Source of the DNA: Pseudomonadales bacterium
Lineage (GTDB): Bacteria > Pseudomonadota > Gammaproteobacteria > Pseudomonadales > Azotimanducaceae
DNA length: 64,000 bases
Assembly (NCBI GenBank): GCA_028281005.1
Contig: JANQKS010000020.1
Span: 1 to 64,000 of the forward strand
Reading direction: 5' to 3'
Every line of letters starts with the position of its first letter. Position 1 is the stretch's first letter. Made by a program: the position numbers and the translations under genes. Below the pieces are notes generated by a model that was given only the letters and a program-made list of their open reading frames with translations, made no database searches and was not told where the DNA came from. Below, one piece after another: positions 1-64,000 of this stretch.

Positions 1-94
1 TTGCTCGTCGCAATATCCGGATATGACTCCTCACTCTTCCTTGCCAGCCCAAAGCTGGCGAACTCTGATCCTAAGTTTTCAAGTGGTTTGAGCA
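1..94. other. Left edge, possible end of a minus-strand reading frame
   Basis: No complete gene is visible. On the minus strand one frame stays open from about position 97 to the window edge, starting at a GTG inside the short repeat at 83-99, but it is too short to identify. A six-base inverted repeat (GCCAGC, loop CCAAA, GCTGGC at 43-59) could form a hairpin; it has no T run, so it is not a convincing terminator. Confidence 0.3.
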
Positions 95-99
95 CTAGT
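83..99. repeat. Short dispersed repeat, copy 1 (GTGGTTTGAGCACTAGT)
   Basis: A 17-base string identical to the one at 15512-15528; its core GGTTTGAGCACTAG also occurs at 35961-35974. This copy supplies the premature stop of the M32 peptidase gene. It contains the 10-bp palindrome GCACTAGTGC together with the following base pair. Nature unknown. Confidence 0.5.
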
Positions 100-1318
100 G
101 CACATCCTGCATGCAGCCGTTGGCAAAATCTCCTTCAGTAGAACAGCCGAGGTAATTGTCCATGGCGGCGTTCCAGGCTTCCGGAAGATCTTTGACCTCA
201 AGCGTGCCGCTGATCAGCCCTTGCTCAAGCTCATAACGCAGAATGACATGCAGTGGGTACGTGATTTCATCGGCGTAAACCCGGATTAGGCTGCGTTCAA
301 CGTGGGTGGCGTGTCGATGGAGGTTCTCTGCCGTCCAAGCAGGGTCATCTGCATCTCGGCCAAAGGCATGACGCACCTGCGGCGCTATGTATTCGATGAA
401 CTCGGGGCTGCGGCAAACTTGCAGCTCCATGAGTAACGACTGACTTTCGTGGGCCGCAGCACCCAGTGCACTGCCGACGGGTTGGTCGCGGAACGCTGCC
501 GGTAGACCCTGCTGATACAACGCGTGGCCGGTCTCGTGGCAGATGGCCATAAGGGATTCGAAGAAGCTGGTTTCCTCATAACGGGTCGTGATGCGCGTAT
601 CGTCGGGTGTACCGCCGCAAAACGGGTGATGGCTGACGTCGAAACGGCCTCTATTGAAGTCAAATCCCAGCGTGCGCATGGTTTGTTCACACAACTGGCG
701 TTGCGCATTCACGGGGAACGGCCCTGCCAACGGTAGCGCCGGCTGCTGACGGCCAAGCACCGTGTCTAGCAGTGGCGGTAGAAAGTCCTTCAATGCCGCA
801 AATTCAGCGTTGACCTCGGCGCTGCGTAGATTCGGTTCGTAGCCATCTAACAACGCATCGTACGGTTCCAGACCTTTCGCGACTGCTAACGCTTGTGCGT
901 GTTCGCGGCTCAAAGCCACCACTTCTTCGAGGAAGGGAAGCACAGAGAGCCAATCATTGTCGGCGCGTGCTGTCCGCCAGCGCTGCTCGCAGCGCGTTGT
1001 CGCCAACGACCGAGCTTTGACCAGATCCGCCGGCAGCGCGTTTGCTGCCTGCCAACGCCGCTCGATTTCCTCTATGTTGGCGTTTTGCCACTCATCGAGT
1101 GGTTCGTTGCGCGCTTGGCTCATCAATTCTGCCAGAGTGGGGTCTGTGCGTTTGGTGTGGATCAAACCGTTGAGTGCCGCCAGTGCCAGTCCGCGGCGTT
1201 CGCCACCACCCATCGGCATCATGCAGGCTTCATCCCAGCCGGCAAGCGCATTTAGATCATTAAACAGGCTCAGCTCGGCTTCAATCTCAGCCAGTTTTGA
1301 ATAGGCACTCATCGACAA
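95..1318 (-). pseudogene. M32 family carboxypeptidase (carboxypeptidase Taq type), C-terminally truncated
   Basis: Cytoplasmic zinc carboxypeptidase that would remove C-terminal residues from peptides. The HETGH zinc motif lies near residues 261-265, followed by the M32-type ALYQQGLP stretch and the downstream HESQS segment expected to carry the third ligand. The protein stops at QDVH after 407 residues. M32 enzymes usually run to about 500 residues and continue QD(I/V)HW plus a helical C-terminal part, which is missing here. The stop codon (TAG, 95-97) falls inside a short sequence repeated at 15512-15528 and 35961-35974. All recognisable catalytic residues survive, so a truncated product might be made, but the family fold would be incomplete. 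The family call is firm; whether this is a real lesion or a sequence join is open. Confidence 0.8.
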
Positions 1319-1330
1319 TTAGCACGTTGC

Positions 1331-2197
1331 TCATAACGCCCGTTGGAACAAGGCCAGCGTCCGGGCCCAGGCTTTCTCCGCTGCGACGTGGTTGTAGACA
1401 CGAGAATCCAGTACACACCAGCCGTGCATGGCTCCCTCGTACACTTCGATTTCTGCTTCAAGCCCATGCTCATCGAACGTTTCGCGCAGCACTACTTTGG
1501 CGTTGGGATCACGCTCATCATCGTTGTCGGCTACCGCAATGAGGAATTGTGCTTTCATTTTGGGGATCAGCAGGTGAGGGCTATCGTCTCGGTCGGTCAC
1601 CAGGCCACCCCCATGGTAAGAGCAGGCAGCGCCGATGCGATCCGGCACGGTTGCGGCGGTGCGCATGATAATGGGGCCACCCATGCAGTATCCCATGGTG
1701 CCGACTTTCTTCTCGGTATCCACCGCGGGCTGTGCGTCGAGCCAGGTGACAAAAGCTTTTGCATCAGACATATGCGTCGTTGCTGACAGGTTGCGATACA
1801 TCGGCATGACAATGTCTCGCGTAGACTGCTCCTGAAAGCTGGCACCTATTTTAATCACAGGTGCCTTAGCATCCCGATAGTAAGGATTAACCACCAGCAC
1901 GGCGTAACCATTTTCAGCAAGACGGGCCGCCATTTGCCGGAACGCCGGGCGCAACGCCAGAATGTCAGGCCACATCAGGACTGCCGGGTGTTGTCCTTCG
2001 GTAGGGTGAACAAACATGGCGTCGCACACACCGTCAGGCGTGGTAATTTCAACATCGGTGCTGGTCAGTGGCTGCGCGTTTGCAGCAGAAGGCAGCACCA
2101 TGGCCGCGGCGGCACCGGCGGCCAGCGTATTGAAGTGGCGACGTGATAGGTTGCTCAGGTACGCGTCTGATTCTCTTACTGTGGCTTCATCACACAT
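1331..2197 (-). CDS. Dienelactone hydrolase family protein, Tat-exported
   Basis: Alpha/beta hydrolase of the dienelactone hydrolase family, 288 aa. The nucleophile motif is GYCMGG (Cys), with the histidine in the AMHGWC segment near the C-terminus and an Asp in ADNDDE, matching the Cys-Asp-His triad of the family. The N-terminus carries a twin-arginine signal (SRRHFNTLAAG followed by an Ala-rich hydrophobic stretch and ANA), so export folded to the periplasm is expected, which is less usual for this mostly cytoplasmic family. I place the start at 2197 because GGAGG sits seven bases upstream; an in-frame ATG at 2245 lacks such a site. It lies downstream of the MDR dehydrogenase in the same direction, probably in one operon. 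Substrate unknown: an ester or lactone. Confidence 0.85.
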   Translation of the reverse strand: MCDEATVRESDAYLSNLSRRHFNTLAAGAAAAMVLPSAANAQPLTSTDVEITTPDGVCDAMFVHPTEGQHPAVLMWPDILALRPAFRQMAARLAENGYAVLVVNPYYRDAKAPVIKIGASFQEQSTRDIVMPMYRNLSATTHMSDAKAFVTWLDAQPAVDTEKKVGTMGYCMGGPIIMRTAATVPDRIGAACSYHGGGLVTDRDDSPHLLIPKMKAQFLIAVADNDDERDPNAKVVLRETFDEHGLEAEIEVYEGAMHGWCVLDSRVYNHVAAEKAWARTLALFQRAL

Positions 2198-2286
2198 CTC
2201 GCTGCCTCCGGCCTTTAGTTTGTTAGGCCGGTCATTCTGCGCCAATCATCGCCGCGTTTGAAGCAGGCGATCATGCTGTGTGACGC

Positions 2287-3324
2287 TCACGCGGCATCTA
2301 TACCCTGAGGGTAGATGAGGATTTTGGCGTGTTGCTCCGGGTCTTTAAGGTCTTCAAACGCCTGCTCAACACCGTCTAGATCCACTTTGCCAGTCACCCA
2401 CGGCTGCCAGTTGATGCGTTCGTCCGCCAGTGCCTGCATGGCGTCTGCAAACTCCTGCGCACCGTAAAACATGACAAAGTACAAACTCAATTGTTTGGCG
2501 CTGGCCGTGGCCGGTGTAATGGTGTCTTCCCCGTGGGAGATGCCCGCCACGATTATCTCCGACCCCACGGCTGCGGACTCAATACACTGACTCAGCACGC
2601 CGTTGACCCCGGTACATTCGAAAATGGCGGCTGCTGTGTTTGCCTGGCTGGCAGGTATGGCGGTGAAAGCGTCGGTTTCAGCGGGGTCGACAACTGTGCT
2701 TGCACCCAGCTCTGCAGCCAGGCTGCGCCGTTTAGCGGAGTAATCAGCAGCAACGATGTTGTCCAAACCTTGCAGCTTTAAAGCGGCGATGACAGCTAAC
2801 CCAATTGGACCACAGCCAATCACTACCGCGGTGGGTGCGTGATGCAGGTTGGCGCGATTTACGGCGTGCATGCCGATGGCCAGAGGTTCGGTGAGGGCGG
2901 CAGCTTCGTTACTGAGAGAATCCGGCACCGCCAACAGCAATGGCTCGGACAGCAGAAAATATTCAGCATACGCACCGTCAATGTAAGGGGTAGAGCCAAT
3001 GGGGATGGTCTCCAACTCTCCTTCGATGAAGGGTATGGAGCACACGCGCGCACCAATAGGTAAACTAGCTTTCGTTTGCGGGCCGTACTCAACAATCTCC
3101 CCTACAAACTCGTGTCCTAACACAACCCCTTGGTCGAGTAACGCCTGCGGTACGTTGGCTTGAAGGCCCAGGTCGTAGTAGTACTGGGCATGTCGATATA
3201 GATGTAAATCAGACCCGCAAATGCCGCATACAATGGATCGGCACAGCACCTGGCCGGGGCCGGGTTGGGGTTTAGGGCGTTGTTCGACCCGCAGCGAACC
3301 TGGACGCATCACCAAGGCACGCAT
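2287..3324 (-). CDS. Zinc-dependent alcohol dehydrogenase, MDR superfamily
   Basis: Medium-chain dehydrogenase/reductase of 345 aa. Catalytic zinc residues are in GICGSD (Cys about 36) and GHEFVGE (His and Glu), and the nucleotide-binding motif is VIGCGPIGLAV. The usual cluster of four structural-zinc cysteines after the GHE motif is absent, as in some polyol/threonine-type members. It probably oxidises a secondary alcohol with NAD(P). Its start overlaps the stop of the upstream cupin gene by one base (TGATG), so the two are almost certainly co-translated. Confidence 0.85.
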   Translation of the reverse strand: MRALVMRPGSLRVEQRPKPQPGPGQVLCRSIVCGICGSDLHLYRHAQYYYDLGLQANVPQALLDQGVVLGHEFVGEIVEYGPQTKASLPIGARVCSIPFIEGELETIPIGSTPYIDGAYAEYFLLSEPLLLAVPDSLSNEAAALTEPLAIGMHAVNRANLHHAPTAVVIGCGPIGLAVIAALKLQGLDNIVAADYSAKRRSLAAELGASTVVDPAETDAFTAIPASQANTAAAIFECTGVNGVLSQCIESAAVGSEIIVAGISHGEDTITPATASAKQLSLYFVMFYGAQEFADAMQALADERINWQPWVTGKVDLDGVEQAFEDLKDPEQHAKILIYPQGIDAA

Positions 3325-3842
3325 CAGTTCTGTTCACCCTGCACGATCACCGCGTCGGCGGATACACCCTGTGCTTCACAAAGCAGGCGATAGCCTGCCA
3401 GCACGTTGAACGCATCCGCAATCGACACCACATCGCCACGCTCGTCGATGTTGATATTGGTGCCATGTAGTAGAAACCAGACGATGGTTTCACCGTCCTG
3501 ATCCTCGGGGATGGTCAGGGTGTGAACCGAACCCGCGGGTTCGAACAGGAAAGAACCGGCGCGGTTGACAGTTTCCGGATACTCCTCGTAGTACCATTCG
3601 CCCTGCAAAGTAAAAGCGTACACAGGTCCGGTGTGATAGTGCTTAATGACGCGGGTACCGGGTTGCATACGGTTGCGTGTGATCCAGATGTTCTGCGCCA
3701 GATCCACCATCAACAGCTGTATCAACGTACCGTCGCCGATGTCGACAAAGGGTGCATCGTGGTCGCCAACGTGAAGTGCTTCAGTAGCGCCATGTAGCGG
3801 CACCACAGGCGGAGTCAGGGTATCGGTTGTTGGGTTTGTCAT
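3324..3842 (-). CDS. Cupin dioxygenase, 2,4'-dihydroxyacetophenone dioxygenase-like
   Basis: Single-domain cupin of 172 aa. The metal-site histidines are visible in the HYHTGPVYAFTLQGEW motif and in AGSVHTL, the pattern of 2,4'-dihydroxyacetophenone dioxygenase-like proteins, which cleave a C-C bond next to a hydroxyketone. AGAGAGG-like ribosome-binding sequence precedes the ATG. Position between the PF10118 hydrolase and the MDR dehydrogenase, with translational coupling to the latter, suggests sequential action on one compound. The exact substrate is inference; other cupin functions remain possible. Confidence 0.75.
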   Translation of the reverse strand: MTNPTTDTLTPPVVPLHGATEALHVGDHDAPFVDIGDGTLIQLLMVDLAQNIWITRNRMQPGTRVIKHYHTGPVYAFTLQGEWYYEEYPETVNRAGSFLFEPAGSVHTLTIPEDQDGETIVWFLLHGTNINIDERGDVVSIADAFNVLAGYRLLCEAQGVSADAVIVQGEQN

Positions 3843-3857
3843 GCGTGGCCTCTCTGG

Positions 3858-4691
3858 TTAGGCAGCGGTGCTGATGGCGCGTTGGTTGTATTCTGTTCTG
3901 GCTTCTTCATACATGGGCGGTAACGCATAGTTGCGGGGTGAGTACCAAGGTGCGTAGATCCCGGCAAGATTTTTCAGCGTTCTGCGCATGTAAGCTGTAC
4001 GGTGCTGTTTACGGATTTTGTGCGCTTGCGGAGCGTCGTGCGCGGCCATCAGCTCCGGGAACGCATCGATCATGCTGTCCGCCAGCTGGCGGCCCAATCC
4101 AACAAAGTGGCGTTGCGCCCACAAACCTACGCGTAAACCATAGAGATAACCATTGCCGAGGGTCTGGTACGCGTCGTATGCCACGGTGCGGTGTTCAAGC
4201 TCCTCCATGATGTGCCACAACATCAAATCGCGGATCGGGTCCTGCATATAGTCGAAGACACGCAATTCCATCTGCGTACGGGCGCCGGCTGCGGTGTAGG
4301 CTTCAAACCCTTCCGCATAGGCCAAATTCCATTGCAAAGGTTTTGTTTCCGTAAAAGAGCGGTACTCAGCGGCTATTGACGACAGTTTCTCCTGCATGGT
4401 CTGGCGTTGTGCATCCGGCATCAGCGACAGAATAATATCGTTAGCTTTGGCGTGCTGCTGATAGTGTTGGCCTTCCTGAGAGCAGAATTGGCGTAAGTCG
4501 TGGGCTAACGCCTCGTTGTCAATCTGCTCGAGTGCTGTGCGCATGGTACGCATCAGATAGGGTTCTAAGTATGGCAGCAGCATCCAAGTGCCAAGAAATA
4601 GAAACGAAAACGCTGGATCATGCTCAATGAATACCAAATCCATTTCGTCTGAAAACTCGAACTCCATTTTTCTAACTGTGATGGTGTCCAT
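3858..4691 (-). CDS. Metal-dependent hydrolase, PF10118-type
   Basis: 277-aa helical protein of the predicted metal-dependent hydrolase family (PF10118). Conserved acidic/histidine clusters are visible: CSQEGQHYQQH in the first half and HIMEELEHRTVAYD in the middle, resembling a carboxylate-bridged di-metal site. The start at 4691 is chosen because GGGAGA lies just upstream; a longer open frame to 4832 overlaps the neighbouring ligase gene and is not coding-like. It sits between the acyl-CoA ligase and the cupin. The biochemical activity of the family is poorly known. Confidence 0.75.
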   Translation of the reverse strand: MDTITVRKMEFEFSDEMDLVFIEHDPAFSFLFLGTWMLLPYLEPYLMRTMRTALEQIDNEALAHDLRQFCSQEGQHYQQHAKANDIILSLMPDAQRQTMQEKLSSIAAEYRSFTETKPLQWNLAYAEGFEAYTAAGARTQMELRVFDYMQDPIRDLMLWHIMEELEHRTVAYDAYQTLGNGYLYGLRVGLWAQRHFVGLGRQLADSMIDAFPELMAAHDAPQAHKIRKQHRTAYMRRTLKNLAGIYAPWYSPRNYALPPMYEEARTEYNQRAISTAA

Positions 4692-4716
4692 GTGTTCTCC
4701 CGGTAGGTTGTGGAAA

Positions 4717-6327
4717 TTAGGCGGTGGCTGGTTTCGATGCGGACGCTTGCGCTTCTTCTCGCACGCGTTGGGCCAACAGCTGCTTGTCGACTTTACCGTT
4801 TGGTAAGAGCGGCAATTCCGGTGCAATCGCAAAAGCTTTGGGTACCTTGTAGTTGGCGATGCGCGCCTTCAAAAACGTGCGCAGTTCGTCATCGGTGATG
4901 TGCTGGCCGGGTTGTGGCATGACAAAGGCGTGTCCTACCTCCTGGTACAGGTCGTGCGGCACCGGCAGCACGGCACACAGCAGGACCGCGTCATGCTCGG
5001 TGATGGCCTGTTCAATTTCCAGTGGATACACGTTGTACCCTCCTGACTTGAACATTTCCTTGATGCGTCCAACAAATACCAGGTTGCCGTCTTCACGTTG
5101 ATAACCAACGTCGCCGGTGCGCAGAAAACCATCCTTGGTGAATGCCTGCGCCGTGGCTTCGGGGCGGTTGTAGTAGCCGGACATCACGTAGGGGCCTTTG
5201 AACTGCAGTTCACCGCTCTCGCCAACCTCGCAGGGGGTGTCATCCTCACGAGCGACACGCATGTCGCACCCGGGTAGAGGTTTGCCGATGGTCTCCGCCA
5301 CGTCGATGAGCGGCGCATCCAGATCGGTATAGGTGATGATGCCGCAGGTTTCGGTTTGACCATAGACAGAGGAAATAGGGCAGCCCACCTGGGACCAAAC
5401 TTTGAGAATATTCAAAGGTGTCGTAGCTCCGCCACAGACAATCAACTGGGTGTGGTCAAGGCGTTCCGGTGCAAAGCCGGGTTGATTCATGCTCATCATA
5501 AAACCGGTGGGAGAGGTCACTAAATAGGTGGGTTCTTCTTCTGCGCGAATTCTACCGAGGGCCTCTATGTCCACCTTGTGGTAGAAAATGATGCGGCCAC
5601 CGGCGGCAAACACGTTCATGCACACGTTGTTGAGTGCGCCGACGTGGTTGGTAGGGGCAGCACATACGGTGCTTTGCAGCCGCTCTCCCTGTTCTCCCCG
5701 TTCTCCCCGCTCTCCCATCCAAGCGGCATTTGCTATTGCAGATTGAGTGATCGTGCCTTGGGACAGCATTGCACCCTTGGGCTGCCCGGTAGTGCCTGAG
5801 GTGTAGACGATGACGGCGATGTCGTCCGGTTTGACCCTACCGCGAGCCGCGGCTAATTCTTTATCGCTCACCCGTGACGCCTGCTGCAGGAAGGTGCTTT
5901 CGCTGACGGCTGGGCCTTGCGGTTCACCGAGGGTGATAAACTGCTCAACATTGTTAGGCACAGACTGGAGTTCGGAGTCGTAGGCGCGGTCGTCAAACGG
6001 AGAGCGTACAAACACAAGTTTTGGTTCAGCATCTCCTAACAAGTATTCAAACTCCCGCTCGCGATAGACCGGATTTATACCGTGCCAGATTGCGCCGATC
6101 GATACGGTGGCTAAATAGGAGACCCAAAAGTCCAGGCTTGGTGGCGACAGGGTTGCGACACGATCGCCATGCCGGATGTTATGCGCAAGCAATGCTTTGG
6201 CATATGCGTCGACGCGGGTGCTTAACTGCACAAAAGACAGCCGTTGCTCGCCGTGCACCACACTGGTTTTATCTGGGGTTGCTGTGGCGTGATGGTGTAG
6301 GAGGTCAACAATGACTTCACAATTCAT
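4717..6327 (-). CDS. AMP-dependent acyl-CoA ligase
   Basis: ANL superfamily adenylating enzyme, 536 aa. Visible motifs: the phosphate-binding loop YTSGTTGQPKG, the YGQTETCG A5 motif, the RTGDVGY A7 motif, and the C-terminal PNGKVDK A10 lysine. It would convert a carboxylic acid to its CoA thioester with ATP. Residues 204-215 consist of a GER/GEQ tripeptide repeat encoded by four 9-bp units (5683-5718), between the A3 core and the substrate-pocket segment; this looks like a recent expansion. AGGAAACCCT precedes the ATG. Likely activates the carboxylic acid that this gene cluster degrades. Confidence 0.9.
   Translation of the reverse strand: MNCEVIVDLLHHHATATPDKTSVVHGEQRLSFVQLSTRVDAYAKALLAHNIRHGDRVATLSPPSLDFWVSYLATVSIGAIWHGINPVYREREFEYLLGDAEPKLVFVRSPFDDRAYDSELQSVPNNVEQFITLGEPQGPAVSESTFLQQASRVSDKELAAARGRVKPDDIAVIVYTSGTTGQPKGAMLSQGTITQSAIANAAWMGERGERGEQGERLQSTVCAAPTNHVGALNNVCMNVFAAGGRIIFYHKVDIEALGRIRAEEEPTYLVTSPTGFMMSMNQPGFAPERLDHTQLIVCGGATTPLNILKVWSQVGCPISSVYGQTETCGIITYTDLDAPLIDVAETIGKPLPGCDMRVAREDDTPCEVGESGELQFKGPYVMSGYYNRPEATAQAFTKDGFLRTGDVGYQREDGNLVFVGRIKEMFKSGGYNVYPLEIEQAITEHDAVLLCAVLPVPHDLYQEVGHAFVMPQPGQHITDDELRTFLKARIANYKVPKAFAIAPELPLLPNGKVDKQLLAQRVREEAQASASKPATA
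5683..5718. repeat. Four-unit 9-bp tandem repeat inside the acyl-CoA ligase gene
   Basis: Units on the plus strand: CTCTCCCTG, TTCTCCCCG, TTCTCCCCG, CTCTCCCAT. Because the period is a multiple of three, the frame is kept and the repeat encodes GERGERGEQGER. Slippage or unequal exchange is the likely origin. Confidence 0.85.
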
Positions 6328-6403
6328 AGGGTTTCCTTGTTGTTTCTGCGGCTGTGTCTGCAGCTAGACCGAGTTTTTTATGTTGTGGTGCCCACCATCG
6401 CCA

Positions 6404-7744
6404 TCAAGCCGGTGCGAGCGCCAGATCTTGTTTAAGTGTGCGCGCGGCGATGAAATAGTGGATGGCGCACCAGGCGTTGGCCAACACCACAATCATTAAT
6501 GCCCAACGCAAACTTTCACTGCCAAGCGAAGGTGTTAACAAGTCGCTTAACAAACCGGTAAACCACGGGCCTAAACCCATACCTACGAGGTTTAACACCA
6601 GTAACAGCACGCTGGAGGCCACGGCGCGCATGCGATTGCCAACTAAGGCGTGGGTCATCGCCAGCATCGGACCAAGATAGGTAGCGCCCAATACAATGGG
6701 TACGATGGAAGTAACAATGGCCACTTGAAAGGTGTCGAGGGTGTACACCAGCAGCGAAAATGGCACGGATATCAGGATGGCGGCAGCCGGCAGCCAAATA
6801 TTCCAGCGCACGTCCCGGTGGCCGAGTTTGTCACAGAAGTAACCCCCGGCGAGCGCGCCTGCCGCGCCGGCAAAGGCGGCAATCGGCGCTATCCACAGCG
6901 AAAGTTCTGCGGTGCCCACCCCGTGCGAGCGTATAAAGAAGGAGGGCGCCCAGTTACCGGCGCCATAACCGACAAAGGCATGTAAACCGGCTGCCAGCGC
7001 GAGATGTCTAAACGTCTTGCGTTGCCACAACAGATGTAACACCGCGTACATCGAAGGTGCGTCGGCAGGATCTATAGAAGTTGTCCGTACCGGCTCGGGC
7101 ACGCTAAAGCGTACCAGCAAAGCCACCAACACCCCCGGCAGGCCAACCAGCACAAACGCCCAGCGCCACCCCACCACCTCGTTGAGCCAGCCACCGGCAA
7201 GAAAGCCAATCAACACGCCGAGGTACACCCCTAAGTTATAGGTGGACATGGCGGTTGCTCTGCGCTCTGGAGGATACAGATCGGAAATCATCGAGTGTGC
7301 CGGTGGACTGCAGCCTGCCTCACCAATGCCAACCCCCACGCGGGCAACAAACATCTGCCAAAAGTTGCCTACCGCGCCGCACACCGCGGTCATCAGTGAC
7401 CACACGGCTACCGCCAGTGAAATGATGTTGCGGCGGTTGCCGCGGTCAGCCAGGCGGGCAATGGGTACACCCAGCAACGTGTAGAACACAGCAAAGGCAA
7501 AACCGGACAATAAGCCGAGTTGCCAGTCGGCAAACCCTAAATCTGCTTTGATGGATTCTTGCAGGATGACGATCAGCTGCCTATCCATGTAGTTAAACGC
7601 ATAAACGAGCGCCAGCACCGCGATGGTGTAGCGCGCGACGGGTGCCGTGCTCGGTGCGTCCGACATCTCTATCGCCCCTGAGCGCGACGCTGCTGTGCTG
7701 TTTTCTGTGCTGCTTTCTTGACTATACGTTTGATTACTTGACAT
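6404..7744 (-). CDS. MFS transporter, spinster-like
   Basis: Major facilitator of 446 aa with twelve apparent hydrophobic segments. The motif after helix 2 (GVPIARLADRGNRRNII) and YAFNYMDRQLIVILQESIK at helix 1 match the spinster-like MFS group common in catabolic clusters of proteobacteria. It probably moves the substrate or a product across the inner membrane. The ATG at 7744 lacks a clear ribosome-binding site; an ATG at 7666, with a GGGGCGATAGAG stretch before it and just ahead of helix 1, is an alternative start. Divergent from the TonB receptor, suggesting paired outer- and inner-membrane uptake. Confidence 0.88.
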   Translation of the reverse strand: MSSNQTYSQESSTENSTAASRSGAIEMSDAPSTAPVARYTIAVLALVYAFNYMDRQLIVILQESIKADLGFADWQLGLLSGFAFAVFYTLLGVPIARLADRGNRRNIISLAVAVWSLMTAVCGAVGNFWQMFVARVGVGIGEAGCSPPAHSMISDLYPPERRATAMSTYNLGVYLGVLIGFLAGGWLNEVVGWRWAFVLVGLPGVLVALLVRFSVPEPVRTTSIDPADAPSMYAVLHLLWQRKTFRHLALAAGLHAFVGYGAGNWAPSFFIRSHGVGTAELSLWIAPIAAFAGAAGALAGGYFCDKLGHRDVRWNIWLPAAAILISVPFSLLVYTLDTFQVAIVTSIVPIVLGATYLGPMLAMTHALVGNRMRAVASSVLLLVLNLVGMGLGPWFTGLLSDLLTPSLGSESLRWALMIVVLANAWCAIHYFIAARTLKQDLALAPA

Positions 7745-7801
7745 CGGGCTAGATCAAATTGGCGTCTAATTTTGGCGAAATGTAGTGATCGTTAACGAGT
7801 A

Positions 7802-7829
7802 TTGCACAAAAACTAAACAAGTGTATAGT
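7802..7829 (+). promoter_or_regulatory. Sigma-70-type promoter for the TonB receptor
   Basis: TTGCAC at 7802-7807 and TATAGT at 7824-7829 are separated by 16 bases, close to the consensus. The receptor start lies about 40 bases downstream, preceded by the strong ribosome-binding site GGAGAGG. Confidence 0.6.
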
Positions 7830-7869
7830 CTGCAGTTCGCGCGTTAAGCGTACCTTAGGAGAGGAAATC

Positions 7870-10005
7870 ATGAGTTATAAGGAAAAACTGGCAATTGCAC
7901 GCAAAACACTTTGGCTAAGCGTTTGTATTGTCGCGTCTCTTGTGTCGTTGAGCGGCCGCGCTGTGGCAGCCGAGCCTGTGATTGAGGAAATTGTGGTCAC
8001 CGCACAGAAACGTGAGCAGGCCATCACCGATGTCCCGATGTCGGTGCAGGCGATCACCGGGGAGGAGCTTCGGGAAAACGGTATCGACAGCCTGCCGGAC
8101 CTGGTCAAGTTTGTACCGGGTGCATCGGTGGTCTCCAGCACCGCACCGGGATTTGAAACCATCATCCTGCGCGGTATTGCCAGTGGCACGACGGGAGACG
8201 CCACCGTCGGTTACTACATCGATGACGTTGCGTTTGGTGTGACCAACCTGCAGATTGCGCCACCCAACAACATGTATGACCTAGAGCGTGTTGAAGTATT
8301 GCGCGGCCCACAAGGCACACTGTACGGACAAGGTTCCATGGGCGGCAGCGTCAAACTAATTACACCCAAGCCGGACACCGAAGAATTCTCCTCCCGTTTT
8401 CGCATCGGTGGCAGGGACGTTGACGATGGTGATACAGGTTATAACTTCGATGGTGTGGTCAATGTTCCGGTGAGTGATAACTTTGCCTTCCGAGTCTCCG
8501 GCGGCTTAGAAAAAGCCCCGGGCTGGGTGGACAGCCCCGAGATCAACAAAGACGACATCAACGAATTCGACAGCTGGAACATTCGCCTCAAGGCGTTGTA
8601 CAGCACCGATATGATGGACGTGACTTTCAGCCACTGGACCATTGAGAACGAATTAGATTCCGCCAACACTTTTTCTCGTACCGACCCGACCACGGGCATT
8701 GAGTTCAGTGAGCCGACCATGGCCGGTATTGGCGGCAATCCGGGGTTTATTGACACTACGCTGGATACCACTTCTTTAACCTTCGACGTTGACCTTGATG
8801 GCATGAGTTTCATCAGCGCAACCTCTTACACGGAGTACGAGCTCGACTTTGTATTTCCGTTGTTCACCGCTGGTTTCCAGTTCTTCAACGACAGCACCTT
8901 TGAGACTGAGGCGCTGACCCAAGAGTTCAGGTTGTTGTCAACTAATGACAGCGCCGTGCAATGGTTGATTGGCGCTTACTACAGTGACGCCGAGATTCAC
9001 TCCGACATTGATTTTTTCCTGGATTTTGGCGGCGGTTTCACACTGCCGGTGATCAATACCGTTGGGGATATTGAAACCGAAGCTTGGGCGGTGTTTGGTG
9101 AAATTTCTGTGGAATTGTTGGACGGTCTGGTGACCCCCACGCTGGGTTTGCGCTACTTTGAAGATGACCGCAAAACCGCTAACGGTTTTGATAGAGCCGC
9201 AGGTCTGGAACGCCCGTCGGTAGGCACCACCTACGAAACCGTTAACCCACGTTTTGCAGTCAACTTTCGACCGCATGACAACGGGTCAATTTTTGTCAGT
9301 GCGGCCAAGGGTTTCCGCAGCGGCACGACGCAAACTGAGGCGCAGGCCGCTTTGGCCGCCAGTGTCGGCGTTGATACGGGTACAACGATCGCCCCGGACG
9401 AAGTGTGGACGTATGAATTGGGCGCACGTTACCAGTTCGCCGATGGTCGGCTGGCGATAGAAGCGGCTTACTACTACTCGGACTGGGAAGAAATCCAGTT
9501 GCAGTTTAACGTGCCGGGCACGGTGGCGCTGGCGAACGGTGGTGATGCGGAAGTCAGCGGCTTTGATCTGGCGGTCAGCTGGATGCCTGTAGCCAATCTG
9601 GTGCTGCAGATGTCCGGCAACATCAACGATTCTGAATTCAAAGACGTTAATCCCAATCTTGCGGCGTCAACCGTCACCGTCCGCGAAGGGGGTTCGTTGC
9701 CCAACGTCCCCGAGAAAAACTTCTCCTTAGGGGCAAGTTATGAGTGGCAATTTAGCGATGCGTTGGAAGGTTTTGCCAACGCCACTTACGCTTATCGAGA
9801 TCGTCAGGTAGATGCCGGTTCCGGATTGGAATCAGGGGTAATGAACGTGGCTGATTTGCGCCTTGGGGTGCGAGCGGAGAATTGGAGTGTGACCCTGTTT
9901 GGTGAAAACATCGGAGACGAAGAAGAGCCTGTGGTGCGTACCAATACGGGTGTGCAGTTCGTTACGCCGCGCACCATCGGTTTACAACTGGAATTTGAGA
10001 TCTAA
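7870..10005 (+). CDS. TonB-dependent outer-membrane receptor
   Basis: 711-aa receptor with an N-terminal signal peptide ending near VAAEP, a TonB-box-like segment (IEEIVVTAQKREQ), a plug domain containing the typical ERVEVLRGPQGTLYG stretch, and a long beta-barrel. It imports a bulky substrate through the outer membrane using TonB energy. Members of this iron-complex-type group in oceanic bacteria are often linked to hydrophobic carbon sources rather than iron; here the neighbours (MFS, MaoC, PhyH, TetR) favour a carbon substrate. The MaoC gene begins three bases after the stop, so the downstream genes are probably in its operon. Confidence 0.92.
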   Translation: MSYKEKLAIARKTLWLSVCIVASLVSLSGRAVAAEPVIEEIVVTAQKREQAITDVPMSVQAITGEELRENGIDSLPDLVKFVPGASVVSSTAPGFETIILRGIASGTTGDATVGYYIDDVAFGVTNLQIAPPNNMYDLERVEVLRGPQGTLYGQGSMGGSVKLITPKPDTEEFSSRFRIGGRDVDDGDTGYNFDGVVNVPVSDNFAFRVSGGLEKAPGWVDSPEINKDDINEFDSWNIRLKALYSTDMMDVTFSHWTIENELDSANTFSRTDPTTGIEFSEPTMAGIGGNPGFIDTTLDTTSLTFDVDLDGMSFISATSYTEYELDFVFPLFTAGFQFFNDSTFETEALTQEFRLLSTNDSAVQWLIGAYYSDAEIHSDIDFFLDFGGGFTLPVINTVGDIETEAWAVFGEISVELLDGLVTPTLGLRYFEDDRKTANGFDRAAGLERPSVGTTYETVNPRFAVNFRPHDNGSIFVSAAKGFRSGTTQTEAQAALAASVGVDTGTTIAPDEVWTYELGARYQFADGRLAIEAAYYYSDWEEIQLQFNVPGTVALANGGDAEVSGFDLAVSWMPVANLVLQMSGNINDSEFKDVNPNLAASTVTVREGGSLPNVPEKNFSLGASYEWQFSDALEGFANATYAYRDRQVDAGSGLESGVMNVADLRLGVRAENWSVTLFGENIGDEEEPVVRTNTGVQFVTPRTIGLQLEFEI

Positions 10006-10008
10006 GCC

Positions 10009-10872
10009 GTGCCGCTTGATACAAAAATGGTCGGTCAGTCGACTGCGGGCATCACCCACGAAGTGGATGCCCGCTGGACCATGGCTTATGCGGCGGGTCT
10101 GGGAGACTTCAACGATCAGTACATGGATACTGCTGCGCATGCGGTCCTTGCGCATCCGCTATTCCCAGTTTGCTTGGAGTGGCCGGTGTTATTGTCGGCC
10201 CGCGACATGCCTGGTTTTGAAACTTCTACGCGCGAAGAAGCAGCGCGGGGTGTACATGCCTCGCATGATCTTCATATTCACCGGCCGATCCAAGCCGGTG
10301 ATACGCTAACAACTCGAAGCACCGTTATTGGGCTTGAGCGTATCAAGCCGGGCGCCGCGCAAACCACGCGCTTGGATACCGTGGATGCTTCCGGTGATCT
10401 GGTTTGTCAGACCTACCAGCTCGGCATCAGCCGCGGGGTTGAGGTGACCGGGTCTGCCGCGCCGATAGAACAAGCGCCGGCTTGGCCGGAAATCCCTGAC
10501 CAAGGTGAATTGGACGGTTGGGATATCAAAGTGAGTGCGGGCGCGGCGCACGTCTACACAGAGTGCGCAAGTATTTTTAATCCCATTCATACCGACCGAG
10601 CGGTAGCGCTGGCGGCCGGATTACCGGATATCATCTTGCACGGTACAGCGACGTTGGCCTTGGCGGTGTCGAAGCTGGTGGACAAATGTGTGGACGGGCA
10701 GCCTGGTCGCGTACGGCGGCTTGGCGGGCGGTTTAGCGCCATGGTGCTGATGCCTTCCACCATTCGCATACAGCTGACGGGGCAAATTCGAGGTGCGCTT
10801 GGTTTTGCAGTGCTTACCGAGGATGGACAGGTGGCCATCAGTCGTGGATTCTTATGTTTTGACAAACATTGA
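10009..10872 (+). CDS. MaoC-like double hot-dog hydratase/dehydratase
   Basis: 287-aa protein with two hot-dog halves. The second half has FNPIHTDRAVALAAGLPDII, the hydratase-2 motif with the Asn/His pair used to hydrate 2-enoyl-CoA. The first half is more divergent, as in two-domain MaoC proteins in which one half is structural. It probably acts on an acyl-CoA intermediate. The start is GTG, immediately after the TonB receptor stop; an ATG at 10027 is an alternative. Confidence 0.82.
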   Translation: MPLDTKMVGQSTAGITHEVDARWTMAYAAGLGDFNDQYMDTAAHAVLAHPLFPVCLEWPVLLSARDMPGFETSTREEAARGVHASHDLHIHRPIQAGDTLTTRSTVIGLERIKPGAAQTTRLDTVDASGDLVCQTYQLGISRGVEVTGSAAPIEQAPAWPEIPDQGELDGWDIKVSAGAAHVYTECASIFNPIHTDRAVALAAGLPDIILHGTATLALAVSKLVDKCVDGQPGRVRRLGGRFSAMVLMPSTIRIQLTGQIRGALGFAVLTEDGQVAISRGFLCFDKH

Positions 10873-10884
10873 CGGACGCGCGGT

Positions 10885-11538
10885 TTGACTGATCTCAGTG
10901 AACACAACGTAACCTCTATCGAAAATCTAACCGGCAAGCAGCGTTTGCTGCTGTCCGCCATGAAGCTGTTTGGCGAACGCGGTTTTGATGGCGTCAGCGT
11001 GCGCGACATCGCCGCTGACGCTAACGTCTCGGTCGGGTTGATCAAACATCACTACGGTTCTAAAGAAGGTTTGCGTCAGGCGGTGGATGAGTACTTCATC
11101 AGCCGCTTTGAGGCTTTTTATGGGAACGATGAGCAACATGTAGAAGACCTTTCCGGGCCCGAATTCCTTTCCACGGTAGATTCCTGGGTGGCCAGTGTGG
11201 CTGATGAATGGCCGGTGTTTAGCCGTTACTTTCGTCGTGCTTTGCTGGAAGAAACACAATGGGGTGCTGCTCTATTTGAGCGCTACTATGGGATCGTGCG
11301 TGGGTCGATTGACCGCTTGGATGCCCAGGGCAAGATTCGCCCCGAAGTGGACCGTCTATGGTTGCCTTTTCTGTTTATGTTTTTGGAAACCGGCACGCTG
11401 CTGATGGACCCCTACATTGAAAAAGTGTTGGGTAGATCCGGTTACGACCCGGAGTTGTGGCAACGCCGCTACCGGTCTTATACCTCTATGATCGCGCGTG
11501 GGGTGATGGTTCCTCCGACGGATAAAGCGGACAGCTAA
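10885..11538 (+). CDS. TetR family transcriptional regulator
   Basis: 217 aa. The N-terminal helix-turn-helix is clear (FDGVSVRDIAADANVSVGLIKHHYGSKEGL); the C-terminal ligand domain is variable. The start appears to be TTG, as no ATG or GTG lies in frame before the DNA-binding domain. Placed in the same direction as the TonB/MaoC genes, it is a candidate ligand-responsive repressor of that operon. I saw no clear palindrome just upstream of it. Confidence 0.88.
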   Translation: MTDLSEHNVTSIENLTGKQRLLLSAMKLFGERGFDGVSVRDIAADANVSVGLIKHHYGSKEGLRQAVDEYFISRFEAFYGNDEQHVEDLSGPEFLSTVDSWVASVADEWPVFSRYFRRALLEETQWGAALFERYYGIVRGSIDRLDAQGKIRPEVDRLWLPFLFMFLETGTLLMDPYIEKVLGRSGYDPELWQRRYRSYTSMIARGVMVPPTDKADS

Positions 11539-11613
11539 CAGCGCCGGTGCGCAGACAGATCATTTCCCGTGGGCAGGCAAACACGTGGCGAAGCAAACAA
11601 GGGGAGAAAAAAA

Positions 11614-12468
11614 TTGAAGGTATTAAACGCTGAGCAAAAAGCCTTCTACGAAGATCAGGGTTACCTATTGTTAGAGCAATTTGTCTCCAATGAGTGGCTT
11701 GATCGCTTAAACCAGGCGGTTGACCACTTCATTGACTTAAGCCGTCAAACGGACGATTCCACCGCGGCGATATTGGTAGAGCCCGGTCATACGCGCGCCA
11801 ACCCGCGGTTAAGGCGCATTCCGCATACCGTCATTCATCACCCCGTGTTTGAAGAGTTTGGCCTGCGTGGCCCGCTGCTGGATTTGGCGGAGGATCTGCT
11901 GGGTGCGGATGTGTGCTTCCATCACTCCAAACTGAACTTCAAGTGGAGCCAAGGCGGCGAAGAAGTTAAGTGGCACCAGGATATCCAGTTTTGGCCACAC
12001 ACCAACTATTCCCCGATGACCATCGGCGCGTATTTAAACGATGTGACGCCGGAGATGGCGCCGATGGGGGTTATCCCGGGTAGCCACAAGCAACCACTGT
12101 TCAATCTGGCGGACGAACAGGGGCAGTGGACGGGTGCCTTGAATGATCATGATTTAACAAGGGTCAACTTGGACAGCGTCGTTTGGTTACAAGGCCCTGC
12201 CGGGTCTGTGACCGTACACTCCTGTCGCATGGTGCATGGATCGGCGCCTAACAAGTCTTTCGAGATGCGCCCATTGTTGTTGCATACCTACACGGCAGCG
12301 GACGCGCATCCTACCACCAACTTAATGGAGGGGATTCCGTTTTCCGGGCAAGTGGTGCGTGGCCATGCTTGTGAAAACCCCCGCCATGATGCCGAGCCGT
12401 GCCCGATGCCACCGGATTTTCGCGGTAACTACTCGTCCATTTTTGCGGTTCAGCAAGGGGATGCATAA
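11614..12468 (+). CDS. Phytanoyl-CoA dioxygenase (PhyH) family protein
   Basis: 284-aa Fe(II)/2-oxoglutarate oxygenase. The HxD half of the facial triad is in VKWHQDIQFWPH, and the distal histidine is in SCRMVHGSAPN, followed by the Arg of the MRPLLLHTY segment expected to bind 2-oxoglutarate. It would hydroxylate an organic substrate. I choose the TTG at 11614 because GGGGAGA stands six or so bases upstream; an open frame from 11569 exists but its extra residues look non-native. Confidence 0.85.
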   Translation: MKVLNAEQKAFYEDQGYLLLEQFVSNEWLDRLNQAVDHFIDLSRQTDDSTAAILVEPGHTRANPRLRRIPHTVIHHPVFEEFGLRGPLLDLAEDLLGADVCFHHSKLNFKWSQGGEEVKWHQDIQFWPHTNYSPMTIGAYLNDVTPEMAPMGVIPGSHKQPLFNLADEQGQWTGALNDHDLTRVNLDSVVWLQGPAGSVTVHSCRMVHGSAPNKSFEMRPLLLHTYTAADAHPTTNLMEGIPFSGQVVRGHACENPRHDAEPCPMPPDFRGNYSSIFAVQQGDA

Positions 12469-12479
12469 GGCGCTCTCCC

Positions 12480-12583
12480 GGTTAGGAATCTCCGCTGAAC
12501 TGATGACTTGGCTGTGTTTGCTGTAAGTGCTTGATGACGCCCAGGATCACGGCAGCCTGTAAATCGTAACGGTTCATCAAGTC
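12480..12583 (-). pseudogene. Minus-strand C-terminal coding remnant, unidentified
   Basis: A short minus-strand stretch reads as a plausible protein C-terminus (RYDLQAAVILGVIKHLQQ and onward, ending at a stop near 12482). Just beyond it the plus strand begins to resemble the HsaA-like remnant, so the two fragments abut tail-to-middle. The parent protein could not be recognised. Confidence 0.3.
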
Positions 12584-13030
12584 GTGGGTATCGCCAGCGG
12601 CGCCATCGAGCAGTATCGCGAATACGTGCAGACTCGGGTGTCCATGGCAGGGGTGGTTGGTAAGACGGATCCGTTTCAGATCGAAGCGCTGGCGGAGGTT
12701 GGAGCTGACCTGGCGGCCGGCATCTCGCACATCGATGCCGTGGCGCACGCCTGGTTGGAACAGTTACAGCAAGGAAATCCAATCACTGCGGTGCAACGCT
12801 TAGAGTTCCGTCGCAACCAGACCCGGGGCTGTCAGCGGGTGTTGTTTGGCATCGACAAACTGTTTGCCCGTTCAGGCTCTGCCGCTACCTGGACCACGCG
12901 GCCATTGGAGCGATATTGGCGGGATGTTCGCACCGGTGGTGACCATATCTGTATTGCCGCCAATACCATTTACAGCGCATGCGCGAGCCGTTCTTTTGGT
13001 GACGAAATGACCAAGGCACCCATGTACTAA
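12560..13030 (+). pseudogene. HsaA-like flavin-dependent monooxygenase, C-terminal remnant
   Basis: About 150 codons matching the C-terminal helical domain of acyl-CoA-dehydrogenase-fold hydroxylases such as HsaA, the oxygenase component of 3-hydroxy-9,10-seconandrostatriene hydroxylase; the terminal TTRPLERYWRDVRTGGDH stretch is typical. The N-terminal 230 or so residues, including most of the flavin site, are absent, and no start with a ribosome-binding site is seen (GTG at 12584 begins the longest frame). It is followed by a deleted ring-cleavage dioxygenase, the order expected of a catechol-forming and -cleaving pair. Fold family is fairly sure, the HsaA label is inference. Confidence 0.6.
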
Positions 13031-13082
13031 TCCCGGCTGATCTGATCTCTTTATACGCAGGAAGACTCACAGGAAGACAAAC

Positions 13083-13474
13083 ATGATTAACTCCCTTAGC
13101 TACGTTGGATTCTCCTCTCCGGACACTGCCGATTGGCAGACCTTTGCGCCGCTACTTGGCATGGGCGTGGTGTTTACCACCTCATGCTGCAAGTGGAAAA
13201 CATCGACGATGTGGGTTGTACTTATGACCGCATGATAGAGGCTGGTCTGCCGATTGCCATGGGGATTGGTAAACACCCGAACGACGAGATGACGTCATTT
13301 TACGTTCGCACGCCGTCGGGTTTTGCGATCGAGTATGGTACCGGCGGGGTCGAGATCCCTATGGACTGGGAGTGGCCGGTGGGCCACTTCCATGCGCTGA
13401 GTATCTGGGGCCACAAGCCACCTGCCGAGCCGCTGATGCCCGGCATTATTGAGCCGCTAGAAACCCAGGCCTAA
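13083..13474 (+). pseudogene. Extradiol ring-cleavage dioxygenase (HsaC/BphC type) with internal deletion
   Basis: An ATG at 13083 with GGAAGA upstream starts an N-terminal domain-I sequence (INSLSYVGFSSPD, then LLGM). After about 28 codons the frame is lost, and in the next frame the end of domain II appears: GRGVYHLMLQVEN, NDEMTSFYVRTPSGFAIEYGTGG, with the Tyr/Glu of the iron site. Type I extradiol dioxygenases are about 290-300 residues, so roughly 150 residues are missing between the parts. The junction is near 13160-13180. Product cannot be functional. Confidence 0.75.
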
Positions 13475-13549
13475 CGACTGCGGCGCAGGTACACGCGGAG
13501 TAAGTTGTTTGCGCATATACTTGGTCATTCAAGAATTCGGGAAGATTAA

Positions 13550-13996
13550 ATGGCAGAGTCAGACACCGCGGAGGCTTTCGCCCCGTCCATTGCGTCGCAC
13601 ATACGCCGTAACGAACAAGGCCAGCCTTATCTGGCGGGCACCAAGTGCGGTAATTGTGGGCATACTTTTGTCGGCGCACGCGAGGTCTGCGCCAAGTGTT
13701 ACGCGCGTTCCGGGTTAAACCCTGTCAAATTGGCGCAGACCGGCAAGATCTACACCTGGTCCATCATCTACCGCAGTTTTCCCGGCATAGACACGCCTTT
13801 CATTGATGTCATTGTGGATCTGGCCGACGGCGCTCACATCAAAGGTATTCTGAAAGGGGTCGAAGCAGATCCTGAAGTTGACTACTTTGACATGCTGGTG
13901 CGGGTAGACTTCCGGGAAGTGGTACCGCCGGGCGCCGACGAAGCGTATTTGGTGTATTACTTTGTACCGCTAGAAGACGGAGAGCAAAATGAGTGA
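13550..13996 (+). CDS. Zn-ribbon/OB-fold (DUF35) protein
   Basis: 148 aa. An N-terminal rubredoxin-like zinc ribbon has two CxxC pairs (KCGNCG and CAKCYA), followed by an OB-fold. Such proteins bind and steer SCP2-type thiolases or ChsH1-like MaoC hydratases in steroid side-chain and related acyl-CoA pathways. Its last eight bases overlap the start of the thiolase, the usual gene pair. GGGAAGA precedes the ATG. Role as partner of the following thiolase is strongly suggested by this arrangement. Confidence 0.88.
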   Translation: MAESDTAEAFAPSIASHIRRNEQGQPYLAGTKCGNCGHTFVGAREVCAKCYARSGLNPVKLAQTGKIYTWSIIYRSFPGIDTPFIDVIVDLADGAHIKGILKGVEADPEVDYFDMLVRVDFREVVPPGADEAYLVYYFVPLEDGEQNE

Positions 13997-15143
13997 TGAC
14001 GTTTATGTGATCGGTATCGACATGATCAAGTTCGGACGCTATCCCGAACGCACGGTGCCGAGTTTAGCTGCTGAAGCGGCGCTCATGGCATTGGATGATT
14101 GTGGGCTCTCCATCGACCGCATGCAGGCACTCTACTGCGGCAACCTAGGTGAAGCTGGCGGCATGGTCGGCCAACGCATGTTGGCGGAAATTGGTCAGAC
14201 GGGCATACCCGTGGTCAACGTAGCCAACGCCTGCGCGACCGGCGCTACCGCCTTTCGCGACGCATGGATGTCGGTGAAGGCGGAAGTCTACGACCTGGTG
14301 CTGGCAGTGGGTGTTGAGCAGATGGGCAAAGGGTTGCTCGGTGGCGGTGGTGGCCGCAAGGTATCCACCGAAGGCATCTTGGGTTCAGGCACCATGCCGA
14401 CCATGTTTTCCCAAATTGGCCTGGAACACACGCGCAAGTACGGCACAACGTTTGAGCAGTTCGCCAGGGTGTCAGTGAAAAATCACCATCACTCCACCAT
14501 GAACCCCAAATCCATGTACCGCATAGAAACGCCATTAGAAACGGTCATGAACGCGGAGATGATTTCTTACCCCAACACCAAACTCATGTGTTCGGTGAAT
14601 GTAGACGGTTCGGCGGCTGCGGTCTTGGCCTCGGAGCAGAAAGTCAAGGAATTGGGCCTGCTGGATCGCGCGGTGAAGGTCAGAGCATCGGTGATGTCGA
14701 GCAACCCGTTTGAAGAGCGTCAGCTGGCCATGCCGGATTTTTCGGCGGCGACCCGTCTGGCTGCAAAAACCGCGTATGAGAAGGCGGGTCTTGGGCCGGA
14801 AGACATCGACCTGGTGGAGCTGCATGACTGTTTTGCCACCGCTGAAATTGTGCACTACGAAAATCTTGGTCTGTGCCCCGATGGCGAGGCGGGCCGCATG
14901 ATTGATGACGGTGAGACGGCTTTAGGGGGATCTATTCCGGTGAATGTCTCTGGAGGGTTGTTGTCCAAAGGTCACCCACTGGGTGCAACCGGCATCGCCA
15001 ATATCTACGAGGTCTGCACGCATCTGCGTGGGGAGGCCGGGGACCGTCAGGTTGAAGGAGCAAGGGTTGGGCTGACTCATGTTGTAGGGGGCGGACCCGG
15101 TATGGGTACCGCGTGTGGCGTACACATACTCGAGAAAACTTAG
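13989..15143 (+). CDS. SCP2-type thiolase / acetyl-CoA acetyltransferase family
   Basis: 384 aa. The acylation cysteine is in NACATGATAF (Cys 82); the histidine of ELHDCFA and the GHPLGATG motif complete the thiolase signature. Instead of the usual second catalytic CxG motif the C-terminal region reads GGPGMGTACGVH, as in lipid-transfer-type thiolases. It would cleave, or by retro-Claisen chemistry shorten, a 3-ketoacyl-CoA. It overlaps the DUF35 gene and is probably co-translated. Confidence 0.87.
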   Translation: MSDDVYVIGIDMIKFGRYPERTVPSLAAEAALMALDDCGLSIDRMQALYCGNLGEAGGMVGQRMLAEIGQTGIPVVNVANACATGATAFRDAWMSVKAEVYDLVLAVGVEQMGKGLLGGGGGRKVSTEGILGSGTMPTMFSQIGLEHTRKYGTTFEQFARVSVKNHHHSTMNPKSMYRIETPLETVMNAEMISYPNTKLMCSVNVDGSAAAVLASEQKVKELGLLDRAVKVRASVMSSNPFEERQLAMPDFSAATRLAAKTAYEKAGLGPEDIDLVELHDCFATAEIVHYENLGLCPDGEAGRMIDDGETALGGSIPVNVSGGLLSKGHPLGATGIANIYEVCTHLRGEAGDRQVEGARVGLTHVVGGGPGMGTACGVHILEKT

Positions 15144-15152
15144 CGCCGCACA

Positions 15153-16397
15153 GTGTCCATCATCGTAGCTGGCGGCGGCATTGCTGGGCTGACGTTTGCG
15201 CTAACGTGTCATGAGATTGGCCTGGATGTGCAAGTGTTCGAAGCGGAGCAGGAACTGCAGCCGCTTGGCGTAGGCATCAACCTTCAACCCAACGCTGTTA
15301 AAGAACTGTATCAGCTTGGCCTGGAAGCTGACCTGCGCGATATTGGCATTGAGGCGGAAGAGTGGGCCCTGTTCTTCTACGGCGCCCATCCGATCTGGGT
15401 AGAACCCAGCGGTACCCTGGCAGGCTATCACTGGCCGCAGTTTTCAGTGCACCGGGGCCACTTTCACATGCGTTTGTTGGAGCGGGTTGTTGAGCGTTTG
15501 GGACCTCAGGCGGTGGTTTGAGCACTAGTTCGCTACGAAACCCATGATAAACACGTCACTGCTTACTTTGAGCGCACCAACGGTGAAATATTAGAAGCTG
15601 ACGGTGAGCTGTTGATCGGTGCAGACGGTATTCACTCCACGGTGCGTGCGCAGATGTTTCCCCACCAAAGCGAAGTGAATTGGAACGGCGCAATCATGTG
15701 GCGGGGAGTATCGCGTTTCACGCCGGCGCGCACACAAAACTCCTTTGTCATGGTGGGCGGCATCTCCCAACGGTTTATTTGTTATCCCTTGCAAAAGCCA
15801 GATCAAAACGGTGAAACCCTGCTCAATTGGATCGCTGAGTTGAGGCCTGAAAATCAGGCGCTCGTCGACCGCAGCGACTGGAACAAGCAGGCGACGGCGG
15901 ACGCCTTTGTGGCGGAGTTTGCCGATTGGGATTTCGGCTGGCTGAGGGTCCCGGCCATAGTAGAAAAGTCGCTGGATATCTGGGAGTACCCCATAGTGGA
16001 TCGCGATCCCGTGGATCATTGGGTAGACGGCCGAGTAGTCCTCATGGGGGATGCGGCACACGCCATGTTTCCGCATGGCTCCGGTGGCGCTTCCCAGAGA
16101 ATTGTAGACACACGTGTTTTGGGCGCGTGCTTGTTAGAACACGGCGTTGGTGAATCAGCGCTTCAAGCCTACGAGAAAAAGTTGTTGGCGTCTGTAAATG
16201 AGCTGGTTGAGCGTAACCGCGGCGAAGGCCCCTTGGGTGTACTGTTTGACATTGAAGATAAAATTGCCTGCGGGGCGCCTATCAACACCGCGATAGATGA
16301 ACAAGCGGTGGCGGACTTTATGGCAGGCTACAAACAGGCGGCAGGCACCGCCAGGGACGCGCTCAACATCGCCGCGCCTATCATTGCGCCTGGCTAG
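15153..16397 (+). pseudogene. FAD-dependent monooxygenase interrupted by an in-frame TGA
   Basis: PHBH-fold flavin monooxygenase. The N-terminal dinucleotide motif (GGGIAGLTFAL), the mid-protein GADGIHSTVR motif and the second FAD motif GRVVLMGDAAHAMFPHGS are all present in one frame, about 413 codons. Codon 123 (15519-15521) is TGA, directly after GPQAVV; downstream the same frame resumes with ALVRYE. Related proteins seem to have a couple more residues here. The stop lies inside the 17-base repeat shared with position 83-99. No redox cysteine position is expected here, so selenocysteine is unlikely. Start is GTG ten bases after the thiolase stop. Confidence 0.8.
15512..15528. repeat. Short dispersed repeat, copy 2 (GTGGTTTGAGCACTAGT)
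   Basis: Identical over 17 bases to 83-99. It contains the TGA that interrupts the FAD monooxygenase. Confidence 0.5.
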
Positions 16398-16416
16398 CAG
16401 TGTCTTAGGGTTTTGG

Positions 16417-17018
16417 CTAGCGTGTTTGCCTAACGCGCAGCATAGGGGTGACCACGCCTGAATCTCCAAACTTGATTTCACCTATGGCCTCGAAACCGTG
16501 TCGTTGGTAGAGCGAGATGTTGGCCGGGTTGGAAGATTCCAGGTAACTCAACGCACCAGCTTGGTCGATGGTGTCAGTGGCGTGTTTCATGAGCGCCGCG
16601 CCAATCCCTTTACCCTGGTGCGCCGGATCCACGCCTATGATGGGTAGGTACCAACAATCTTTGTCGTGGGGGTGGTAGGTTTCGATGGCGCCAAATAAGG
16701 CGCCCAGCGGTTCCAGCAGCTCCGGCGGTGGCGCTTCGGTGATTACCTGCTCCATGGCTGCTTCGTCAGGTGTGGCCGCCGGTGGCAGCCAGATGGCCGC
16801 GCCCTCACCCCCTCACCCCGCTCGGTGACATAACAGGCGCCCGCTTCGATAGACGCCGCGAGGAATACTTTCACCACTTCGGGAAAATGCGTCAGATAGC
16901 GATTGGCGTCGGGCAGGTACCATCGGTTGAGCGGGTCGGTCGCAAAAGCTAGGGTGATCGTACTGAGCACCGTGGAAAAATCAGCGTCATCGGCCACGCG
17001 GACCGTAGGCAAACTCAT
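16417..17018 (-). pseudogene. GNAT acetyltransferase, frameshifted by an 8-bp duplication
   Basis: The N-terminal half (from 17018) and C-terminal half (ending 16417) of one GNAT protein lie in different frames. The C-terminal half has the acetyl-CoA loop GVDPAHQGKGIGAAL and the ESSNPANISLYQRHGF segment. At 16804-16819 the string CTCACCCC occurs twice in tandem; removing one copy restores a continuous frame reading TERGEGAAIWLPPAA. So the lesion is a simple slippage duplication. Its start overlaps the preceding PEP-mutase-like gene by four bases (ATGA). Confidence 0.88.
16804..16819. repeat. 8-bp tandem duplication causing the GNAT frameshift
   Basis: CTCACCCC twice in direct succession. Loss of one unit restores the reading frame of the acetyltransferase gene. 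Confidence 0.9.
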
Positions 17019-17839
17019 GAGCGCACTTGTTTCATGAGTTGCATAATCTGTGCGTAAGGCGACGAGTTGGCGACCCAGTCAAAGGTGCCGGCGCCCAACA
17101 TGGCTTCACAGCTTGCGATGATGGGTTTGATGCCGACGAACGGTAAGCTACCGCCAATGCTGACGCGCTGAGCACCGGCCGCTTGGAAATCTGCCAGGGT
17201 GGCGGTAGGCATCATCACGCCAAGGACGTTGAATGGTTTGTCGATGGCAGAGGTTACGGTGGCGAGGTCCTCCAGCGAGGTGATACCGGGCGCAAACAGC
17301 ACATTCGCACCGGCGGCTGCAAACGCCTGCAGCCGCGTGATGACCTCGTCTAAGTCTTGGCCGCCACGTAATAGATGTTCGGCACGCGCGGTCAGCTGAA
17401 ACGGAAAATCCTGTTTGCTGGTGACTGCTACCGCGGCTTCTATACGCTCCACCGCCAGCGAAAAGTCAAACAACGTCTTCTCGCGTCTATCGAAGTCTTC
17501 GATGCTGCAGCCGGCAACGCCGGTCGCAATCATGGCCTCGACATTTTTTGCGACTTGTTCGGGTTCGGCCGCGTAGCCGTCTTCAAAGTCAGCGCTGACT
17601 GGAATATCAGTGACGGCGGTAATCGCGCGACAGTGTGCCAATTTTTCTTCCAGGGTGGGTTGGCCGTCCTCTTTTCCCAAGGTAAAGGCAAAACCACCGC
17701 TCGAAGTTGCTAATGCTTTGAAGCCCAAACCTTGCAGCAGCCGCGCAGAGCCCGGGTCCCACGGATTGGCGATGATGAACGTATCGGGTTGTGTGTGCAG
17801 ATCGGCAAACGTTTGGCACTTTTCGGATTGAGTTGGCAT
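17015..17839 (-). CDS. Isocitrate lyase / phosphoenolpyruvate mutase family protein
   Basis: 274-aa TIM-barrel enzyme. The metal and substrate motif reads PVSADFEDGYA, and CSIEDFDRRE carries the second acidic pair; NPWDPGSARLL at the N-terminus is typical of the PEP-mutase/oxaloacetase-like subgroup. It probably makes or breaks a C-C or C-P bond in a small 2-oxo acid, but the signature cysteine motif of true isocitrate lyase (KKCGH) is absent. Start at 17839 chosen for AGGAGG just upstream. Translationally coupled to the broken GNAT gene. Confidence 0.82.
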   Translation of the reverse strand: MPTQSEKCQTFADLHTQPDTFIIANPWDPGSARLLQGLGFKALATSSGGFAFTLGKEDGQPTLEEKLAHCRAITAVTDIPVSADFEDGYAAEPEQVAKNVEAMIATGVAGCSIEDFDRREKTLFDFSLAVERIEAAVAVTSKQDFPFQLTARAEHLLRGGQDLDEVITRLQAFAAAGANVLFAPGITSLEDLATVTSAIDKPFNVLGVMMPTATLADFQAAGAQRVSIGGSLPFVGIKPIIASCEAMLGAGTFDWVANSSPYAQIMQLMKQVRS

Positions 17840-17855
17840 CCAGCCTCCTGTTGGT

Positions 17856-19112
17856 TTACTTAGGTATGAGCCGCACGGGGACATCCGCAATGCCGCGGAT
17901 GAAATTGTTGGGCAGACGTTTCACTTCCCCAGCAAGTTCGATCTTCTCGAATCGCTGCATAATCTCTTCCCACAACACCCGCAGTTGCATTTCCGCCAGG
18001 CGATTACCCATGCAGCGATGGATACCAAAACCAAAAGCGACGTGTTTTCTGGCGTTGGGTCGATCCACGATTAGACGGTCGGCGTTGGGGAACACACTTT
18101 CGTCACGGTTGCCGGACAAATACCACATCACCACTTTGTCACCTTTGCTGATTTTTTCACCGCCGAGCACAGCATCCTCCATGGCGGTGCGGCGCATGTG
18201 GATGACCGGCGTTTGCCAGCGTACCATTTCCGCCACCATGTTCGGGATCACCCCTGGATTAGCGCGCAGCTTGGCGTATTCCTCGGGAAACTGGTTCAAC
18301 CCAATCACACCGCCGGAGATGCTGTTGCGGGTGGTGTCATTGCCGCCAACGATGAGCAGCAATACGTTACCGAGGAACAACATCGGGTTTTGGATCATGT
18401 CCTTGGTGTTTTCGCCGTGGGCCAGCATTGAGATCAGGTCAAACTTGGGTTCAGCGGCGGCCCGTTCCTGCCACAACTGCATAAAGACCTGAGCACACTC
18501 CATTAGATCGGCTTGACGCTGGGCCATGTCGAGTTCGATACCCGTCAGTTCAGGCACATTGGTGGTGATATCCGACCAGTAAATGAGTTTACGCCGGTCT
18601 TCGTAAGGGAAATCAAACAGCGTGGCCAACATGCGTGCGGTGAGTTCAACGGAGACTTCGTCCACCCAATTGAATGTTTCTCCGACGGGTAGGTTGTCGA
18701 GGATATCCGCCGCGCGTTCGCGGATCAGCGGCTCCAAGTTGGCCAGGTTGGTGGGCGCAACTGATGGGGCCACGGTGGCACGCTGTACGTCATGACCAGG
18801 TGGGTCCATGGAAATGAAGTTTTCAATCGGCACGTCGGTCTCGGCTTCCTCGCGCTCGTGCGGGGAGATGATGGAAATGCCGTCTGCCGAAGAAAACACC
18901 TGGTGGTTGGTATCCACCTGTTTGATGAGGTCGTGGGAGGTGACCGACCAGTAAGCGCCAACCGGGCTTTCAGCGCAATAGTGCACGGGCGCTTCGGCAC
19001 GCAATCGTGCAAACCAGGGTTGCCACGCATCGTCACCATAGAGGGCGGCGTTGCTGACATCAATTTGGTCCAATGGGATGGAATTCACGTCTAATTCGGT
19101 TGCTTCACTCAT
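17856..19112 (-). CDS. Cytochrome P450, CYP153 family
   Basis: 418-aa soluble P450. The heme-binding loop is FGFGIHRCMGNRLAE, the I-helix VGGNDTTRNSISGG, and the ExxR segment EMVRWQTP. The block of HYCAESPVGAYWSVT, MDPPGHDVQR and ISMLAHGEN matches CYP153 enzymes, which hydroxylate the terminal carbon of alkanes and cyclic or terpenoid hydrocarbons. The start is the ATG at 19112 (MSEATELD); the open frame extends further but is not coding-like. Neither its ferredoxin nor its reductase is in the window, although CYP153 needs them. Two relatives occur at 23911 and 58131. Confidence 0.9.
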   Translation of the reverse strand: MSEATELDVNSIPLDQIDVSNAALYGDDAWQPWFARLRAEAPVHYCAESPVGAYWSVTSHDLIKQVDTNHQVFSSADGISIISPHEREEAETDVPIENFISMDPPGHDVQRATVAPSVAPTNLANLEPLIRERAADILDNLPVGETFNWVDEVSVELTARMLATLFDFPYEDRRKLIYWSDITTNVPELTGIELDMAQRQADLMECAQVFMQLWQERAAAEPKFDLISMLAHGENTKDMIQNPMLFLGNVLLLIVGGNDTTRNSISGGVIGLNQFPEEYAKLRANPGVIPNMVAEMVRWQTPVIHMRRTAMEDAVLGGEKISKGDKVVMWYLSGNRDESVFPNADRLIVDRPNARKHVAFGFGIHRCMGNRLAEMQLRVLWEEIMQRFEKIELAGEVKRLPNNFIRGIADVPVRLIPK

Positions 19113-19226
19113 GCTGTGCCTCGATTGCTTTATCTGCTTTTTAAAATCTAATATTGAACGCAGCCGTACACAAGCTGCGCCTGGCGAACCTCCATTCAAC
19201 CTACACTCATCGAAGGAAACTAAAGT

Positions 19227-19658
19227 ATGCAAGTCAACAATCGTGTCCACCCCAGCGAAGAACAGATGAAAGGGTTTTTTGAAACGGGTCACGACAAGCC
19301 GATCTATATGTTGAACATGTTGAAGTTTAAGGACAAAGCCGAATACGCAGACGGTCGCGAGACGGACCTTTCCGGCCAACAAGCCTATGCGCTTTATGGG
19401 GCGGAAGTAGCAAAGTTGTTGGTTAAACACGGCGGTGCCCCGATGTTTTCAGCCAACGTTGATCGCTTGATGTTGGGTGAGGTGGAAGAGCTTTGGGATG
19501 CGGTGGCCATTGCCATGTATCCTTCGCGGCAAGCTATGCTCGATATGATCAGCTCTGAGGCGTACCAGGCCATTGCGGTGCACCGCAGTGCCGGTCTCGC
19601 TGGGCAACTAAACATCGAAACCGTGGATCCCAACGGTATGTGGTTGGCGCAGGCTTAG
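19227..19658 (+). CDS. DUF1330 family protein
   Basis: 143-aa dimeric alpha-beta-barrel-like protein of the DUF1330 group (YMLNMLKFKDKAEY at the N-terminus, then AMYPSRQAMLDMISSEAYQ). Function unknown; members often accompany oxidative catabolic genes. Divergent from the CYP153 gene, so the 114-bp gap between them should hold promoters for both. GAAGGAAAC lies upstream of the ATG. Confidence 0.82.
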   Translation: MQVNNRVHPSEEQMKGFFETGHDKPIYMLNMLKFKDKAEYADGRETDLSGQQAYALYGAEVAKLLVKHGGAPMFSANVDRLMLGEVEELWDAVAIAMYPSRQAMLDMISSEAYQAIAVHRSAGLAGQLNIETVDPNGMWLAQA

Positions 19659-20005
19659 TTAAGCAGCTGCATCACCGCGTCCAAGGCATCATCATTTTCA
19701 CCCTCGCCGCTGATTTCGCGCTGCACAAAAGTCTATAGGACCTGTTCATGCGCCACCAGAAACTGCACGTCTGCGACGTTGGTTTGCGGCGCAACCGCCG
19801 ACAGCTGGTCGAAATGAACGATGGCTTTTTCGAGCACCTCCTGCATATGAGACATGGCTTCTAGATGCGGCACGCTTGTATAGCGTTGGATGATTGCCAC
19901 TTGGTGCGCATGGCCCACCACCAGCATCGGGTCCGGGTCGCAATTGGCCGGACGCCAGCCACACCGCCAACCCCACGGCGAAGACCCAGATGTAGGTTGG
20001 CCTCA
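19655..20005 (-). pseudogene. Small secreted protein, decayed
   Basis: An ATG at about 20005 starts a signal-peptide-like sequence (MRPTYIWVFAVGLAVWLASG). The rest of the protein is in another frame (from 19927, HMQEVLEKAIVHFDQLSAV), and after QFLVAHEQVL there is an in-frame TAG near 19736, followed by further coding-like sequence ending at a stop at about 19655. So one frameshift and one nonsense codon separate three parts of a small exported protein. Not identified. Confidence 0.45.
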
Positions 20006-20117
20006 TATGGCAACCTCCGGCGCGGCGCCGGGTCGAAGGCCGTCGAGCACCATGGTCACCAGCGCCGTGCGGCGTGGTGTTTCGAAACGAGCGGGATCCA
20101 ATGGCGCCATCAGCCAT
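20005..20117 (-). pseudogene. Possible TetR C-terminal remnant
   Basis: Minus-strand frame reading FETPRRTALVTMVLDGLRPG, ending at a TGA that overlaps the ATG of the decayed secreted protein. It resembles the last helix of TetR-type regulators. The DNA-binding part is absent; the CaiB gene begins on the other strand about 45 bases away. Confidence 0.35.
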
Positions 20118-20161
20118 AGCGGTAGTATGCTGATGCTATTTAACCAGTGGGAATCTCAATC

Positions 20162-21373
20162 ATGTCCAACTCCGAAAGCCCCAAACGAGGCGGGCCTTTA
20201 CAAGATCTAACGGTGATTGACTGCACCATGGCGCTGGCCGGTCCTTTCGGCGCCAGTTTGTTGGCGGATCTGGGGGCGCGGGTAATAAAAGTTGAGCCGC
20301 CCATGGGAGACGGCTACCGCAACATCCCGCCGTTCCTGCCGGATCATGCGTCCCCGTACGATGAGCGTGAAGCCGGTACGGATTTTGGCGCGCCGTTTGC
20401 CGCGGTGAATCGCAATAAGCGCTCTGTTCGTCTGGACCTCAAAAAGGAGACCGACAAACAGATCTTTCTGCAGCTCTGCGACCAGGCAGATGCCTTGGTG
20501 GAGAATATGCGTGCTGGCGTCATGGACAGTCTTGGCCTTGGGTATGAAGTGATCGCGGCGCGCAATCCGAAACTTGTTTATGCCTGCGTTCGCGGCTTTG
20601 GCGACCCCCGCACCGGCGAAAGTCCTTATGCCGAATGGCCGTGTCTGGATGCCGCCGCACAGAGTTTTGGCGGTTTTGTTTATGCCAATGACGGTCTGGT
20701 AACACCGGCGGTGGCGGACATATTTCCGGGTACCTTGATGGCTTTAGGTGTGGTCTCCGCCATTCACCATGCACAAGCGTCCGGTCAGGGGCAGTTCCTG
20801 GACGTGTCCATGTACGACGCCATGCTGGCCCTGCAGAAAAGTGCCGTGGCGCAGTATGGATTTACCGGCAAACCTAATCCGGCCGGTTTGCAGCGCGCCA
20901 TGACGCTGTATCCTTTTGATTTGTTTCCCACCAAGGATGGCCGCGTCGCCATTGCGGCCACACAGCCGCACCATTGGGATCTGCTGTGCGCCGCTATGGA
21001 TCGGGCAGACATGATGGAAGATGAACGCTGCGTGTCGAACAAAGCCCGCCTGCAGAACGTGGACTGGGTAGAAGAACAAATCTGTGCGTGGACCACTGCG
21101 CTTACCCGCGCGGAGGTGATGGAAAAGCTCAACGGCACAATTCCCGCCGGTCCGGTGCAAAATATGGCGGACATCTATCGTGATCCCCATGTGGTGGCGC
21201 GCGAGATGCTGGAGACCTGCCACCCGGGCGGTGAAAACCCGGAGATTACCTTGGCAGCAAACCCCATCAAATTCAGCGAAACCCCCACACATCTGTATCA
21301 GGCGCCACCCACCTTAGGTGCGCACAATGCCGAAGTGCTGGTGGAGTTTGGCATCGAAGTGCCGAAGCAGTAA
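20162..21373 (+). CDS. CaiB/BaiF-type (class III) CoA-transferase
   Basis: 403-aa CoA-transferase. The N-terminal signature ALAGPFGASLLADLGARVIKVEPP and the NRNKRSVRLDLK segment are diagnostic; the catalytic Asp is probably the one in the WPCLDAAAQ segment. It moves CoA between carboxylic acids without ATP, and so could activate a pathway acid. The ATG at 20162 gives the family-typical length; the frame opens slightly earlier. The BVMO gene follows 38 bp downstream on the same strand. Confidence 0.9.
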   Translation: MSNSESPKRGGPLQDLTVIDCTMALAGPFGASLLADLGARVIKVEPPMGDGYRNIPPFLPDHASPYDEREAGTDFGAPFAAVNRNKRSVRLDLKKETDKQIFLQLCDQADALVENMRAGVMDSLGLGYEVIAARNPKLVYACVRGFGDPRTGESPYAEWPCLDAAAQSFGGFVYANDGLVTPAVADIFPGTLMALGVVSAIHHAQASGQGQFLDVSMYDAMLALQKSAVAQYGFTGKPNPAGLQRAMTLYPFDLFPTKDGRVAIAATQPHHWDLLCAAMDRADMMEDERCVSNKARLQNVDWVEEQICAWTTALTRAEVMEKLNGTIPAGPVQNMADIYRDPHVVAREMLETCHPGGENPEITLAANPIKFSETPTHLYQAPPTLGAHNAEVLVEFGIEVPKQ

Positions 21374-21411
21374 CCGAGTGAGTGAGATAACGATGGGATA
21401 CACAGCAGCTT

Positions 21412-23040
21412 ATGAGTAGTAGGGACAATTACAGCGACTATCACGACATCATTGTCATCGGTGCAGGCGTTGGCGGGATTTATCAGATCAAGATGCTGAG
21501 CGATCTGGGATATGACGCCATTTTGCTGGAGGGTGACGATGATTTAGGCGGCACTTGGTACCGCAACCGCTATCCGGGCTGTCGTTTTGACTCGGAAAGT
21601 TACACCTACGGCTACTCGTTTTCGCGCGAGTTGCTGGACGAATGGCATTGGAAGGAACGTTTCTCGTCGCAGCCGGAAAACCTCAAGTACCTGAATTTTG
21701 TTGCTGACAAATTTGATTTGCGGCGGCACATGCGCTTCAACACCTATGTACAAAGCATGACCTGGCACGAAGGTGAGCGGGTGTGGGTATTACAAATCAA
21801 GGGTGGGGGCGAATACAGGGCCCGCTTTGTGGTGTCCAGTATGGGCCCTTTGTCGGCACCCACCCTGCCTGACATTGAAGGCAGGGACACTTTTGCAGGT
21901 GAGTCTTTTCATACTTTCTGGTGGCCAAAAGATCCGCTGTCTCTGCAGGGTAAACGTGTCGGTATCATTGGTACCGGGGCAACGGGGATACAGGTGATCG
22001 GCGAGATAGCCGACAAGGTGGGTGAGCTCACCGTTTTTCAGCGCCGGCCGAACTGGAGCTCGCCGTTAAACAACTCGCCCATCTCGGCGCACGAGATGGC
22101 GAATATCCGCAGCCGCTATGATGAAATTTTTGCGACTTGTGCTTCAACACCCAGCGGTTTTGAGCACCAGCCGGATAGGCGTGGGTTTTGGAACCTGACC
22201 CATGATGAACGGGTGGCTTTTTGGGATGAGCTTTATCAGGCCTCGGGTTTTGCCATCTTGGCGGGTAACTTTGCCGAGGTATATACCGATGAAGCGGCGA
22301 ACGCAGAGCTGTCCGAATATATTGCGAACCGTATTCGTCAGCGCGTGCACGACCCTGAGACGGCGGAGCAGTTGATACCTAAAGATCATGGATTCGGCAT
22401 GCAGCGTTTGCCCCTGGAGACGCACTACTTTGAAGTATACAACCGCGACAATGTGAACCTGGTCAACATTAACGCAACCCCTATCGAGCGGATAACGCCT
22501 CAAGGCATCGAAACTACCGCAGCGCAATATGATCTGGATCTGATCATCTACGCTACCGGTTTTGACGCCGTGACCGGTGCCTATGATCGCCTAGACATCA
22601 GGGGCGTGGAGGGCGCGTTGCTGAAAGACAAGTGGCGGCACGGGCCACAAACCTATTTTGGTTTTATGTCTCACGGCTACCCCAACCTGTTTATGATTGC
22701 CGGGCCGCAGAGCGCTTCCGGTGCCTCCAATTTCCCCCGCGCGATTGAAGTCAACGTGGAAGGGGTCAGCGGAGTGTTGGAATATGTGATGACAAATGCA
22801 CTCACGCGAGTCGAAGCGCAAGCCGAAGCCGAAGTGCATTGGGTACAGGAAGTGGCGCGCAGCTATGAGAAATTGCTGTTGCGCAAAGGTAAAGGTTGGT
22901 TTGTCGGTTATAACTCCAATGTAGCGGGCCACGACGGTTCGACAAATCGTTTCCCCGCTTACCAGGGTGGAGGGGCGCGCTTCGCCAAGCTGTACAAGGA
23001 GGCGATGGCAGACAACTATCGCGGGTTGGAGTTTCAGTAG
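21412..23040 (+). CDS. Baeyer-Villiger flavin monooxygenase
   Basis: 542-aa class B flavoprotein. FAD-binding motif GAGVGGIYQIKML, NADP-binding motif GIIGTGATGIQVI, and between them the Baeyer-Villiger fingerprint FAGESFHTFWWP (FxGxxxHxxxWP). GGTWYRNRYPGCRFD is typical of the cyclohexanone/phenylacetone type. It inserts oxygen next to a ketone to give an ester or lactone. A paralogue is at 29672. Following the CaiB gene in the same direction. Confidence 0.92.
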   Translation: MSSRDNYSDYHDIIVIGAGVGGIYQIKMLSDLGYDAILLEGDDDLGGTWYRNRYPGCRFDSESYTYGYSFSRELLDEWHWKERFSSQPENLKYLNFVADKFDLRRHMRFNTYVQSMTWHEGERVWVLQIKGGGEYRARFVVSSMGPLSAPTLPDIEGRDTFAGESFHTFWWPKDPLSLQGKRVGIIGTGATGIQVIGEIADKVGELTVFQRRPNWSSPLNNSPISAHEMANIRSRYDEIFATCASTPSGFEHQPDRRGFWNLTHDERVAFWDELYQASGFAILAGNFAEVYTDEAANAELSEYIANRIRQRVHDPETAEQLIPKDHGFGMQRLPLETHYFEVYNRDNVNLVNINATPIERITPQGIETTAAQYDLDLIIYATGFDAVTGAYDRLDIRGVEGALLKDKWRHGPQTYFGFMSHGYPNLFMIAGPQSASGASNFPRAIEVNVEGVSGVLEYVMTNALTRVEAQAEAEVHWVQEVARSYEKLLLRKGKGWFVGYNSNVAGHDGSTNRFPAYQGGGARFAKLYKEAMADNYRGLEFQ

Positions 23041-23071
23041 ACTGCCTCAACCGAATGTAACCTGGCAGGCG

Positions 23072-23875
23072 TCAGCGCCTGCGATTCTGCATGATCGGTG
23101 AGGCAGCGAAGTCGATCCAGCCTGATTCCAGACCAGCGGTATAGCCGCCATCCACGGGTATATCCACACCGTTCAGCCAGCCGCATTCCCCGGTCAGCAA
23201 AAGGTCGACCACCTCTGCAATATCGTTAGCGGTGGCAGCTCTGCCGGTTTGTGCCTTAGTCCAGTCGCTGTGTTCGGTACCCATGAGAGATTCAAATTGC
23301 GGGTACAGCGGTGTATCGATCGGCCCCGGGCTCACACAGTTGATCCTAAAGCCACTTTTTATTGCGGCCTCGGCGGTGCGCAAGGTGTACGCCGTGACCA
23401 GTCGTTTAGAGAAGGTGTAGGGGTCGCGCGCTAATTGGTTGTGATTGGCGTGGCACCATTGCATACCCTCTTCGAAGGAGGCTGTGTCCAACAGCGGCAT
23501 CAGCTTTTCGTAGCGGCTGAGCCATTCTCTACCGGCGATCGACGACACATTGGCGATGGCTCCACCTGGTGACAGGCGTGGCGCGAGGGATTCGGTCAGT
23601 TGCCGTAAACCCAAAAAATTGACCGCAATGACGGTGGCCGGGTCGGACGCAGCAGCGATACCGGCAACGTTGGCCAGCGCATCGATCGTCTCGGGTAATT
23701 CATTGACGACGCTGCTGATCGCTTCTGGGTTCGACAGATCAAGTTCCATATAGTGATGGCCATCGGCGAGATCCGTGGGTGCATTCACATCCAGTATCCA
23801 CACTTCGTGCTCGGCGAGGCGTCTAACCAAGGCTTCGCCTAAGCCGGATGCACCGCCGGTAACTACTATCTTCAT
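23072..23875 (-). CDS. Short-chain dehydrogenase/reductase
   Basis: 267-aa SDR. Cofactor motif TGGASGLGEAL, NVAG motif, and catalytic Tyr/Lys in PYTFSKRL. The compact N-terminus and the region DPYTFSKR resemble 3-alpha-hydroxysteroid dehydrogenase-like SDRs. It could supply the ketone for the neighbouring BVMO. The ATG at 23875 is preferred; one nine bases upstream is possible. Confidence 0.88.
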   Translation of the reverse strand: MKIVVTGGASGLGEALVRRLAEHEVWILDVNAPTDLADGHHYMELDLSNPEAISSVVNELPETIDALANVAGIAAASDPATVIAVNFLGLRQLTESLAPRLSPGGAIANVSSIAGREWLSRYEKLMPLLDTASFEEGMQWCHANHNQLARDPYTFSKRLVTAYTLRTAEAAIKSGFRINCVSPGPIDTPLYPQFESLMGTEHSDWTKAQTGRAATANDIAEVVDLLLTGECGWLNGVDIPVDGGYTAGLESGWIDFAASPIMQNRRR

Positions 23876-23910
23876 TGTTCTCACCCCTCTACTTTGTTGT
23901 GTTTGCGGTA

Positions 23911-25071
23911 TTAAGCCCGGGCAACGACCGGCATGGCATTGAATCCCTGGACAAAATTGGAGCGTAAGCGCACGGCTTTTTCAACCAGTTCAAAACCGCT
24001 AAAACGTTCCAACATACCTTCCCAAACGTGTTGTAGCTGCATCCGCGCCAGGCGAAAGCCGATGCAGTGGTGAATGCCCGAGCCAAACGACAGAATGCGA
24101 GGCTCGGTGCGGTCAAGGACAAGTTGGTCGGGGTTGGAAAACACTGACTCATCGCGGTTGCCGGACACATAAAACATCACCACTTTGTCGCCTTTGCGAA
24201 TCTGTTTGCCGTCAAGCTCAAAATCACGCAAGGCGGTGCGTCGCTGATGCACCACCGGTGTCACAAAGCGGATCATTTCGTTCACTGCAGTAGGCAGCAG
24301 CTGTGGATTTTGGCGCAACTGTTCGTAGCAACCTTGTTGTATCACTGCCTCTAAACCACCGGCGATGCTGGTGCGGGTGGTGTCGTTGGCGCCCACCATG
24401 AGTAGGCGCAGATGATTGAGGAACATGCGCTCCTGAACTGCTTCCTGGCCATGCACTAAGTGGGAGACCAAGTCGGGGCGTCGATCTCCTTCGGCGGCGC
24501 GACGTTGCATTAAAGCGGTGAAGTAAGCGGAGAAAGAAGGGTGTTCATCGCGGTTTAACCCCGGGTCTTGCCCACTTATTAACGCCACCTGCACGTTCGT
24601 CCAGTACAGCATGTGGTAACGGTCTTCCTCGGGAATACCAAACAAGGTGGATAACATCTGTAGTGGCAGCTCGTTGGCGACAGTAGTGACCCAATCGAAA
24701 GGGGTGTTGAGCGGTACACGGTCGAGAATTCGTGTGGCCCGCTCGCGCACTTCGGCTTCCATCTGTGCGAGATTGTCGCTGCTGAAAACGGGGGTGACGG
24801 CAGCGCGGTGGGTCTTGTGATTGGGCGGGTCCATGTTGATGAAACTTGAATTGTCATCTACGTCGATGTCGAAGATGGAAATGCCGCCAGCCGCTGAAGA
24901 AAACACTCGATGATTCATATCCACCGCCACAATGTCTTCGTAACGCGTAATCGCCCAATACGGTCCAAATTGGCTTTCCGCACAATAGTGCACTGGATCT
25001 TTAGTGCGTAACTCTTTGAATAATGGATGAAAAGTATGCGCTTCGTAGAGCGCGGGATCGGCAACGTCCAT
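23911..25071 (-). CDS. Cytochrome P450, CYP153-like
   Basis: 386-aa P450, shorter and more divergent than the copy at 17856. Heme loop FGSGIHHCIGFRLAR, I-helix VGANDTTRTSIAGG, ExxR in EMIRFVTP. HYCAESQFGPYWAIT and FINMDPPNH place it near CYP153. The ATG at 25071 (MDVADPAL) is the natural start; the frame opens to 25116 only by running into the regulatory region. Divergent from a TetR gene, with a strong palindrome in between. Confidence 0.87.
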   Translation of the reverse strand: MDVADPALYEAHTFHPLFKELRTKDPVHYCAESQFGPYWAITRYEDIVAVDMNHRVFSSAAGGISIFDIDVDDNSSFINMDPPNHKTHRAAVTPVFSSDNLAQMEAEVRERATRILDRVPLNTPFDWVTTVANELPLQMLSTLFGIPEEDRYHMLYWTNVQVALISGQDPGLNRDEHPSFSAYFTALMQRRAAEGDRRPDLVSHLVHGQEAVQERMFLNHLRLLMVGANDTTRTSIAGGLEAVIQQGCYEQLRQNPQLLPTAVNEMIRFVTPVVHQRRTALRDFELDGKQIRKGDKVVMFYVSGNRDESVFSNPDQLVLDRTEPRILSFGSGIHHCIGFRLARMQLQHVWEGMLERFSGFELVEKAVRLRSNFVQGFNAMPVVARA

Positions 25072-25110
25072 AGTTTTTCCGTGTATTAACCAAACAAGCG
25101 TTTGTCTATT

Positions 25111-25130
25111 AAACAAACACTTGTTTGTTT
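25111..25130. promoter_or_regulatory. Palindromic operator between P450 and TetR genes
   Basis: AAACAAACA, two-base spacer CT, TGTTTGTTT: perfect nine-base arms. A related imperfect half-palindrome (CAAACAAGCGTTTG) lies 20 bases to the left. Position between divergent genes fits a TetR-type operator controlling both. Confidence 0.65.
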
Positions 25131-25155
25131 AGTCAAGGGCTCTTATGCTAGGTGG

Positions 25156-25743
25156 ATGAATGAAGTGGATGCCAAGGCGACCCGCAGTAACTCCAGGAAC
25201 GATGCGCTGCTGGATGCCGCAGCGGAGCTATTTGCCGCGCAGGGGTTTAAGGCCACGAGTATGCGCGATATCGCCAAAGCGGTCGGTATGCTGCCGGGTT
25301 CGATCTACTACCACTTTGCCTCGAAAGACGATTTGTTGTTGGCAATTTATGAGGCTGGTGTCGATCAAATTACCGCCACCTTCGCCGCAGCCATAGCGCC
25401 GCTTGATGATCCTTGGTTACGTTTGGAAGCTGGGATGGCCGCGCTGATACGCGCCATCACGGATGCCAGTTCCACCACCTCGGTGATCTTCAAAGTAGAA
25501 CCGAGCGACGTACCGAAATACGAAGCGGAGTTGATCGCCTTCCGCGATAAATTTGAGGCGCTGTTCAGAACGCTGGTGGATGAGTTACCGCTCCATGCCT
25601 GGGTCGACCCCCATCTTTTGCGATTGATGCTGCTGGGGGCCGCTAATCATGCCCAACTATGGTACTCGCCCAAGGGGCGCTTTGCGGCGGATGAGATTGG
25701 CCAACACTTCGCGCGCTTGGTACAAGCACCTATCGGAAGATAA
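25156..25743 (+). CDS. TetR family transcriptional regulator
   Basis: 195 aa. Helix-turn-helix ATSMRDIAKAVGMLPGSIYYHFASKDDLL, typical of TetR regulators with a FadR/QacR-like C-terminal ligand domain. The ATG at 25156 follows a GGTGG stretch; an open frame from 25102 passes through the operator and is not coding. Probable repressor of the divergent P450, binding the palindrome at 25111-25130. Confidence 0.88.
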   Translation: MNEVDAKATRSNSRNDALLDAAAELFAAQGFKATSMRDIAKAVGMLPGSIYYHFASKDDLLLAIYEAGVDQITATFAAAIAPLDDPWLRLEAGMAALIRAITDASSTTSVIFKVEPSDVPKYEAELIAFRDKFEALFRTLVDELPLHAWVDPHLLRLMLLGAANHAQLWYSPKGRFAADEIGQHFARLVQAPIGR

Positions 25744-25793
25744 CTCGTGCCATTGCTGACGCCTGAAAATGGGGTAGGGCTATTTCCCCGCGT

Positions 25794-26399
25794 TTAGTCC
25801 GAAGCAACCAGTCTTAACAACGTATCCACCATCTCACGACGCAGCTCTGTGGGTTGCCACTGCAACCGATCCAAATTGGTCGGCAGTGCGATCGCGCCGT
25901 GCAAACCGGCCCATAACAATTGCGCTTGCAGGTTTGGGTCACCGGGTTGAAAGACGCCTGCAGATTGACCCTGCTGCAGAGTCTCTATGAGATGCTTGGC
26001 AAAAGCGCTGGAGGTTAACGGCTCGCGCTCGGGCTGCTCGCTGTTGGGTGGGCGCACATACAGAAAGGCGCCGCGATAAAGTTCAGCATTTCGCTCGGCG
26101 AAATCGACGTACGCTTTGAGCAACACTCGCAGCCGCTGCTCCGGTTCCTGATGCTCGTCAATAATGCTCGGCAGACTTGCCTCGAAGCGGTCGACGGGTC
26201 CTTGCCACAACGTGCGCGCCAGCTCTGACAAGCTGCCGAAGTGTTTATAGATGGTGCCCACCGCAACCCCGGCACGCACAGCGATGGCGCGTGCGGTCAA
26301 GTGAGACAGACCCTGCTCCCGATAGAGCTCTATGGCCGCTTGTCGGATCTTGCTGCGAACGGCGTCAATCTGGGTTTGGGTTGCGGGTGGTCGAGGCAA
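25794..26399 (-). CDS. TetR family transcriptional regulator
   Basis: 201 aa. Helix-turn-helix LTARAIAVRAGVAVGTIYKHFGSLSEL. It starts two bases after the stop of the COQ4-like gene, so both are one transcription unit read toward the left. Probably autoregulates through the palindrome at 27164-27175 upstream of the COQ4-like gene. Confidence 0.88.
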   Translation of the reverse strand: MPRPPATQTQIDAVRSKIRQAAIELYREQGLSHLTARAIAVRAGVAVGTIYKHFGSLSELARTLWQGPVDRFEASLPSIIDEHQEPEQRLRVLLKAYVDFAERNAELYRGAFLYVRPPNSEQPEREPLTSSAFAKHLIETLQQGQSAGVFQPGDPNLQAQLLWAGLHGAIALPTNLDRLQWQPTELRREMVDTLLRLVASD

Positions 26400-26401
26400 T
26401 G

Positions 26402-27109
26402 TTAGGCCGCCGCTTGAATGCTAAAGCGCTCACGCAACTCAGCCACGGGGGTGTCGAGTTCCTCTTCCCAACGAGCAAAGTTTAAATTGCCTGATGTGCG
26501 GCCGCGGCTCCAGCCGTCAACAATGGCATCCATCGCATCTACCGTGATATCCGGATTGACGAACGCGGCGTGGCTAAAGGTGACCGCCATGCGCATGGCG
26601 TGATAAGGAAAGCGCAATTGAGCGAGATAAAAGGCCGCCAGGCGCAGCTCGCCATAGGGTGATGAGTCAAACCCGGTTAACACGTGTTGAAAGTCGTGGA
26701 TCTGCGTGCCGCGTACCATCATGTAGCTCATGTCGGCGGGTAACCTATCTAGCTTGCCGGTGTTGTGTAGCTTCTCGTTAAAAGCGTGATAGTTCACCGC
26801 AAACTTCTCTTCCAAGTGGTTTTCGACCACAAAGTCATAATACCCCTTACCCAAGGTGCCTGGTGCGCAGGCTTCAAGGCGCTCTACTTCTATTGGTGCC
26901 GGCAAGTAGCGCGTCTGCAAAAACTCGTTCGCCCCGGGGATGTCGTGCAGTTGGCGCATGTAGGCATCAATGGCGTCTTGCGGCGCTTCAGCCCACCAGT
27001 CGTGAAACAGATAGTAAACGCCATACGCCATGGGTCGATCAACCGCCCACATGAAGCGTTCTACAAACTCTCGATCAACGATGGGTGTTCTGTTGGGATC
27101 CATATTCAT
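26402..27109 (-). CDS. COQ4-like protein
   Basis: 235-aa protein of the COQ4 family. It has the characteristic metal motif HDxxHx11E (HDFQHVLTGFDSSPYGE). Eukaryotic Coq4 is needed for coenzyme Q synthesis; bacterial relatives are scattered and their roles are less clear. Here it is paired with a TetR regulator in an oxidative catabolic island, which argues for a pathway-specific role rather than housekeeping quinone synthesis. That is inference. ATG at 27109; a second ATG two codons on is also possible. Confidence 0.75.
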   Translation of the reverse strand: MNMDPNRTPIVDREFVERFMWAVDRPMAYGVYYLFHDWWAEAPQDAIDAYMRQLHDIPGANEFLQTRYLPAPIEVERLEACAPGTLGKGYYDFVVENHLEEKFAVNYHAFNEKLHNTGKLDRLPADMSYMMVRGTQIHDFQHVLTGFDSSPYGELRLAAFYLAQLRFPYHAMRMAVTFSHAAFVNPDITVDAMDAIVDGWSRGRTSGNLNFARWEEELDTPVAELRERFSIQAAA

Positions 27110-27163
27110 TGGGGCGGTCTCCTATGATGTTTTCACGCATCCTAACAGAATCGAGCAGTTAAA

Positions 27164-27175
27164 TGAACATGTTCA
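27164..27175. promoter_or_regulatory. Palindromic operator upstream of the COQ4-like/tetR operon
   Basis: TGAACATGTTCA is a perfect 12-bp palindrome, and the flanks (TTAAA...AATAA) extend the symmetry imperfectly. It lies 55 bases ahead of the COQ4-like start codon, a good place for the TetR protein encoded in the same operon to bind. Confidence 0.55.
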
Positions 27176-27347
27176 ATAAAAGTTTTTTCCACTCGAGGAA
27201 GTTTGCCTGCTGCAAATCCTCACATCGAGCGCCGGTCGTTTCAGTGCCTCAATGAGTGGTAATGAATGGTAAGGTTTAGACGGGTAATGAGCAGGAGGGA
27301 GCAAGGGGAGAGTTAATGGGTCAATCCGTACAAAAGTCAGGTCGCCT

Positions 27348-29393
27348 ATGAGCGCCTTACCGGCCGATTACGCGGAGCGCGTTTATGCGGGTGTGCTAGG
27401 CAAGGTGATTGGTGTCTATCTGGGCCGGCCGTTTGAAGGCTGGACCTACGAGCGCATCCAATCCCAGCTGGGTGATATTGAAAACTATGTACATGAGCAG
27501 TTAGGGGTGCCGCTGCTGGTTACCGATGACGATATCTCCGGCACATTCACCTTCGCCCGCGCCCTGGCGGATAACAATTTTCCGCGTGAGCTGACCAGCG
27601 CGGACATTGGCCGCACTTGGCTAAACTACTTAATCGAAGACCGCACCATCTTATGGTGGGGTGGTCTCGGCAACTCCACAGAACACACTGCCTATTTACG
27701 TTTGAGGAACGGTGTAGAGGCGCCCGCCAGCGGCTCCGCCGCCCTCAACGGCCAAGTGGTGGCAGAACAAATCGGCGCGCAGATATTTATAGACGGCTGG
27801 GCCATGGCGGCACCAGGAGACGCGGAACGAGCTGCATACCTGGCCACCCAGGCCGCGCGGGTGAGTCATGATGGCGCCGCGGTGGATGGTGCGGTGGTGT
27901 TGGCGGTTATGGAAGCCATGGCTTTTGTTGAGCAGAACACGAACAAGTTGCTCGACACAGCACTAAAATACATCGATGCCGACTCCATCATTCGGCGTCT
28001 CATAGATGACATTCGCCACTGGCATGCCGGTAACAACGATTGGCGTGATACCCGCGCGCAGATAGCCGCGCACTATGGCTACGACAAATACGGCGGCAAT
28101 TGTCATATGGTGCCTAACCACGGCTTGATTGTGCACAGCCTGTTGCACTGCAACGACGACTTTTCTCTGGGTATGCAGATCATCAACACCAGCGGCTGGG
28201 ATACAGATTGCAACTCCGGCAATTTGGGTTGCTTGCTCGGCATCAAGCTGGGGTTGGCGGGCATTGACGCCGGGCCGGTGGATTGGCGGGGGCCGGTGGC
28301 GGACCGTATTTATGTGCCGACAGCAGATCCAACCTGGGGCATATCGGACTGTGTGCGTGAAGCTGATGCCATTGTCCAAGCGGGGCGTGCGCTTGCGGCG
28401 CAACCTCACGCGGCACCCAAACAGGGTGCACGTTTCCACTTCTCTTATCCGGGTTCGGTGCAGGGTTTTACGCTCAGCGACGGTGAGGGGCAAATCAACA
28501 ATGTAGAAGTGGATGACCGTCGTTGCCTGGCTTTGAGCGCATCTAAACAGGCCAGCTTCGCAACGCCCGTGTTTGCCCCGAGCAAAGCCATGGCCAAATA
28601 CTTCGAAAAGGGGGGTTATGCGCTATTGGCCTCACCCTTGGTTTACCCGGGCCAGGAGATTTATGCAAAGCTGCACAGTGAAAGCGGGGCTGACGCGGCT
28701 TTGTATGTGTCGTTTTACGGGGCTGACGACGAACCCGAGCATGTCATTGGCCAGCCGGTCCACGTACAAGGAGAGACCCGTCTAACTTTGGAAATACCCG
28801 CATCGGCGCACCCGGTGTTTGAAGTAGGGGTGGTGTTGCCGCATGGCGGCACGGTATTGCTGGATGCCTTGGATTGGACAGGTACACCGGATGTGGCGTT
28901 CACCCAGCCACCCCACCGGGGCAGCATGTGGCGCTGTGCCTTTGTAAACGGCACTGACATCCTAAATTCTTGGGTGGAGCCGTTGCGGTTGGTGCAAAAC
29001 TCAGGTCGCGGATTGGTCATACAAGGCACCCGCGATTGGTGTGACTATCAAGTCTCCGCGGACATCACGCCGCACCTGGTTGAAGCAGTCGGTTTAGCAG
29101 GTCGGGTGCAGGGTATGCGGCGTTATTATGCGCTGGTGTGGCAACGTGACGGCGAACTCCAGCTGGTCAGAATGCTCAACGAACCGCAAGTGTTAGCGCG
29201 TTGTGCGTATAGCTGGCCGTTCGGAGAACAGCATGAGTTAAGCCTGCAGTTCAGCGGCAGTCGTATCGTCGGCTTGGTGGACGGTGAACCACGTTTGCAC
29301 GCCACCGACGCAGCCCTGACCTGTGGCGCGATGGCTTTGCTGGTAGAAGCGGGCCGAACAGGCACGCACGCCATTCGAGTGGCGCCCCTTTAA
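27348..29393 (+). CDS. ADP-ribosylglycohydrolase family protein with C-terminal beta-sandwich region
   Basis: 681 aa. The first 350 or so residues are an ADP-ribosylglycohydrolase (ARH) fold: YAGVLGKVIGVYLGRPFEGW at the N-terminus, the first metal-binding acidic run TDDDISGTF, and the second GWDTDCNSGNLGCLLGI, both expected to bind two Mg ions. From about residue 370 to the end lies a region rich in beta strand (repeated short hydrophobic strands with Gly/Asp turns, including DVAFTQPPHRGSMWRCAF) that looks like one or two carbohydrate-binding or concanavalin-like modules. ARH proteins with such tails act on N- or O-glycosidic bonds; the target is unknown. No signal peptide is seen, so cytoplasmic. 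Confidence 0.85.
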   Translation: MSALPADYAERVYAGVLGKVIGVYLGRPFEGWTYERIQSQLGDIENYVHEQLGVPLLVTDDDISGTFTFARALADNNFPRELTSADIGRTWLNYLIEDRTILWWGGLGNSTEHTAYLRLRNGVEAPASGSAALNGQVVAEQIGAQIFIDGWAMAAPGDAERAAYLATQAARVSHDGAAVDGAVVLAVMEAMAFVEQNTNKLLDTALKYIDADSIIRRLIDDIRHWHAGNNDWRDTRAQIAAHYGYDKYGGNCHMVPNHGLIVHSLLHCNDDFSLGMQIINTSGWDTDCNSGNLGCLLGIKLGLAGIDAGPVDWRGPVADRIYVPTADPTWGISDCVREADAIVQAGRALAAQPHAAPKQGARFHFSYPGSVQGFTLSDGEGQINNVEVDDRRCLALSASKQASFATPVFAPSKAMAKYFEKGGYALLASPLVYPGQEIYAKLHSESGADAALYVSFYGADDEPEHVIGQPVHVQGETRLTLEIPASAHPVFEVGVVLPHGGTVLLDALDWTGTPDVAFTQPPHRGSMWRCAFVNGTDILNSWVEPLRLVQNSGRGLVIQGTRDWCDYQVSADITPHLVEAVGLAGRVQGMRRYYALVWQRDGELQLVRMLNEPQVLARCAYSWPFGEQHELSLQFSGSRIVGLVDGEPRLHATDAALTCGAMALLVEAGRTGTHAIRVAPL

Positions 29394-29396
29394 ATC

Positions 29397-29577
29397 CTGC
29401 GAGGTGCTCTATGTGGCACAGCACGCCACTCAGGGTGACCCGCAAGATGTGCTGCGCACCATTGATCGGTTTGCCGGGGAGGTGCGCTGGCCGATGAACG
29501 CGGGGCCGGACAAAGGCCTCTTGGTGGAAGAGACCGCACCGCCAGCATCAAATGCACCAGTCATGCAGACGCGGTAG
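29397..29577 (+). pseudogene. O-methyltransferase N-terminal remnant
   Basis: One frame reads LYVAQHATQGDPQDVLRTID followed by MNAGPDKGLLVEE, which matches the first 50 residues of catechol-O-methyltransferase-like class I methyltransferases. It then ends at a TAG without the SAM-binding core. The remaining bases up to 29671 show nothing else apart from the ribosome-binding site of the next gene. Confidence 0.55.
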
Positions 29578-29671
29578 AGCTATCCATCCACCGCTAATCT
29601 CCCTGCTGCACACAGTTTGAATCCAGTTCAAGGTATGTCTACCCTTGCGCAATCAAAATAGGAGACAGTCA

Positions 29672-31297
29672 ATGGGTGCAGAGTCCCAAGCAGACTACGA
29701 TGTCATTGCGGTGGGTGCCGGGTTCGCGGGCCTTGGGCTGATTCATTACGCTCGTGAGGCGGGTTTATCAGTGCGTGTGTTCGACAAAGCGTCCGACATT
29801 GGTGGCACCTGGACGTGGAACCGCTACCCGGGAGCGGCTAGTGACAGTGAGTGCTACTACTACTGCCTGACATTCTCCCAAGAGCTGCTGCAGGAATGGC
29901 AGTGGAGTGTGCGTTACCCGGGCTGGAAGGAAAACTTGAGCTACATGCACTTTGTGGCCGACAAGTGTGATATGTGGCCGCACATCCAGCTGGACACCGA
30001 GATCAGCAGCGCAGACTACCAAGAAGACAACGGCCTGTGGTGGATCAAAACCGCAGCGGGGGAGCAATTCACCTGCAAATACTTTGTCAGCGCCATGGGT
30101 ATGATCTCGGAGCCGGTCATTCCCAGCATCCCAGGTATGGATTCGTTTGACGGCCCAATTTTCCACTCCGCGCGTTGGCCAGAAGGTTTGGACTACGCAG
30201 GCAAAAAAGTGGGGGTGATCGGCAGCGGCGCCACCACGGTGCAGATGCTCCCGGTGATGGCGGAAACCGCCGGCAGCGTGACCGTGTTTCAGCGTACAGC
30301 CAATTTCATCATGCCGGCGGTGCAGCAATCGATGACACCCAAATGGGAAGCAGAGATAAAGGCCCATTACGACGAAATCATCGACAAGTGTCGCAATCAC
30401 GTCTTCGGCATGGCCTTTGATAGCCCGGTGGGACGCAACTTGGCAGATACACCGCCAGAAGAGGTACAGCAGATATTTGAAGAGCAGTGGCCGCGGGGTA
30501 GCTTTCGTTTTGTGTTTGAGACGTTTGATGACTTGTTGACCAATCCAGAGTCAAACCGCATTGCCGGTGAATTTGTGATCAGCAAGATGAAAGAAAAGGT
30601 CAAAGACCCCGCGGTGGCGGAAATGTTGACCCCGAAGGGATACCCGTTCTTCGCTAAACGGCCGCCGCTGGATCACGGCTACTATGAAGCGTTCAACCGC
30701 GATAACGTGCGTCTGGTGGACATCAACGAAGCAGAACCGATTGTAGAGATAGATGCCACCGGTATCCGTACCACCCAAAACCACTATGATTTTGACATTA
30801 TCGTCTTGGCGACGGGCTTCCAGGCTTATACCGGGGCCCAGGAGGCCTTGCCGATACGTGGTCGTGCAGGCCGCTTGCTGCGCGACAAGTGGAATGAAGT
30901 GTCTTCTTCCATCATGGGTGTGTTTGTGGCCGACTTCCCCAACCTATTTATGATCACCGGCCCCCAGGCGCCGTTTGCCAACCTGCCAACCTCGATTGAG
31001 CAGAACATCATGTACATCATCGATTGTATTCAGAAGATGGAAAATGAAGGCCACGATATTTGCGATCCGCTGCAACAGGCGGAGGACGAATGGGTGGCGC
31101 ATACCGCGGAAATTCACGCGCAAACCTTGATGGCGCAAGGGGATAAGGTGCACTCCTGGATGATGGGCGCCAATCTGGAAAACCGTAATCCGCGGGTGCT
31201 GATCTATTTTGGTGGCGCCAATGTTTATTACGACAAACTGCGCGAGTCCGCCGCTGATGGCTTTCCCGAAGTAGAGTTTGCGAGCCTCACAGGCTAA
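29672..31297 (+). CDS. Baeyer-Villiger flavin monooxygenase (second copy)
   Basis: 541 aa. FAD motif GAGFAGLGLIHYA, NADP motif GVIGSGATTVQML, Baeyer-Villiger fingerprint FDGPIFHSARWP. About the same architecture as the copy at 21412 (GGTWTWNRYPGAASDSE) but clearly divergent, so the two probably have different ketone substrates. The ATG at 29672 follows AGGAGA. A stem-loop with a T run (31304-31333) follows the gene. Confidence 0.92.
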   Translation: MGAESQADYDVIAVGAGFAGLGLIHYAREAGLSVRVFDKASDIGGTWTWNRYPGAASDSECYYYCLTFSQELLQEWQWSVRYPGWKENLSYMHFVADKCDMWPHIQLDTEISSADYQEDNGLWWIKTAAGEQFTCKYFVSAMGMISEPVIPSIPGMDSFDGPIFHSARWPEGLDYAGKKVGVIGSGATTVQMLPVMAETAGSVTVFQRTANFIMPAVQQSMTPKWEAEIKAHYDEIIDKCRNHVFGMAFDSPVGRNLADTPPEEVQQIFEEQWPRGSFRFVFETFDDLLTNPESNRIAGEFVISKMKEKVKDPAVAEMLTPKGYPFFAKRPPLDHGYYEAFNRDNVRLVDINEAEPIVEIDATGIRTTQNHYDFDIIVLATGFQAYTGAQEALPIRGRAGRLLRDKWNEVSSSIMGVFVADFPNLFMITGPQAPFANLPTSIEQNIMYIIDCIQKMENEGHDICDPLQQAEDEWVAHTAEIHAQTLMAQGDKVHSWMMGANLENRNPRVLIYFGGANVYYDKLRESAADGFPEVEFASLTG

Positions 31298-31303
31298 TCG
31301 TTA

Positions 31304-31333
31304 GACGCTCAGCTGAACAGGCGTCAGTTTTTT
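31304..31333 (+). terminator. Probable Rho-independent terminator after the second BVMO
   Basis: GACGC at 31304-31308 pairs with GCGTC at 31321-31325, followed by AGTTTTTT. The loop is long (12 nt) and itself contains TCAGCTGA. The T run touches the nominal TTG start of the next gene, making that start doubtful. Confidence 0.5.
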
Positions 31334-31937
31334 GCCCGCCGAGCAGGACTACCGCGAACAGCATAAATTGCGCCTGGCTTACATGCCGTGGTTGCTTGAT
31401 GGCATGAAACCGCATCAGCGTGAGTGGGTGCTGGCGTGGCAGGCACAAGTGCAAGCCACACTTAAGGCGTTGGAGACGGTGGAGATTGGTGACGATGTAT
31501 TTATAGCGCCTCAGGCGCGCATCTTCGCCGAACCCGGCCGCACGGTGCGCATTGGTGATGGGGTGAGAATTGCAGCCGACAGCGTATTACATGGGCCGAT
31601 AACACTGGGTGAAGGTGTGTCCATCAATCATCATGTCAGCATGGATGGCGGTCGTGCCGGTATTCACATTGGCGCACACAGTCGCATCGCCGCTTACGCC
31701 ACGCTGTATGCATTTAACCACGGCACCGCAGCCGAGCCATTGATCCGCGAACAAGCGGTGACTTCCGAGGGTATTCGCATTGGCGAGGATGTCTGGATAG
31801 GCGCTCAAGCCGGAGTGGTTGACGGTGTCCGCATCGGCCGGGGTGCAATCGTCGGCATGGGGGCCGTAGTGGTGCGTGACGTGGCGGCAAACGCCAAAGT
31901 GGCCGGTAATCCGGCAACAACAATTGGCCACCGTTAA
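31332..31937 (+). CDS. Hexapeptide-repeat (left-handed beta-helix) acyltransferase
   Basis: 201 aa. From about residue 50 onward isoleucine-patch hexapeptide repeats are visible (VEIGDDVFIAPQARI, VRIGDGVRIAADS, IHIGAHSRIAAYA, IRIGEDVWIGAQAGVVDGVRIG), ending with the PATTIG segment common to these enzymes. The catalytic His is probably the one in FNHGTAA. It would transfer an acyl group from CoA to a hydroxyl or amine. The first possible start is TTG at 31332 since an in-frame stop lies just upstream, but a terminator-like stem overlaps it; an ATG at 31383 is an alternative. Confidence 0.82.
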   Translation: MPAEQDYREQHKLRLAYMPWLLDGMKPHQREWVLAWQAQVQATLKALETVEIGDDVFIAPQARIFAEPGRTVRIGDGVRIAADSVLHGPITLGEGVSINHHVSMDGGRAGIHIGAHSRIAAYATLYAFNHGTAAEPLIREQAVTSEGIRIGEDVWIGAQAGVVDGVRIGRGAIVGMGAVVVRDVAANAKVAGNPATTIGHR

Positions 31938-32085
31938 GCTGCTTGGCGGTGGTGGAGTTGTGTTAGATAAATGTACTATTTGGCGCCTGGCACCATTCTA
32001 CGGGCCAACGTGCCTCTGAAGCAAAATGAGCCGAACGATAGACACCAGCAAAATAGATCTGACGTATACAAAGTAAGTGGAGTGA

Positions 32086-33825
32086 ATGATGTTTGATTAC
32101 CTGATCAAAGACGCGCGCATTGTTGATGGGCTCGGCGCCGAGCCTTATAGCGGTGATATCGCCATCGCCGACGGCAAAATTGCAGCCGTGGGAGAGGTAG
32201 ACGGCAGCGCCCGAGAAACCATAAACGCCCAAGGGGCGTTTGCCGCGCCCGGCTGGGTAGACGTGCACACTCATTACGACGGTCAAGTGAGCTGGGACGA
32301 CACCATGGATCCTTCTTTTAGCCACGGCGTTACCAGCATCGTCATGGGGAACTGCGGCGTCGGCTTCGCCCCGTGCCCGCCGGGGCATGAGCGGCAGATG
32401 ATTGAGCTTATGGAAGGGGTAGAAGACATCCCGGGTACCGCCCTTTACGAAGGTATCGAATGGGGTAACTGGGAATCGTTTGCGGAGTACATAGACTATC
32501 TCGGTACCAAACAGTACACCTTGGATGTGGGTACCCAGGTCCCGCACAGTGCCGTGCGCTACTATGTTATGGGGGAGCGTGCGCTAACACATGAGGACGC
32601 CACCGAAGCAGATCTGCAAGCCATGGCGCAAATAGTCGCGGATGGTATGCGGGCTGGTGCGGTAGGCTTTTCAACTTCGCGCACCATCGGGCATCGTTCG
32701 GTGCTGGGTGAACCAATACCTGGCACTTTTGCCGAGAAGGCAGAACTCATCAGTATTGCCAAAGCCATGGGTAAGGGTGTGTTCCAGGCAGTCCCTGCCG
32801 GTGTGGTGGGCGACATGGCCGGTCCGGAGAAGTGGACGACGGAGCAAGAGGTGGAGCTGTTTGCTGAAATAGCCAAGGCCAGTGGCCGCCCGTGTACCTT
32901 TACCCTGGCGCAGAATGGCTCGCGCCCGGATCAGTGGCGCAATTGTCTGGACATTGTTGCCCGCGCCAATGCCGAAGGGGTCACCATCACCCCGCAAATT
33001 GCGACGCGGCCCATTGGATTTGTCACCAGTCTGCGCGCCTACCACATGTTCCAGCGGCGCGAGACTTATCTGAAACTGGTGCAGCTGCCGTTTGATGAAA
33101 TGTTGCGTGAACTGAAAAAACCGGAAGTGAAAGCCGCTATTCTCGCCGACGGTGATGTGCCGCCGGACCAGCCCGGTGTCATGGCCAATGTTTTTGGGTT
33201 ATTGGCAGCGGCCGCACCGATGATGTTTCCCATCGAGATGCCGATCAACTACGAACCGGAACCCGGCGGTAACATCGGCGCCTTGGCCGAAGCCGCGGGT
33301 AAAGACGTGGCTGAGTATATGTACGACTACCTCACCGCCGGCGATGGTGATCAGTTTGCCATCTTGTTAGGCGCCAACTTTGTGGATGGCTCTTTCAGTG
33401 TGATGGAAGACATGATTGCGCATCCAAACACCACCATTGGTCTGTCCGACGCAGGCGCCCATGTGAATCTTATATTTGATGCGGTAGGCCCAACCTATCA
33501 GCTCACCCACTGGGTACGTGATCGCGCACGCGGTCCCAAATTTCCCATCGAACTCATGGTGCACAAACAAACCAAAACCAATGCTGATTTATTTGGCCTG
33601 CGTGACCGCGGCAGCATAGAGGTAGGTAAACGCGCTGATCTCAATCTGTTTGACTTAGAACGTCTCACCCTTGGTAAGCTTGCTGTCCACAGTGATCTGC
33701 CTGCAGGCGGCAGCCGTATATTGCAACCGGCGCAAGGGTATTTGAATACCTTTGTAGCAGGCGTCAAGACGCGTGAAAACGACCAAGATGCCGGCGCGCG
33801 CCCCGGTCGAGTGATTCGAGCCTGA
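32086..33825 (+). CDS. Amidohydrolase, N-acyl-D-amino-acid deacylase-like
   Basis: 579-aa amidohydrolase family 3 enzyme. Metal motif DVHTHYDGQ near residue 65, the conserved [17 protein letters not shown] segment, a second-half LSDAGAHVN motif with Asp and His, and the [10 protein letters not shown] signature closing the beta-sandwich. It would hydrolyse an amide or related C-N bond; D-aminoacylases are the nearest characterised group, but members in catabolic islands have other substrates. AAGTGGAGTG precedes the start; a second ATG follows directly. Confidence 0.87.
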
Positions 33826-33828
33826 GCG

Positions 33829-34249
33829 ATGGCAGATTTAATCCAAGAACTGCTCGATAAACAGCGATCATGGAGCTGAGCTACCGTTACTCACGGGGCT
33901 GTTTCGCACCAACAATGTGCCTGTGTCGATGGGTGGTGTAGACGTCCCCGCGGATTCAAAAATCTGTGTGATGTGGGGTTCCGCCAATCGGGACTCAGAC
34001 CTGTTTGAGCGGCCCAACCAGTTTGACATCACGCGTGATCTCGATGAGCGTAAGCGCAAGAGCTTGAGTTTCGGGGGCGGTATTCACCGTTGTATGGGTG
34101 CTCCGCTGTCACGCATGGAGATTCGCGTGGTGGTTGAAGAGAGGTTAAGACGCATCCCTGAGTTTGAAGAATACCAACCGCGGGTGCCGTATCCCTATGC
34201 CACGCTGATCGGTGATGATCACCTCTACTTGGCCTGGCTCTGTGAGTGA
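33829..34249 (+). pseudogene. Cytochrome P450, C-terminal fragment
   Basis: From about 33875 to 34249 one frame encodes the last quarter of a P450: LFRTNNVPVSMGGVDVPADS (the beta-turn before the K' region), FERPNQFDIT, and the heme loop FGGGIHRCMGAPLSRME. The I-helix, ExxR motif and everything upstream are missing. An ATG at 33829 opens a 16-codon frame (MADLIQELLDKQ) in a different frame, perhaps the remnant of the other side of a deletion. It is not of the CYP153 type. Non-functional. Confidence 0.8.
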
Positions 34250-34712
34250 GCGGATAAACCTACCGCCATCGGGTGGCGAGGAATTGATGCGCACCTATTT
34301 ACTAGAGGTGGCAGCAGCGGGGCGATTGGAATTGATCGAATCGTTGGCACATCCGGATATGGTGGATGAAGCAAACTTGGCATTTGGTGGCCCGCTGGGG
34401 CGTGAAGGTTTAATCGCCCACGTCAAAGGGTTTCGGAAACACATCGTCGATTTTGAACTGAACATCCATGAAATTGTGGCGCAGCCGTCCGAGGTCATGG
34501 CGTGGTGGTCGTTTCAGGGCCGTCACGTAGGGCCCTGGTTGGGTGTGCCCGCCACTAACGAGCAGATTTGCGGCGAAGTGTTCAGCTTTTTTACGTTGTG
34601 TGACAATCGCATCCAGCGTTACCGGTTGTGGTTGTACACCACCCTCAACGCTGGCATGACGTTTGATTCATCCCACGCGTTACGTGAGTTAACACGTCAA
34701 CAGAAAGAATAG
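34242..34712 (+). CDS. SnoaL-like polyketide-cyclase/NTF2-fold protein
   Basis: 156 aa. A cone-shaped alpha+beta protein of the SnoaL/ester-cyclase group: LAHPDMVDEANLAFGGPLGREGLIAHVKGFR, then VAQPSEVMAWWSFQGRHVGPWLGVPATN. Such proteins may catalyse ring closure, isomerisation or hydrolysis, or bind ligands. GTG at 34242 is the likely start, overlapping the P450 fragment by eight bases; the frame opens earlier. Its stop codon lies within the first unit of a 9-bp tandem repeat. Confidence 0.72.
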   Translation: MSERINLPPSGGEELMRTYLLEVAAAGRLELIESLAHPDMVDEANLAFGGPLGREGLIAHVKGFRKHIVDFELNIHEIVAQPSEVMAWWSFQGRHVGPWLGVPATNEQICGEVFSFFTLCDNRIQRYRLWLYTTLNAGMTFDSSHALRELTRQQKE

Positions 34713-34746
34713 AAAGAATAGAAAGAACAGAAAGAACAGAAAGAAC
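34702..34746. repeat. Five-unit 9-bp tandem repeat (AGAAAGAAY)
   Basis: Two units AGAAAGAAT followed by three AGAAAGAAC. It contains the stop codon of the SnoaL-like gene and ends 12 bases before the next start codon, so it forms most of the purine-rich leader of the SDR gene. Confidence 0.9.
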
Positions 34747-34757
34747 AGAGTTAAGAA

Positions 34758-35531
34758 ATGCTTGAAGGACAGGTAGCGGTCATCACTGGCGGTACTCGGG
34801 GAATTGGCCGTGCCATCGCAGAAGTTTTGCTCGGCAAAGGCGCCAGCGTAGTGGTCAACGGCCGCAACGCGGAAAAAGGAGCGCGTGCCATCGAGGAAAT
34901 GGAGGCGGGTGAGCGTGCGTTGTTTGTCGCCGGTGATGTCACCCGTCAGGAGGATGTCGAGAACGTCTTGGATGCGGCCATCCAACAATTTGGCAAAGTT
35001 GACATCTTGGTGAATAACGCTGGGGGTTCTTCCGGTTTTGCACCGGTTGCCCAGATGACTGAGGAAGCCTGGCAGGAGGCTGCTGCGTGGATTCTGCATT
35101 CCGCCTTTTGGGCTACCCGCCGCGCGCTACAAGACATGGAGAAGCGCAAGTACGGCCGCATTATCAATATCTCATCTGTGGAGGGGCGGCAGGCGAGTAA
35201 AACTGCGGTGTCACACTACATTACTTTCAAGCACGCCTTAAATGGGTTCACCAAGGCCGTAGCCTTTGAATATGGCCCCCACGGAATTACTTGTAATGCC
35301 ATCAGTCCCGGTGGTGTGGAAACTGATCTGATGACCGAAGCAGGCCCGGCAGCAGCGGAGTCCATGGGTATTACCTACGAAGAATTTAAGGACAACTACG
35401 CCCAGGAAACCTCTATCAAACGGCTGAACACGGTGGAAGAGGTGGCCGCTGTGGCGTTGCTGCTGGTGTCTCCCGAAGGTGGTGGCATTACCGGAGCTAA
35501 CTTGCCGGTCGACGGTGGCACCGCGCTTTAG
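34758..35531 (+). CDS. Short-chain dehydrogenase/reductase, FabG-like
   Basis: 257-aa SDR. Cofactor motif TGGTRGIGRAI, NNAGG motif, catalytic Ser in INISSVEG and Tyr/Lys in YITFKHAL. C-terminal GANLPVDGGTAL is typical. It would interconvert an alcohol and a ketone. Its last bases overlap the stop of the converging Fe-S gene fragment. Confidence 0.9.
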   Translation: MLEGQVAVITGGTRGIGRAIAEVLLGKGASVVVNGRNAEKGARAIEEMEAGERALFVAGDVTRQEDVENVLDAAIQQFGKVDILVNNAGGSSGFAPVAQMTEEAWQEAAAWILHSAFWATRRALQDMEKRKYGRIINISSVEGRQASKTAVSHYITFKHALNGFTKAVAFEYGPHGITCNAISPGGVETDLMTEAGPAAAESMGITYEEFKDNYAQETSIKRLNTVEEVAAVALLLVSPEGGGITGANLPVDGGTAL

Positions 35532-36040
35532 GTCGCCTCATCTTCCTCCGGTTTTAGAAACACTTGAGTGTACTTTTCCGCCATCCCAGTTGCTTGTCCT
35601 GGTGTGCTCCATGGGCAAACGGCGGGACACACAGCGCAACCGTAGGTTTCATTGACGTCCCAGATACATTTATCAAAGTCGACGTACCACTTTTCAACGC
35701 CACGGACCATTTGTTTGTCGGTGGCGATGGCTTGCGGCGGACAGGCTTTGGTGCAGATCTGGCATCGTGTACAGAAATCGTCCGCGCTGAGTTGATCTGG
35801 GGAATCGACTGTCAGGGGTAGATCTGTCTCAACCGCAGCGAGACGGAAGGAAGAGCCGTATTCGCGATTGATCATCGAACCGTGTTTACCCGGTTCACCT
35901 AAACCAGCGGTCATTGCCGCGGGAATCAGATTGAGGTTACCCACCCAGGGCCCGGCGTGGGGTTTGAGCACTAGGTCACGGATAATTTGCGCAGTGTGAT
36001 TTATGGCACGTGCGCCGCGGTTGAACGCCGCGGCACTTCT
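35528..36040 (-). pseudogene. Reductive-dehalogenase-like 4Fe-4S protein, N-terminally truncated
   Basis: C-terminal part of a protein with two 4Fe-4S sites: CTRCQICTKACPP and CAVCPAVCPW. The preceding NREYGSSFRLAAVETDLPL segment is typical of the reductive dehalogenase/epoxyqueuosine-reductase-like group. A GTG at 35971 opens the annotated frame, but native-looking sequence (RSAAAFNRGARAINHTAQII) runs in frame further upstream to a TAA at 36041, with no start codon. So the N-terminal cobamide-binding region has been lost at a junction with the FAD-monooxygenase fragment. Short repeat copy 3 lies within the coding part and does not break it. Confidence 0.72.
35961..35974. repeat. Short dispersed repeat, copy 3 (GGTTTGAGCACTAG)
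   Basis: Shares 14 bases with copies at 83-99 and 15512-15528. Here it is read through in frame (minus strand, LVLKP). A partial match, AGCACTAGGTCA, is found again at 59499-59510. Confidence 0.45.
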
Positions 36041-36059
36041 TTACACTCTTTCATCTGCC

Positions 36060-36690
36060 GGAGGGGTGAGGCGCGGCCCGCGTTCGGCGTTGGCGTACAC
36101 CGCGTCTAACATGGGTACGGAGTGGTGGCTCATTCACCGTACCGGCTCAGCCGGCAAAGACATAGATAACATCGACTTAGAGCAGTCCATCCGCGATGTG
36201 TTCGGGGTTGACGACAACTTCACCTGGGAAATAGTGCACCACCAGGACTGGATCGCGCGCCGCATGGTGGCGGAGCGTTTCCGAGTGCAAAACGTGTTTG
36301 TTTGTGGGGATGCGGCGCACCTACGGATACCGTTTGCGGGCTACGGCATGAATGCGGGTATTGCCGATTCCACCAACCTGACCCGGATGATGGCCGCGGT
36401 GCTGAACGGCCAAGCGCCCGGGTCACTGCTCGATGCGCACGAACCAGAACGCCACCCTATTACAGAACAGGTCAGTCACCTAGCGATGGATAAGGCGCTG
36501 GAGTACATGCAACGTGCGCAACGGCGCAGCATTCCCAAGGTGATCGAAAGCCCTGGGTTTGTAGGAAAAATTTTACGCAGCAGATTAGGAAAACAGCTGT
36601 ACAACCTCAATCTGCCTCAGTTCGCCTGCAAGGGTCTTAACTTTGGTTATTACTATGAAAACTCACCCATCATTCAATATGACGGCGAAT
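36060..36690 (+). pseudogene. FAD-dependent monooxygenase (PHBH fold), C-terminal fragment
   Basis: About 200 codons covering the substrate-domain end and the second FAD motif: FTWEIVHHQDWIARRMVAERF, VFVCGDAAHLRIPFAGYGMNAGIAD, HEPERHPITEQVS, then NFGYYYENSPIIQYDG. The N-terminal GxGxxG half is missing, and the native sequence stops near YDGE; further open frame to 37133 only mirrors the opposite-strand TauD fragment. The gene is therefore cut on both sides, next to an Fe-S fragment on its left and TauD on its right. Confidence 0.78.
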
Positions 36691-37210
36691 CTCCGCCCAG
36701 GAATGTAAGCCCACTCGCGGTGGCCAAGGAAGAGCACTTCATCGCCGGTTTCCGGGTGGATTTGGATGATGTTGTGAATCGCCCCCGGGGCTTCGCGCGG
36801 ATCTTCAAAGTGATGGTAGCCTGGGCGCAGCTTGCCTATGCTGGTGTGCGCTGCATCGTGTTTGATGGTAAGAGGCTTGATGCGTTGTTTAAGCTTTGCA
36901 GGCACCGCATGAAAGGCGGCGCGTTGATCGGCGAAGTAGGTGTCACCGCCCGCCGCAGGACTCTCCACGCCCAACAAGACGCTTGCCGGTGGTGGTTGCG
37001 CCAGGTAAGTCATGTCTGCGTGCCAATTGGCTTCAGCGTTGCCCAAACCACCAATCGGTTTGCCATCTACGACAATGTTGGACAGTTGGGTGACGTAGCG
37101 GTTTTTAACTTTGGCTTTTTCAGCTTCGGGTAAGCGGCCGAACGGGATTTCTTCCAGCGGACCGAAGGGGGCGCTGAATTGCTGCAATTGGTCTTCAGTC
37201 AGCGCCTGGT
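36690..37210 (-). pseudogene. TauD/TfdA-type 2-oxoglutarate dioxygenase, fragment lacking both ends
   Basis: Internal part of a TauD-family enzyme: RNQALTEDQLQQFSAPFGPLE, then WHADMTYLAQPPPAS with the HxD iron ligands, and HREWAYIPG. The first 50 or so residues and the C-terminal portion with the distal iron-binding His and the 2-oxoglutarate Arg are missing. The 5' side is joined to the end of the selenoprotein gene, whose stop codon lies inside the TauD-derived sequence; the 3' side is joined to the FAD monooxygenase fragment. Confidence 0.8.
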
Positions 37211-38421
37211 TCCTTAGCCCGGGATTTGCCGGTCGCTTCGCCGGCCATTTCGCGCGGCAGAATGATCCGCGCAAAAACCTGTAGCTGTGGTTCTTTGAGC
37301 GCGCAAAACTGGTGGTAGAAACTTTTTAACGCTGCACCCAACGCGGTGTCCTGCCATAGAGTTTGTTGTAAGGCCTCGACGGTGTAGTTACCCGGTTGCG
37401 CCGTCAGCGCTTCAAGGTAATACACCTTTAGATCTTCAATCGCGTGTTTAAACCACGCCAGTTCTGTCAACGGCAGTTGCTGGTCGTCCAAAAGCTGGCC
37501 CAGCTTAGCCATGTTCGCTTGCGCGCTTTGATCGGAGACGCCAACTGCGGTGCGGCCTTGGCGGCTGCGTTTGGCCAAGTCATACCATGGCTCAAGCGAT
37601 CCCAATTCCTTTAGCAATTTGCCGCGCCAGCTGGTGTTGTCCGTCGGGCTGGTAAATGAGACCGGACAGCTTGGGGCATCGGTTGGTTGGGCTGCTGGTA
37701 GCTCTTCAGGAAAGTCTTCCAGCACCGGTCCAGCGCTGCGGTTAAGCAAGGCTAATGCCGCGGCGATGACGCGGTGTTGCACTGCGCTGTCGCCGGGATT
37801 CCCTAAAGGTCTACCGAGAGGGAAGCTGACCCATAACGAACGTGGCGGGCGCATACTGGCGGTGTTTTCACGCACCAAGCTGATGCCCGTGGTCATAATT
37901 CCTTGTTTTTCGATGAAATAACTAAGCGCGGCCACGGCGCGCGTGCAGTTTGGTCACACCGGGGTTAAAAAAACGGCCTCAACCCGGTCCTTTTTAAGTA
38001 AACCGGCCACTTGGGTAGCGCTTGCGGCATAAGCCTCCGGTTCGAGACCGGCACCCATGAAGCTGTAGTGCACATCGGCCAGCGATGCCACTGTCCCGGC
38101 CGCCACTAACTCCTTGAAGCGGTCGATGGGAAAGACCACGTTTGTGTCTTGCACAAAGCCGGATTTATCGTAGTTAACCGAACTGTGCGACATGACTAGA
38201 TTGTCAGTACTTGCTGCGTTGGAAATTGGCCTGAAGGTGGCGTCCGCAAAACCAAAGTTGGTCGCGTCGCGATAATGTAGTCCGGCGGTGGTGATGGGCG
38301 CTATGCCCATGTCGGGTAAAGGTTTACGCTGCGCCACTCACACCGGTGTTCCCAACGGGGGTGAGTTTTTGCTCAACAGGTGTTTGCGCTCAAAGGCCGG
38401 TAGATCCGATAGACGTACCAT
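37195..38421 (-). CDS. GrdB/PrdB-like selenoprotein (glycine/sarcosine/betaine/D-proline reductase B family)
   Basis: 408 codons. The ATG at 38421 has a perfect GGAGGAG upstream and starts MVRLSDLPAFERKHLL, the normal N-terminus of this family. The family-typical ITTAGLH, VMSHSSVNYD, DVHYSFMG and RPPRSLWVSFPLGRPLG motifs follow in one frame. Codon 156 (37954-37956) is TGA at TPV-U-PNC, the redox UxxC position where relatives have Sec or Cys; a five-pair hairpin with a GU-containing loop lies 12 bases downstream. So I read it as selenocysteine. A second in-frame TGA at codon 28 (38338-38340) sits where Trp (TPW) is common and may be a nonsense change or sequence error. The C-terminus is fused to TauD-derived sequence. 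In anaerobes GrdB reduces glycine or betaine; the role in this aerobic-looking organism is unknown. Confidence 0.8.
37926..37942 (-). promoter_or_regulatory. Candidate bacterial SECIS hairpin, GrdB-like gene
   Basis: On the minus strand GCGCG, loop CCGUGGC, CGCGC, beginning 12 bases after the TGA. Bacterial SECIS elements sit inside the coding region just behind the UGA with a GU in the apical loop; this fits in place and shape. Confidence 0.55.
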
Positions 38422-38465
38422 GGCTACTCCTCCAAGGCGTCGCATGTTGACATAGCCGTGAACAA

Positions 38466-38484
38466 ATGTCACTGTTTGTGACAT
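38466..38484. promoter_or_regulatory. TetR-type operator between selenoprotein and tetR genes
   Basis: ATGTCAC, five-base spacer TGTTT, GTGACAT: perfect seven-base arms, located between the divergent starts (38421 and 38521). A TTGACA hexamer at 38447-38452 is a possible -35 element for the rightward gene, without a good -10. Confidence 0.7.
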
Positions 38485-38520
38485 TATTTCGGTGGCGACT
38501 GAAAATCATTGAATTCTGAG

Positions 38521-39108
38521 GTGAGCACAGACGGCAGGGTTGAACGCACGGCGGCCACCCGCCGTAAGATTTTGCAGGCAACACGCGCGTTGCTGCTCGA
38601 TGGTGTGGGTGAGCCTACCGCGCGGGAAATTGCCGCTGCGGCACAGATCACCACCCGCACCCTGTTTCGCCATTTTGGCGACATGGAAGCGCTTTACGTG
38701 GATTTGGGCCGCGACACCGAGCGCCAGGTGATGGCGATATTGGATGAACCGTTCGCCGATGATGTTGATGCGGAGGCGGATTGGCGAGCCTTTTTGGAGG
38801 TGGTCATTGAGCGCCGGGTGCGGCTTTACGAATCGCTCTTGCCAGTTTACGTCTCTTCTCTGTGGGGCCGCTATATGGCTGCCAGCTCTAAACAAGCACG
38901 CCAAGCCGATCTGCGGCGCGGTAGGCGCAGGCTGAGGGAGATCTTGCCTGCCGAACTGCTCGCCGACGAAGCGCACTTTGAGGCTTTGGTGGCGGTGCTG
39001 AGCATTGCCTATTGGAGCTCGCTGCGCCGAGATCAAGGTTTAAATGTTGCCCAGGCGACGCGGGCGTTGCGCTGTGCCGTCACGCAAATGACACAGGAGC
39101 TGAGATGA
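38521..39108 (+). CDS. TetR family transcriptional regulator
   Basis: 195 aa. Helix-turn-helix EPTAREIAAAAQITTRTLFRHFGDMEALY. GTG at 38521 or TTG at 38509 is the start. Divergent from the selenoprotein gene, with a 19-bp palindrome in the gap. The GST-like gene begins 18 bp downstream, so the regulator probably heads an operon with the GST, membrane protein, second GST and crotonase genes. Confidence 0.88.
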   Translation: MSTDGRVERTAATRRKILQATRALLLDGVGEPTAREIAAAAQITTRTLFRHFGDMEALYVDLGRDTERQVMAILDEPFADDVDAEADWRAFLEVVIERRVRLYESLLPVYVSSLWGRYMAASSKQARQADLRRGRRRLREILPAELLADEAHFEALVAVLSIAYWSSLRRDQGLNVAQATRALRCAVTQMTQELR

Positions 39109-39126
39109 TTCAACGCGAGGTCCACT

Positions 39127-40158
39127 ATGTCTGAACTGTTACCCATTCGCGGCGCACCTGGCTCACCCTACACGCGGAAAATGCTAGCGCTGTTGCGTTA
39201 TCGGCGTATTCCCTACCGTTACATCCAAGGCGCGCGTGACGCCACGGATATGCCGCAACCTAAAGTCAGTCTCATACCCATTTTGTACTTCCCGGATGAG
39301 CATGGCGGGTTGACAGCCGAAGTTGACAGTACCCCCATTATTCGACACTTGGAGGATGAGTATCCGGGACGCTCCGTCATCCCAAGTGATCCGGCAGCTG
39401 CTTTCCTGAACTACTTGTTGGAAGACTATGGTGACGAATGGCTGACTAAGGCGATGTTCCATTACCGTTGGCATTACCAAGTGGATATCGACATGGCAGG
39501 CTCCATTCTGCCCCACTACCATGATGTTTCGTTGTCTGACGAACAAGCTGCCTTGCGTAAAAAGCAGTTTTCCGAACGGCAAATCGCAAGGCTGTACGTG
39601 GTGGGTTCTAACGAGACCACGACACCCGTGATTGAAGACAGTTATCGGCGCTATCTGAGCTGTCTCAACGAACACTTAAAGGTTTATCCCTTCATCATGG
39701 GGCAACGCCCCGGTTCGGCGGACTTTGCCTGTTTCGGTCAATTGACTCAGTTGGTGCAATTTGACCCCACTCCGGCCGCATTAGCGGCGCGAGAGTTTCC
39801 GCGGGTACACGCCTGGGTTAGCAAAACCGAAGATCTTTCTGGGCTGGAGGTGGCCAATGCGGAATTTGTTGAGGTGGATCAGCTTCCGACCACCTTAAAA
39901 GCCTTGTTAACTGAAGTGGGGCGCACTTATGTGCCGGTGATGCTGGCCAACGCCGAAGCGCTTGATCAAGGCCTCGAGATGGTGAGTACCGTGGTGGAAG
40001 GCAAGACGTGGGAACAGCAGCCGTTTCCTTATCAAGGTAAATGTCTGCAATGGCTGCGGGTGGAATATGCCCGCCTGTCCACGGATGACCGTGCCCGGGT
40101 CGATGCCCTGCTGGCCGGTACCGGATGTGAAACCTTGGTCGCGCCTGCGGCTGTCTAG
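39127..40158 (+). CDS. Glutathione S-transferase-like protein
   Basis: 343 aa. The N-terminal thioredoxin-fold GST domain begins GAPGSPYTRKMLALLRYRRIPYRY, with the Ser/Tyr pair typical of GST G-sites, and the EVDSTPIIRHLEDEYPG segment that binds the gamma-glutamyl part. The rest is helical and longer than a standard GST (about 220 aa); the extra 100 C-terminal residues are of unknown function. AGGTCCACT precedes the ATG. Lies 18 bp behind tetR. Confidence 0.8.
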   Translation: MSELLPIRGAPGSPYTRKMLALLRYRRIPYRYIQGARDATDMPQPKVSLIPILYFPDEHGGLTAEVDSTPIIRHLEDEYPGRSVIPSDPAAAFLNYLLEDYGDEWLTKAMFHYRWHYQVDIDMAGSILPHYHDVSLSDEQAALRKKQFSERQIARLYVVGSNETTTPVIEDSYRRYLSCLNEHLKVYPFIMGQRPGSADFACFGQLTQLVQFDPTPAALAAREFPRVHAWVSKTEDLSGLEVANAEFVEVDQLPTTLKALLTEVGRTYVPVMLANAEALDQGLEMVSTVVEGKTWEQQPFPYQGKCLQWLRVEYARLSTDDRARVDALLAGTGCETLVAPAAV

Positions 40159-40213
40159 GCGCCGCTTGGCTTTAAGGTTCCGTTAGGTGTGGTGAAACGA
40201 GATGGGGAGAGTC

Positions 40214-40846
40214 ATGTCAGCTTCTAAATGGGCTTGGTTAACCTGCGCGATCCTCTACCTGTGCTTCTTCGGTTGGTATACGTCATTTGGCGGACCGCTG
40301 ACCGAGGCAGAGATTGAACACTACATGGACAAGTTTAGCGCCACCAATCCATCCGTGGACACCGCCGCCATGGCCAATTTGCGCCGCTTTATGGAAGAAG
40401 ATACAGGTGACGACTTTGCCGTGTTGAACGTCATCGACATGTATGAAACGCCCCTGCAGATTGAAGGTGTGGAGCCGGGGGAGAGCAGCGGCGAGGTGTT
40501 AAATAAATACATGGCCTATATGTACCCGGCATTGTTTTCGCGAGCTTGTCATCCGGTGATGATGGGCAGTGCCGCCAACGTCGCCATGGATCTGATGAAC
40601 GCACCTGGCATGGAAAGTTGGACCAGCGGTGCGCTGATGCGTTATCGCAGCAGGCGGGATATGCTGGAGATATCCAGTAATCTAGCGTTCCAAGGCTCAC
40701 ACGAGTTTAAAGTGGCGGCCATGCAAAAGACCATCGCCTTTCCCTTGGATCCCTGGTTTCACTTTGGTGACCCGCGCCTGTTGCTAGCGCTAATCTTGAC
40801 CATCATTTGCCTTGCAACGAGTTGGCGTTTAGCGTCACGTAATTAG
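40214..40846 (+). CDS. Membrane protein of unknown function
   Basis: 210 aa with one hydrophobic helix near the N-terminus (WAWLTCAILYLCFFGWYTS) and one at the C-terminus (LLLALILTIICLATSW), leaving a mostly hydrophilic central part probably in the periplasm. That part begins PLTEAEIEHYMDKF. I do not recognise the family. Its place between two GST-like genes, with GGGGAGA ahead of the ATG, implies it works with them. The 12 codons upstream from 40202 are an alternative extension. Confidence 0.65.
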   Translation: MSASKWAWLTCAILYLCFFGWYTSFGGPLTEAEIEHYMDKFSATNPSVDTAAMANLRRFMEEDTGDDFAVLNVIDMYETPLQIEGVEPGESSGEVLNKYMAYMYPALFSRACHPVMMGSAANVAMDLMNAPGMESWTSGALMRYRSRRDMLEISSNLAFQGSHEFKVAAMQKTIAFPLDPWFHFGDPRLLLALILTIICLATSWRLASRN

Positions 40847-40876
40847 TTTAAAACCCCGCCAGAAGGAGCACACCTT

Positions 40877-41485
40877 ATGTTGACCTTACACTTTGCACCC
40901 AATTCTCGGGCCAGCCGCATTTACTGGTTGCTTAAAGAACTGGATCTGCCTTTTGAATTGAACCGCATGGACTTCTCGCCCCAGGATCTGAAGTCGGACG
41001 AACACCGCGCGCGCCACCCGCTGGGACGTGTACCGGTGTTAGACGACGATGACGTGCGTATTTTCGAGTCCGGCGCCATTATCGAGTACATATTGGAGCG
41101 TCATGCGCCGGGTCAGTTAAAACCCGCGGTGGACAGTGCGGAGTTTCCCGCCTATTTGCAGTGGTTCCACTATTGCGAAGGTATGGTGATGCCGCCGATC
41201 AATACTATCGTGGTGCAAACCATATTGTTGCCGCCGGATCGGCGCGATGAAACCGCGCTTGGCCAGGCACAGCGTTTGCTGGCCAAGGCCCTACAGCCGG
41301 TAGAAGAAGCGCTCGAAGGCAAAGATTACTTGATTGGTGAGTTTTCCGCCGCCGATGTGATGTTAGGCCATTCCTGCATTATGTCGAACCGTCTGGGTGT
41401 GGTGACCGATGACATGCCAAACCTCAAAGCCTACGCTGAGCGGTTGTTGGCGAGGCCAGCTTGCGCCGAGGCATTTGCCGCTTAG
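40877..41485 (+). CDS. Glutathione S-transferase
   Basis: 202 aa, normal GST length. N-terminal LHFAPNSRASRIYWLLKELDLPFE and the FESGAIIEYILERH G-site, then helical domain with EGKDYLIGEFSAADVMLGHS. It would conjugate or use glutathione, for example in detoxifying a reactive intermediate or in isomerisation or dehalogenation. AGAAGGAG precedes the ATG. Follows the membrane protein gene by about 30 bp. Confidence 0.9.
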   Translation: MLTLHFAPNSRASRIYWLLKELDLPFELNRMDFSPQDLKSDEHRARHPLGRVPVLDDDDVRIFESGAIIEYILERHAPGQLKPAVDSAEFPAYLQWFHYCEGMVMPPINTIVVQTILLPPDRRDETALGQAQRLLAKALQPVEEALEGKDYLIGEFSAADVMLGHSCIMSNRLGVVTDDMPNLKAYAERLLARPACAEAFAA

Positions 41486-41511
41486 CCGCGGCGTAACAGG
41501 GAGCACACAGT

Positions 41512-42171
41512 ATGCTGAACTATTCAGTGCAGGATAACGTCGCGGTTTTGGCCTATGACGACGGCAAGGCGAATGCCGTGGGGCATAGCTTTATCGACGC
41601 AGTTAATGAAGGCCTGGACAAAGCACAAGCAGACGCACGGGCGGTGTTGCTGACCGGTCGTGACGGGGTCTTTTCAGCCGGCTTTGATTTGAAAGAAATC
41701 CAGCAAGGCCCGCAAGTGGCCGCCGCGTTGGTGGGCAAAGGTGCCGCTTTGATGCTGCGCCTATTTGGCTTGCCAATGCCGGTGGTGGCTGCTGCGTCCG
41801 GGCATGCCATTGCAGCGGGTGCGTTCCTGCTGTTGGCATCAGATACACGCTATGGCGCCGCGGGTGACTTTCGCATTGGCTTGAACGAAACCGCCATCGG
41901 CATGGCGTTACCTGTATTTGGTTATGAATTGTCGCGTGCGCGGTTGTCCAAACGCCATCAAACTGCCGCCTTTGTGCAAGCACAACTCTACGACCCGGAC
42001 GGTGCGAAGCAGGCGGGGTTCCTAGATGAAGTGGTGGCGGCAGATCAACTCATGCAGCAGGCCATGGATAAAGCCGTGGCATTGAGCGAGCTACCCACAG
42101 AGGCTTATGCGGCAAATAAGAGGATTCTGCGCCAGGCGCAGATCACAGCGATAGAGAACAGTCTGGCTTAG
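41512..42171 (+). CDS. Enoyl-CoA hydratase/isomerase (crotonase) family protein
   Basis: 219 aa, a little short for the family (about 260). Oxyanion-hole segments FSAGFDLKE and GHAIAAGAFLLLASD are intact, and a Glu in LNETAIGM aligns with the first catalytic Glu of enoyl-CoA hydratase; the second Glu is not evident, so isomerase or hydrolase chemistry is possible. GGGAGCAC precedes the ATG. Last gene of the GST operon; converges with the SDR gene eight bases away. Confidence 0.85.
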   Translation: MLNYSVQDNVAVLAYDDGKANAVGHSFIDAVNEGLDKAQADARAVLLTGRDGVFSAGFDLKEIQQGPQVAAALVGKGAALMLRLFGLPMPVVAAASGHAIAAGAFLLLASDTRYGAAGDFRIGLNETAIGMALPVFGYELSRARLSKRHQTAAFVQAQLYDPDGAKQAGFLDEVVAADQLMQQAMDKAVALSELPTEAYAANKRILRQAQITAIENSLA

Positions 42172-42178
42172 GGGCGGG

Positions 42179-43051
42179 TCATTCCCGCCACATGGTCGTC
42201 TTAACCACCATGTCTTCGTAATCCAAAATCTGCTCGGCGTTATCAGCCACGTCTTCCCAGCTTGCGTCTAAACCTAGGTCGCAGCCGGTGTTGGCAAACA
42301 CCGCGTCGGAGGCAAAACGGCCGCGGGCGGCTTGGATGACGCGGCCGTTCGGCGCATCTTCAGAGACTAAGTAGATGGCCGCTGGGCTGACTAATTTTGG
42401 ATGGTTGTCCGGCTGTGGGTCATCCGGGTTCATCTGGGCGCCGGGTACGCTAGCCGTCATACGCGTTTCTGCCCCTGGAGACAGACAATTGACCCGCACA
42501 TTGTGGGACGCGCCTTCTCGCGAGAGGTTGTTCATCAAACCCAGCATACCCATCTTGGCAGCCCCATAATTGGCTTGGCCGAAGCTGCCGAGAATGCCTG
42601 AGACCGATGAAGTAAACAGAATCCGGCCGTAGTTTTTTTCGTACATAATGGGCCAGGCGTGCCAAGTGACATAAGCGCTGCCGTTTAAGTGCACGTTGAC
42701 GACCGCGTCCCACTCATCCAGTGTCATCTTTTTGAACGACTTGTCGCGCAGAATACCGGCGTTGTTGATGAGGATATCCACCGTACCGAAGGTATCCATG
42801 GCGGTTTCTACGATTCGTTTGGCGCCTGCGCGGTCTGCCACAGAGTCTTTGTTGGCCACCGCTTCACCACCGGCGGCGCGGATTTGCTCAACCACTTGGT
42901 CGGCGGCATCACCCTGCCCGGAACCGTCGACGCTGCCGCCCAAATCATTAATCACCACCTTGGCGCCAAGACCCGCCAGAATTAGCGCGTGTTCTTTACC
43001 CAGACCGCCACCGGCGCCGGTAACGATTGCTACTTTGTCCTCAAAACTCAT
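42179..43051 (-). CDS. Short-chain dehydrogenase, MFE-2-like hydroxyacyl-CoA dehydrogenase type
   Basis: 290-aa SDR. VAIVTGAGGGLGKEHAL and the following VVINDLGGSVDGSGQ are typical of the dehydrogenase half of peroxisomal-type multifunctional enzymes. NNAG motif, catalytic Ser in LFTSSVSG and Tyr/Lys in NYGAAKMG. It probably oxidises a 3-hydroxyacyl-CoA with NAD. GGAGGGGACATC precedes the ATG. Confidence 0.9.
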   Translation of the reverse strand: MSFEDKVAIVTGAGGGLGKEHALILAGLGAKVVINDLGGSVDGSGQGDAADQVVEQIRAAGGEAVANKDSVADRAGAKRIVETAMDTFGTVDILINNAGILRDKSFKKMTLDEWDAVVNVHLNGSAYVTWHAWPIMYEKNYGRILFTSSVSGILGSFGQANYGAAKMGMLGLMNNLSREGASHNVRVNCLSPGAETRMTASVPGAQMNPDDPQPDNHPKLVSPAAIYLVSEDAPNGRVIQAARGRFASDAVFANTGCDLGLDASWEDVADNAEQILDYEDMVVKTTMWRE

Positions 43052-43131
43052 GATGTCCCCTCCGATTTAATCAGCGCGTGAGTTAGCGCGGCCGGCTTTT
43101 GAGCTGACCGCCTTAGTTTATGCCTCGAGGT

Positions 43132-45333
43132 TTAAGCCTCAAGCTGCAATGGTAATGAACGCAGACGCTGACCGGTAGCGCGGTAAACCGCGTTAGCGAC
43201 TGCGGGAGCCAGCGGCGGTAAGCCGGGTTCACCGACACCGGTGGGTGCGGTACCGCTGTCGACGATGATCACGTCTACTTCGGGGGCCTCGTTCATACGC
43301 AGAATCGGATAGTCGTGGAAATTGCTTTCTTTGACCGCACCGTTTTGCAGCTCAATTTTGCCGTGCAGGGTGGCCGTCAACCCGAACATGACTGCGCTTT
43401 CCATCTGTGCCCGCACCACGTCGGGGTTCACCGCGATGCCGCAATCAACCACACAGGTGACTTTATGTACGCGAATACCGCCGTCTTCGATGGAGACTTC
43501 GGCAATCTCGGCGACATCGGTGGCAAACGAGTGATGGGATGCAAACCCAAGGGTGTGACCGGCTGCCGGCTGCATGTTGCGCATCGCGTCACCGGCCACC
43601 TTGATGACGTTGTGCAGACGCGGCTTGTTGCGCGTGTTCTGCAAACGAAATTCTATCGGGTCGAGGCCGGCTTTTTCGGCCAATTCATCGATCATCGATT
43701 CGATGGCAAATGCCGTGTAAGAGTGGCCCACAGCGCGCCAGAACGTCAGCGGAAACTCGTGATCAACGCTGTAATGGGTGACCGCCCGGTTAGGAAAGTC
43801 GTAGTCTTCGTAGAGGCCTTCGATGCTCGAATGGTCCACCATCCAACTGCCAAACAAGCTGTCGGTCATATCTCCTAACCACGAGGCCAGGCCGGCCGGC
43901 ATGTTGGGAAGTAGGGCGGGGACCATGTTGCGCAGGGTTGTGGGTGTAATGTTGCCGCCGGCGCGTTGGGCGTCCCAGGCGGTGATCTGACCATTGCCGT
44001 CAATGCCCGCCTTGATGCGCATCAATGATGCGGGGCGATAGACGCTATGACGCATGTCGTCCTCTCGCGACCACAATAGGTGCACGGGTTTGTTGACCGC
44101 TTGTGCTATCTCAGCAATTTCAACGATGTGCGTGAGCGTGCCGCGGCGTCCAAAGCCGCCGCCCAGATAAGTGGAGTGGACGCGGATCTTTTCCGCGGGT
44201 ATCCCCGTCACCCGCTCAATCAAACCCTGAGCGCCAATGGGCCCTTGGGTGCCGGACCACAAGTCGGCCTCGCCATTTTCGAGTTTGAGCACGGCATTCA
44301 TGGGCTCCAACGGCGCGTGCGCCAGGAAGGGTGCCCAGTATTCCGCGTCCACCACCTGCTCGGCCTGCGCAAAACCAACGGCAAGATCACCCTGTTCCGC
44401 TTCAACAACACCGTCACCCGTGGCAAAGGCGTCATCGTAGTCAGCTTTAACCGTTTCGGAGTCGACCTTGGCCAGCGGCACTTCAGCCCAATTGGGTTTG
44501 AGTTTTGCGGCGGCAGTTTTGGCTTGCCAGTAAGTATCGGCCACCACGGCCAAACCGGATGAGATTTCCACAACTTGGTGCACCCCGGGCATCTGTTCCG
44601 CGGCGGTCGTGTCTACGGATACAAGGGTGGCACCAGCCACCGGTGAGCGGACCACTACCGCGTGGACCATGCCTGGGATGTCTATGTCGATGCCAAATTC
44701 AGCGGTGCCGGTGGACTTTGCGATGGAATCCAAGCGAGGCATGGTTTTGCCTATGTATTTGAAGTCCGCGTCGGCTTTCAGCGGCGCTGCCTCCGGTGCC
44801 GCTAGCGTCGCCGCGGTAGCGACAAACTGGCCATAAGGGTGGCGTTCACCGTTGGCGATGACATGCCCGGCATCGGTACGGATGTCCTGCACCGCCACAC
44901 CTAAATCTTGTGCTGCTGCCTGTAGCAAAACGCTAAGCGTGTTGGCCGCTGCTTGGCGCAGGGGCAGATAGTGCGCTTTCAAGGAGTTACTGCCACCGGT
45001 GGCCTGGACCATCATATCCGGATTGGCATAGTCGGAATGTACGCCAGCAAAGACGATGTCCAGGGTGTAAGGGTCGACGTCCAGCTCTTCCGCCACCAAG
45101 GTGCCTAAACCGGTGGTAATGCCTTGCCCCATTTCGTCGCGAGGGCAATAAAATCGCACCAGATTGTCAGGCGTGATTTGCAGGAACGCATTGGCGGTAA
45201 AACCGCCGGGTAGATTCTCGACAGGGATTACAGCGCTTGAGCAACCGCTTAACGAGAAGCCGATGACCAAACCGCCGCCGGCGACTGCGGAACCTCTCAA
45301 GAAGTGTCGTCGTGATAGATTCATGGTGCTCAT
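43132..45333 (-). CDS. Molybdenum hydroxylase large subunit, isoquinoline-1-oxidoreductase-beta-like
   Basis: 733-aa molybdopterin-cytosine-dinucleotide-binding subunit of the xanthine-oxidase family. It has a Tat signal with lipobox-like cysteine ([20 protein letters not shown]), so the complex is periplasmic and possibly membrane-tethered. Conserved segments include [32 protein letters not shown] and [13 protein letters not shown] with the catalytic Glu near the end. It hydroxylates a carbon in an aromatic ring or oxidises an aldehyde, passing electrons to the Fe-S subunit. ATG at 45333 follows CGGAGGTG and overlaps the upstream subunit by four bases. No third (FAD) subunit is present, as in Ior-type enzymes. 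Confidence 0.9.
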
Positions 45334-45827
45334 GCGTTCACCTCCGTACGGGTTTTTGCTTCGTAGGCGAGGTTTTCGTCCGCGGCAACGCTGAGAATGG
45401 CCTGTTTGATGCGCGGATAACAGCCGCAGCGGCATAGATTACCGCTCATCGCTGCGTCGATGTCGGCTGCGGAAGGATTGGGATTCTGTTCAAGCAGAGC
45501 CGCCGCTGACATGATCTGTCCGGATTGACAGTAGCCGCATTGAGGTACGCTATGTGCGTGCCAGGCGGCTTGCAGCGGATGTAAATCGTCAGGAGACCCT
45601 AAGCCTTCAATGGTGGTGACGGCCTTGCCAGCCACGGCGCTAACAGGTGTTACGCACGTGCGTATGGCTTGACCGTCGACGTGCATGGTGCACGCGCCGC
45701 ACAAACCTGCGCCGCAACCGTACTTTGATCCCTTAAGTTTAAACGTGTCCCGCACCACCCAAAGTAAGGGTGTACTGGGATCATCCGTACTGGTGACTTC
45801 CTGGTCGTTGAGGGTAAATTTGATCAT
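45330..45827 (-). CDS. Molybdenum hydroxylase small subunit, two [2Fe-2S]
   Basis: 165 aa. The N-terminal plant-type ferredoxin domain has [15 protein letters not shown] and a fourth Cys in RTCVTP; the C-terminal helical domain has CGYCQSGQ and CRCGCYP. These are the two [2Fe-2S] sites of the family. It ferries electrons from the molybdenum subunit encoded next. First gene of the pair; a TetR gene lies just upstream on the same strand. Confidence 0.92.
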
Positions 45828-45874
45828 GTTGCTCTCGTTTGGTCTCTTTTGCTCGGATTTGTAGTTAAAACTGG

Positions 45875-46543
45875 TTACTGTCCGGCTCGGATCCCACTGA
45901 GGATCCGGCAGGCGTTAGTGACAAAAATCTGCTCTGGCTCAAACCACGCCATAAATTCACGAACGTCTTCGGGTAAAGCCTCGTCCGCCAGCACCGGCCC
46001 TTTGTCATGTTGTGCTGCCCCCACCAGGAGAGCCGGGAGCGCACGCAACACCTCCTGGCACTGTTTGTCGTCCAACTGCAAGGTCTCGCCTAGGTCGCTG
46101 GCTAGTTGCGTTAACTGCGCACGCATCATGCGTTTAGCGTTGACCAACGCATCGATGGATACGTTGTGCTCAACGATGATGTTCAGACGCATCAGAATAG
46201 GCAACAACGTAGCGTCGCTATAAGCCGTGCGAAAAAAGGCGGTGCAAAATGTTTGGTCTGATAGGTCGGATGACAGTTGTGCGCGTAACTTGTTTGCCCA
46301 GGCGCCAATCTTTTCCTCACTCAGCGCCAAAAAAACTTCTTCACGGGTGTGGAAATAAAGGTACAAGGTGCCTTTGGCAAGCCCCACCGACTTCGCCAGA
46401 CCCGCCATGGAAAAGGCTTCAAAGCCAACTTCGAGCAGGTGCGCGTCGGCAGCCTCGAGGATGGTTTGACGACGTTCAACCTTTTGGTCCGCGGAACGTG
46501 CACGTTTGGTGTGTGCAGATTTTGTGATGGGAGATACGCTCAC
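45875..46543 (-). CDS. TetR family transcriptional regulator
   Basis: 222 aa. Helix-turn-helix [27 protein letters not shown], preceded by a Lys/Arg-rich tail. Transcribed ahead of the two molybdenum-hydroxylase genes, with 47 bp between, so possibly one operon. Two palindromes just upstream of its start (46557-46571 and 46581-46593) are good candidate operators for autoregulation. Confidence 0.9.
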
Positions 46544-46556
46544 GTTGTCGAACTAA

Positions 46557-46593
46557 CTGACGGGTGGTCAGTAATATAAGTGACGAGCGGTCA
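46557..46593. promoter_or_regulatory. Two tandem TetR-type operators
   Basis: CTGAC-GGGTG-GTCAG at 46557-46571 and TGAC-GAGCG-GTCA at 46581-46593. Their centres are about 23 bp apart, close to two helical turns, so two dimers could sit on the same face of the DNA. They lie 14-50 bases upstream of the tetR start and also upstream of the HD-GYP gene on the other strand. Confidence 0.7.
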
Positions 46594-46706
46594 GATAGCA
46601 ACCTCCAAATCGCCTGGGCGTGGGATTCAAGCGTAGATGTTGCCGCTGGCGGTACAACGTGACCTGTTTCGCTAACGAGATTGCGTACGGGATTTATCAT
46701 GGTGTG

Positions 46707-47915
46707 ATGGCCCAAGCGTATTCCCCAGACAACCCTAATCTTATTGAAGTGCCCGTGACGGGACTGGTGCCTGGCATGTTTGTGGTTGAACTGGACAGGC
46801 CCTGGCTTGAGACCCCGTTTGCCATTCAGGGCTTCCTGATCCGCAACCAGCAAGACGCGGAATACGTCGCACAGCATTGTGATTACGTCTACGTGGACCC
46901 GGATCGCAAAGTATCAGCCAGTTCGTTGGCACCCAATCGCAAACGATTGACGGCACCTGATACAGTGTCTGTCAAAGCAGAGTTTGAACGCGTGAAAGTG
47001 GACTTTGCTTCGGCAGTCGAAGTCATGGACGGCGTGTTTTCGCGTATTCGCAGCCACCGACAGGTGGACTTGGCGTCGTTGCAGCAAGCCATCAATCCGC
47101 TCATAGACAGCGTGTTGCGCAACCGCGAGGCGCTGGCGGCCTTGGTGCGCTTAAAGCGCAAAGACAATTACCTATACAGCCACTCGATTGCCACGGCCGT
47201 TTGGGCAGCCATTCTCGGGCGCCATCTCGGCATGGAGAAAAGCGCGCTGCGCCAGCTTGCCCTTGGCGCCTCCATCATGGACGTGGGTATGGTGGATGTG
47301 TCCACTGAATTGTTGGAGCAGACCAACAGCCTGACGCCGCAGCAAGTGCTTGAGATACGTGCCCACGTCGCCGCGGGATTGAAAATGGTGGCTGCATCGG
47401 ATGAGGTTTCCAAGAAGGTGCTAAATATTATTGCCTGCCATCATGAGCGTTTCGACGGCTCCGGATATCCCCAGGGACTTGCCGGCAACGCGATTCCTCC
47501 CATGGCACGCATTGCTGGGTTGGTAGACACCTACGACGCGATGCTGACGGCAAGACCTTATTCGGCCGCGCGCAGTTCGTTCGACGCCATACAGGAGTTG
47601 GTGGACAGCAAAGATGTATTGTTCCAAGCCTCGCTGGTTGAGCACTTCGTGCAGGCTGTGGGCATGTTCCCCACTGGATGTGTCGTGGAATTGAGTTCTG
47701 GTGAAGTGGGGGTTGTGGTAGCGCAGAACCCCACCAGGCGCCTTCGCCCCAAAGTGGTGGTCATTCTTGACGCGGACAAACGCAAGCGGATAGAGCTCAA
47801 AGTGCTTGATTTGAGCAAGTACACGGAGACCGGTAGCGGTACTTCAACCCTTTGGATTGCCAGAGAACTGCAGGCGGGTGCTTACGGCATCAGCCCTGAC
47901 GAGTACTTCCTCTAA
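46707..47915 (+). CDS. HD-GYP domain protein with degenerate HD dyad
   Basis: 402 aa. The N-terminal DUF3391 part (LVPGMFVVELDRPWLETPFAIQG) is followed by an HD-GYP domain. HHERFDGSGYPQGL is intact, as are the outer histidines, but the hallmark HDxGK reads MDVGM (in GASIMDVGMVD), so the first metal-binding His and the Lys are lost. A canonical enzyme would hydrolyse c-di-GMP; here catalysis is doubtful and a c-di-GMP-binding or scaffolding role is possible. The start at 46707 is inferred from family length; the frame opens earlier. The EAL gene begins one base after its stop. Confidence 0.87.
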   Translation: MAQAYSPDNPNLIEVPVTGLVPGMFVVELDRPWLETPFAIQGFLIRNQQDAEYVAQHCDYVYVDPDRKVSASSLAPNRKRLTAPDTVSVKAEFERVKVDFASAVEVMDGVFSRIRSHRQVDLASLQQAINPLIDSVLRNREALAALVRLKRKDNYLYSHSIATAVWAAILGRHLGMEKSALRQLALGASIMDVGMVDVSTELLEQTNSLTPQQVLEIRAHVAAGLKMVAASDEVSKKVLNIIACHHERFDGSGYPQGLAGNAIPPMARIAGLVDTYDAMLTARPYSAARSSFDAIQELVDSKDVLFQASLVEHFVQAVGMFPTGCVVELSSGEVGVVVAQNPTRRLRPKVVVILDADKRKRIELKVLDLSKYTETGSGTSTLWIARELQAGAYGISPDEYFL

Positions 47916-47916
47916 G

Positions 47917-49167
47917 ATGAGCACAAGCGCTAACAAACCCTCTCGAAGTGGGCAACGGCACGCTTATGGCGTCATTCGCCTGTTGGGCCTGGATGATGTC
48001 ATGCACAGCCTCGGTGAACAGAGTTTTGAACTGTACTTGGAAGAGTTTGAATACCGCCTGGGGCAGGCGTTGCGACCGGCTGATAAGTTTACCCAGGCGA
48101 CGCCTGGTAAATACCGTTTGGCTTTGCACGGTGTTGCTCAGGCCAGCTTGATTGAGCTCGCCGCAGCTAAATTGTTGCGCGAACTGAAACTGCCGGTCGA
48201 CATCATTGGTGATCGGTTGCAATTCGACTTTTGCATGGGTTTTGCCGCACCGCAGGGTGAGTGCACAAACAAACAAACTGCTCAGGCCGCCGAAGTAGCG
48301 CTGAAGACTGCGCTGCAGCAACAAAAGAGCTGTGTCATTGCCGATAGCGATGGTGTTGTACCGAAGCAGGCAGACCCCCATTTGCTACCGCGTTTTGCCG
48401 AGGCGCTCGAGCGGGGTGAATTGGTGCTCTACTACCAGGCCAAGGTTGACGCTGCTTTTCAGCGGGTCGTCGGAGCCGAGGGGCTCGTGCGTTGGCATCA
48501 CCCGGAAGAAAAACGCGTCATCACGCCCGGCGAGTTTATTGAGGCAGTAGAAAACTCCGAACTCGTCAAGCCAATGACCGAGTATTTGCTGCGAGCTGGT
48601 ATTGCCCGTTGTGTGGAGTGGGCGCCGCCGTTAACGGTGGCCATCAATATCCCCCCCGCGGTGCTGGAAACCGCGGACATACTGCCGGTAGTGGGCGATG
48701 CTCTGCAGTTTTTTGGCTTGGATGCAGCACGGCTTATTCTGGAGATCACCGAGCGCGGCGAGTTGCCGGACCAATCGTTACAACAACTGGAGGCGTTGCG
48801 TGGTCTCGGCGTCAAGATATCGATTGACGATTTTGGCACCGGCCAGTGCTCATTGTCGTATTTTCGAGACCTTCCAGCAGATCAAGTCAAAATCGACGCT
48901 TCATTTGTCATGGCGATGCAGTCTTCTCATAAAGATCGCTCGATCGTGCGTGGTTGTATAGACCTGGCCCACCACTGCGAAATGCAAGTCGTGGCGGAAG
49001 GGGTGGAAGACAAACAAACCGCCGCGGATTTAAAAGAGATGGGCTGCGACATGCTGCAAGGTTATTGGATCGGCAAACCACTGCCGTTTGAAGAATTTGA
49101 ACGTGCGCACTTACTTGGCCAAGCAGCAGAGCAGGAACCGGATTTGTTTGCCGCCTTGCTGAAATGA
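47917..49167 (+). CDS. EAL domain c-di-GMP phosphodiesterase with degenerate GGDEF-like N-terminus
   Basis: 416 aa. Residues from about 170 onward form an EAL domain: GAEGLVRW (EGL instead of EAL, Glu kept), NIPP, LEITE, IDDFGTG, VKIDASFV and VAEGVED, so the metal and catalytic residues are present. The first 140 residues look like a GGDEF fold without its motif (the equivalent loop reads ATPGKYRLAL), probably sensory. It should hydrolyse c-di-GMP. Coupled to the HD-GYP gene (stop, one base, start). Confidence 0.88.
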   Translation: MSTSANKPSRSGQRHAYGVIRLLGLDDVMHSLGEQSFELYLEEFEYRLGQALRPADKFTQATPGKYRLALHGVAQASLIELAAAKLLRELKLPVDIIGDRLQFDFCMGFAAPQGECTNKQTAQAAEVALKTALQQQKSCVIADSDGVVPKQADPHLLPRFAEALERGELVLYYQAKVDAAFQRVVGAEGLVRWHHPEEKRVITPGEFIEAVENSELVKPMTEYLLRAGIARCVEWAPPLTVAINIPPAVLETADILPVVGDALQFFGLDAARLILEITERGELPDQSLQQLEALRGLGVKISIDDFGTGQCSLSYFRDLPADQVKIDASFVMAMQSSHKDRSIVRGCIDLAHHCEMQVVAEGVEDKQTAADLKEMGCDMLQGYWIGKPLPFEEFERAHLLGQAAEQEPDLFAALLK

Positions 49168-49316
49168 CTCGCTCAGGCTGACCACACACAACGTTATTCA
49201 AGTAGCTTGCGCATAAACTGGCTTGAGCGGGAAAAATGTTCAGGGTGAGACTCACTTACTTTTATTTAAAGGCGGCATGGTCGATAACCGTCCGTGCAGA
49301 CGCATTGGGTCGTTGA

Positions 49317-50180
49317 ATGGAGACTACGAACCACGTGGACGAACAAGAATCGAATGGCGCGCGCCAGTTGTTGCAGCAGCGCATAGAAGACGGTGAACTT
49401 GATCTACCGATGTTGCCGCAAGTGGTCACCGAGGTACTTGCCTTGGTGGAAGATCCTGAATCGGAGATGGCAGAACTTGCGGCGTTAATACAAACCGACC
49501 AATCCCTGGCCGGGCATGTCATGCGCATTGCTAATTCCGCAGCGTTTAATGCCGCGGTCCCAATTGCTTCTCTGCAACAAGGGATCTCGCGCTTGGGTAT
49601 GCAAAACATCGCGGAAATTGCGCTCACCGCCACCATGGGTTCAACCGTGTTCAAAGTGGCGGGATATGAAGCCCTGATCAAACATATGTGGCAATTTTCC
49701 CTTGCGACAGGTTTATGGGCAAAAGAGATTGCGCGCCTGCGCCGACAAAATGTTGAGAACGCTTTTTTGTGTGGGCTATTGCTGCAGGTCGGCAAACCCG
49801 TGGTGTTACAGGCTCTGACCGAGCTAAAAACCGGCATAGCGTCGGAAGATGTGGCGGTGTTGATAGATGAGTTTCAAGCCGGGGTCAGCGCAATGTTGGT
49901 AGAAGCCTGGCAGCTTCCACCTTTGGTCGCGGAAACCATCAAGGGCGTCGAAGATCTGCAGCAAGTGGCTGATCCTGCGGCGGGAACCTTGGACAACGTG
50001 GCTACCGTCAATGCCGCCTATTTTATGACCCAACAGTTATTGGCGAGCGAACCGCTAGACGCGGAGGCATTACATAGCGAGCAGGTGCTGGTAGAGGTGA
50101 ATTTCTATCCAGACGACGTTGCTCAACTTGTCCAACATGGACCTGCCATAAGCGACACAATGGAGGTGTTAGCGCTATGA
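49317..50180 (+). CDS. HDOD domain protein
   Basis: 287 aa. The HDOD region spans most of the protein: ELDLPMLPQVVTEVLALVEDP, LIQTDQSLAGHVMRIANSAAF and ISRLGMQNIAEIAL. HDOD proteins lack HD catalytic residues and work as signalling adaptors, often with c-di-GMP modules. A second HDOD protein is encoded at 61291. Its stop overlaps the start of sthA by four bases. Confidence 0.88.
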   Translation: METTNHVDEQESNGARQLLQQRIEDGELDLPMLPQVVTEVLALVEDPESEMAELAALIQTDQSLAGHVMRIANSAAFNAAVPIASLQQGISRLGMQNIAEIALTATMGSTVFKVAGYEALIKHMWQFSLATGLWAKEIARLRRQNVENAFLCGLLLQVGKPVVLQALTELKTGIASEDVAVLIDEFQAGVSAMLVEAWQLPPLVAETIKGVEDLQQVADPAAGTLDNVATVNAAYFMTQQLLASEPLDAEALHSEQVLVEVNFYPDDVAQLVQHGPAISDTMEVLAL

Positions 50181-51619
50181 AAAAATACGATCTCATTGTT
50201 ATCGGCAGTGGGCCGGCTGGACAAAAAGCCGCTGTACAGGCTGCAAAAGCCGGTAAGCGTGTGGCGCTGGTGGAAGGTGACCGTCACCTCGGTGGCGCGT
50301 GTGTACATCGGGGCACCATCCCAAGTAAGACGTTGCGTGAAAACGCGCTGCGGGTGGTCGATATGCGTTCACACGCGCAATTGTTTTCTTTTTCCGTACG
50401 GCCGGATCTGGAAATGGCGGCGCTCATCGAGAGTATGAGCGATGTGCTCGGTGCACACGATCAGTACATTGGTGCCCAGCTGGAGCGGAACGGTATTGAC
50501 CGCATTCACGGAAGGGCCAGCTACCTGGATCAGCACAGAATGAAAATCTCCCAACCCGGCGGTGCCGAGCAGGAGATTTATGGCGCAAACTCCATTATTT
50601 GCTGTGGTTCGGTACCACGGGATGTGCCGCACATCCCTGTTGATCATGAACATGTTTTTGACAGCGATTCCATTCTCTCCATGATTTATCTGCCGCAATC
50701 CCTGACCGTGTTAGGCGGTGGTGTGATTGCCAGTGAATACGCCACGGTGTTTGCCAGCCTTGGGGTGGAAGTGACCATGATTGATCGCTATGACAAACCA
50801 CTGGGTTTTCTTGATGCCGCCTTAGTGGACTTGTTTGTTGAAGCGTTGGATGAAACCGGGGTGCGCTTTATCGGCGGGGAAACCGTCAAACAGGTGACCT
50901 GGGACGGTGTTTCTCAAGTGGTGACAGAAACCGAAAGCGGGCAAGTGATTCGCAGCGAAAAGTTGTTGTTGGCAGCGGGGCGTGTCGCCAACGTGAAAGG
51001 CCTCAACATTGAAAACGCCGGATTGCAGTTAAACGAACAAGGGGTGTTGAGCGTAGACGAAAACTGTCGCACCGAGGTGGCCAACATTTTTGCGGCGGGT
51101 GATGTTATCGGTCCGCCGTCATTAGCATCCGCTTCCATGGAACAGGGCCGCCGCGCGGCGTGTGCGGCGTTGGACATTGATCTAGGGACATTTTCGGATC
51201 TCATTCCTGCGGGTATCTACGCCATTCCGGAATTGTCCACGGTAGGGATGAGCGAAGCCCAGGCGCGCGATGTGTACGGCGACCCGATTGTCGGCGTGGC
51301 CCGCTTTGAAGAGATAGCTCGAGGCCACATCTCGGAAATTCAAGACGGGCAACTGCGCATGATTGCGGATCCCAAGGGCGAAAAGGTAGTGGGCATTCAA
51401 ATCATCGGTGAAGGCGCCACAGAGCTCATTCACATTGGCCAAATGGCGCTGGTGTATGGGCCGCAAATCGACAATTTTGTCGAAAACACCTTTAACTTTC
51501 CGACCATGGCGGAAGCCTACCGTGTGGCCGCGCTCAACGTGCTTGGACAGCGGGCGCAAAAAGCCACATATGTTAGCAGCGATTTGAGCCCTAGTTACTC
51601 GATGTCTAACGGCCGGTAG
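50177..51619 (+). CDS. sthA: Soluble pyridine nucleotide transhydrogenase (SthA type)
   Basis: 480-aa flavoprotein of the dihydrolipoamide-dehydrogenase family. FAD motif IGSGPAGQKAAVQA, the SthA-like GGACVHRGTIPSKTLRE stretch (a single Cys, so no redox disulfide), NAD motif VLGGGVIASEYA, and FAAGDVIGPPSLAS. It equilibrates NADPH and NADH in the cytoplasm. Overlap with the HDOD gene (ATGA) is unusual and suggests co-translation, though a functional link is unclear. Confidence 0.85.
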   Translation: MKKYDLIVIGSGPAGQKAAVQAAKAGKRVALVEGDRHLGGACVHRGTIPSKTLRENALRVVDMRSHAQLFSFSVRPDLEMAALIESMSDVLGAHDQYIGAQLERNGIDRIHGRASYLDQHRMKISQPGGAEQEIYGANSIICCGSVPRDVPHIPVDHEHVFDSDSILSMIYLPQSLTVLGGGVIASEYATVFASLGVEVTMIDRYDKPLGFLDAALVDLFVEALDETGVRFIGGETVKQVTWDGVSQVVTETESGQVIRSEKLLLAAGRVANVKGLNIENAGLQLNEQGVLSVDENCRTEVANIFAAGDVIGPPSLASASMEQGRRAACAALDIDLGTFSDLIPAGIYAIPELSTVGMSEAQARDVYGDPIVGVARFEEIARGHISEIQDGQLRMIADPKGEKVVGIQIIGEGATELIHIGQMALVYGPQIDNFVENTFNFPTMAEAYRVAALNVLGQRAQKATYVSSDLSPSYSMSNGR

Positions 51620-52731
51620 TAGTCCTTGCCTTGGGCCACGTATTCGCCCATGAACGTCATAAACTGCTCGCCTGCTGAGCCTTCTTCAGTCAGCGTCAGG
51701 TTTTGGCGAAAGAAGTTCACGCTGTCCGGGTTGAGCGCGCGTGCCATTTCCCAGTATTGATCCGCCTTGTCATTTTCGCCGTGGCTGCGGAATAGATTGC
51801 CGAGCCGGAATGCCGCGTCTGCCTTAAACTGCTCCGGCGTGTAGTCGCGAATGTTGGCGGTTACCGTAGCGGCCGATTGCACGTGTTTGCTGTCAGCGCC
51901 GTTTGCAATCCAGTCTTTTAGCGCCGGCGTATAGACATCGTTACCAAAGGTGATGGTCTGGTCGCCTTCCCCAAACTCGTGGATTTTGGAGTAGGTGCCT
52001 TCGTCGATGCGCACAATCCTGCCTTCTTCATCAATCCATGCGGATGACGGTACGTTCACAAAATTGAATGCGCTGCTGATGATGTGATCGGTGTCTATCA
52101 CTTGCACGTAGGTAGGATCTGCCGCATCAAAAATTGGGCCGGCCACCGCCTCTCCGCCGGTATCTTCGGCCACGCAAATTAGGACAAAATTTGGATCGTT
52201 GATTTCTGCATATACTTGTTGCCACACGGGCACGTCGAGGAAGCAGCCTCACCACGATGACCAGGTAACAATGAGGGCTTTTTTGCCTTTTAGATCAGCC
52301 ATGCGGATGACGTTACCCTGCCGATCACTGATCTTGAAGTCAGGCGCCATAGCGTTGAGCATCATATTTTCGCGCTTGGCGGGCAATTCGGCAAAACTCC
52401 ATACCCGGGCATCAAGATCCGCGACGTAAGGTTGCCCCATCAAATCCGCAAATGCCGTCAGGTTGAACCACTGCGCACCATTTTGTTCCGCCATGAGGGT
52501 ATCGTTGAGCGGCACGCACCTGTCTTGGTAACAAGCGCCTTCTGGCTTTAACTCAAAACCGTTGACGCGCGGCAGATCTTGCGGGCGGATCAGCAGGCCG
52601 TCACCTTCTCCGGTTTCGCCTAACGTGATGTTATTGCCTTGATACAGCACAGTGGTGCTGCCCGTAGGGTGAATAGGGGTTTTCTCAAACGGATGCCGCA
52701 GCTCCGGAAATGCCATCATATTTTCAGCCAC
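51595..52731 (-). CDS. ResA-like thioredoxin-fold selenoprotein (UGC motif)
   Basis: 378 codons in a single frame interrupted only by TGA at codon 161 (52249-52251), in WSSW-U-GC. The surrounding sequence NAMAPDFKISDRQGNVIRM and LKGKKALIVTW is a redoxin fold, and U-G-C takes the place of the N-terminal redox motif; a family of ResA-like proteins with a WAxxUGC motif is known. A small hairpin with a GU loop follows 17 bases behind the TGA. N-terminal 120 residues form an extra domain with a Cys pair (ACYQDRC); the C-terminal part looks TPR-like (AFRLGNLFRSHGENDKADQYW). GTG at 52731 or ATG at 52719 starts it. Without Sec, the product would be cut in two. Confidence 0.85.
52220..52232 (-). promoter_or_regulatory. 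Candidate bacterial SECIS hairpin, ResA-like gene
   Basis: On the minus strand UGCC, loop CGUGU, GGCA, beginning 17 bases after the TGA. The stem is only four pairs before a bulge, so support is moderate; the GU in the loop fits the SelB-binding pattern. Confidence 0.45.
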
Positions 52732-53185
52732 GCCCCACCTCGCTTGCGCTTGTTACTCTGTAAAAGTGACATCCTACTGGGTTTTGCCTTGGTGGAGAAC
52801 TCCTGCCATAGCCGTGCCAGGGGTTAGTCCGGCAGCCCCAGCACGCACTAGCCACAGGCGTGTCATAGACAACTCTTTAGCAGAAAAACCTATGCCTTGC
52901 CAACCTATCCCTGGGTGCCGCGAATGCGCATCTGTAATTCAAGTGGGGACTTTACGCATTCAGCTTCGACGTACTTGAAAATTGAAGTGGTGGCCCCGGC
53001 GTTTACCTATGCATCGTTAGACGACTTGTTTGCCACCTACTAGCGGCTGCGAGATCCGGCTACCTTACTGCAACGTCCGCGTATCGACCCTGAGCAGGTG
53101 TTTGATCAGCTGCCTTGACCCTGGGTGCATCTCTGCTCCATGCACGTGGTAGTCTAGTATCCAGGCCGCAACTGGGAGGACTATC
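52732..53185. pseudogene. Gene-poor stretch with one decayed reading frame
   Basis: Most of the stretch shows nothing recognisable. From 52975 to 53118 the plus strand has a protein-like frame (VVAPAFTYASLDDLFATY, then RLRDPATLLQRPRIDPEQVF) broken by a TAG at 53041 and ending at TGA 53116. A CAG-to-TAG change would explain the stop. The parent gene is not recognised. The ribosome-binding site GGGAGGA of the next gene is at the right end. Confidence 0.35.
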
Positions 53186-54181
53186 TTGACCTTAGGTGTT
53201 GTTAACTATCTGCAAGATGGTGCGGAATCTTCTCTGTACCGCAATGGCAAGGTGCTCATTCGGCGTGACGTGGATGGTAGTGACACCGGTGTGACGGGTG
53301 TACAGGCGAGCGCCAAAGAAATTGCGATTGTGAATGCCCGTGAACGGCATGGCGACGCGGCGATGACCTGTGAGACTAACGGGTTTGAGTTGTTGCACGC
53401 GCCACTGACAAACCCCACCCTCGATTTTTATGATCACCAGCAAGTGGTGCGGGAGTATTACGCGGACTGTGAACGCTTGCTGGCGGAAGTCACCGGTGCC
53501 CGTGTTTACGCGTTTGACCACAACATCCGCTCAGCTGCCGGCAAAGCAACTAAGCAACGCATCAGCAGCGGTCAAGAGGTGCAGGGGCCGGCAAAGATGG
53601 TACACGGCGACTACACATTGGTGAGCGCCCCCCAACGCGCGCGAGATTTGGCGCAACCCCCGAAAATCAACGACACTTACGCAGGGCTAGTCGAAAACGG
53701 CGCAAGCTTGGTCAGCGAGAGCCAGGTGGAAAGAGCCTTAGCGGGTGGGCGTTTTGCCATCATCAATGTCTGGCGCAACATCGCCGCTGAGCCGGTACAT
53801 CGGGATGCTCTGGCACTGTGTGATGGGCAGACCGTGGACCCTGAAGAATTGGTGGTGTTTGAGATTCATTACGCGGACCGTGTGGGGGAGAACTACTTTG
53901 CCAAACACAGTGGCAACCACACGTTTTACTACTATCCGCACATGACGAGGGACGAAGCCCTGCTCATCAAACAATGGGACTCAGCCGGTGCTCTGGCGCA
54001 AAGTGCAGGTCGCTTGGCTGATACCAGTCACCCCGGTGCGCCCTGTACTTTCAGTTTTCACACCGCGTTTGATGAGGTGAGCGCGAAAAATGCGAAAGAT
54101 GCGGAGAATAGATTAGATGCACCGGCTAACCTGCCTGACCGGCAAAGTATAGAAGTGCGCTGCCTGGTTATTTATGCGTGA
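53186..54181 (+). CDS. CmcJ/NvfI family oxidoreductase
   Basis: 331 aa. Related to CmcJ and the fungal NvfI proteins, a non-heme-iron-oxygenase-like group: RVYAFDHNIRSAAG, VHGDYTLVSAPQRARDL, INVWRNIAAEPVHRDALALCD and HTFYYYPHMTRDEALLIKQWDS. Substrate unknown; relatives act on cephamycin precursors and meroterpenoids. TTG start with GGGAGGA seven bases upstream. A short low-complexity run (NAKNAKDAENR-like) precedes the C-terminus. A paralogue is at 59508. Confidence 0.8.
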   Translation: MTLGVVNYLQDGAESSLYRNGKVLIRRDVDGSDTGVTGVQASAKEIAIVNARERHGDAAMTCETNGFELLHAPLTNPTLDFYDHQQVVREYYADCERLLAEVTGARVYAFDHNIRSAAGKATKQRISSGQEVQGPAKMVHGDYTLVSAPQRARDLAQPPKINDTYAGLVENGASLVSESQVERALAGGRFAIINVWRNIAAEPVHRDALALCDGQTVDPEELVVFEIHYADRVGENYFAKHSGNHTFYYYPHMTRDEALLIKQWDSAGALAQSAGRLADTSHPGAPCTFSFHTAFDEVSAKNAKDAENRLDAPANLPDRQSIEVRCLVIYA

Positions 54182-54989
54182 CAGGCGCGGGGCTCTGACG
54201 CCAGCTTGAGGGCATCAGAGGGTAGAGGAATTGTCGGGTGAACCCGTCCGGGACTTCACCACCTAAACCAAACTCCGCCGGCTGCACACCTTTGGGCATG
54301 TAAAAGGTGCCAAACAGTAAGTCCCATACCGGTAGATAACTGGCAAAGTTCTTTTCCAACCCTGCCTCGCGGGTGGTGTGGTGCCAGCGATGAAAGATGG
54401 GACTGGCTAGCACATAGCGAAAAGGCCCAAAACTGACCCGCACATTACAGTGTATGAATACCGAGTGGAGGGCGAAGAAGGGGGCCCAAACCACCAACGC
54501 CATGGGTTGAAAACCCAGCAACAGCACCGGACAGGCGGAAATGATCTGTGCGCCAACTTCGTTGACCGGGTGCATGCGCGTGGCTGCCAGCCAATCTAAT
54601 TGGTCGGGGGAATGGTGCACTGCGTGAAATGGCCACGCTGCGCGTGAATGGAAAAAGCGATGCGACCAGTACAGCAAAAAGTCGGCGAGCACAAAGGCCA
54701 GCAACGCTTGCCATGCAAAGGGTAGCTGCGCGACGGGACCAAAACCGCTGAAAAAGCTGTCTGTCGACATACCTAACGCCAGTGGGACGGGTAGCAGCAC
54801 AGCAAAGACAACCAAGGGTGACAGCGACCGGGACACCAACGACTGCACGCCGTACCAGATCACATCGCTGAAGAAGCCGCGGCGCAAGATGCGGTAACCG
54901 GGTACCGATGGCCACAGCTTCTCTAACAAAATCCACAATGCCGGGAACACAATCACGGCGAACAACAAGGTGATAAGCAGTTCTTGCAT
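54168..54989 (-). CDS. Sterol desaturase / fatty acid hydroxylase family membrane protein
   Basis: 273 aa. Several hydrophobic helices and the full set of di-iron histidine motifs: HRFFH, HAVHH and HRWHH. Such enzymes hydroxylate or desaturate sterols, fatty acids or carotenoids in the membrane. Convergent with the CmcJ/NvfI gene, overlapping it by 14 bases at the 3' ends. Confidence 0.88.
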   Translation of the reverse strand: MQELLITLLFAVIVFPALWILLEKLWPSVPGYRILRRGFFSDVIWYGVQSLVSRSLSPLVVFAVLLPVPLALGMSTDSFFSGFGPVAQLPFAWQALLAFVLADFLLYWSHRFFHSRAAWPFHAVHHSPDQLDWLAATRMHPVNEVGAQIISACPVLLLGFQPMALVVWAPFFALHSVFIHCNVRVSFGPFRYVLASPIFHRWHHTTREAGLEKNFASYLPVWDLLFGTFYMPKGVQPAEFGLGGEVPDGFTRQFLYPLMPSSWRQSPAPVTHK

Positions 54990-55006
54990 GGCTTAAGCAT
55001 ACCCTC

Positions 55007-56530
55007 TCATTGCAGTAATGCCAGTGACGCCGCCGCCGCTCGCCGCCAGGTGTCTTCCTGTGACCAATGCTGGGCATTGCTGAGATAAATGCGCGCGCGG
55101 CTGTCTCCCAACAGTCGCAAGCATTCGCCGAGATGGTAGTTCACCTTCGGCACCCACGGCGCATAGCGGTGTGCGATCCATAGATAGTTCACTGCTAAAT
55201 CTGCGCGACCGCGATATAAATCCACCAATCCGAGAAGGTAAATCCCTTCTAACTGTTCTGGCTGTTGATCCAAAGCCGCATGTATGAGCTCAGACGCTTC
55301 GCGCCAATCTGTGCGACAACTTTGTGAACCGGGTAGCCAGCAATCGTGCATCAGCAGTTTGGCCTGTTGTACCTTGACACCGCTGGAAGCCGGGGCAATT
55401 TGTTGTGCCCTAGCCAAGGCGCGCTGCGCAGCGGCGGCATCACCTTCACTCAAATGTGCTTGCGCCAGGCTTAGCCAGCTCTCTGCCGCATCAGGCTGCA
55501 CTGCCGCCGCGGCCGCATAACGCTCCAGCGCAGCTTCGGGATTGACCCCTTCAGCGGCACGGGCTTGCACGGTGAGGACTTCGTACGGCGTGAGTTGCCG
55601 GATGGCGGGCGGCTGGAAGTCGCTATCGAAAGGGACTTCGTGTGTTGGTTTGTTTGAAGTTTTCCGGTAGCGACGAAACTCCCGCTCTAGTTGACGGCGT
55701 GAGATGCCCAAGCTGCCGGGCAGATCGGTGGCCCCTTCGAGCAGATACTTTTGTAGGCCGGGGCGTCGGTCCCCGTAACCGCGTTGCTCCCCATACAGCA
55801 GGAAGTGCACCAGCTGGCCGCTTAGACCATAAAAACGTTGTACACGTTGGCGTGGCCAATCCAAAAAAGACTGTGTGCCGAGCAGTTGCGCAAGACTTAA
55901 ACTGTTAGGTGCGCGTAACGGTTCGTCATAACGTTCAAACAGCGCGGCGCTGTCCAGTTGGCTGTGGCCGGTGAGTGTAATGTCGACGTGTTCCAGCAGG
56001 CTGGCCATACCTTCGTCGTACCAGGGTGGTAGAAAGAGTTTTTGTTTACGCAGGTAGTAGTGCGCGTATTCATGGCGCAGGTTGGCCAGCAAAGATCTGC
56101 GGCTAGATGCAGGTGCCACCATCAGCAAAGTGCTGTCGAAGTCGGGGCGGGCGAACGATACAAAGTGGCGCGGTTTCAGCAAGCGCACGAAGTCGCGTCG
56201 TTTGGCGAAGACCAAAACTTCCAGGTCACGGCTGCTGGCGGGTTTGCTGCTTGGTGAGTCCTGCACTGTGGGTAGGTACTCCCCCGCCAATTGTTCTAGA
56301 GCTTTTAGCTGCTGGGCCAACGCGACGGCGTCGGATTGTTTGACATCCGTATAGACGACAAAACCGGTTGTTTCGAGCCGCCACCAGGTTTCACTATGGA
56401 CGTGCGTCGAGCATGCAAGCAATATCAGTGCGAAGATGACATGAAGGAAGGCAGTATGTTGGCATGGGTCATGATGGTGTTGGCGGGTGGTAGCGCCACG
56501 CCGGCGGAAAATGTGACGGTGCCTGCTTCG
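55007..56530 (-). CDS. Putative lipoprotein with peptidase-like and TPR regions
   Basis: About 460-500 aa. An N-terminal hydrophobic stretch ending LILLACS is a likely lipoprotein signal. Residues after it contain NLRHEYAHYYLRKQ, an HExxH metallopeptidase-like motif, with WYDEGMASLLEH downstream carrying a possible third ligand (gluzincin pattern, DUF1570-like). The C-terminal half is made of TPR-like helices (LERYAAAAAVQPDAAESWLSL, ARAQQIAPAS). It may be a peptidase or a catalytically quiet secretory scaffold. The start codon is unclear; the frame is open to 56656 and overlaps the divergent small-protein gene, so the right boundary given is approximate. Confidence 0.7.
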   Translation of the reverse strand, partial: RSRHRHIFRRRGATTRQHHHDPCQHTAFLHVIFALILLACSTHVHSETWWRLETTGFVVYTDVKQSDAVALAQQLKALEQLAGEYLPTVQDSPSSKPASSRDLEVLVFAKRRDFVRLLKPRHFVSFARPDFDSTLLMVAPASSRRSLLANLRHEYAHYYLRKQKLFLPPWYDEGMASLLEHVDITLTGHSQLDSAALFERYDEPLRAPNSLSLAQLLGTQSFLDWPRQRVQRFYGLSGQLVHFLLYGEQRGYGDRRPGLQKYLLEGATDLPGSLGISRRQLEREFRRYRKTSNKPTHEVPFDSDFQPPAIRQLTPYEVLTVQARAAEGVNPEAALERYAAAAAVQPDAAESWLSLAQAHLSEGDAAAAQRALARAQQIAPASSGVKVQQAKLLMHDCWLPGSQSCRTDWREASELIHAALDQQPEQLEGIYLLGLVDLYRGRADLAVNYLWIAHRYAPWVPKVNYHLGECLRLLGDSRARIYLSNAQHWSQEDTWRRAAAASLALLQ

Positions 56531-56923
56531 ATGGTCTGTACCGCGGTGCAAACCGCAGGTTTCCATGACTTTCCCCATAACGAAGAAGCTTATGAACCGG
56601 TGTCCTTCTTTGAAAGCAGTTTTGAGCTGCGCCTGAATCGAGTGCTGATGCGTCATCGCGACCCCAATGCTGCTGCAGACGTTTACTTAACGGTAAGGGA
56701 CGAAGAGACGAGGGCGGAGTTGGAGTGCCGCACCATACGTGGGGCGGATAGGGCGACCGGCTTAAGTTGCAGCAATTTGCCGCCGTCTGAGTTGTTGCTG
56801 TTGAACACGGAGAACCTGCGCTTCACCCGTACTTCCATTGGTGGATGGGCGTTTGCGTCGGCCACCGAAAACATGGCCGGCGACTCAATCTATGTGGAGT
56901 ATGGCACCTGCGAGGTGCGCTGA
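56456..56923 (+). CDS. Small exported protein of unknown function
   Basis: 155 aa. The ATG at 56456 follows AGGAAGG and begins a short signal-peptide-like stretch (MLAWVMMVLAGGSATPA). Four cysteines in the mature part (in MVCTAVQ, LECRTI, LSCSN and GTCEVR) suggest disulfides and periplasmic location. Not recognised. The frame opens upstream to 56336, but the extra residues overlap the opposite gene and look unnatural. Confidence 0.55.
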   Translation: MLAWVMMVLAGGSATPAENVTVPASMVCTAVQTAGFHDFPHNEEAYEPVSFFESSFELRLNRVLMRHRDPNAAADVYLTVRDEETRAELECRTIRGADRATGLSCSNLPPSELLLLNTENLRFTRTSIGGWAFASATENMAGDSIYVEYGTCEVR

Positions 56924-56927
56924 GTGC

Positions 56928-56970
56928 CTGTTCCGGAAATGCCTATTTCAGAAATGCCTATTCCGGATCA
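56928..56970. repeat. Three-unit 15-bp tandem repeat
   Basis: Units TGCCTGTTCCGGAAA, TGCCTATTTCAGAAA and TGCCTATTCCGGATC, placed between the converging ends of two small exported-protein genes. The last unit supplies the stop of the minus-strand gene. Confidence 0.8.
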
Positions 56971-57233
56971 GCCGCCACCGGCGCTGGGGTCGCGTGGGTA
57001 TCAAGTTGTTCAGCTTCGTCCAACAGTGCAGCCACTGCTGCCGTGGAAGGGGTTTCCGCTACTTGCCGGGTTTCGGCTGACACATTAATTTGATCAATGG
57101 TGCGAATCCGGTCTTTCACTTCCAAACTGGCGACTGGGACCACGTCATCTGCCCAAACTGCGGTGGTGCAAAGCACCGCACCAGTGGCAAGCAGTGATCG
57201 AACGAAATAATTGCTGCTGTGTTTCTGTTTCAT
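56958..57233 (-). CDS. Small exported protein of unknown function
   Basis: 91 aa. A typical signal peptide (KQKHSSNYFVRSLLATGAVL, then TTAVWA and cleavage before DDVVPV) is followed by a short Ala/Glu/Asp-rich mature region. GGGAAATC lies before the ATG at 57233. No family recognised. It is followed on the same strand by the 15-bp repeat. Confidence 0.5.
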   Translation of the reverse strand: MKQKHSSNYFVRSLLATGAVLCTTAVWADDVVPVASLEVKDRIRTIDQINVSAETRQVAETPSTAAVAALLDEAEQLDTHATPAPVAADPE

Positions 57234-57298
57234 GGCTGAGATTTCCCTACGGCCGATAGCCTTCATTATGAACCGCAGCTTGTGTCTTTGTCATGCCC

Positions 57299-58033
57299 TC
57301 AGGGGCGCAAATAGTCGTCGCGATGGTCCCATACAAAGTACTCGTTCATGGCGTAAATAAAGCCGTAACCGCGGTGGGAGCGTTTGCGGATGCGGTTATC
57401 GGAATCAAGCAACCAGACCGTACCATCCGGACGCTTCACGGCTAATACGGCGTGCACACCACCCAATTCCCGGGAGCGGGCAACCACCACGCGTAAATCT
57501 TCGGCGGGGTGGCCAAGTTCGCGCAGCATAAAGTACTTAGAGGAGGCGTAATCTTCGCAATCGCCGCCCTTGATTAAGAAGGTATAGAGCGAAGACCAGT
57601 GATTACGTTGCCAGCCGATCCGAACACCTGAGCCGTTTTCAATTCTGCGGCGATGATCGTCATCGTAGCGGCTGCGGTTGATGTAATAGTTCACCAACTC
57701 AATTTGCTCCTCAGCGGACAACGTGTCGGCTTTTTCCAGCATACGATTAAACGAGCGTAAGCGGCCCCGGCACGCACTTTTGTCTTGCGCGCAGGCATAC
57801 AGCTGATTGCGGCTGTTGGCATGCTCCACCACGGCACTGTGCCATGAGGTAAACAATTCCGCTTGGGTCAGCAGATCTTCCTCAGCATCAAAGGGATAGG
57901 CATAGCGTTGCCCGGCGTGCACAAAGGGTGATGCGCAAAGGACAAACAGGCAGATACCCAGACCCACGGTCAAGACTGCGCCATACCGTGCCAGGGGACG
58001 GATTTGGTTTAGCGGGGTTGCTGTGCCTGCCAT
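57299..58033 (-). CDS. Transglutaminase-like cysteine peptidase (BTLCP, LapG-like)
   Basis: 244 aa with an N-terminal hydrophobic signal/anchor (VLTVGLGICLFVLCASPFVHA). The catalytic triad is visible: Cys in KGGDCEDYAS, His in GGVHAVLAV, Asp in WLLDSDNRI. This is the bacterial transglutaminase-like cysteine peptidase family that includes LapG, the periplasmic protease that trims surface adhesins under control of the c-di-GMP receptor LapD. No LapD or adhesin gene is next to it. ATG at 58033 or 58051. Confidence 0.85.
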   Translation of the reverse strand: MAGTATPLNQIRPLARYGAVLTVGLGICLFVLCASPFVHAGQRYAYPFDAEEDLLTQAELFTSWHSAVVEHANSRNQLYACAQDKSACRGRLRSFNRMLEKADTLSAEEQIELVNYYINRSRYDDDHRRRIENGSGVRIGWQRNHWSSLYTFLIKGGDCEDYASSKYFMLRELGHPAEDLRVVVARSRELGGVHAVLAVKRPDGTVWLLDSDNRIRKRSHRGYGFIYAMNEYFVWDHRDDYLRP

Positions 58034-58130
58034 GACTGCATCATAAACCAAACTGAACCTGCCGTGGCTGCGCTAGCGCGCGGCTGCTAATGCTGGCAAT
58101 CTTAACGGTTACGCATGACAGGAAGTTGAG

Positions 58131-59480
58131 ATGACCCAGATCTATTTGCAGAGTAGTGATGAAGAGCGTAAGCGCTTAGTGGAACGCACCCGCGGTGGTG
58201 ACATGACGGTTTCAAACAAGGAAGTTGCTGAGGCGTTTGCGATTGATCCGCACTATGACCCATACCGTATTCCCTTAGATAAAGTTGATCCCTCGCACCC
58301 GGCTTTGTTTTTGAACGAGACTTTTGCCCCGCACTTTGAGCGTCTGCGCGCAGAGGACCCGGTGCACTACCACGAAGAAAGTATGTTCGGACCGTACTGG
58401 TCGATCACCAAATACAAAGACTGTATGTACGTGGATACCCACCACGATCTGTTTTCCTCGCAACAGCAAAAAGGCGGCATTGCCTTAGGCGGGGTACCGG
58501 ATCGCGAAGATCAATATGCACTGCCGATGTTCATTCAAGAGGACCCGCCCAAACACGATGCGCAGCGTAAAGTGGTGACACCCCTGTTTACGCCGACCCA
58601 GCTGTCCGATCTGGAACCTCTGATCCGCGAGCGCGCGAGCCACATATTGGACAATCTGCCGCGCAATGAAGAGTTTAATTGGGTACGTCACGTGTCGGTT
58701 GAGCTCACCGCACAAATGCTAGCGACGCTGTTTGACGTGCCTCAAGAAGATCGCATGAAGCTGATCGAATGGTCCGATACCATCCAAAACCTGGGAGACC
58801 CGGACGCGTTCGATTCACCGGAAGAGGGTTTTAAGGTGCTGTTTGAGTGCCTGGCCTATTTCCAGGAGTACTACGAGGCGCGCAAAAAACAACCGCCGAA
58901 GTTCGACTTAATCTCTATGTTGGCGCATGACCCATCCACCAACAACATGGATCCGCAGGAGTTGCTAGGCAACATCATGTTGTTGATTGTTGGCGGTAAC
59001 GACACCACGCGCAACTCTATCTCCGGCGGTGTTTTGGCGTTGAACCAAAATCCCGACCAATATCAGAAGTTACTGCAAAATCCCGGGTTAATTCCGAAGA
59101 TGGTGCCGGAGATTATCCGTTGGCAGTCGCCGGTGGCGCACATGGCCAGAACTGCAACACAGGATACCGAAATAGGCGGCAAGCAAATTAAGAAGAACGA
59201 TCGCGTCGTTATGTGGTACATCTCCGGTAATCGCGATGAAGAAGCCATAGAGCGTGCTAACGAATTTATTATTGACCGCGATAACCCCAGGCAACACACG
59301 GCTTTCGGTTACGGCATCCACCGCTGTGTGGGCAATCGCTTGGCGGAAATGCAGCTGCGTGTGATGTGGGAAGAGATTATGCAGCGTTTCCCCAAACTAG
59401 AGGTTACCGGCGAGCCGCTGGGATTGGCATCCAACTTCATTCACGGTATTCGCGACCTACCGGTCACCATCCGGGATTAA
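58131..59480 (+). CDS. Cytochrome P450, CYP153 family (third copy)
   Basis: 449 aa, full CYP153 length. Heme loop FGYGIHRCVGNRLAE, I-helix VGGNDTTRNSISGG, ExxR in EIIRWQSP, and HYHEESMFGPYWSIT. The closest in style to characterised alkane-hydroxylating members. AGGAAGTTGAG precedes the ATG. No ferredoxin or reductase gene is adjacent. Confidence 0.92.
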   Translation: MTQIYLQSSDEERKRLVERTRGGDMTVSNKEVAEAFAIDPHYDPYRIPLDKVDPSHPALFLNETFAPHFERLRAEDPVHYHEESMFGPYWSITKYKDCMYVDTHHDLFSSQQQKGGIALGGVPDREDQYALPMFIQEDPPKHDAQRKVVTPLFTPTQLSDLEPLIRERASHILDNLPRNEEFNWVRHVSVELTAQMLATLFDVPQEDRMKLIEWSDTIQNLGDPDAFDSPEEGFKVLFECLAYFQEYYEARKKQPPKFDLISMLAHDPSTNNMDPQELLGNIMLLIVGGNDTTRNSISGGVLALNQNPDQYQKLLQNPGLIPKMVPEIIRWQSPVAHMARTATQDTEIGGKQIKKNDRVVMWYISGNRDEEAIERANEFIIDRDNPRQHTAFGYGIHRCVGNRLAEMQLRVMWEEIMQRFPKLEVTGEPLGLASNFIHGIRDLPVTIRD

Positions 59481-59507
59481 GTCCGAGACGTTTGCATCAG
59501 CACTAGG

Positions 59508-60611
59508 TCAGCGAAACACACACAACACGCGGACTTCAATGCTGCATCGCTGTGATGCATCAGCGGGTGTGTTGGGGTCCGCAAAAGACGTGTGTAGGGG
59601 TACCTGCATCGGCACCTCGGCGGAGTCATAACCTTTCCACAGCAGCACCTCATCTGGCGTCATTTCAGGGTAGTAGTACCACTTGTGCGCCGGGTCGTAG
59701 TGGGCGCTATAGACGTCGATGCCTCCGCGGGGCTGTCCGCTTGGGCGTTTGCCAATCAGGTTGGCGCGTAGGCAATCGTGTGAAACGCTGCGACGGTCTG
59801 CCACCGCCAACGGGAAACGGCGTAGCGGCTCCGGCCCCACCGAGCGCCAGGTGTTGATCACCATCAGCCGGCTTCGGCGTAACTCGTCAGCGCTCAGCCC
59901 GGCTTGGATCAGCGGTTCGGTTAGTCCAAAGGTCTGGGTGTGGGGTACACCACCGTGTTCCACCGTTTTGATCAGCCCTTCGCCATAACTTTCGGCGAAG
60001 TCATTGTGCGCCGTCAGCACCGGGCCGCGAGACTGCGACATCAGTTTGGCGAGTGGGCCATTGCCGCCTTGCTCCGGTTCGGATTGCCGAACCAAGTGGT
60101 TGTTGGTGAACGTATACGTCGCGCCGGTCACTGCCTTTACCAGGGCGGTGATTTCTGCATAGTAGTGGTGTGCGACCTGCTCGCCGTCCTGCCAATTGGT
60201 GACACCAGAGGTGTGTTGTTCGAGTTGAAATCCGCTGGTGTCGAGACTGGCATCCTCGAGTATGCGAGCGTTGTGGATGGTCACGTCCGCTGAGAACCGC
60301 GTCAGCGCCTGTAACTCCTGTTGCGCTTCTAGGGCCGCTTGCAACTCAACCAGGGCTGCGGGTATTTCATTTAGCTCGCGTATCACCTGGCTCACACTGT
60401 CTTCGCTGCTGCGATTGATGTCGGTAAAAACGTTGCGGATTTTCCCGTTGGCGTCGATTAAACCCGGGGAGCAACGGTGCCGCCAGCGTTGCAAAATGGG
60501 CGCAACCGCAGCTCGTGCGGCCAGCCTCGCCATCTGGGGGTCCGTGCTTGTCTGCTGCGGCTGCGGCAGGTAGTTAATGGTGCCTCTTGTATCGTGTGTA
60601 TCGGTGTGCAT
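59508..60611 (-). CDS. CmcJ/NvfI family oxidoreductase (second copy)
   Basis: 367 aa. Shares with the copy at 53186 the order TYTFTNNHLVRQS, TAHNDFAESYGEGL, INTWRSVGPEPLRRFPLAVAD and KWYYYPEMTPDEVLLWKGYDS, but has about 40 extra N-terminal residues. Non-heme oxygenase-like; substrate unknown. ATG at 60611 preferred. It lies between a CYP153 and a VOC protein and points away from the former. Confidence 0.78.
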   Translation of the reverse strand: MHTDTHDTRGTINYLPQPQQTSTDPQMARLAARAAVAPILQRWRHRCSPGLIDANGKIRNVFTDINRSSEDSVSQVIRELNEIPAALVELQAALEAQQELQALTRFSADVTIHNARILEDASLDTSGFQLEQHTSGVTNWQDGEQVAHHYYAEITALVKAVTGATYTFTNNHLVRQSEPEQGGNGPLAKLMSQSRGPVLTAHNDFAESYGEGLIKTVEHGGVPHTQTFGLTEPLIQAGLSADELRRSRLMVINTWRSVGPEPLRRFPLAVADRRSVSHDCLRANLIGKRPSGQPRGGIDVYSAHYDPAHKWYYYPEMTPDEVLLWKGYDSAEVPMQVPLHTSFADPNTPADASQRCSIEVRVLCVFR

Positions 60612-60639
60612 GTTACCGGCCAACTAACAGCAGTGTGCC

Positions 60640-61167
60640 TCAGACCTCTTGCGCGCGCCGCGCGTAGTAAGCCTCGCGCGGCTCAAAGCTGGGTTCGCTG
60701 GCAAACTCCGCCTCCACCCAAGCCAATGCTTCAGCTTCAGCCAACGCAGGATCCCACGTCTTGCCTTGGGGTTGGGCCACGTGCCAGGGTGTGTCCCAGA
60801 ATACTTCGATGCCGTTGCCTTCCGGGTCATTGAAGTACAACGACAGGGTGTTGCCGTGGGACAAAGGATTGATACGAATGGCCGGAAGGTCCTGCAGTCG
60901 TGCGTGGAGGATTTTGAGTTCGTCAAATCGCTCGATACGAAAAGCGAAATGATTGACGCTGTTAGACGGGTCTTGATCCTTGCGCACTTCCACCATGGCA
61001 AGCTGGTGGTGCTCAGTTGGGTCCTGACTTATGAACACGATATCCGGCGCATTTTCACCCATGGGGCCGCGGTCTGTGACGGCAAAGCCCAGCACGTTGA
61101 TATAAAAATCCAGCATTACATCTTGATCGCGGACGTAAATGACCGCGTGGGACCAGCTCAGGTTCAT
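60640..61167 (-). CDS. VOC (glyoxalase/extradiol-fold) protein
   Basis: 175 aa. N-terminal LSWSHAVIYVRDQDVMLDFYINVLGF, with a metal-type His, then VNHFAFRIERFDEL and DPEGNGIEVFWDTPWH with the Glu. A two-module vicinal-oxygen-chelate fold; could be a ring-cleavage dioxygenase, lyase or resistance protein. Its leader consists of a purine-rich tandem repeat (61175-61210). Confidence 0.85.
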   Translation of the reverse strand: MNLSWSHAVIYVRDQDVMLDFYINVLGFAVTDRGPMGENAPDIVFISQDPTEHHQLAMVEVRKDQDPSNSVNHFAFRIERFDELKILHARLQDLPAIRINPLSHGNTLSLYFNDPEGNGIEVFWDTPWHVAQPQGKTWDPALAEAEALAWVEAEFASEPSFEPREAYYARRAQEV

Positions 61168-61174
61168 CTTGTTG

Positions 61175-61210
61175 CCCTCTCTTTACCCTCTTTGTTCCCT
61201 CTTTATTCCC
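61175..61210. repeat. Three-unit 11-bp tandem repeat in the VOC gene leader
   Basis: On the minus strand GGGAATAAAGA, GGGAACAAAGA, GGGTAAAGAGA and a partial GGGC, placed immediately ahead of the start codon. Each unit offers a GGG/AAAGAGGG ribosome-binding-like stretch. Confidence 0.8.
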
Positions 61211-61290
61211 TTAAAACAGAGAGGAAAAACTATACCTGAGGCGGCCTTTGTCTGGCCAGGAGGGCTGAAGGTTGGGGGGAGGCGCAGCGT

Positions 61291-62130
61291 TTATGCCGCA
61301 AACGCCTCCATGCTCTCAGCCATCAATTCTTCGTAGTCCTCTAACTCGTTGGATTCCATGTCTGGATCCAAGCCAAGGTTGTTAAAGGCGTGGATGTCGC
61401 TCCAGTCTAACTGCGCGTAGGGATGATCGGAGTCATTCAAGGTCTGTAGATTGGCCACCATCACCACGTCAATATAATCCGCTTCCGCCACGGCACGCTT
61501 AAATTCAGTGTATTGCGACGGCACCATGGCAATCTCCTCGGGAAAGTCCCAGCTGTTTAAGATCATGGTGCCCAGCGAGCCATGGATGTGGTCGATCACT
61601 GTATCCAACGTCAGACTGTCGCGTATCAATTCGGGGTGCTCTTCTGCCCAGGCGAGGATCGGCAATACGCCGATGACGTGGGTCAAACCAGCTAAAGCGG
61701 CTTGGTCAGGCCGTAAACGGGTAAATGAACGGGCTAGCACGCTGCTGATGCCCGCTACTTCGGTAGCATGGGTCCAGACCGCCCGCAGCTTACGGTCGAT
61801 CACATCTGAAGTGGCTTGGAACATTTGCTCCATGGCCATACCGGTGGCTAGGTTCGCGGCAAACTCGATACCGATCCGACCCAGCGCCATGCCTAGGTCT
61901 TCTATGGGCTTGGCTGCCCGATAAACCGGAGAATTGGCGATCTTAATCATCTGACCCGAAAGACCGGGATCTTCAGCAATCACATCCGCCAGGGAGGCCA
62001 ACGAGACGTTTTGATCTTGTGCGGCATCGCGAATGCGTAGCGCCACTTCGGGCAAGCTGGGTAATTCCAGTTCATCATTGGCTACGGCACTGGTCAGCTC
62101 GTCACGGACCTGGGTGGCGAGATTCGACAT
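61291..62130 (-). CDS. HDOD domain protein (second copy)
   Basis: 279 aa. ELELPSLPEVALRIRDAAQD, VIAEDPGLSGQMIKIANSPVYR and DLGMALGRIGIEFA are HDOD signatures; it closely parallels the protein at 49317. Acidic C-terminal tail (ELEDYEELMAESME). ATG at 62130 preceded by GGGAAATC. Divergent from the pseudopilin/GspE genes. Confidence 0.88.
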   Translation of the reverse strand: MSNLATQVRDELTSAVANDELELPSLPEVALRIRDAAQDQNVSLASLADVIAEDPGLSGQMIKIANSPVYRAAKPIEDLGMALGRIGIEFAANLATGMAMEQMFQATSDVIDRKLRAVWTHATEVAGISSVLARSFTRLRPDQAALAGLTHVIGVLPILAWAEEHPELIRDSLTLDTVIDHIHGSLGTMILNSWDFPEEIAMVPSQYTEFKRAVAEADYIDVVMVANLQTLNDSDHPYAQLDWSDIHAFNNLGLDPDMESNELEDYEELMAESMEAFAA

Positions 62131-62178
62131 ATTGATTTCCCTAACAATTTGTACCACGCGTGCACGTATCAGTGACAT

Positions 62179-62548
62179 GCAACCGCGAATGGGAGTAAGC
62201 GCGGCTTTACGGTATCGCTCCCAGACATGCCTTGCTTACCGCGCAGTATAGACAGTCAACCCAACCTGCTTCTGAGATCTGATTCTCTGTTGCCGGCACC
62301 CGCATGGAGAGTGGCAAAAATGGTGTCCGCAGAGACGCAGTAAAGGAGCGGCAAGAAGAAATAGAACGTGCGACCTAATCTCAGTGCCGATCTGGTGCAA
62401 GAAGCGCCTTCTCGGCCCCTAAACCACGCCATCTTCCCTGGAATTGTGACGTACTTCCGGAATTACGCCGGTGACTGACCGAAACTGCGCGTGTCCCCCG
62501 TATAGGGAAGGATCCTCAATGGTTGAACAGTCAAAGGAGTTGACTCAA
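62179..62548. other. Intergenic region before the pseudopilin gene
   Basis: 370 bp without a confident gene. TTCCGGAA (around 62455) is a short palindrome. I looked for a c-di-GMP riboswitch and found none of its conserved core. Two possible ribosome-binding sites for the pilin gene are present: GGGAAGGA before ATG 62519, and AAAGGAG before ATG 62549. Confidence 0.5.
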
Positions 62549-63145
62549 ATGCAGAAGCCGATATTGCAGAAGCAAAATGGTTTTACCCTTATGGAGATGA
62601 TCGGGGTGATGGCGGTGATTGCCATCCTGGTATCCGTAGCCACGCCCCTCATCTTTGATGCCATTCGCAACGCGAAAGTCACCGCGTTTGTGGAAGACGT
62701 CAACATGATCAAAGGTGCCATCGCGCAGTACTATGAAGACACGGGTGATTTTCCGACCCACATCCCCACGGATAACCGGGATCGCAACAAGAACCTGATG
62801 AAAGACAACCCCGCGCGCCCGATTGGCGGCTGGGACGGTCCCTACATCGAAAAAGAACTGGACAATCCATTCCAGGAAGGCGGTTACCGAGCCATACTGA
62901 CCAGCACCAATGCCAACTTCCAGTTTGATCTGGACGGTGACGGCACGGTGGACACCACCAGTGTCGCGGTGATTCGCATCGATAACGTGTCCGATGAAGA
63001 AGCCCGCGCCATCAGCAATATTCTCGACGGTGATGGTGATGTCGACAATGGCAACGGTGCTTGGAATGCAGCAGGTCGCGTGAAGCGTTATGGGGTCAAC
63101 AGCGACCACCCGAACCGCCTGCTGATTTACATCGCTCGCGTATAG
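62549..63145 (+). CDS. Type II secretion / type IV pilus major pseudopilin-like protein
   Basis: 198 aa. The prepilin peptidase site is NG|FTLMEMIGVMAVIAILVSV, with the Glu at +5 and the hydrophobic N-terminal helix. An 11-residue leader (from ATG 62549) is typical, and AAAGGAG lies nine bases before it; ATG 62519 gives a 21-residue leader. The mature domain has GspG-like features (YYEDTGDFPTH, GGWDGPYIEKELDNPFQ) plus a Ca-binding-type Asp-rich loop (DLDGDGTVD). It would form the pseudopilus. The ATPase gene follows 11 bp downstream. Confidence 0.87.
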   Translation: MQKPILQKQNGFTLMEMIGVMAVIAILVSVATPLIFDAIRNAKVTAFVEDVNMIKGAIAQYYEDTGDFPTHIPTDNRDRNKNLMKDNPARPIGGWDGPYIEKELDNPFQEGGYRAILTSTNANFQFDLDGDGTVDTTSVAVIRIDNVSDEEARAISNILDGDGDVDNGNGAWNAAGRVKRYGVNSDHPNRLLIYIARV

Positions 63146-63156
63146 GTCTAACTCCA

Positions 63157-64000
63157 ATGCGTTCCGAAGCGGCGGTTACCAACGATTGCGGCCGGAATGA
63201 GGCTGCCGCTGCACCGAAGCCAAAACTGCTGGGTGCACGGCTACTCGATGCCGGCCTGATCGACGAACAACAGCTGGATCTGGCGCTGCGTGAGCAGAAG
63301 CGCCAGGGTTTACGGCTTGGTGAAGTACTCATCGAGCTCGGCTTTGTCGATCCCAGCGTCATTACCGAGGCACTGGCCGGCGAAGCCAAAGCCCAGGTGG
63401 TGGATGTTCTGCACGCCGGTATCGATCCGGAAGTTCTGCAGCTCATCGATTATGAAACGGCCAAACGTAACCGGCTGATTCCCCTGTCTTTAGACAACGG
63501 ACGGCTCACTGTTGCGCTGGCCGATGCGTTGGATGTGGTGGTGATCGACCAGATCGAGAAATCCACCGGTTACGTTGTAGACGTTGTTACCGCTGCGGAA
63601 ACTGACATTTTAGAAGCCCTCACCCTGCATTTTGCTGAGGGCCAATCGATCAACGAAACCATTGACCGGGTGTTACGCGAAGGCAACGTCGCAGGGGAAG
63701 ACGATGACTTGGAAGAAGGCTCACTTATGGTGCGCCTGGTCGACCAGATCATCGGCCTGGGTATTCGTCAGAAAGCCACCGACATCCATGTTGAGCCGGA
63801 CGATAAAATCCTTCGTATCCGCCTACGTGTGGACGGCTTGTTGCACCAGGAGGTGCTCATTCCAAAGCCGATACAGGCAGCGTTAACAGCACGCCTGAAG
63901 CTCATGGCCGGGCTGGACATTACCGAAAAGCGAGCCCCGCAAGACGGTCGCATACGCTTTGCACATGGCCACTCGGAAGTTGATCTCCGGGTATCCACGC
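63157..64000 (+). CDS. GspE/PilB-type secretion ATPase, 5' part, with MshEN-like N-terminus
   Basis: An ATG at 63157 opens a frame that runs off the window (281 codons). Residues 24-75 hold two tandem motifs of the MshEN type (LLGARLLDAGLIDEQQLDLAL and RLGEVLIELGFVDPSVITEAL), which in MshE bind c-di-GMP. The middle part matches the GspE N2 domain and start of the motor: RQKATDIHVEPDDKILRIRL, DGLLHQ, MAGLDITEKRAPQDGRI. The Walker motifs lie beyond the edge. It powers pseudopilus assembly for secretion or pili. Confidence 0.88.
   Translation, partial: MRSEAAVTNDCGRNEAAAAPKPKLLGARLLDAGLIDEQQLDLALREQKRQGLRLGEVLIELGFVDPSVITEALAGEAKAQVVDVLHAGIDPEVLQLIDYETAKRNRLIPLSLDNGRLTVALADALDVVVIDQIEKSTGYVVDVVTAAETDILEALTLHFAEGQSINETIDRVLREGNVAGEDDDLEEGSLMVRLVDQIIGLGIRQKATDIHVEPDDKILRIRLRVDGLLHQEVLIPKPIQAALTARLKLMAGLDITEKRAPQDGRIRFAHGHSEVDLRVST

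What the first reader, a model, noticed from the sequence alone, without database searches (positions are those of the whole stretch)
37195..38421. GrdB/PrdB-like selenoprotein hidden by an in-frame TGA, in an aerobic-looking catabolic island
Seen: two open frames are in the same frame and separated only by TGA at 37954-37956, within TPV-TGA-PNC, i.e. a UxxC redox motif. A five-pair hairpin with a GU-bearing loop follows at the right distance. Known: GrdB and PrdB carry Sec in anaerobic glycine/betaine/proline reductases. Inference: this protein performs a thiol/selenol reduction in an organism whose neighbours are oxygenases, so its substrate is probably not glycine. The divergent TetR and GST genes point to handling of an electrophilic xenobiotic.
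Basis: partly seen in the sequence, partly recalled or inferred. Interest (0 to 1): 0.85.

Follow-up and report, generated by a model that had tools for sequence, protein, structure and literature searches.

The report
Eroded relic of a marine selenoprotein
A stop-like codon in this marine bacterium's gene really is an ancestral selenocysteine codon of a proline-reductase-like protein family, but this particular copy carries a second, damaging stop codon and its partner gene is truncated, so it looks like a recently decaying copy of an operon that is intact in related bacteria.

Summary
The TGA at 37954-37956 (minus strand, codon 156, TPV-U-PNC) is an ancestral selenocysteine codon: TGA in 41 of 41 aligned rows, with Cys at +3; a SECIS hairpin with double changes in 4 of 5 pairs; selB, selD and tRNA-Sec, and selA by eye, in the genome. 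Of 38 other scorable rows 28 have Trp there, 9 Phe/Tyr, 1 Asp, and no hairpin follows: a premature stop, not a second Sec. In orthologues a TfdA/TauD dioxygenase gene follows directly (26 of 30 assessable); here only residues 43-216 of it remain, beside fragments of two more genes. This copy is probably a recently eroded operon; an assembly fault is not excluded. The family is PrdB-like but probably not D-proline reductase: 110 bits against a cut-off of 300, an extra helical domain, and no GrdE-type (PF09338) partner subunit. Marine 'PrdB' selenoproteins are in print since 2005; I did not find the dioxygenase operon in print.

The parts
37198..38421 (-). PrdB-like selenoprotein gene, 408 codons if both internal TGAs are read through; probably inactivated copy
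   Evidence: best orthologue 62% identical over residues 1-402
37954..37956 (-). TGA codon 156, ancestral selenocysteine codon, U of the U-P-N-C motif
   Evidence: TGA in 41 of 41 aligned rows, this copy and three paralogues included; Cys at +3 in 41 of 41
37926..37942 (-). SECIS-like hairpin: five pairs, seven-base loop with GU; the loop-closing pair kept in 42 of 43 aligned sequences is C-C here
38338..38340 (-). second in-frame TGA, codon 28; Trp (28), Phe (8), Tyr (1) or Asp (1) in the 38 other scorable rows of 40
   Evidence: 0 of 5 hairpin pairs
36696..37217 (-). fragment of the TfdA/TauD-family dioxygenase that directly follows this gene in most orthologues; residues 43-216 of 284 only
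   Evidence: 75% identity, no stop inside; PF02668; only close copy in the genome
36114..36698 (+). internal fragment of an FAD monooxygenase, residues 245-439 of a 549-aa homologue
   Evidence: L112; PF01494
35552..36034 (-). C-terminal half of an Fe-S protein related to reductive dehalogenase/QueG, residues 167-329 of a 331-aa homologue
   Evidence: L113; full homologue TIGR02486 114.7 bits, below its cut-off 160.35
38509..39108 (+). divergent TetR-type regulator; homologue near 10 of 31 orthologues
   Evidence: PF00440
39127..40158 (+). GST-like protein with a long C-terminal part; homologue of at least 49% identity near 3 of 31 orthologues
   Evidence: PF13417, PF00043

Best explanation
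This is the remnant of a selenoprotein/dioxygenase operon of the marine K189A clade (Gammaproteobacteria). Shown: codon 156 is a Sec codon by descent, the Sec machinery is present, and most orthologues carry the gene followed at once by a TfdA/TauD dioxygenase. Shown: in this assembly codon 28 is a second TGA and the dioxygenase is cut at both ends. Inferred: ribosomes stop at codon 28 and the operon no longer works here. Inferred for intact relatives: the Sec selenolate attacks a carbon bearing a leaving group on a small molecule, without a GrdE/PrdA-type partner subunit; Cys159 then resolves the selenium adduct or selenosulfide, and thioredoxin or glutathione re-reduces the enzyme. The dioxygenase would open the same or the preceding substrate oxidatively, and the TetR-type protein, where present, would regulate the set.
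For: Sec: TGA in 41 of 41 rows and Cys at +3 in 41 of 41. Hairpin: 94.9% of cells paired, 4 of 5 pairs with double changes, better than every slid version; a hairpin also follows all three paralogue TGAs. selB, tRNA-Sec, selD, selA by eye. Erosion: codon 28 is TGA only here among 39 scorable rows. Dioxygenase reduced to residues 43-216, so the C-terminal metal and 2-oxoglutarate ligands (recalled for the TauD family) are missing. No other close copy of either gene in the listed matches of the genome. The adjoining FAD monooxygenase and Fe-S genes are also fragments with abrupt ends. Five changes at 101 otherwise invariant columns, second highest of 32 rows. Loop-closing pair lost only here, 1 of 43. 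Function: dioxygenase next door in 26 of 30; no PF09338 subunit here, and one in only 1 of 200 family genomes; precedent in FarB, a GrdB-like Sec protein proposed to attack the C-F bond of fluoroacetate (passages of PMC10838667).
Against: Apart from codon 28 the 408-codon frame is open, and the dioxygenase fragment has no stop, so decay would be recent. The count of changed invariant positions is weak: L033 has 6, and on near-invariant columns the window (13 of 167) is below L033 and L082 (19 each) and beside L071 (12). One SECIS measure, further pair types, is reached by 48 of 500 shuffles, and the codons there also encode conserved residues. Codon 29 is GTG, so a start just after the TGA could give a protein lacking 28 residues. 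An error could make codon 28, though less readily three truncated neighbours; no reads were available. Four of 30 orthologues lack the dioxygenase, and none of 12 more distant homologues has it directly downstream, 3 of them with under 1 kb held there. Betaine reductase and FarB work with unprocessed, pyruvoyl-free GrdE-like partners (passage), so lack of pyruvoyl is not new; lack of the partner is the point. No result here shows the reaction.
Confidence: 0.75

Rival explanations
1. The gene still works: translation begins at GTG codon 29 right after the TGA (or restarts there), Sec is inserted at codon 156, and the protein acts without its first 28 residues and without the dioxygenase.
For: GTG directly follows the TGA and opens a frame up to codon 156; the rest of the frame is open; the TetR and GST neighbours match their Pfam domains and align over most of their length with homologues.
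Against: The N-terminal segment and an aromatic residue at 28 are kept in nearly all relatives; no clear ribosome binding site upstream by eye; partner gene truncated; SECIS loop-closing pair lost.
Confidence: 0.15
2. Codon 28 is a sequencing or assembly error and the fragments beside it are mis-assembly; the real genome has the ordinary intact selenoprotein operon.
For: 135-contig assembly with 2.01% contamination; codon 28 differs from a Trp codon by one base; no match in 39 other genomes of the genus runs across a joint.
Against: Three neighbouring genes are truncated; no intact close copy of the dioxygenase is found elsewhere in the genome.
Confidence: 0.12
3. The intact family is D-proline (or glycine/betaine) reductase, as earlier marine surveys labelled it.
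For: Residues 25-227 align to PrdB 17-219 of 238 at E 1.6e-31; same UxxC motif.
Against: 109.6 bits against a cut-off of 300; PF09338 absent here and present in 1 of 200 family genomes although 174 of 200 match the selenoprotein query; no PrdA match in 4 carriers searched, a weaker test because that model passed its cut-off nowhere; extra C-terminal helical domain.
Confidence: 0.05
4. Codon 28 is a second selenocysteine.
For: The organism has the machinery to decode UGA as Sec; the codon is in frame.
Against: Relatives have Trp, Phe, Tyr or Asp there, none of 38 scorable rows Cys or TGA; 0 of 5 hairpin pairs.
Confidence: 0.02

Closest known systems
PrdB, Sec subunit of D-proline reductase (TIGR04483)
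   Same: Residues 25-227 align over nearly the whole PrdB model; UxxC motif; Sec by UGA
   Different: Far below the family cut-off, about 170 extra C-terminal residues, no PF09338 or PrdA match in the genome, oxygenase-type neighbours
GrdB/GrdF/GrdH, Sec subunit of glycine, sarcosine and betaine reductases (PF07355)
   Same: Pfam GRDB match above the gathering score; UxxC
   Different: Only the last fifth of the Pfam model is matched (275-345 of 347); below the NCBIfam cut-offs; GrdE-type PF09338 absent
Marine 'PrdB' selenoproteins of the Sargasso Sea and GOS surveys (PMC1088965, PMC2398784)
   Same: Same label, UxxC motif, marine; 42 genes in the first, 235 Sec and 110 Cys forms in the second (passages seen). 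Probably the same family, but their sequences were not compared here
   Different: The passages seen do not mention a dioxygenase neighbour or a missing partner subunit; the first gives the proline reductase role
FarB of the fluoroacetate reductase operon in Cloacibacillus (PMC10838667, passages)
   Same: GrdB-like Sec protein proposed to attack a C-F carbon, i.e. a non-amine substrate
   Different: Anaerobe; has a GrdE-like partner, transporter and radical SAM protein. No alignment was made here

Membership tests
Bacterial UGA-decoded selenoprotein | in-frame UGA conserved as Sec in homologues | tested here: met
   TGA at codon 156 in 41 of 41 rows
Bacterial UGA-decoded selenoprotein | SECIS hairpin just downstream | tested here: met
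   double changes in 4 of 5 pairs over 43 sequences; this copy keeps five pairs with a larger loop
Bacterial UGA-decoded selenoprotein | selA, selB, selD and tRNA-Sec in the genome | tested here: met
   selB, tRNA-Sec, selD above cut-offs; selA only by eye, ORF next to selB
Bacterial UGA-decoded selenoprotein | intact reading frame apart from Sec codons | tested here: not met
   codon 28 TGA in this copy; met in the orthologues read apart from frameshifted L035 and mis-framed rows
Bacterial UGA-decoded selenoprotein | selenium found in the protein | not testable with these tools
   needs mass spectrometry or labelling
D-proline reductase PrdB (TIGR04483) | score above curated cut-off | tested here: not met
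   109.6 against 300 bits
D-proline reductase PrdB (TIGR04483) | partner subunit PrdA | tested here: not met
   PF09338 none while it rings in G015; TIGR04480 none, but that model passed its cut-off in no genome, 14 controls included
D-proline reductase PrdB (TIGR04483) | reduces D-proline | not testable with these tools
   needs biochemistry
Glycine/betaine reductase GrdB (TIGR01917, TIGR01918) | score above curated cut-off | tested here: not met
   34.9 against 602.2 and 38.5 against 65.45 bits; Pfam PF07355 gathering score met, 30.7 against 22
Glycine/betaine reductase GrdB (TIGR01917, TIGR01918) | GrdA and GrdC/D partners | not tested
   GrdA/C/D were not searched
TfdA/TauD dioxygenase (partner) | complete domain | tested here: not met
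   PF02668 positions 42-198 of 267 here; 2-266 of 267 in relative L027

The most novel reading that the evidence does not exclude
Intact relatives encode a new class of aerobic selenoenzyme: a PrdB-type selenol reductase that works without any GrdE/PrdA-type partner and cleaves a carbon-heteroatom bond (halide, ether or thioether) hand in hand with a TfdA-type dioxygenase. Much of what ocean surveys call proline reductase would belong here, and the window shows the operon caught while being lost.
Probability: 0.35. Interest if true: 0.65.

Novelty: new variant of a known kind. Interest (0 to 1): 0.42.

Why it matters
Proline reductase selenoproteins make up 6.4% of selenoprotein genes in a large marine survey (passage of PMC9402790), and an earlier survey gives them the amino-acid role (passage of PMC1088965). 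Here 174 of 200 genomes of one family match the query, paralogues counted, while 1 of 200 has the GrdE-type subunit family. If this holds generally, an abundant class of ocean selenoenzymes is misnamed and its reaction unknown; the dioxygenase operon gives a direct way to test it. The window also warns that a real Sec codon does not make a working gene.

Tried and rejected
Second Sec at codon 28: rejected. Rfam scan of the window: no match. Fold comparison with the PDB: a confident model of relative L027 (mean pLDDT 89.1) found no match with E at or below 0.001; a sequence profile against the PDB gave a best E of 0.29. So no structural hint of the substrate. SelB against presence of the gene gave no contrast, because 158 of 200 genomes have SelB over the cut-off. 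A genome of the genus that shares the scar: no match across a joint among 39 others. Paper searches, most hits seen only as listings: GrdB/PrdB with Sargasso, PrdB with dioxygenase/marine/aerobic, selenoprotein with TauD/HTCC2089, selenocysteine with proline reductase/marine bacteria, selenoprotein with pseudogene/nonsense, 'PrdB-like', 'GrdB-like', 'GrdB family', 'PrdB homolog' (2 papers), PrdB with pyruvoyl/Proteobacteria. Nothing that I saw describes the dioxygenase operon.

Full report
Observation. The gene lies on the minus strand, ATG at 38421. Reading TGA as Sec gives 408 residues with U28 and U156 and a final TGA at 37195-37197. The claim that only this TGA splits the frame is wrong: 38338-38340 is also an in-frame TGA. 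A five-pair hairpin with a GU-bearing seven-base loop follows U156 (37926-37942), but 88 of 2086 TGAs in the window pass the same loose test, and 2 of 9 long same-frame stretches split by a TGA do, so by itself it proves little.

Codon 156 is Sec. In alignment A2 (41 rows: the window copy, 37 homologues taken from the 56 loci then held, and three paralogues from the same genome) the codon is TGA in 41 of 41 and the residue three further is Cys in 41 of 41. In one search, 50 of the 52 loci printed span the place and show TGA (window copy and some duplicates included); L048 and L052 do not reach it. Homologues are on contigs titled gamma- and betaproteobacterial, Desulfobacterales, Chloroflexota and Rossellomorea, mostly MAGs. 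Over 43 distinct 44-base stretches, five pairs at columns 16-20/26-30 are 94.9% paired, 4 of 5 pairs show changes on both sides, and every slide of 1-3 columns does worse; four measures beat all 500 shuffles, the fifth (further pair types) is reached by 48 of 500. RNAalifold finds the same helix. The codons there also encode conserved residues, so part of the conservation is protein constraint. The genome has selB and tRNA-Sec, selD, and an ORF just upstream of selB that reads as selA (by eye; no family search). The four genes of the genome found with the GRDB family carry TGA at this place, each with a hairpin after it.

Codon 28 is not Sec. In A2 the 40 other rows have Trp 28, Phe 8, Tyr 1, Asp 1, gap 2; only the window has TGA. 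None of the 55 loci other than L053 (the window copy) translated shows TGA at this place; L034, L044 and L049 were read on the wrong strand there (the first two were checked, L049 was not), and a few begin after it. The stretch after codon 28 forms 0 of the 5 hairpin pairs. The simplest reading is a premature stop.

The partner gene. I examined 31 orthologue loci (54% identity or more), one per genome, chosen among the best matches. A TfdA/TauD-family dioxygenase follows on the same strand at -16 to +93 bases in 26 of the 30 with enough sequence; 4 lack it (L033, and L089, L093, L096 from one genus), and L091 ends too soon to tell. None of 12 more distant homologues has it directly downstream (3 of them held under 1 kb there). 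A TetR homologue lies within the flank held in 10 of 31, a GST of at least 49% identity in 3 of 31 (all). The intact partner's best solved relatives are 2,4-D and phenoxypropionate dioxygenases and TauD. In the window the partner keeps only residues 43-216 of 284, 75% identical, without stops, and no other match above 36% exists in the genome.

Erosion around it. Compared with homologues from the same genus, the window holds residues 245-439 of a 549-residue FAD monooxygenase (36114-36698) and residues 167-329 of a 331-residue Fe-S protein (36034-35552). The full Fe-S homologue is nearest reductive dehalogenase TIGR02486 but below its cut-off. A P450 match further on covers only 350-431 of 462. 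The monooxygenase and dioxygenase homologies overlap by three bases at 36696-36698, which points to a deletion joint. A same-genus genome (G203, L115) has the intact pair. No reads were available, so an assembly fault cannot be excluded. The window protein also differs at 5 of 101 columns otherwise invariant among 32 rows (L032 and L080 in that set are one gene), second to L033 with 6; on near-invariant columns it has 13 of 167, below L033 and L082 with 19 each. It is the only one of 43 with the SECIS loop-closing pair broken. These signs are weak alone.

What the intact protein does. Residues 25-227 match PrdB (109.6 bits, cut-off 300) and weakly the GrdB types. The model of relative L027 is confident (mean pLDDT 89.1): an alpha/beta domain with residue 156 just before a helix that follows a strand, then an all-helical C-terminal domain; no solved structure matches with E at or below 0.001. 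Known reductases of this kind work with a GrdE/PrdA-type partner, which in glycine and proline reductases bears a pyruvoyl group (recalled; a passage of PMC10838667, adds that the betaine and fluoroacetate partners are not processed). PF09338 is absent here and was found in 1 of 200 family genomes, a strong hit that serves as positive control, whereas 174 of 200 match the selenoprotein query, paralogues included. The PrdA model gave nothing in G000, G103, G167 and G044 and a weak hit in G015, but it passed its cut-off in no genome, controls included. So I infer a selenol attack that needs no such partner. FarB, a GrdB-like Sec protein proposed to break the C-F bond of fluoroacetate, is the nearest precedent (passages only). 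The substrate is unknown.

What is in print. Marine PrdB selenoproteins: 42 genes (PMC1088965, passages), 235 Sec and 110 Cys forms (PMC2398784, passages), 6.4% of selenoprotein genes (PMC9402790, passages). Reviews list D-proline reductase TIGR04483 with UxxC (PMC9312934 and PMC13188914, passages). The dioxygenase operon was not described in what I saw.

Organism. Two loci titled K189A clade (L029, L031) carry the same gene as same-genus genomes G050 and G198; the taxonomy places K189A in the OMG group of Gammaproteobacteria, with HTCC2089 below it. The window's clade is therefore inferred, not named.

Noticed in passing
35552-37217: Three neighbouring genes (Fe-S protein related to reductive dehalogenase, FAD monooxygenase, TauD-type dioxygenase) survive only as fragments with abrupt joints, as if several deletions had hit one catabolic island.
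   Followed up: yes
33917-34249: Cytochrome P450 match covering only the C-terminal part (350-431 of 462), about 90 bases after an amidohydrolase gene that matches its family almost end to end.
   Followed up: no
34699-34749: Nine-base tandem repeat (AACAGAAAG, 5.7 copies) ending about ten bases before the start of an SDR-like gene at 34758; could vary in length.
   Followed up: no
G000 contigs C15, C53, C94 (L020, L021, L022): Three further PrdB-like genes in the same genome, with TGA in UPVC, UPLC and UPVC and a hairpin after each, in other surroundings (for example an M81-like peptidase and an enoyl-CoA hydratase by eye at C15).
   Followed up: partly
G015:C195:56878-58110 (L103): The only one of 200 family genomes with a PF09338 subunit; might be a true amino-acid reductase carrier.
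   Followed up: partly
L039 4269-4853 and L050 2630-3292: Two Burkholderiales-like homologues (L039's title names a Bordetella MAG, a label I did not check) have another TetR-like gene upstream, about 70 bases away in L039 and about 1.7 kb away in L050; L039's is AcuR-like but below cut-off.
   Followed up: partly
window 9286 (minus strand): A second long frame split by a TGA passes the loose hairpin test, without a UxxC motif; not examined further.
   Followed up: no
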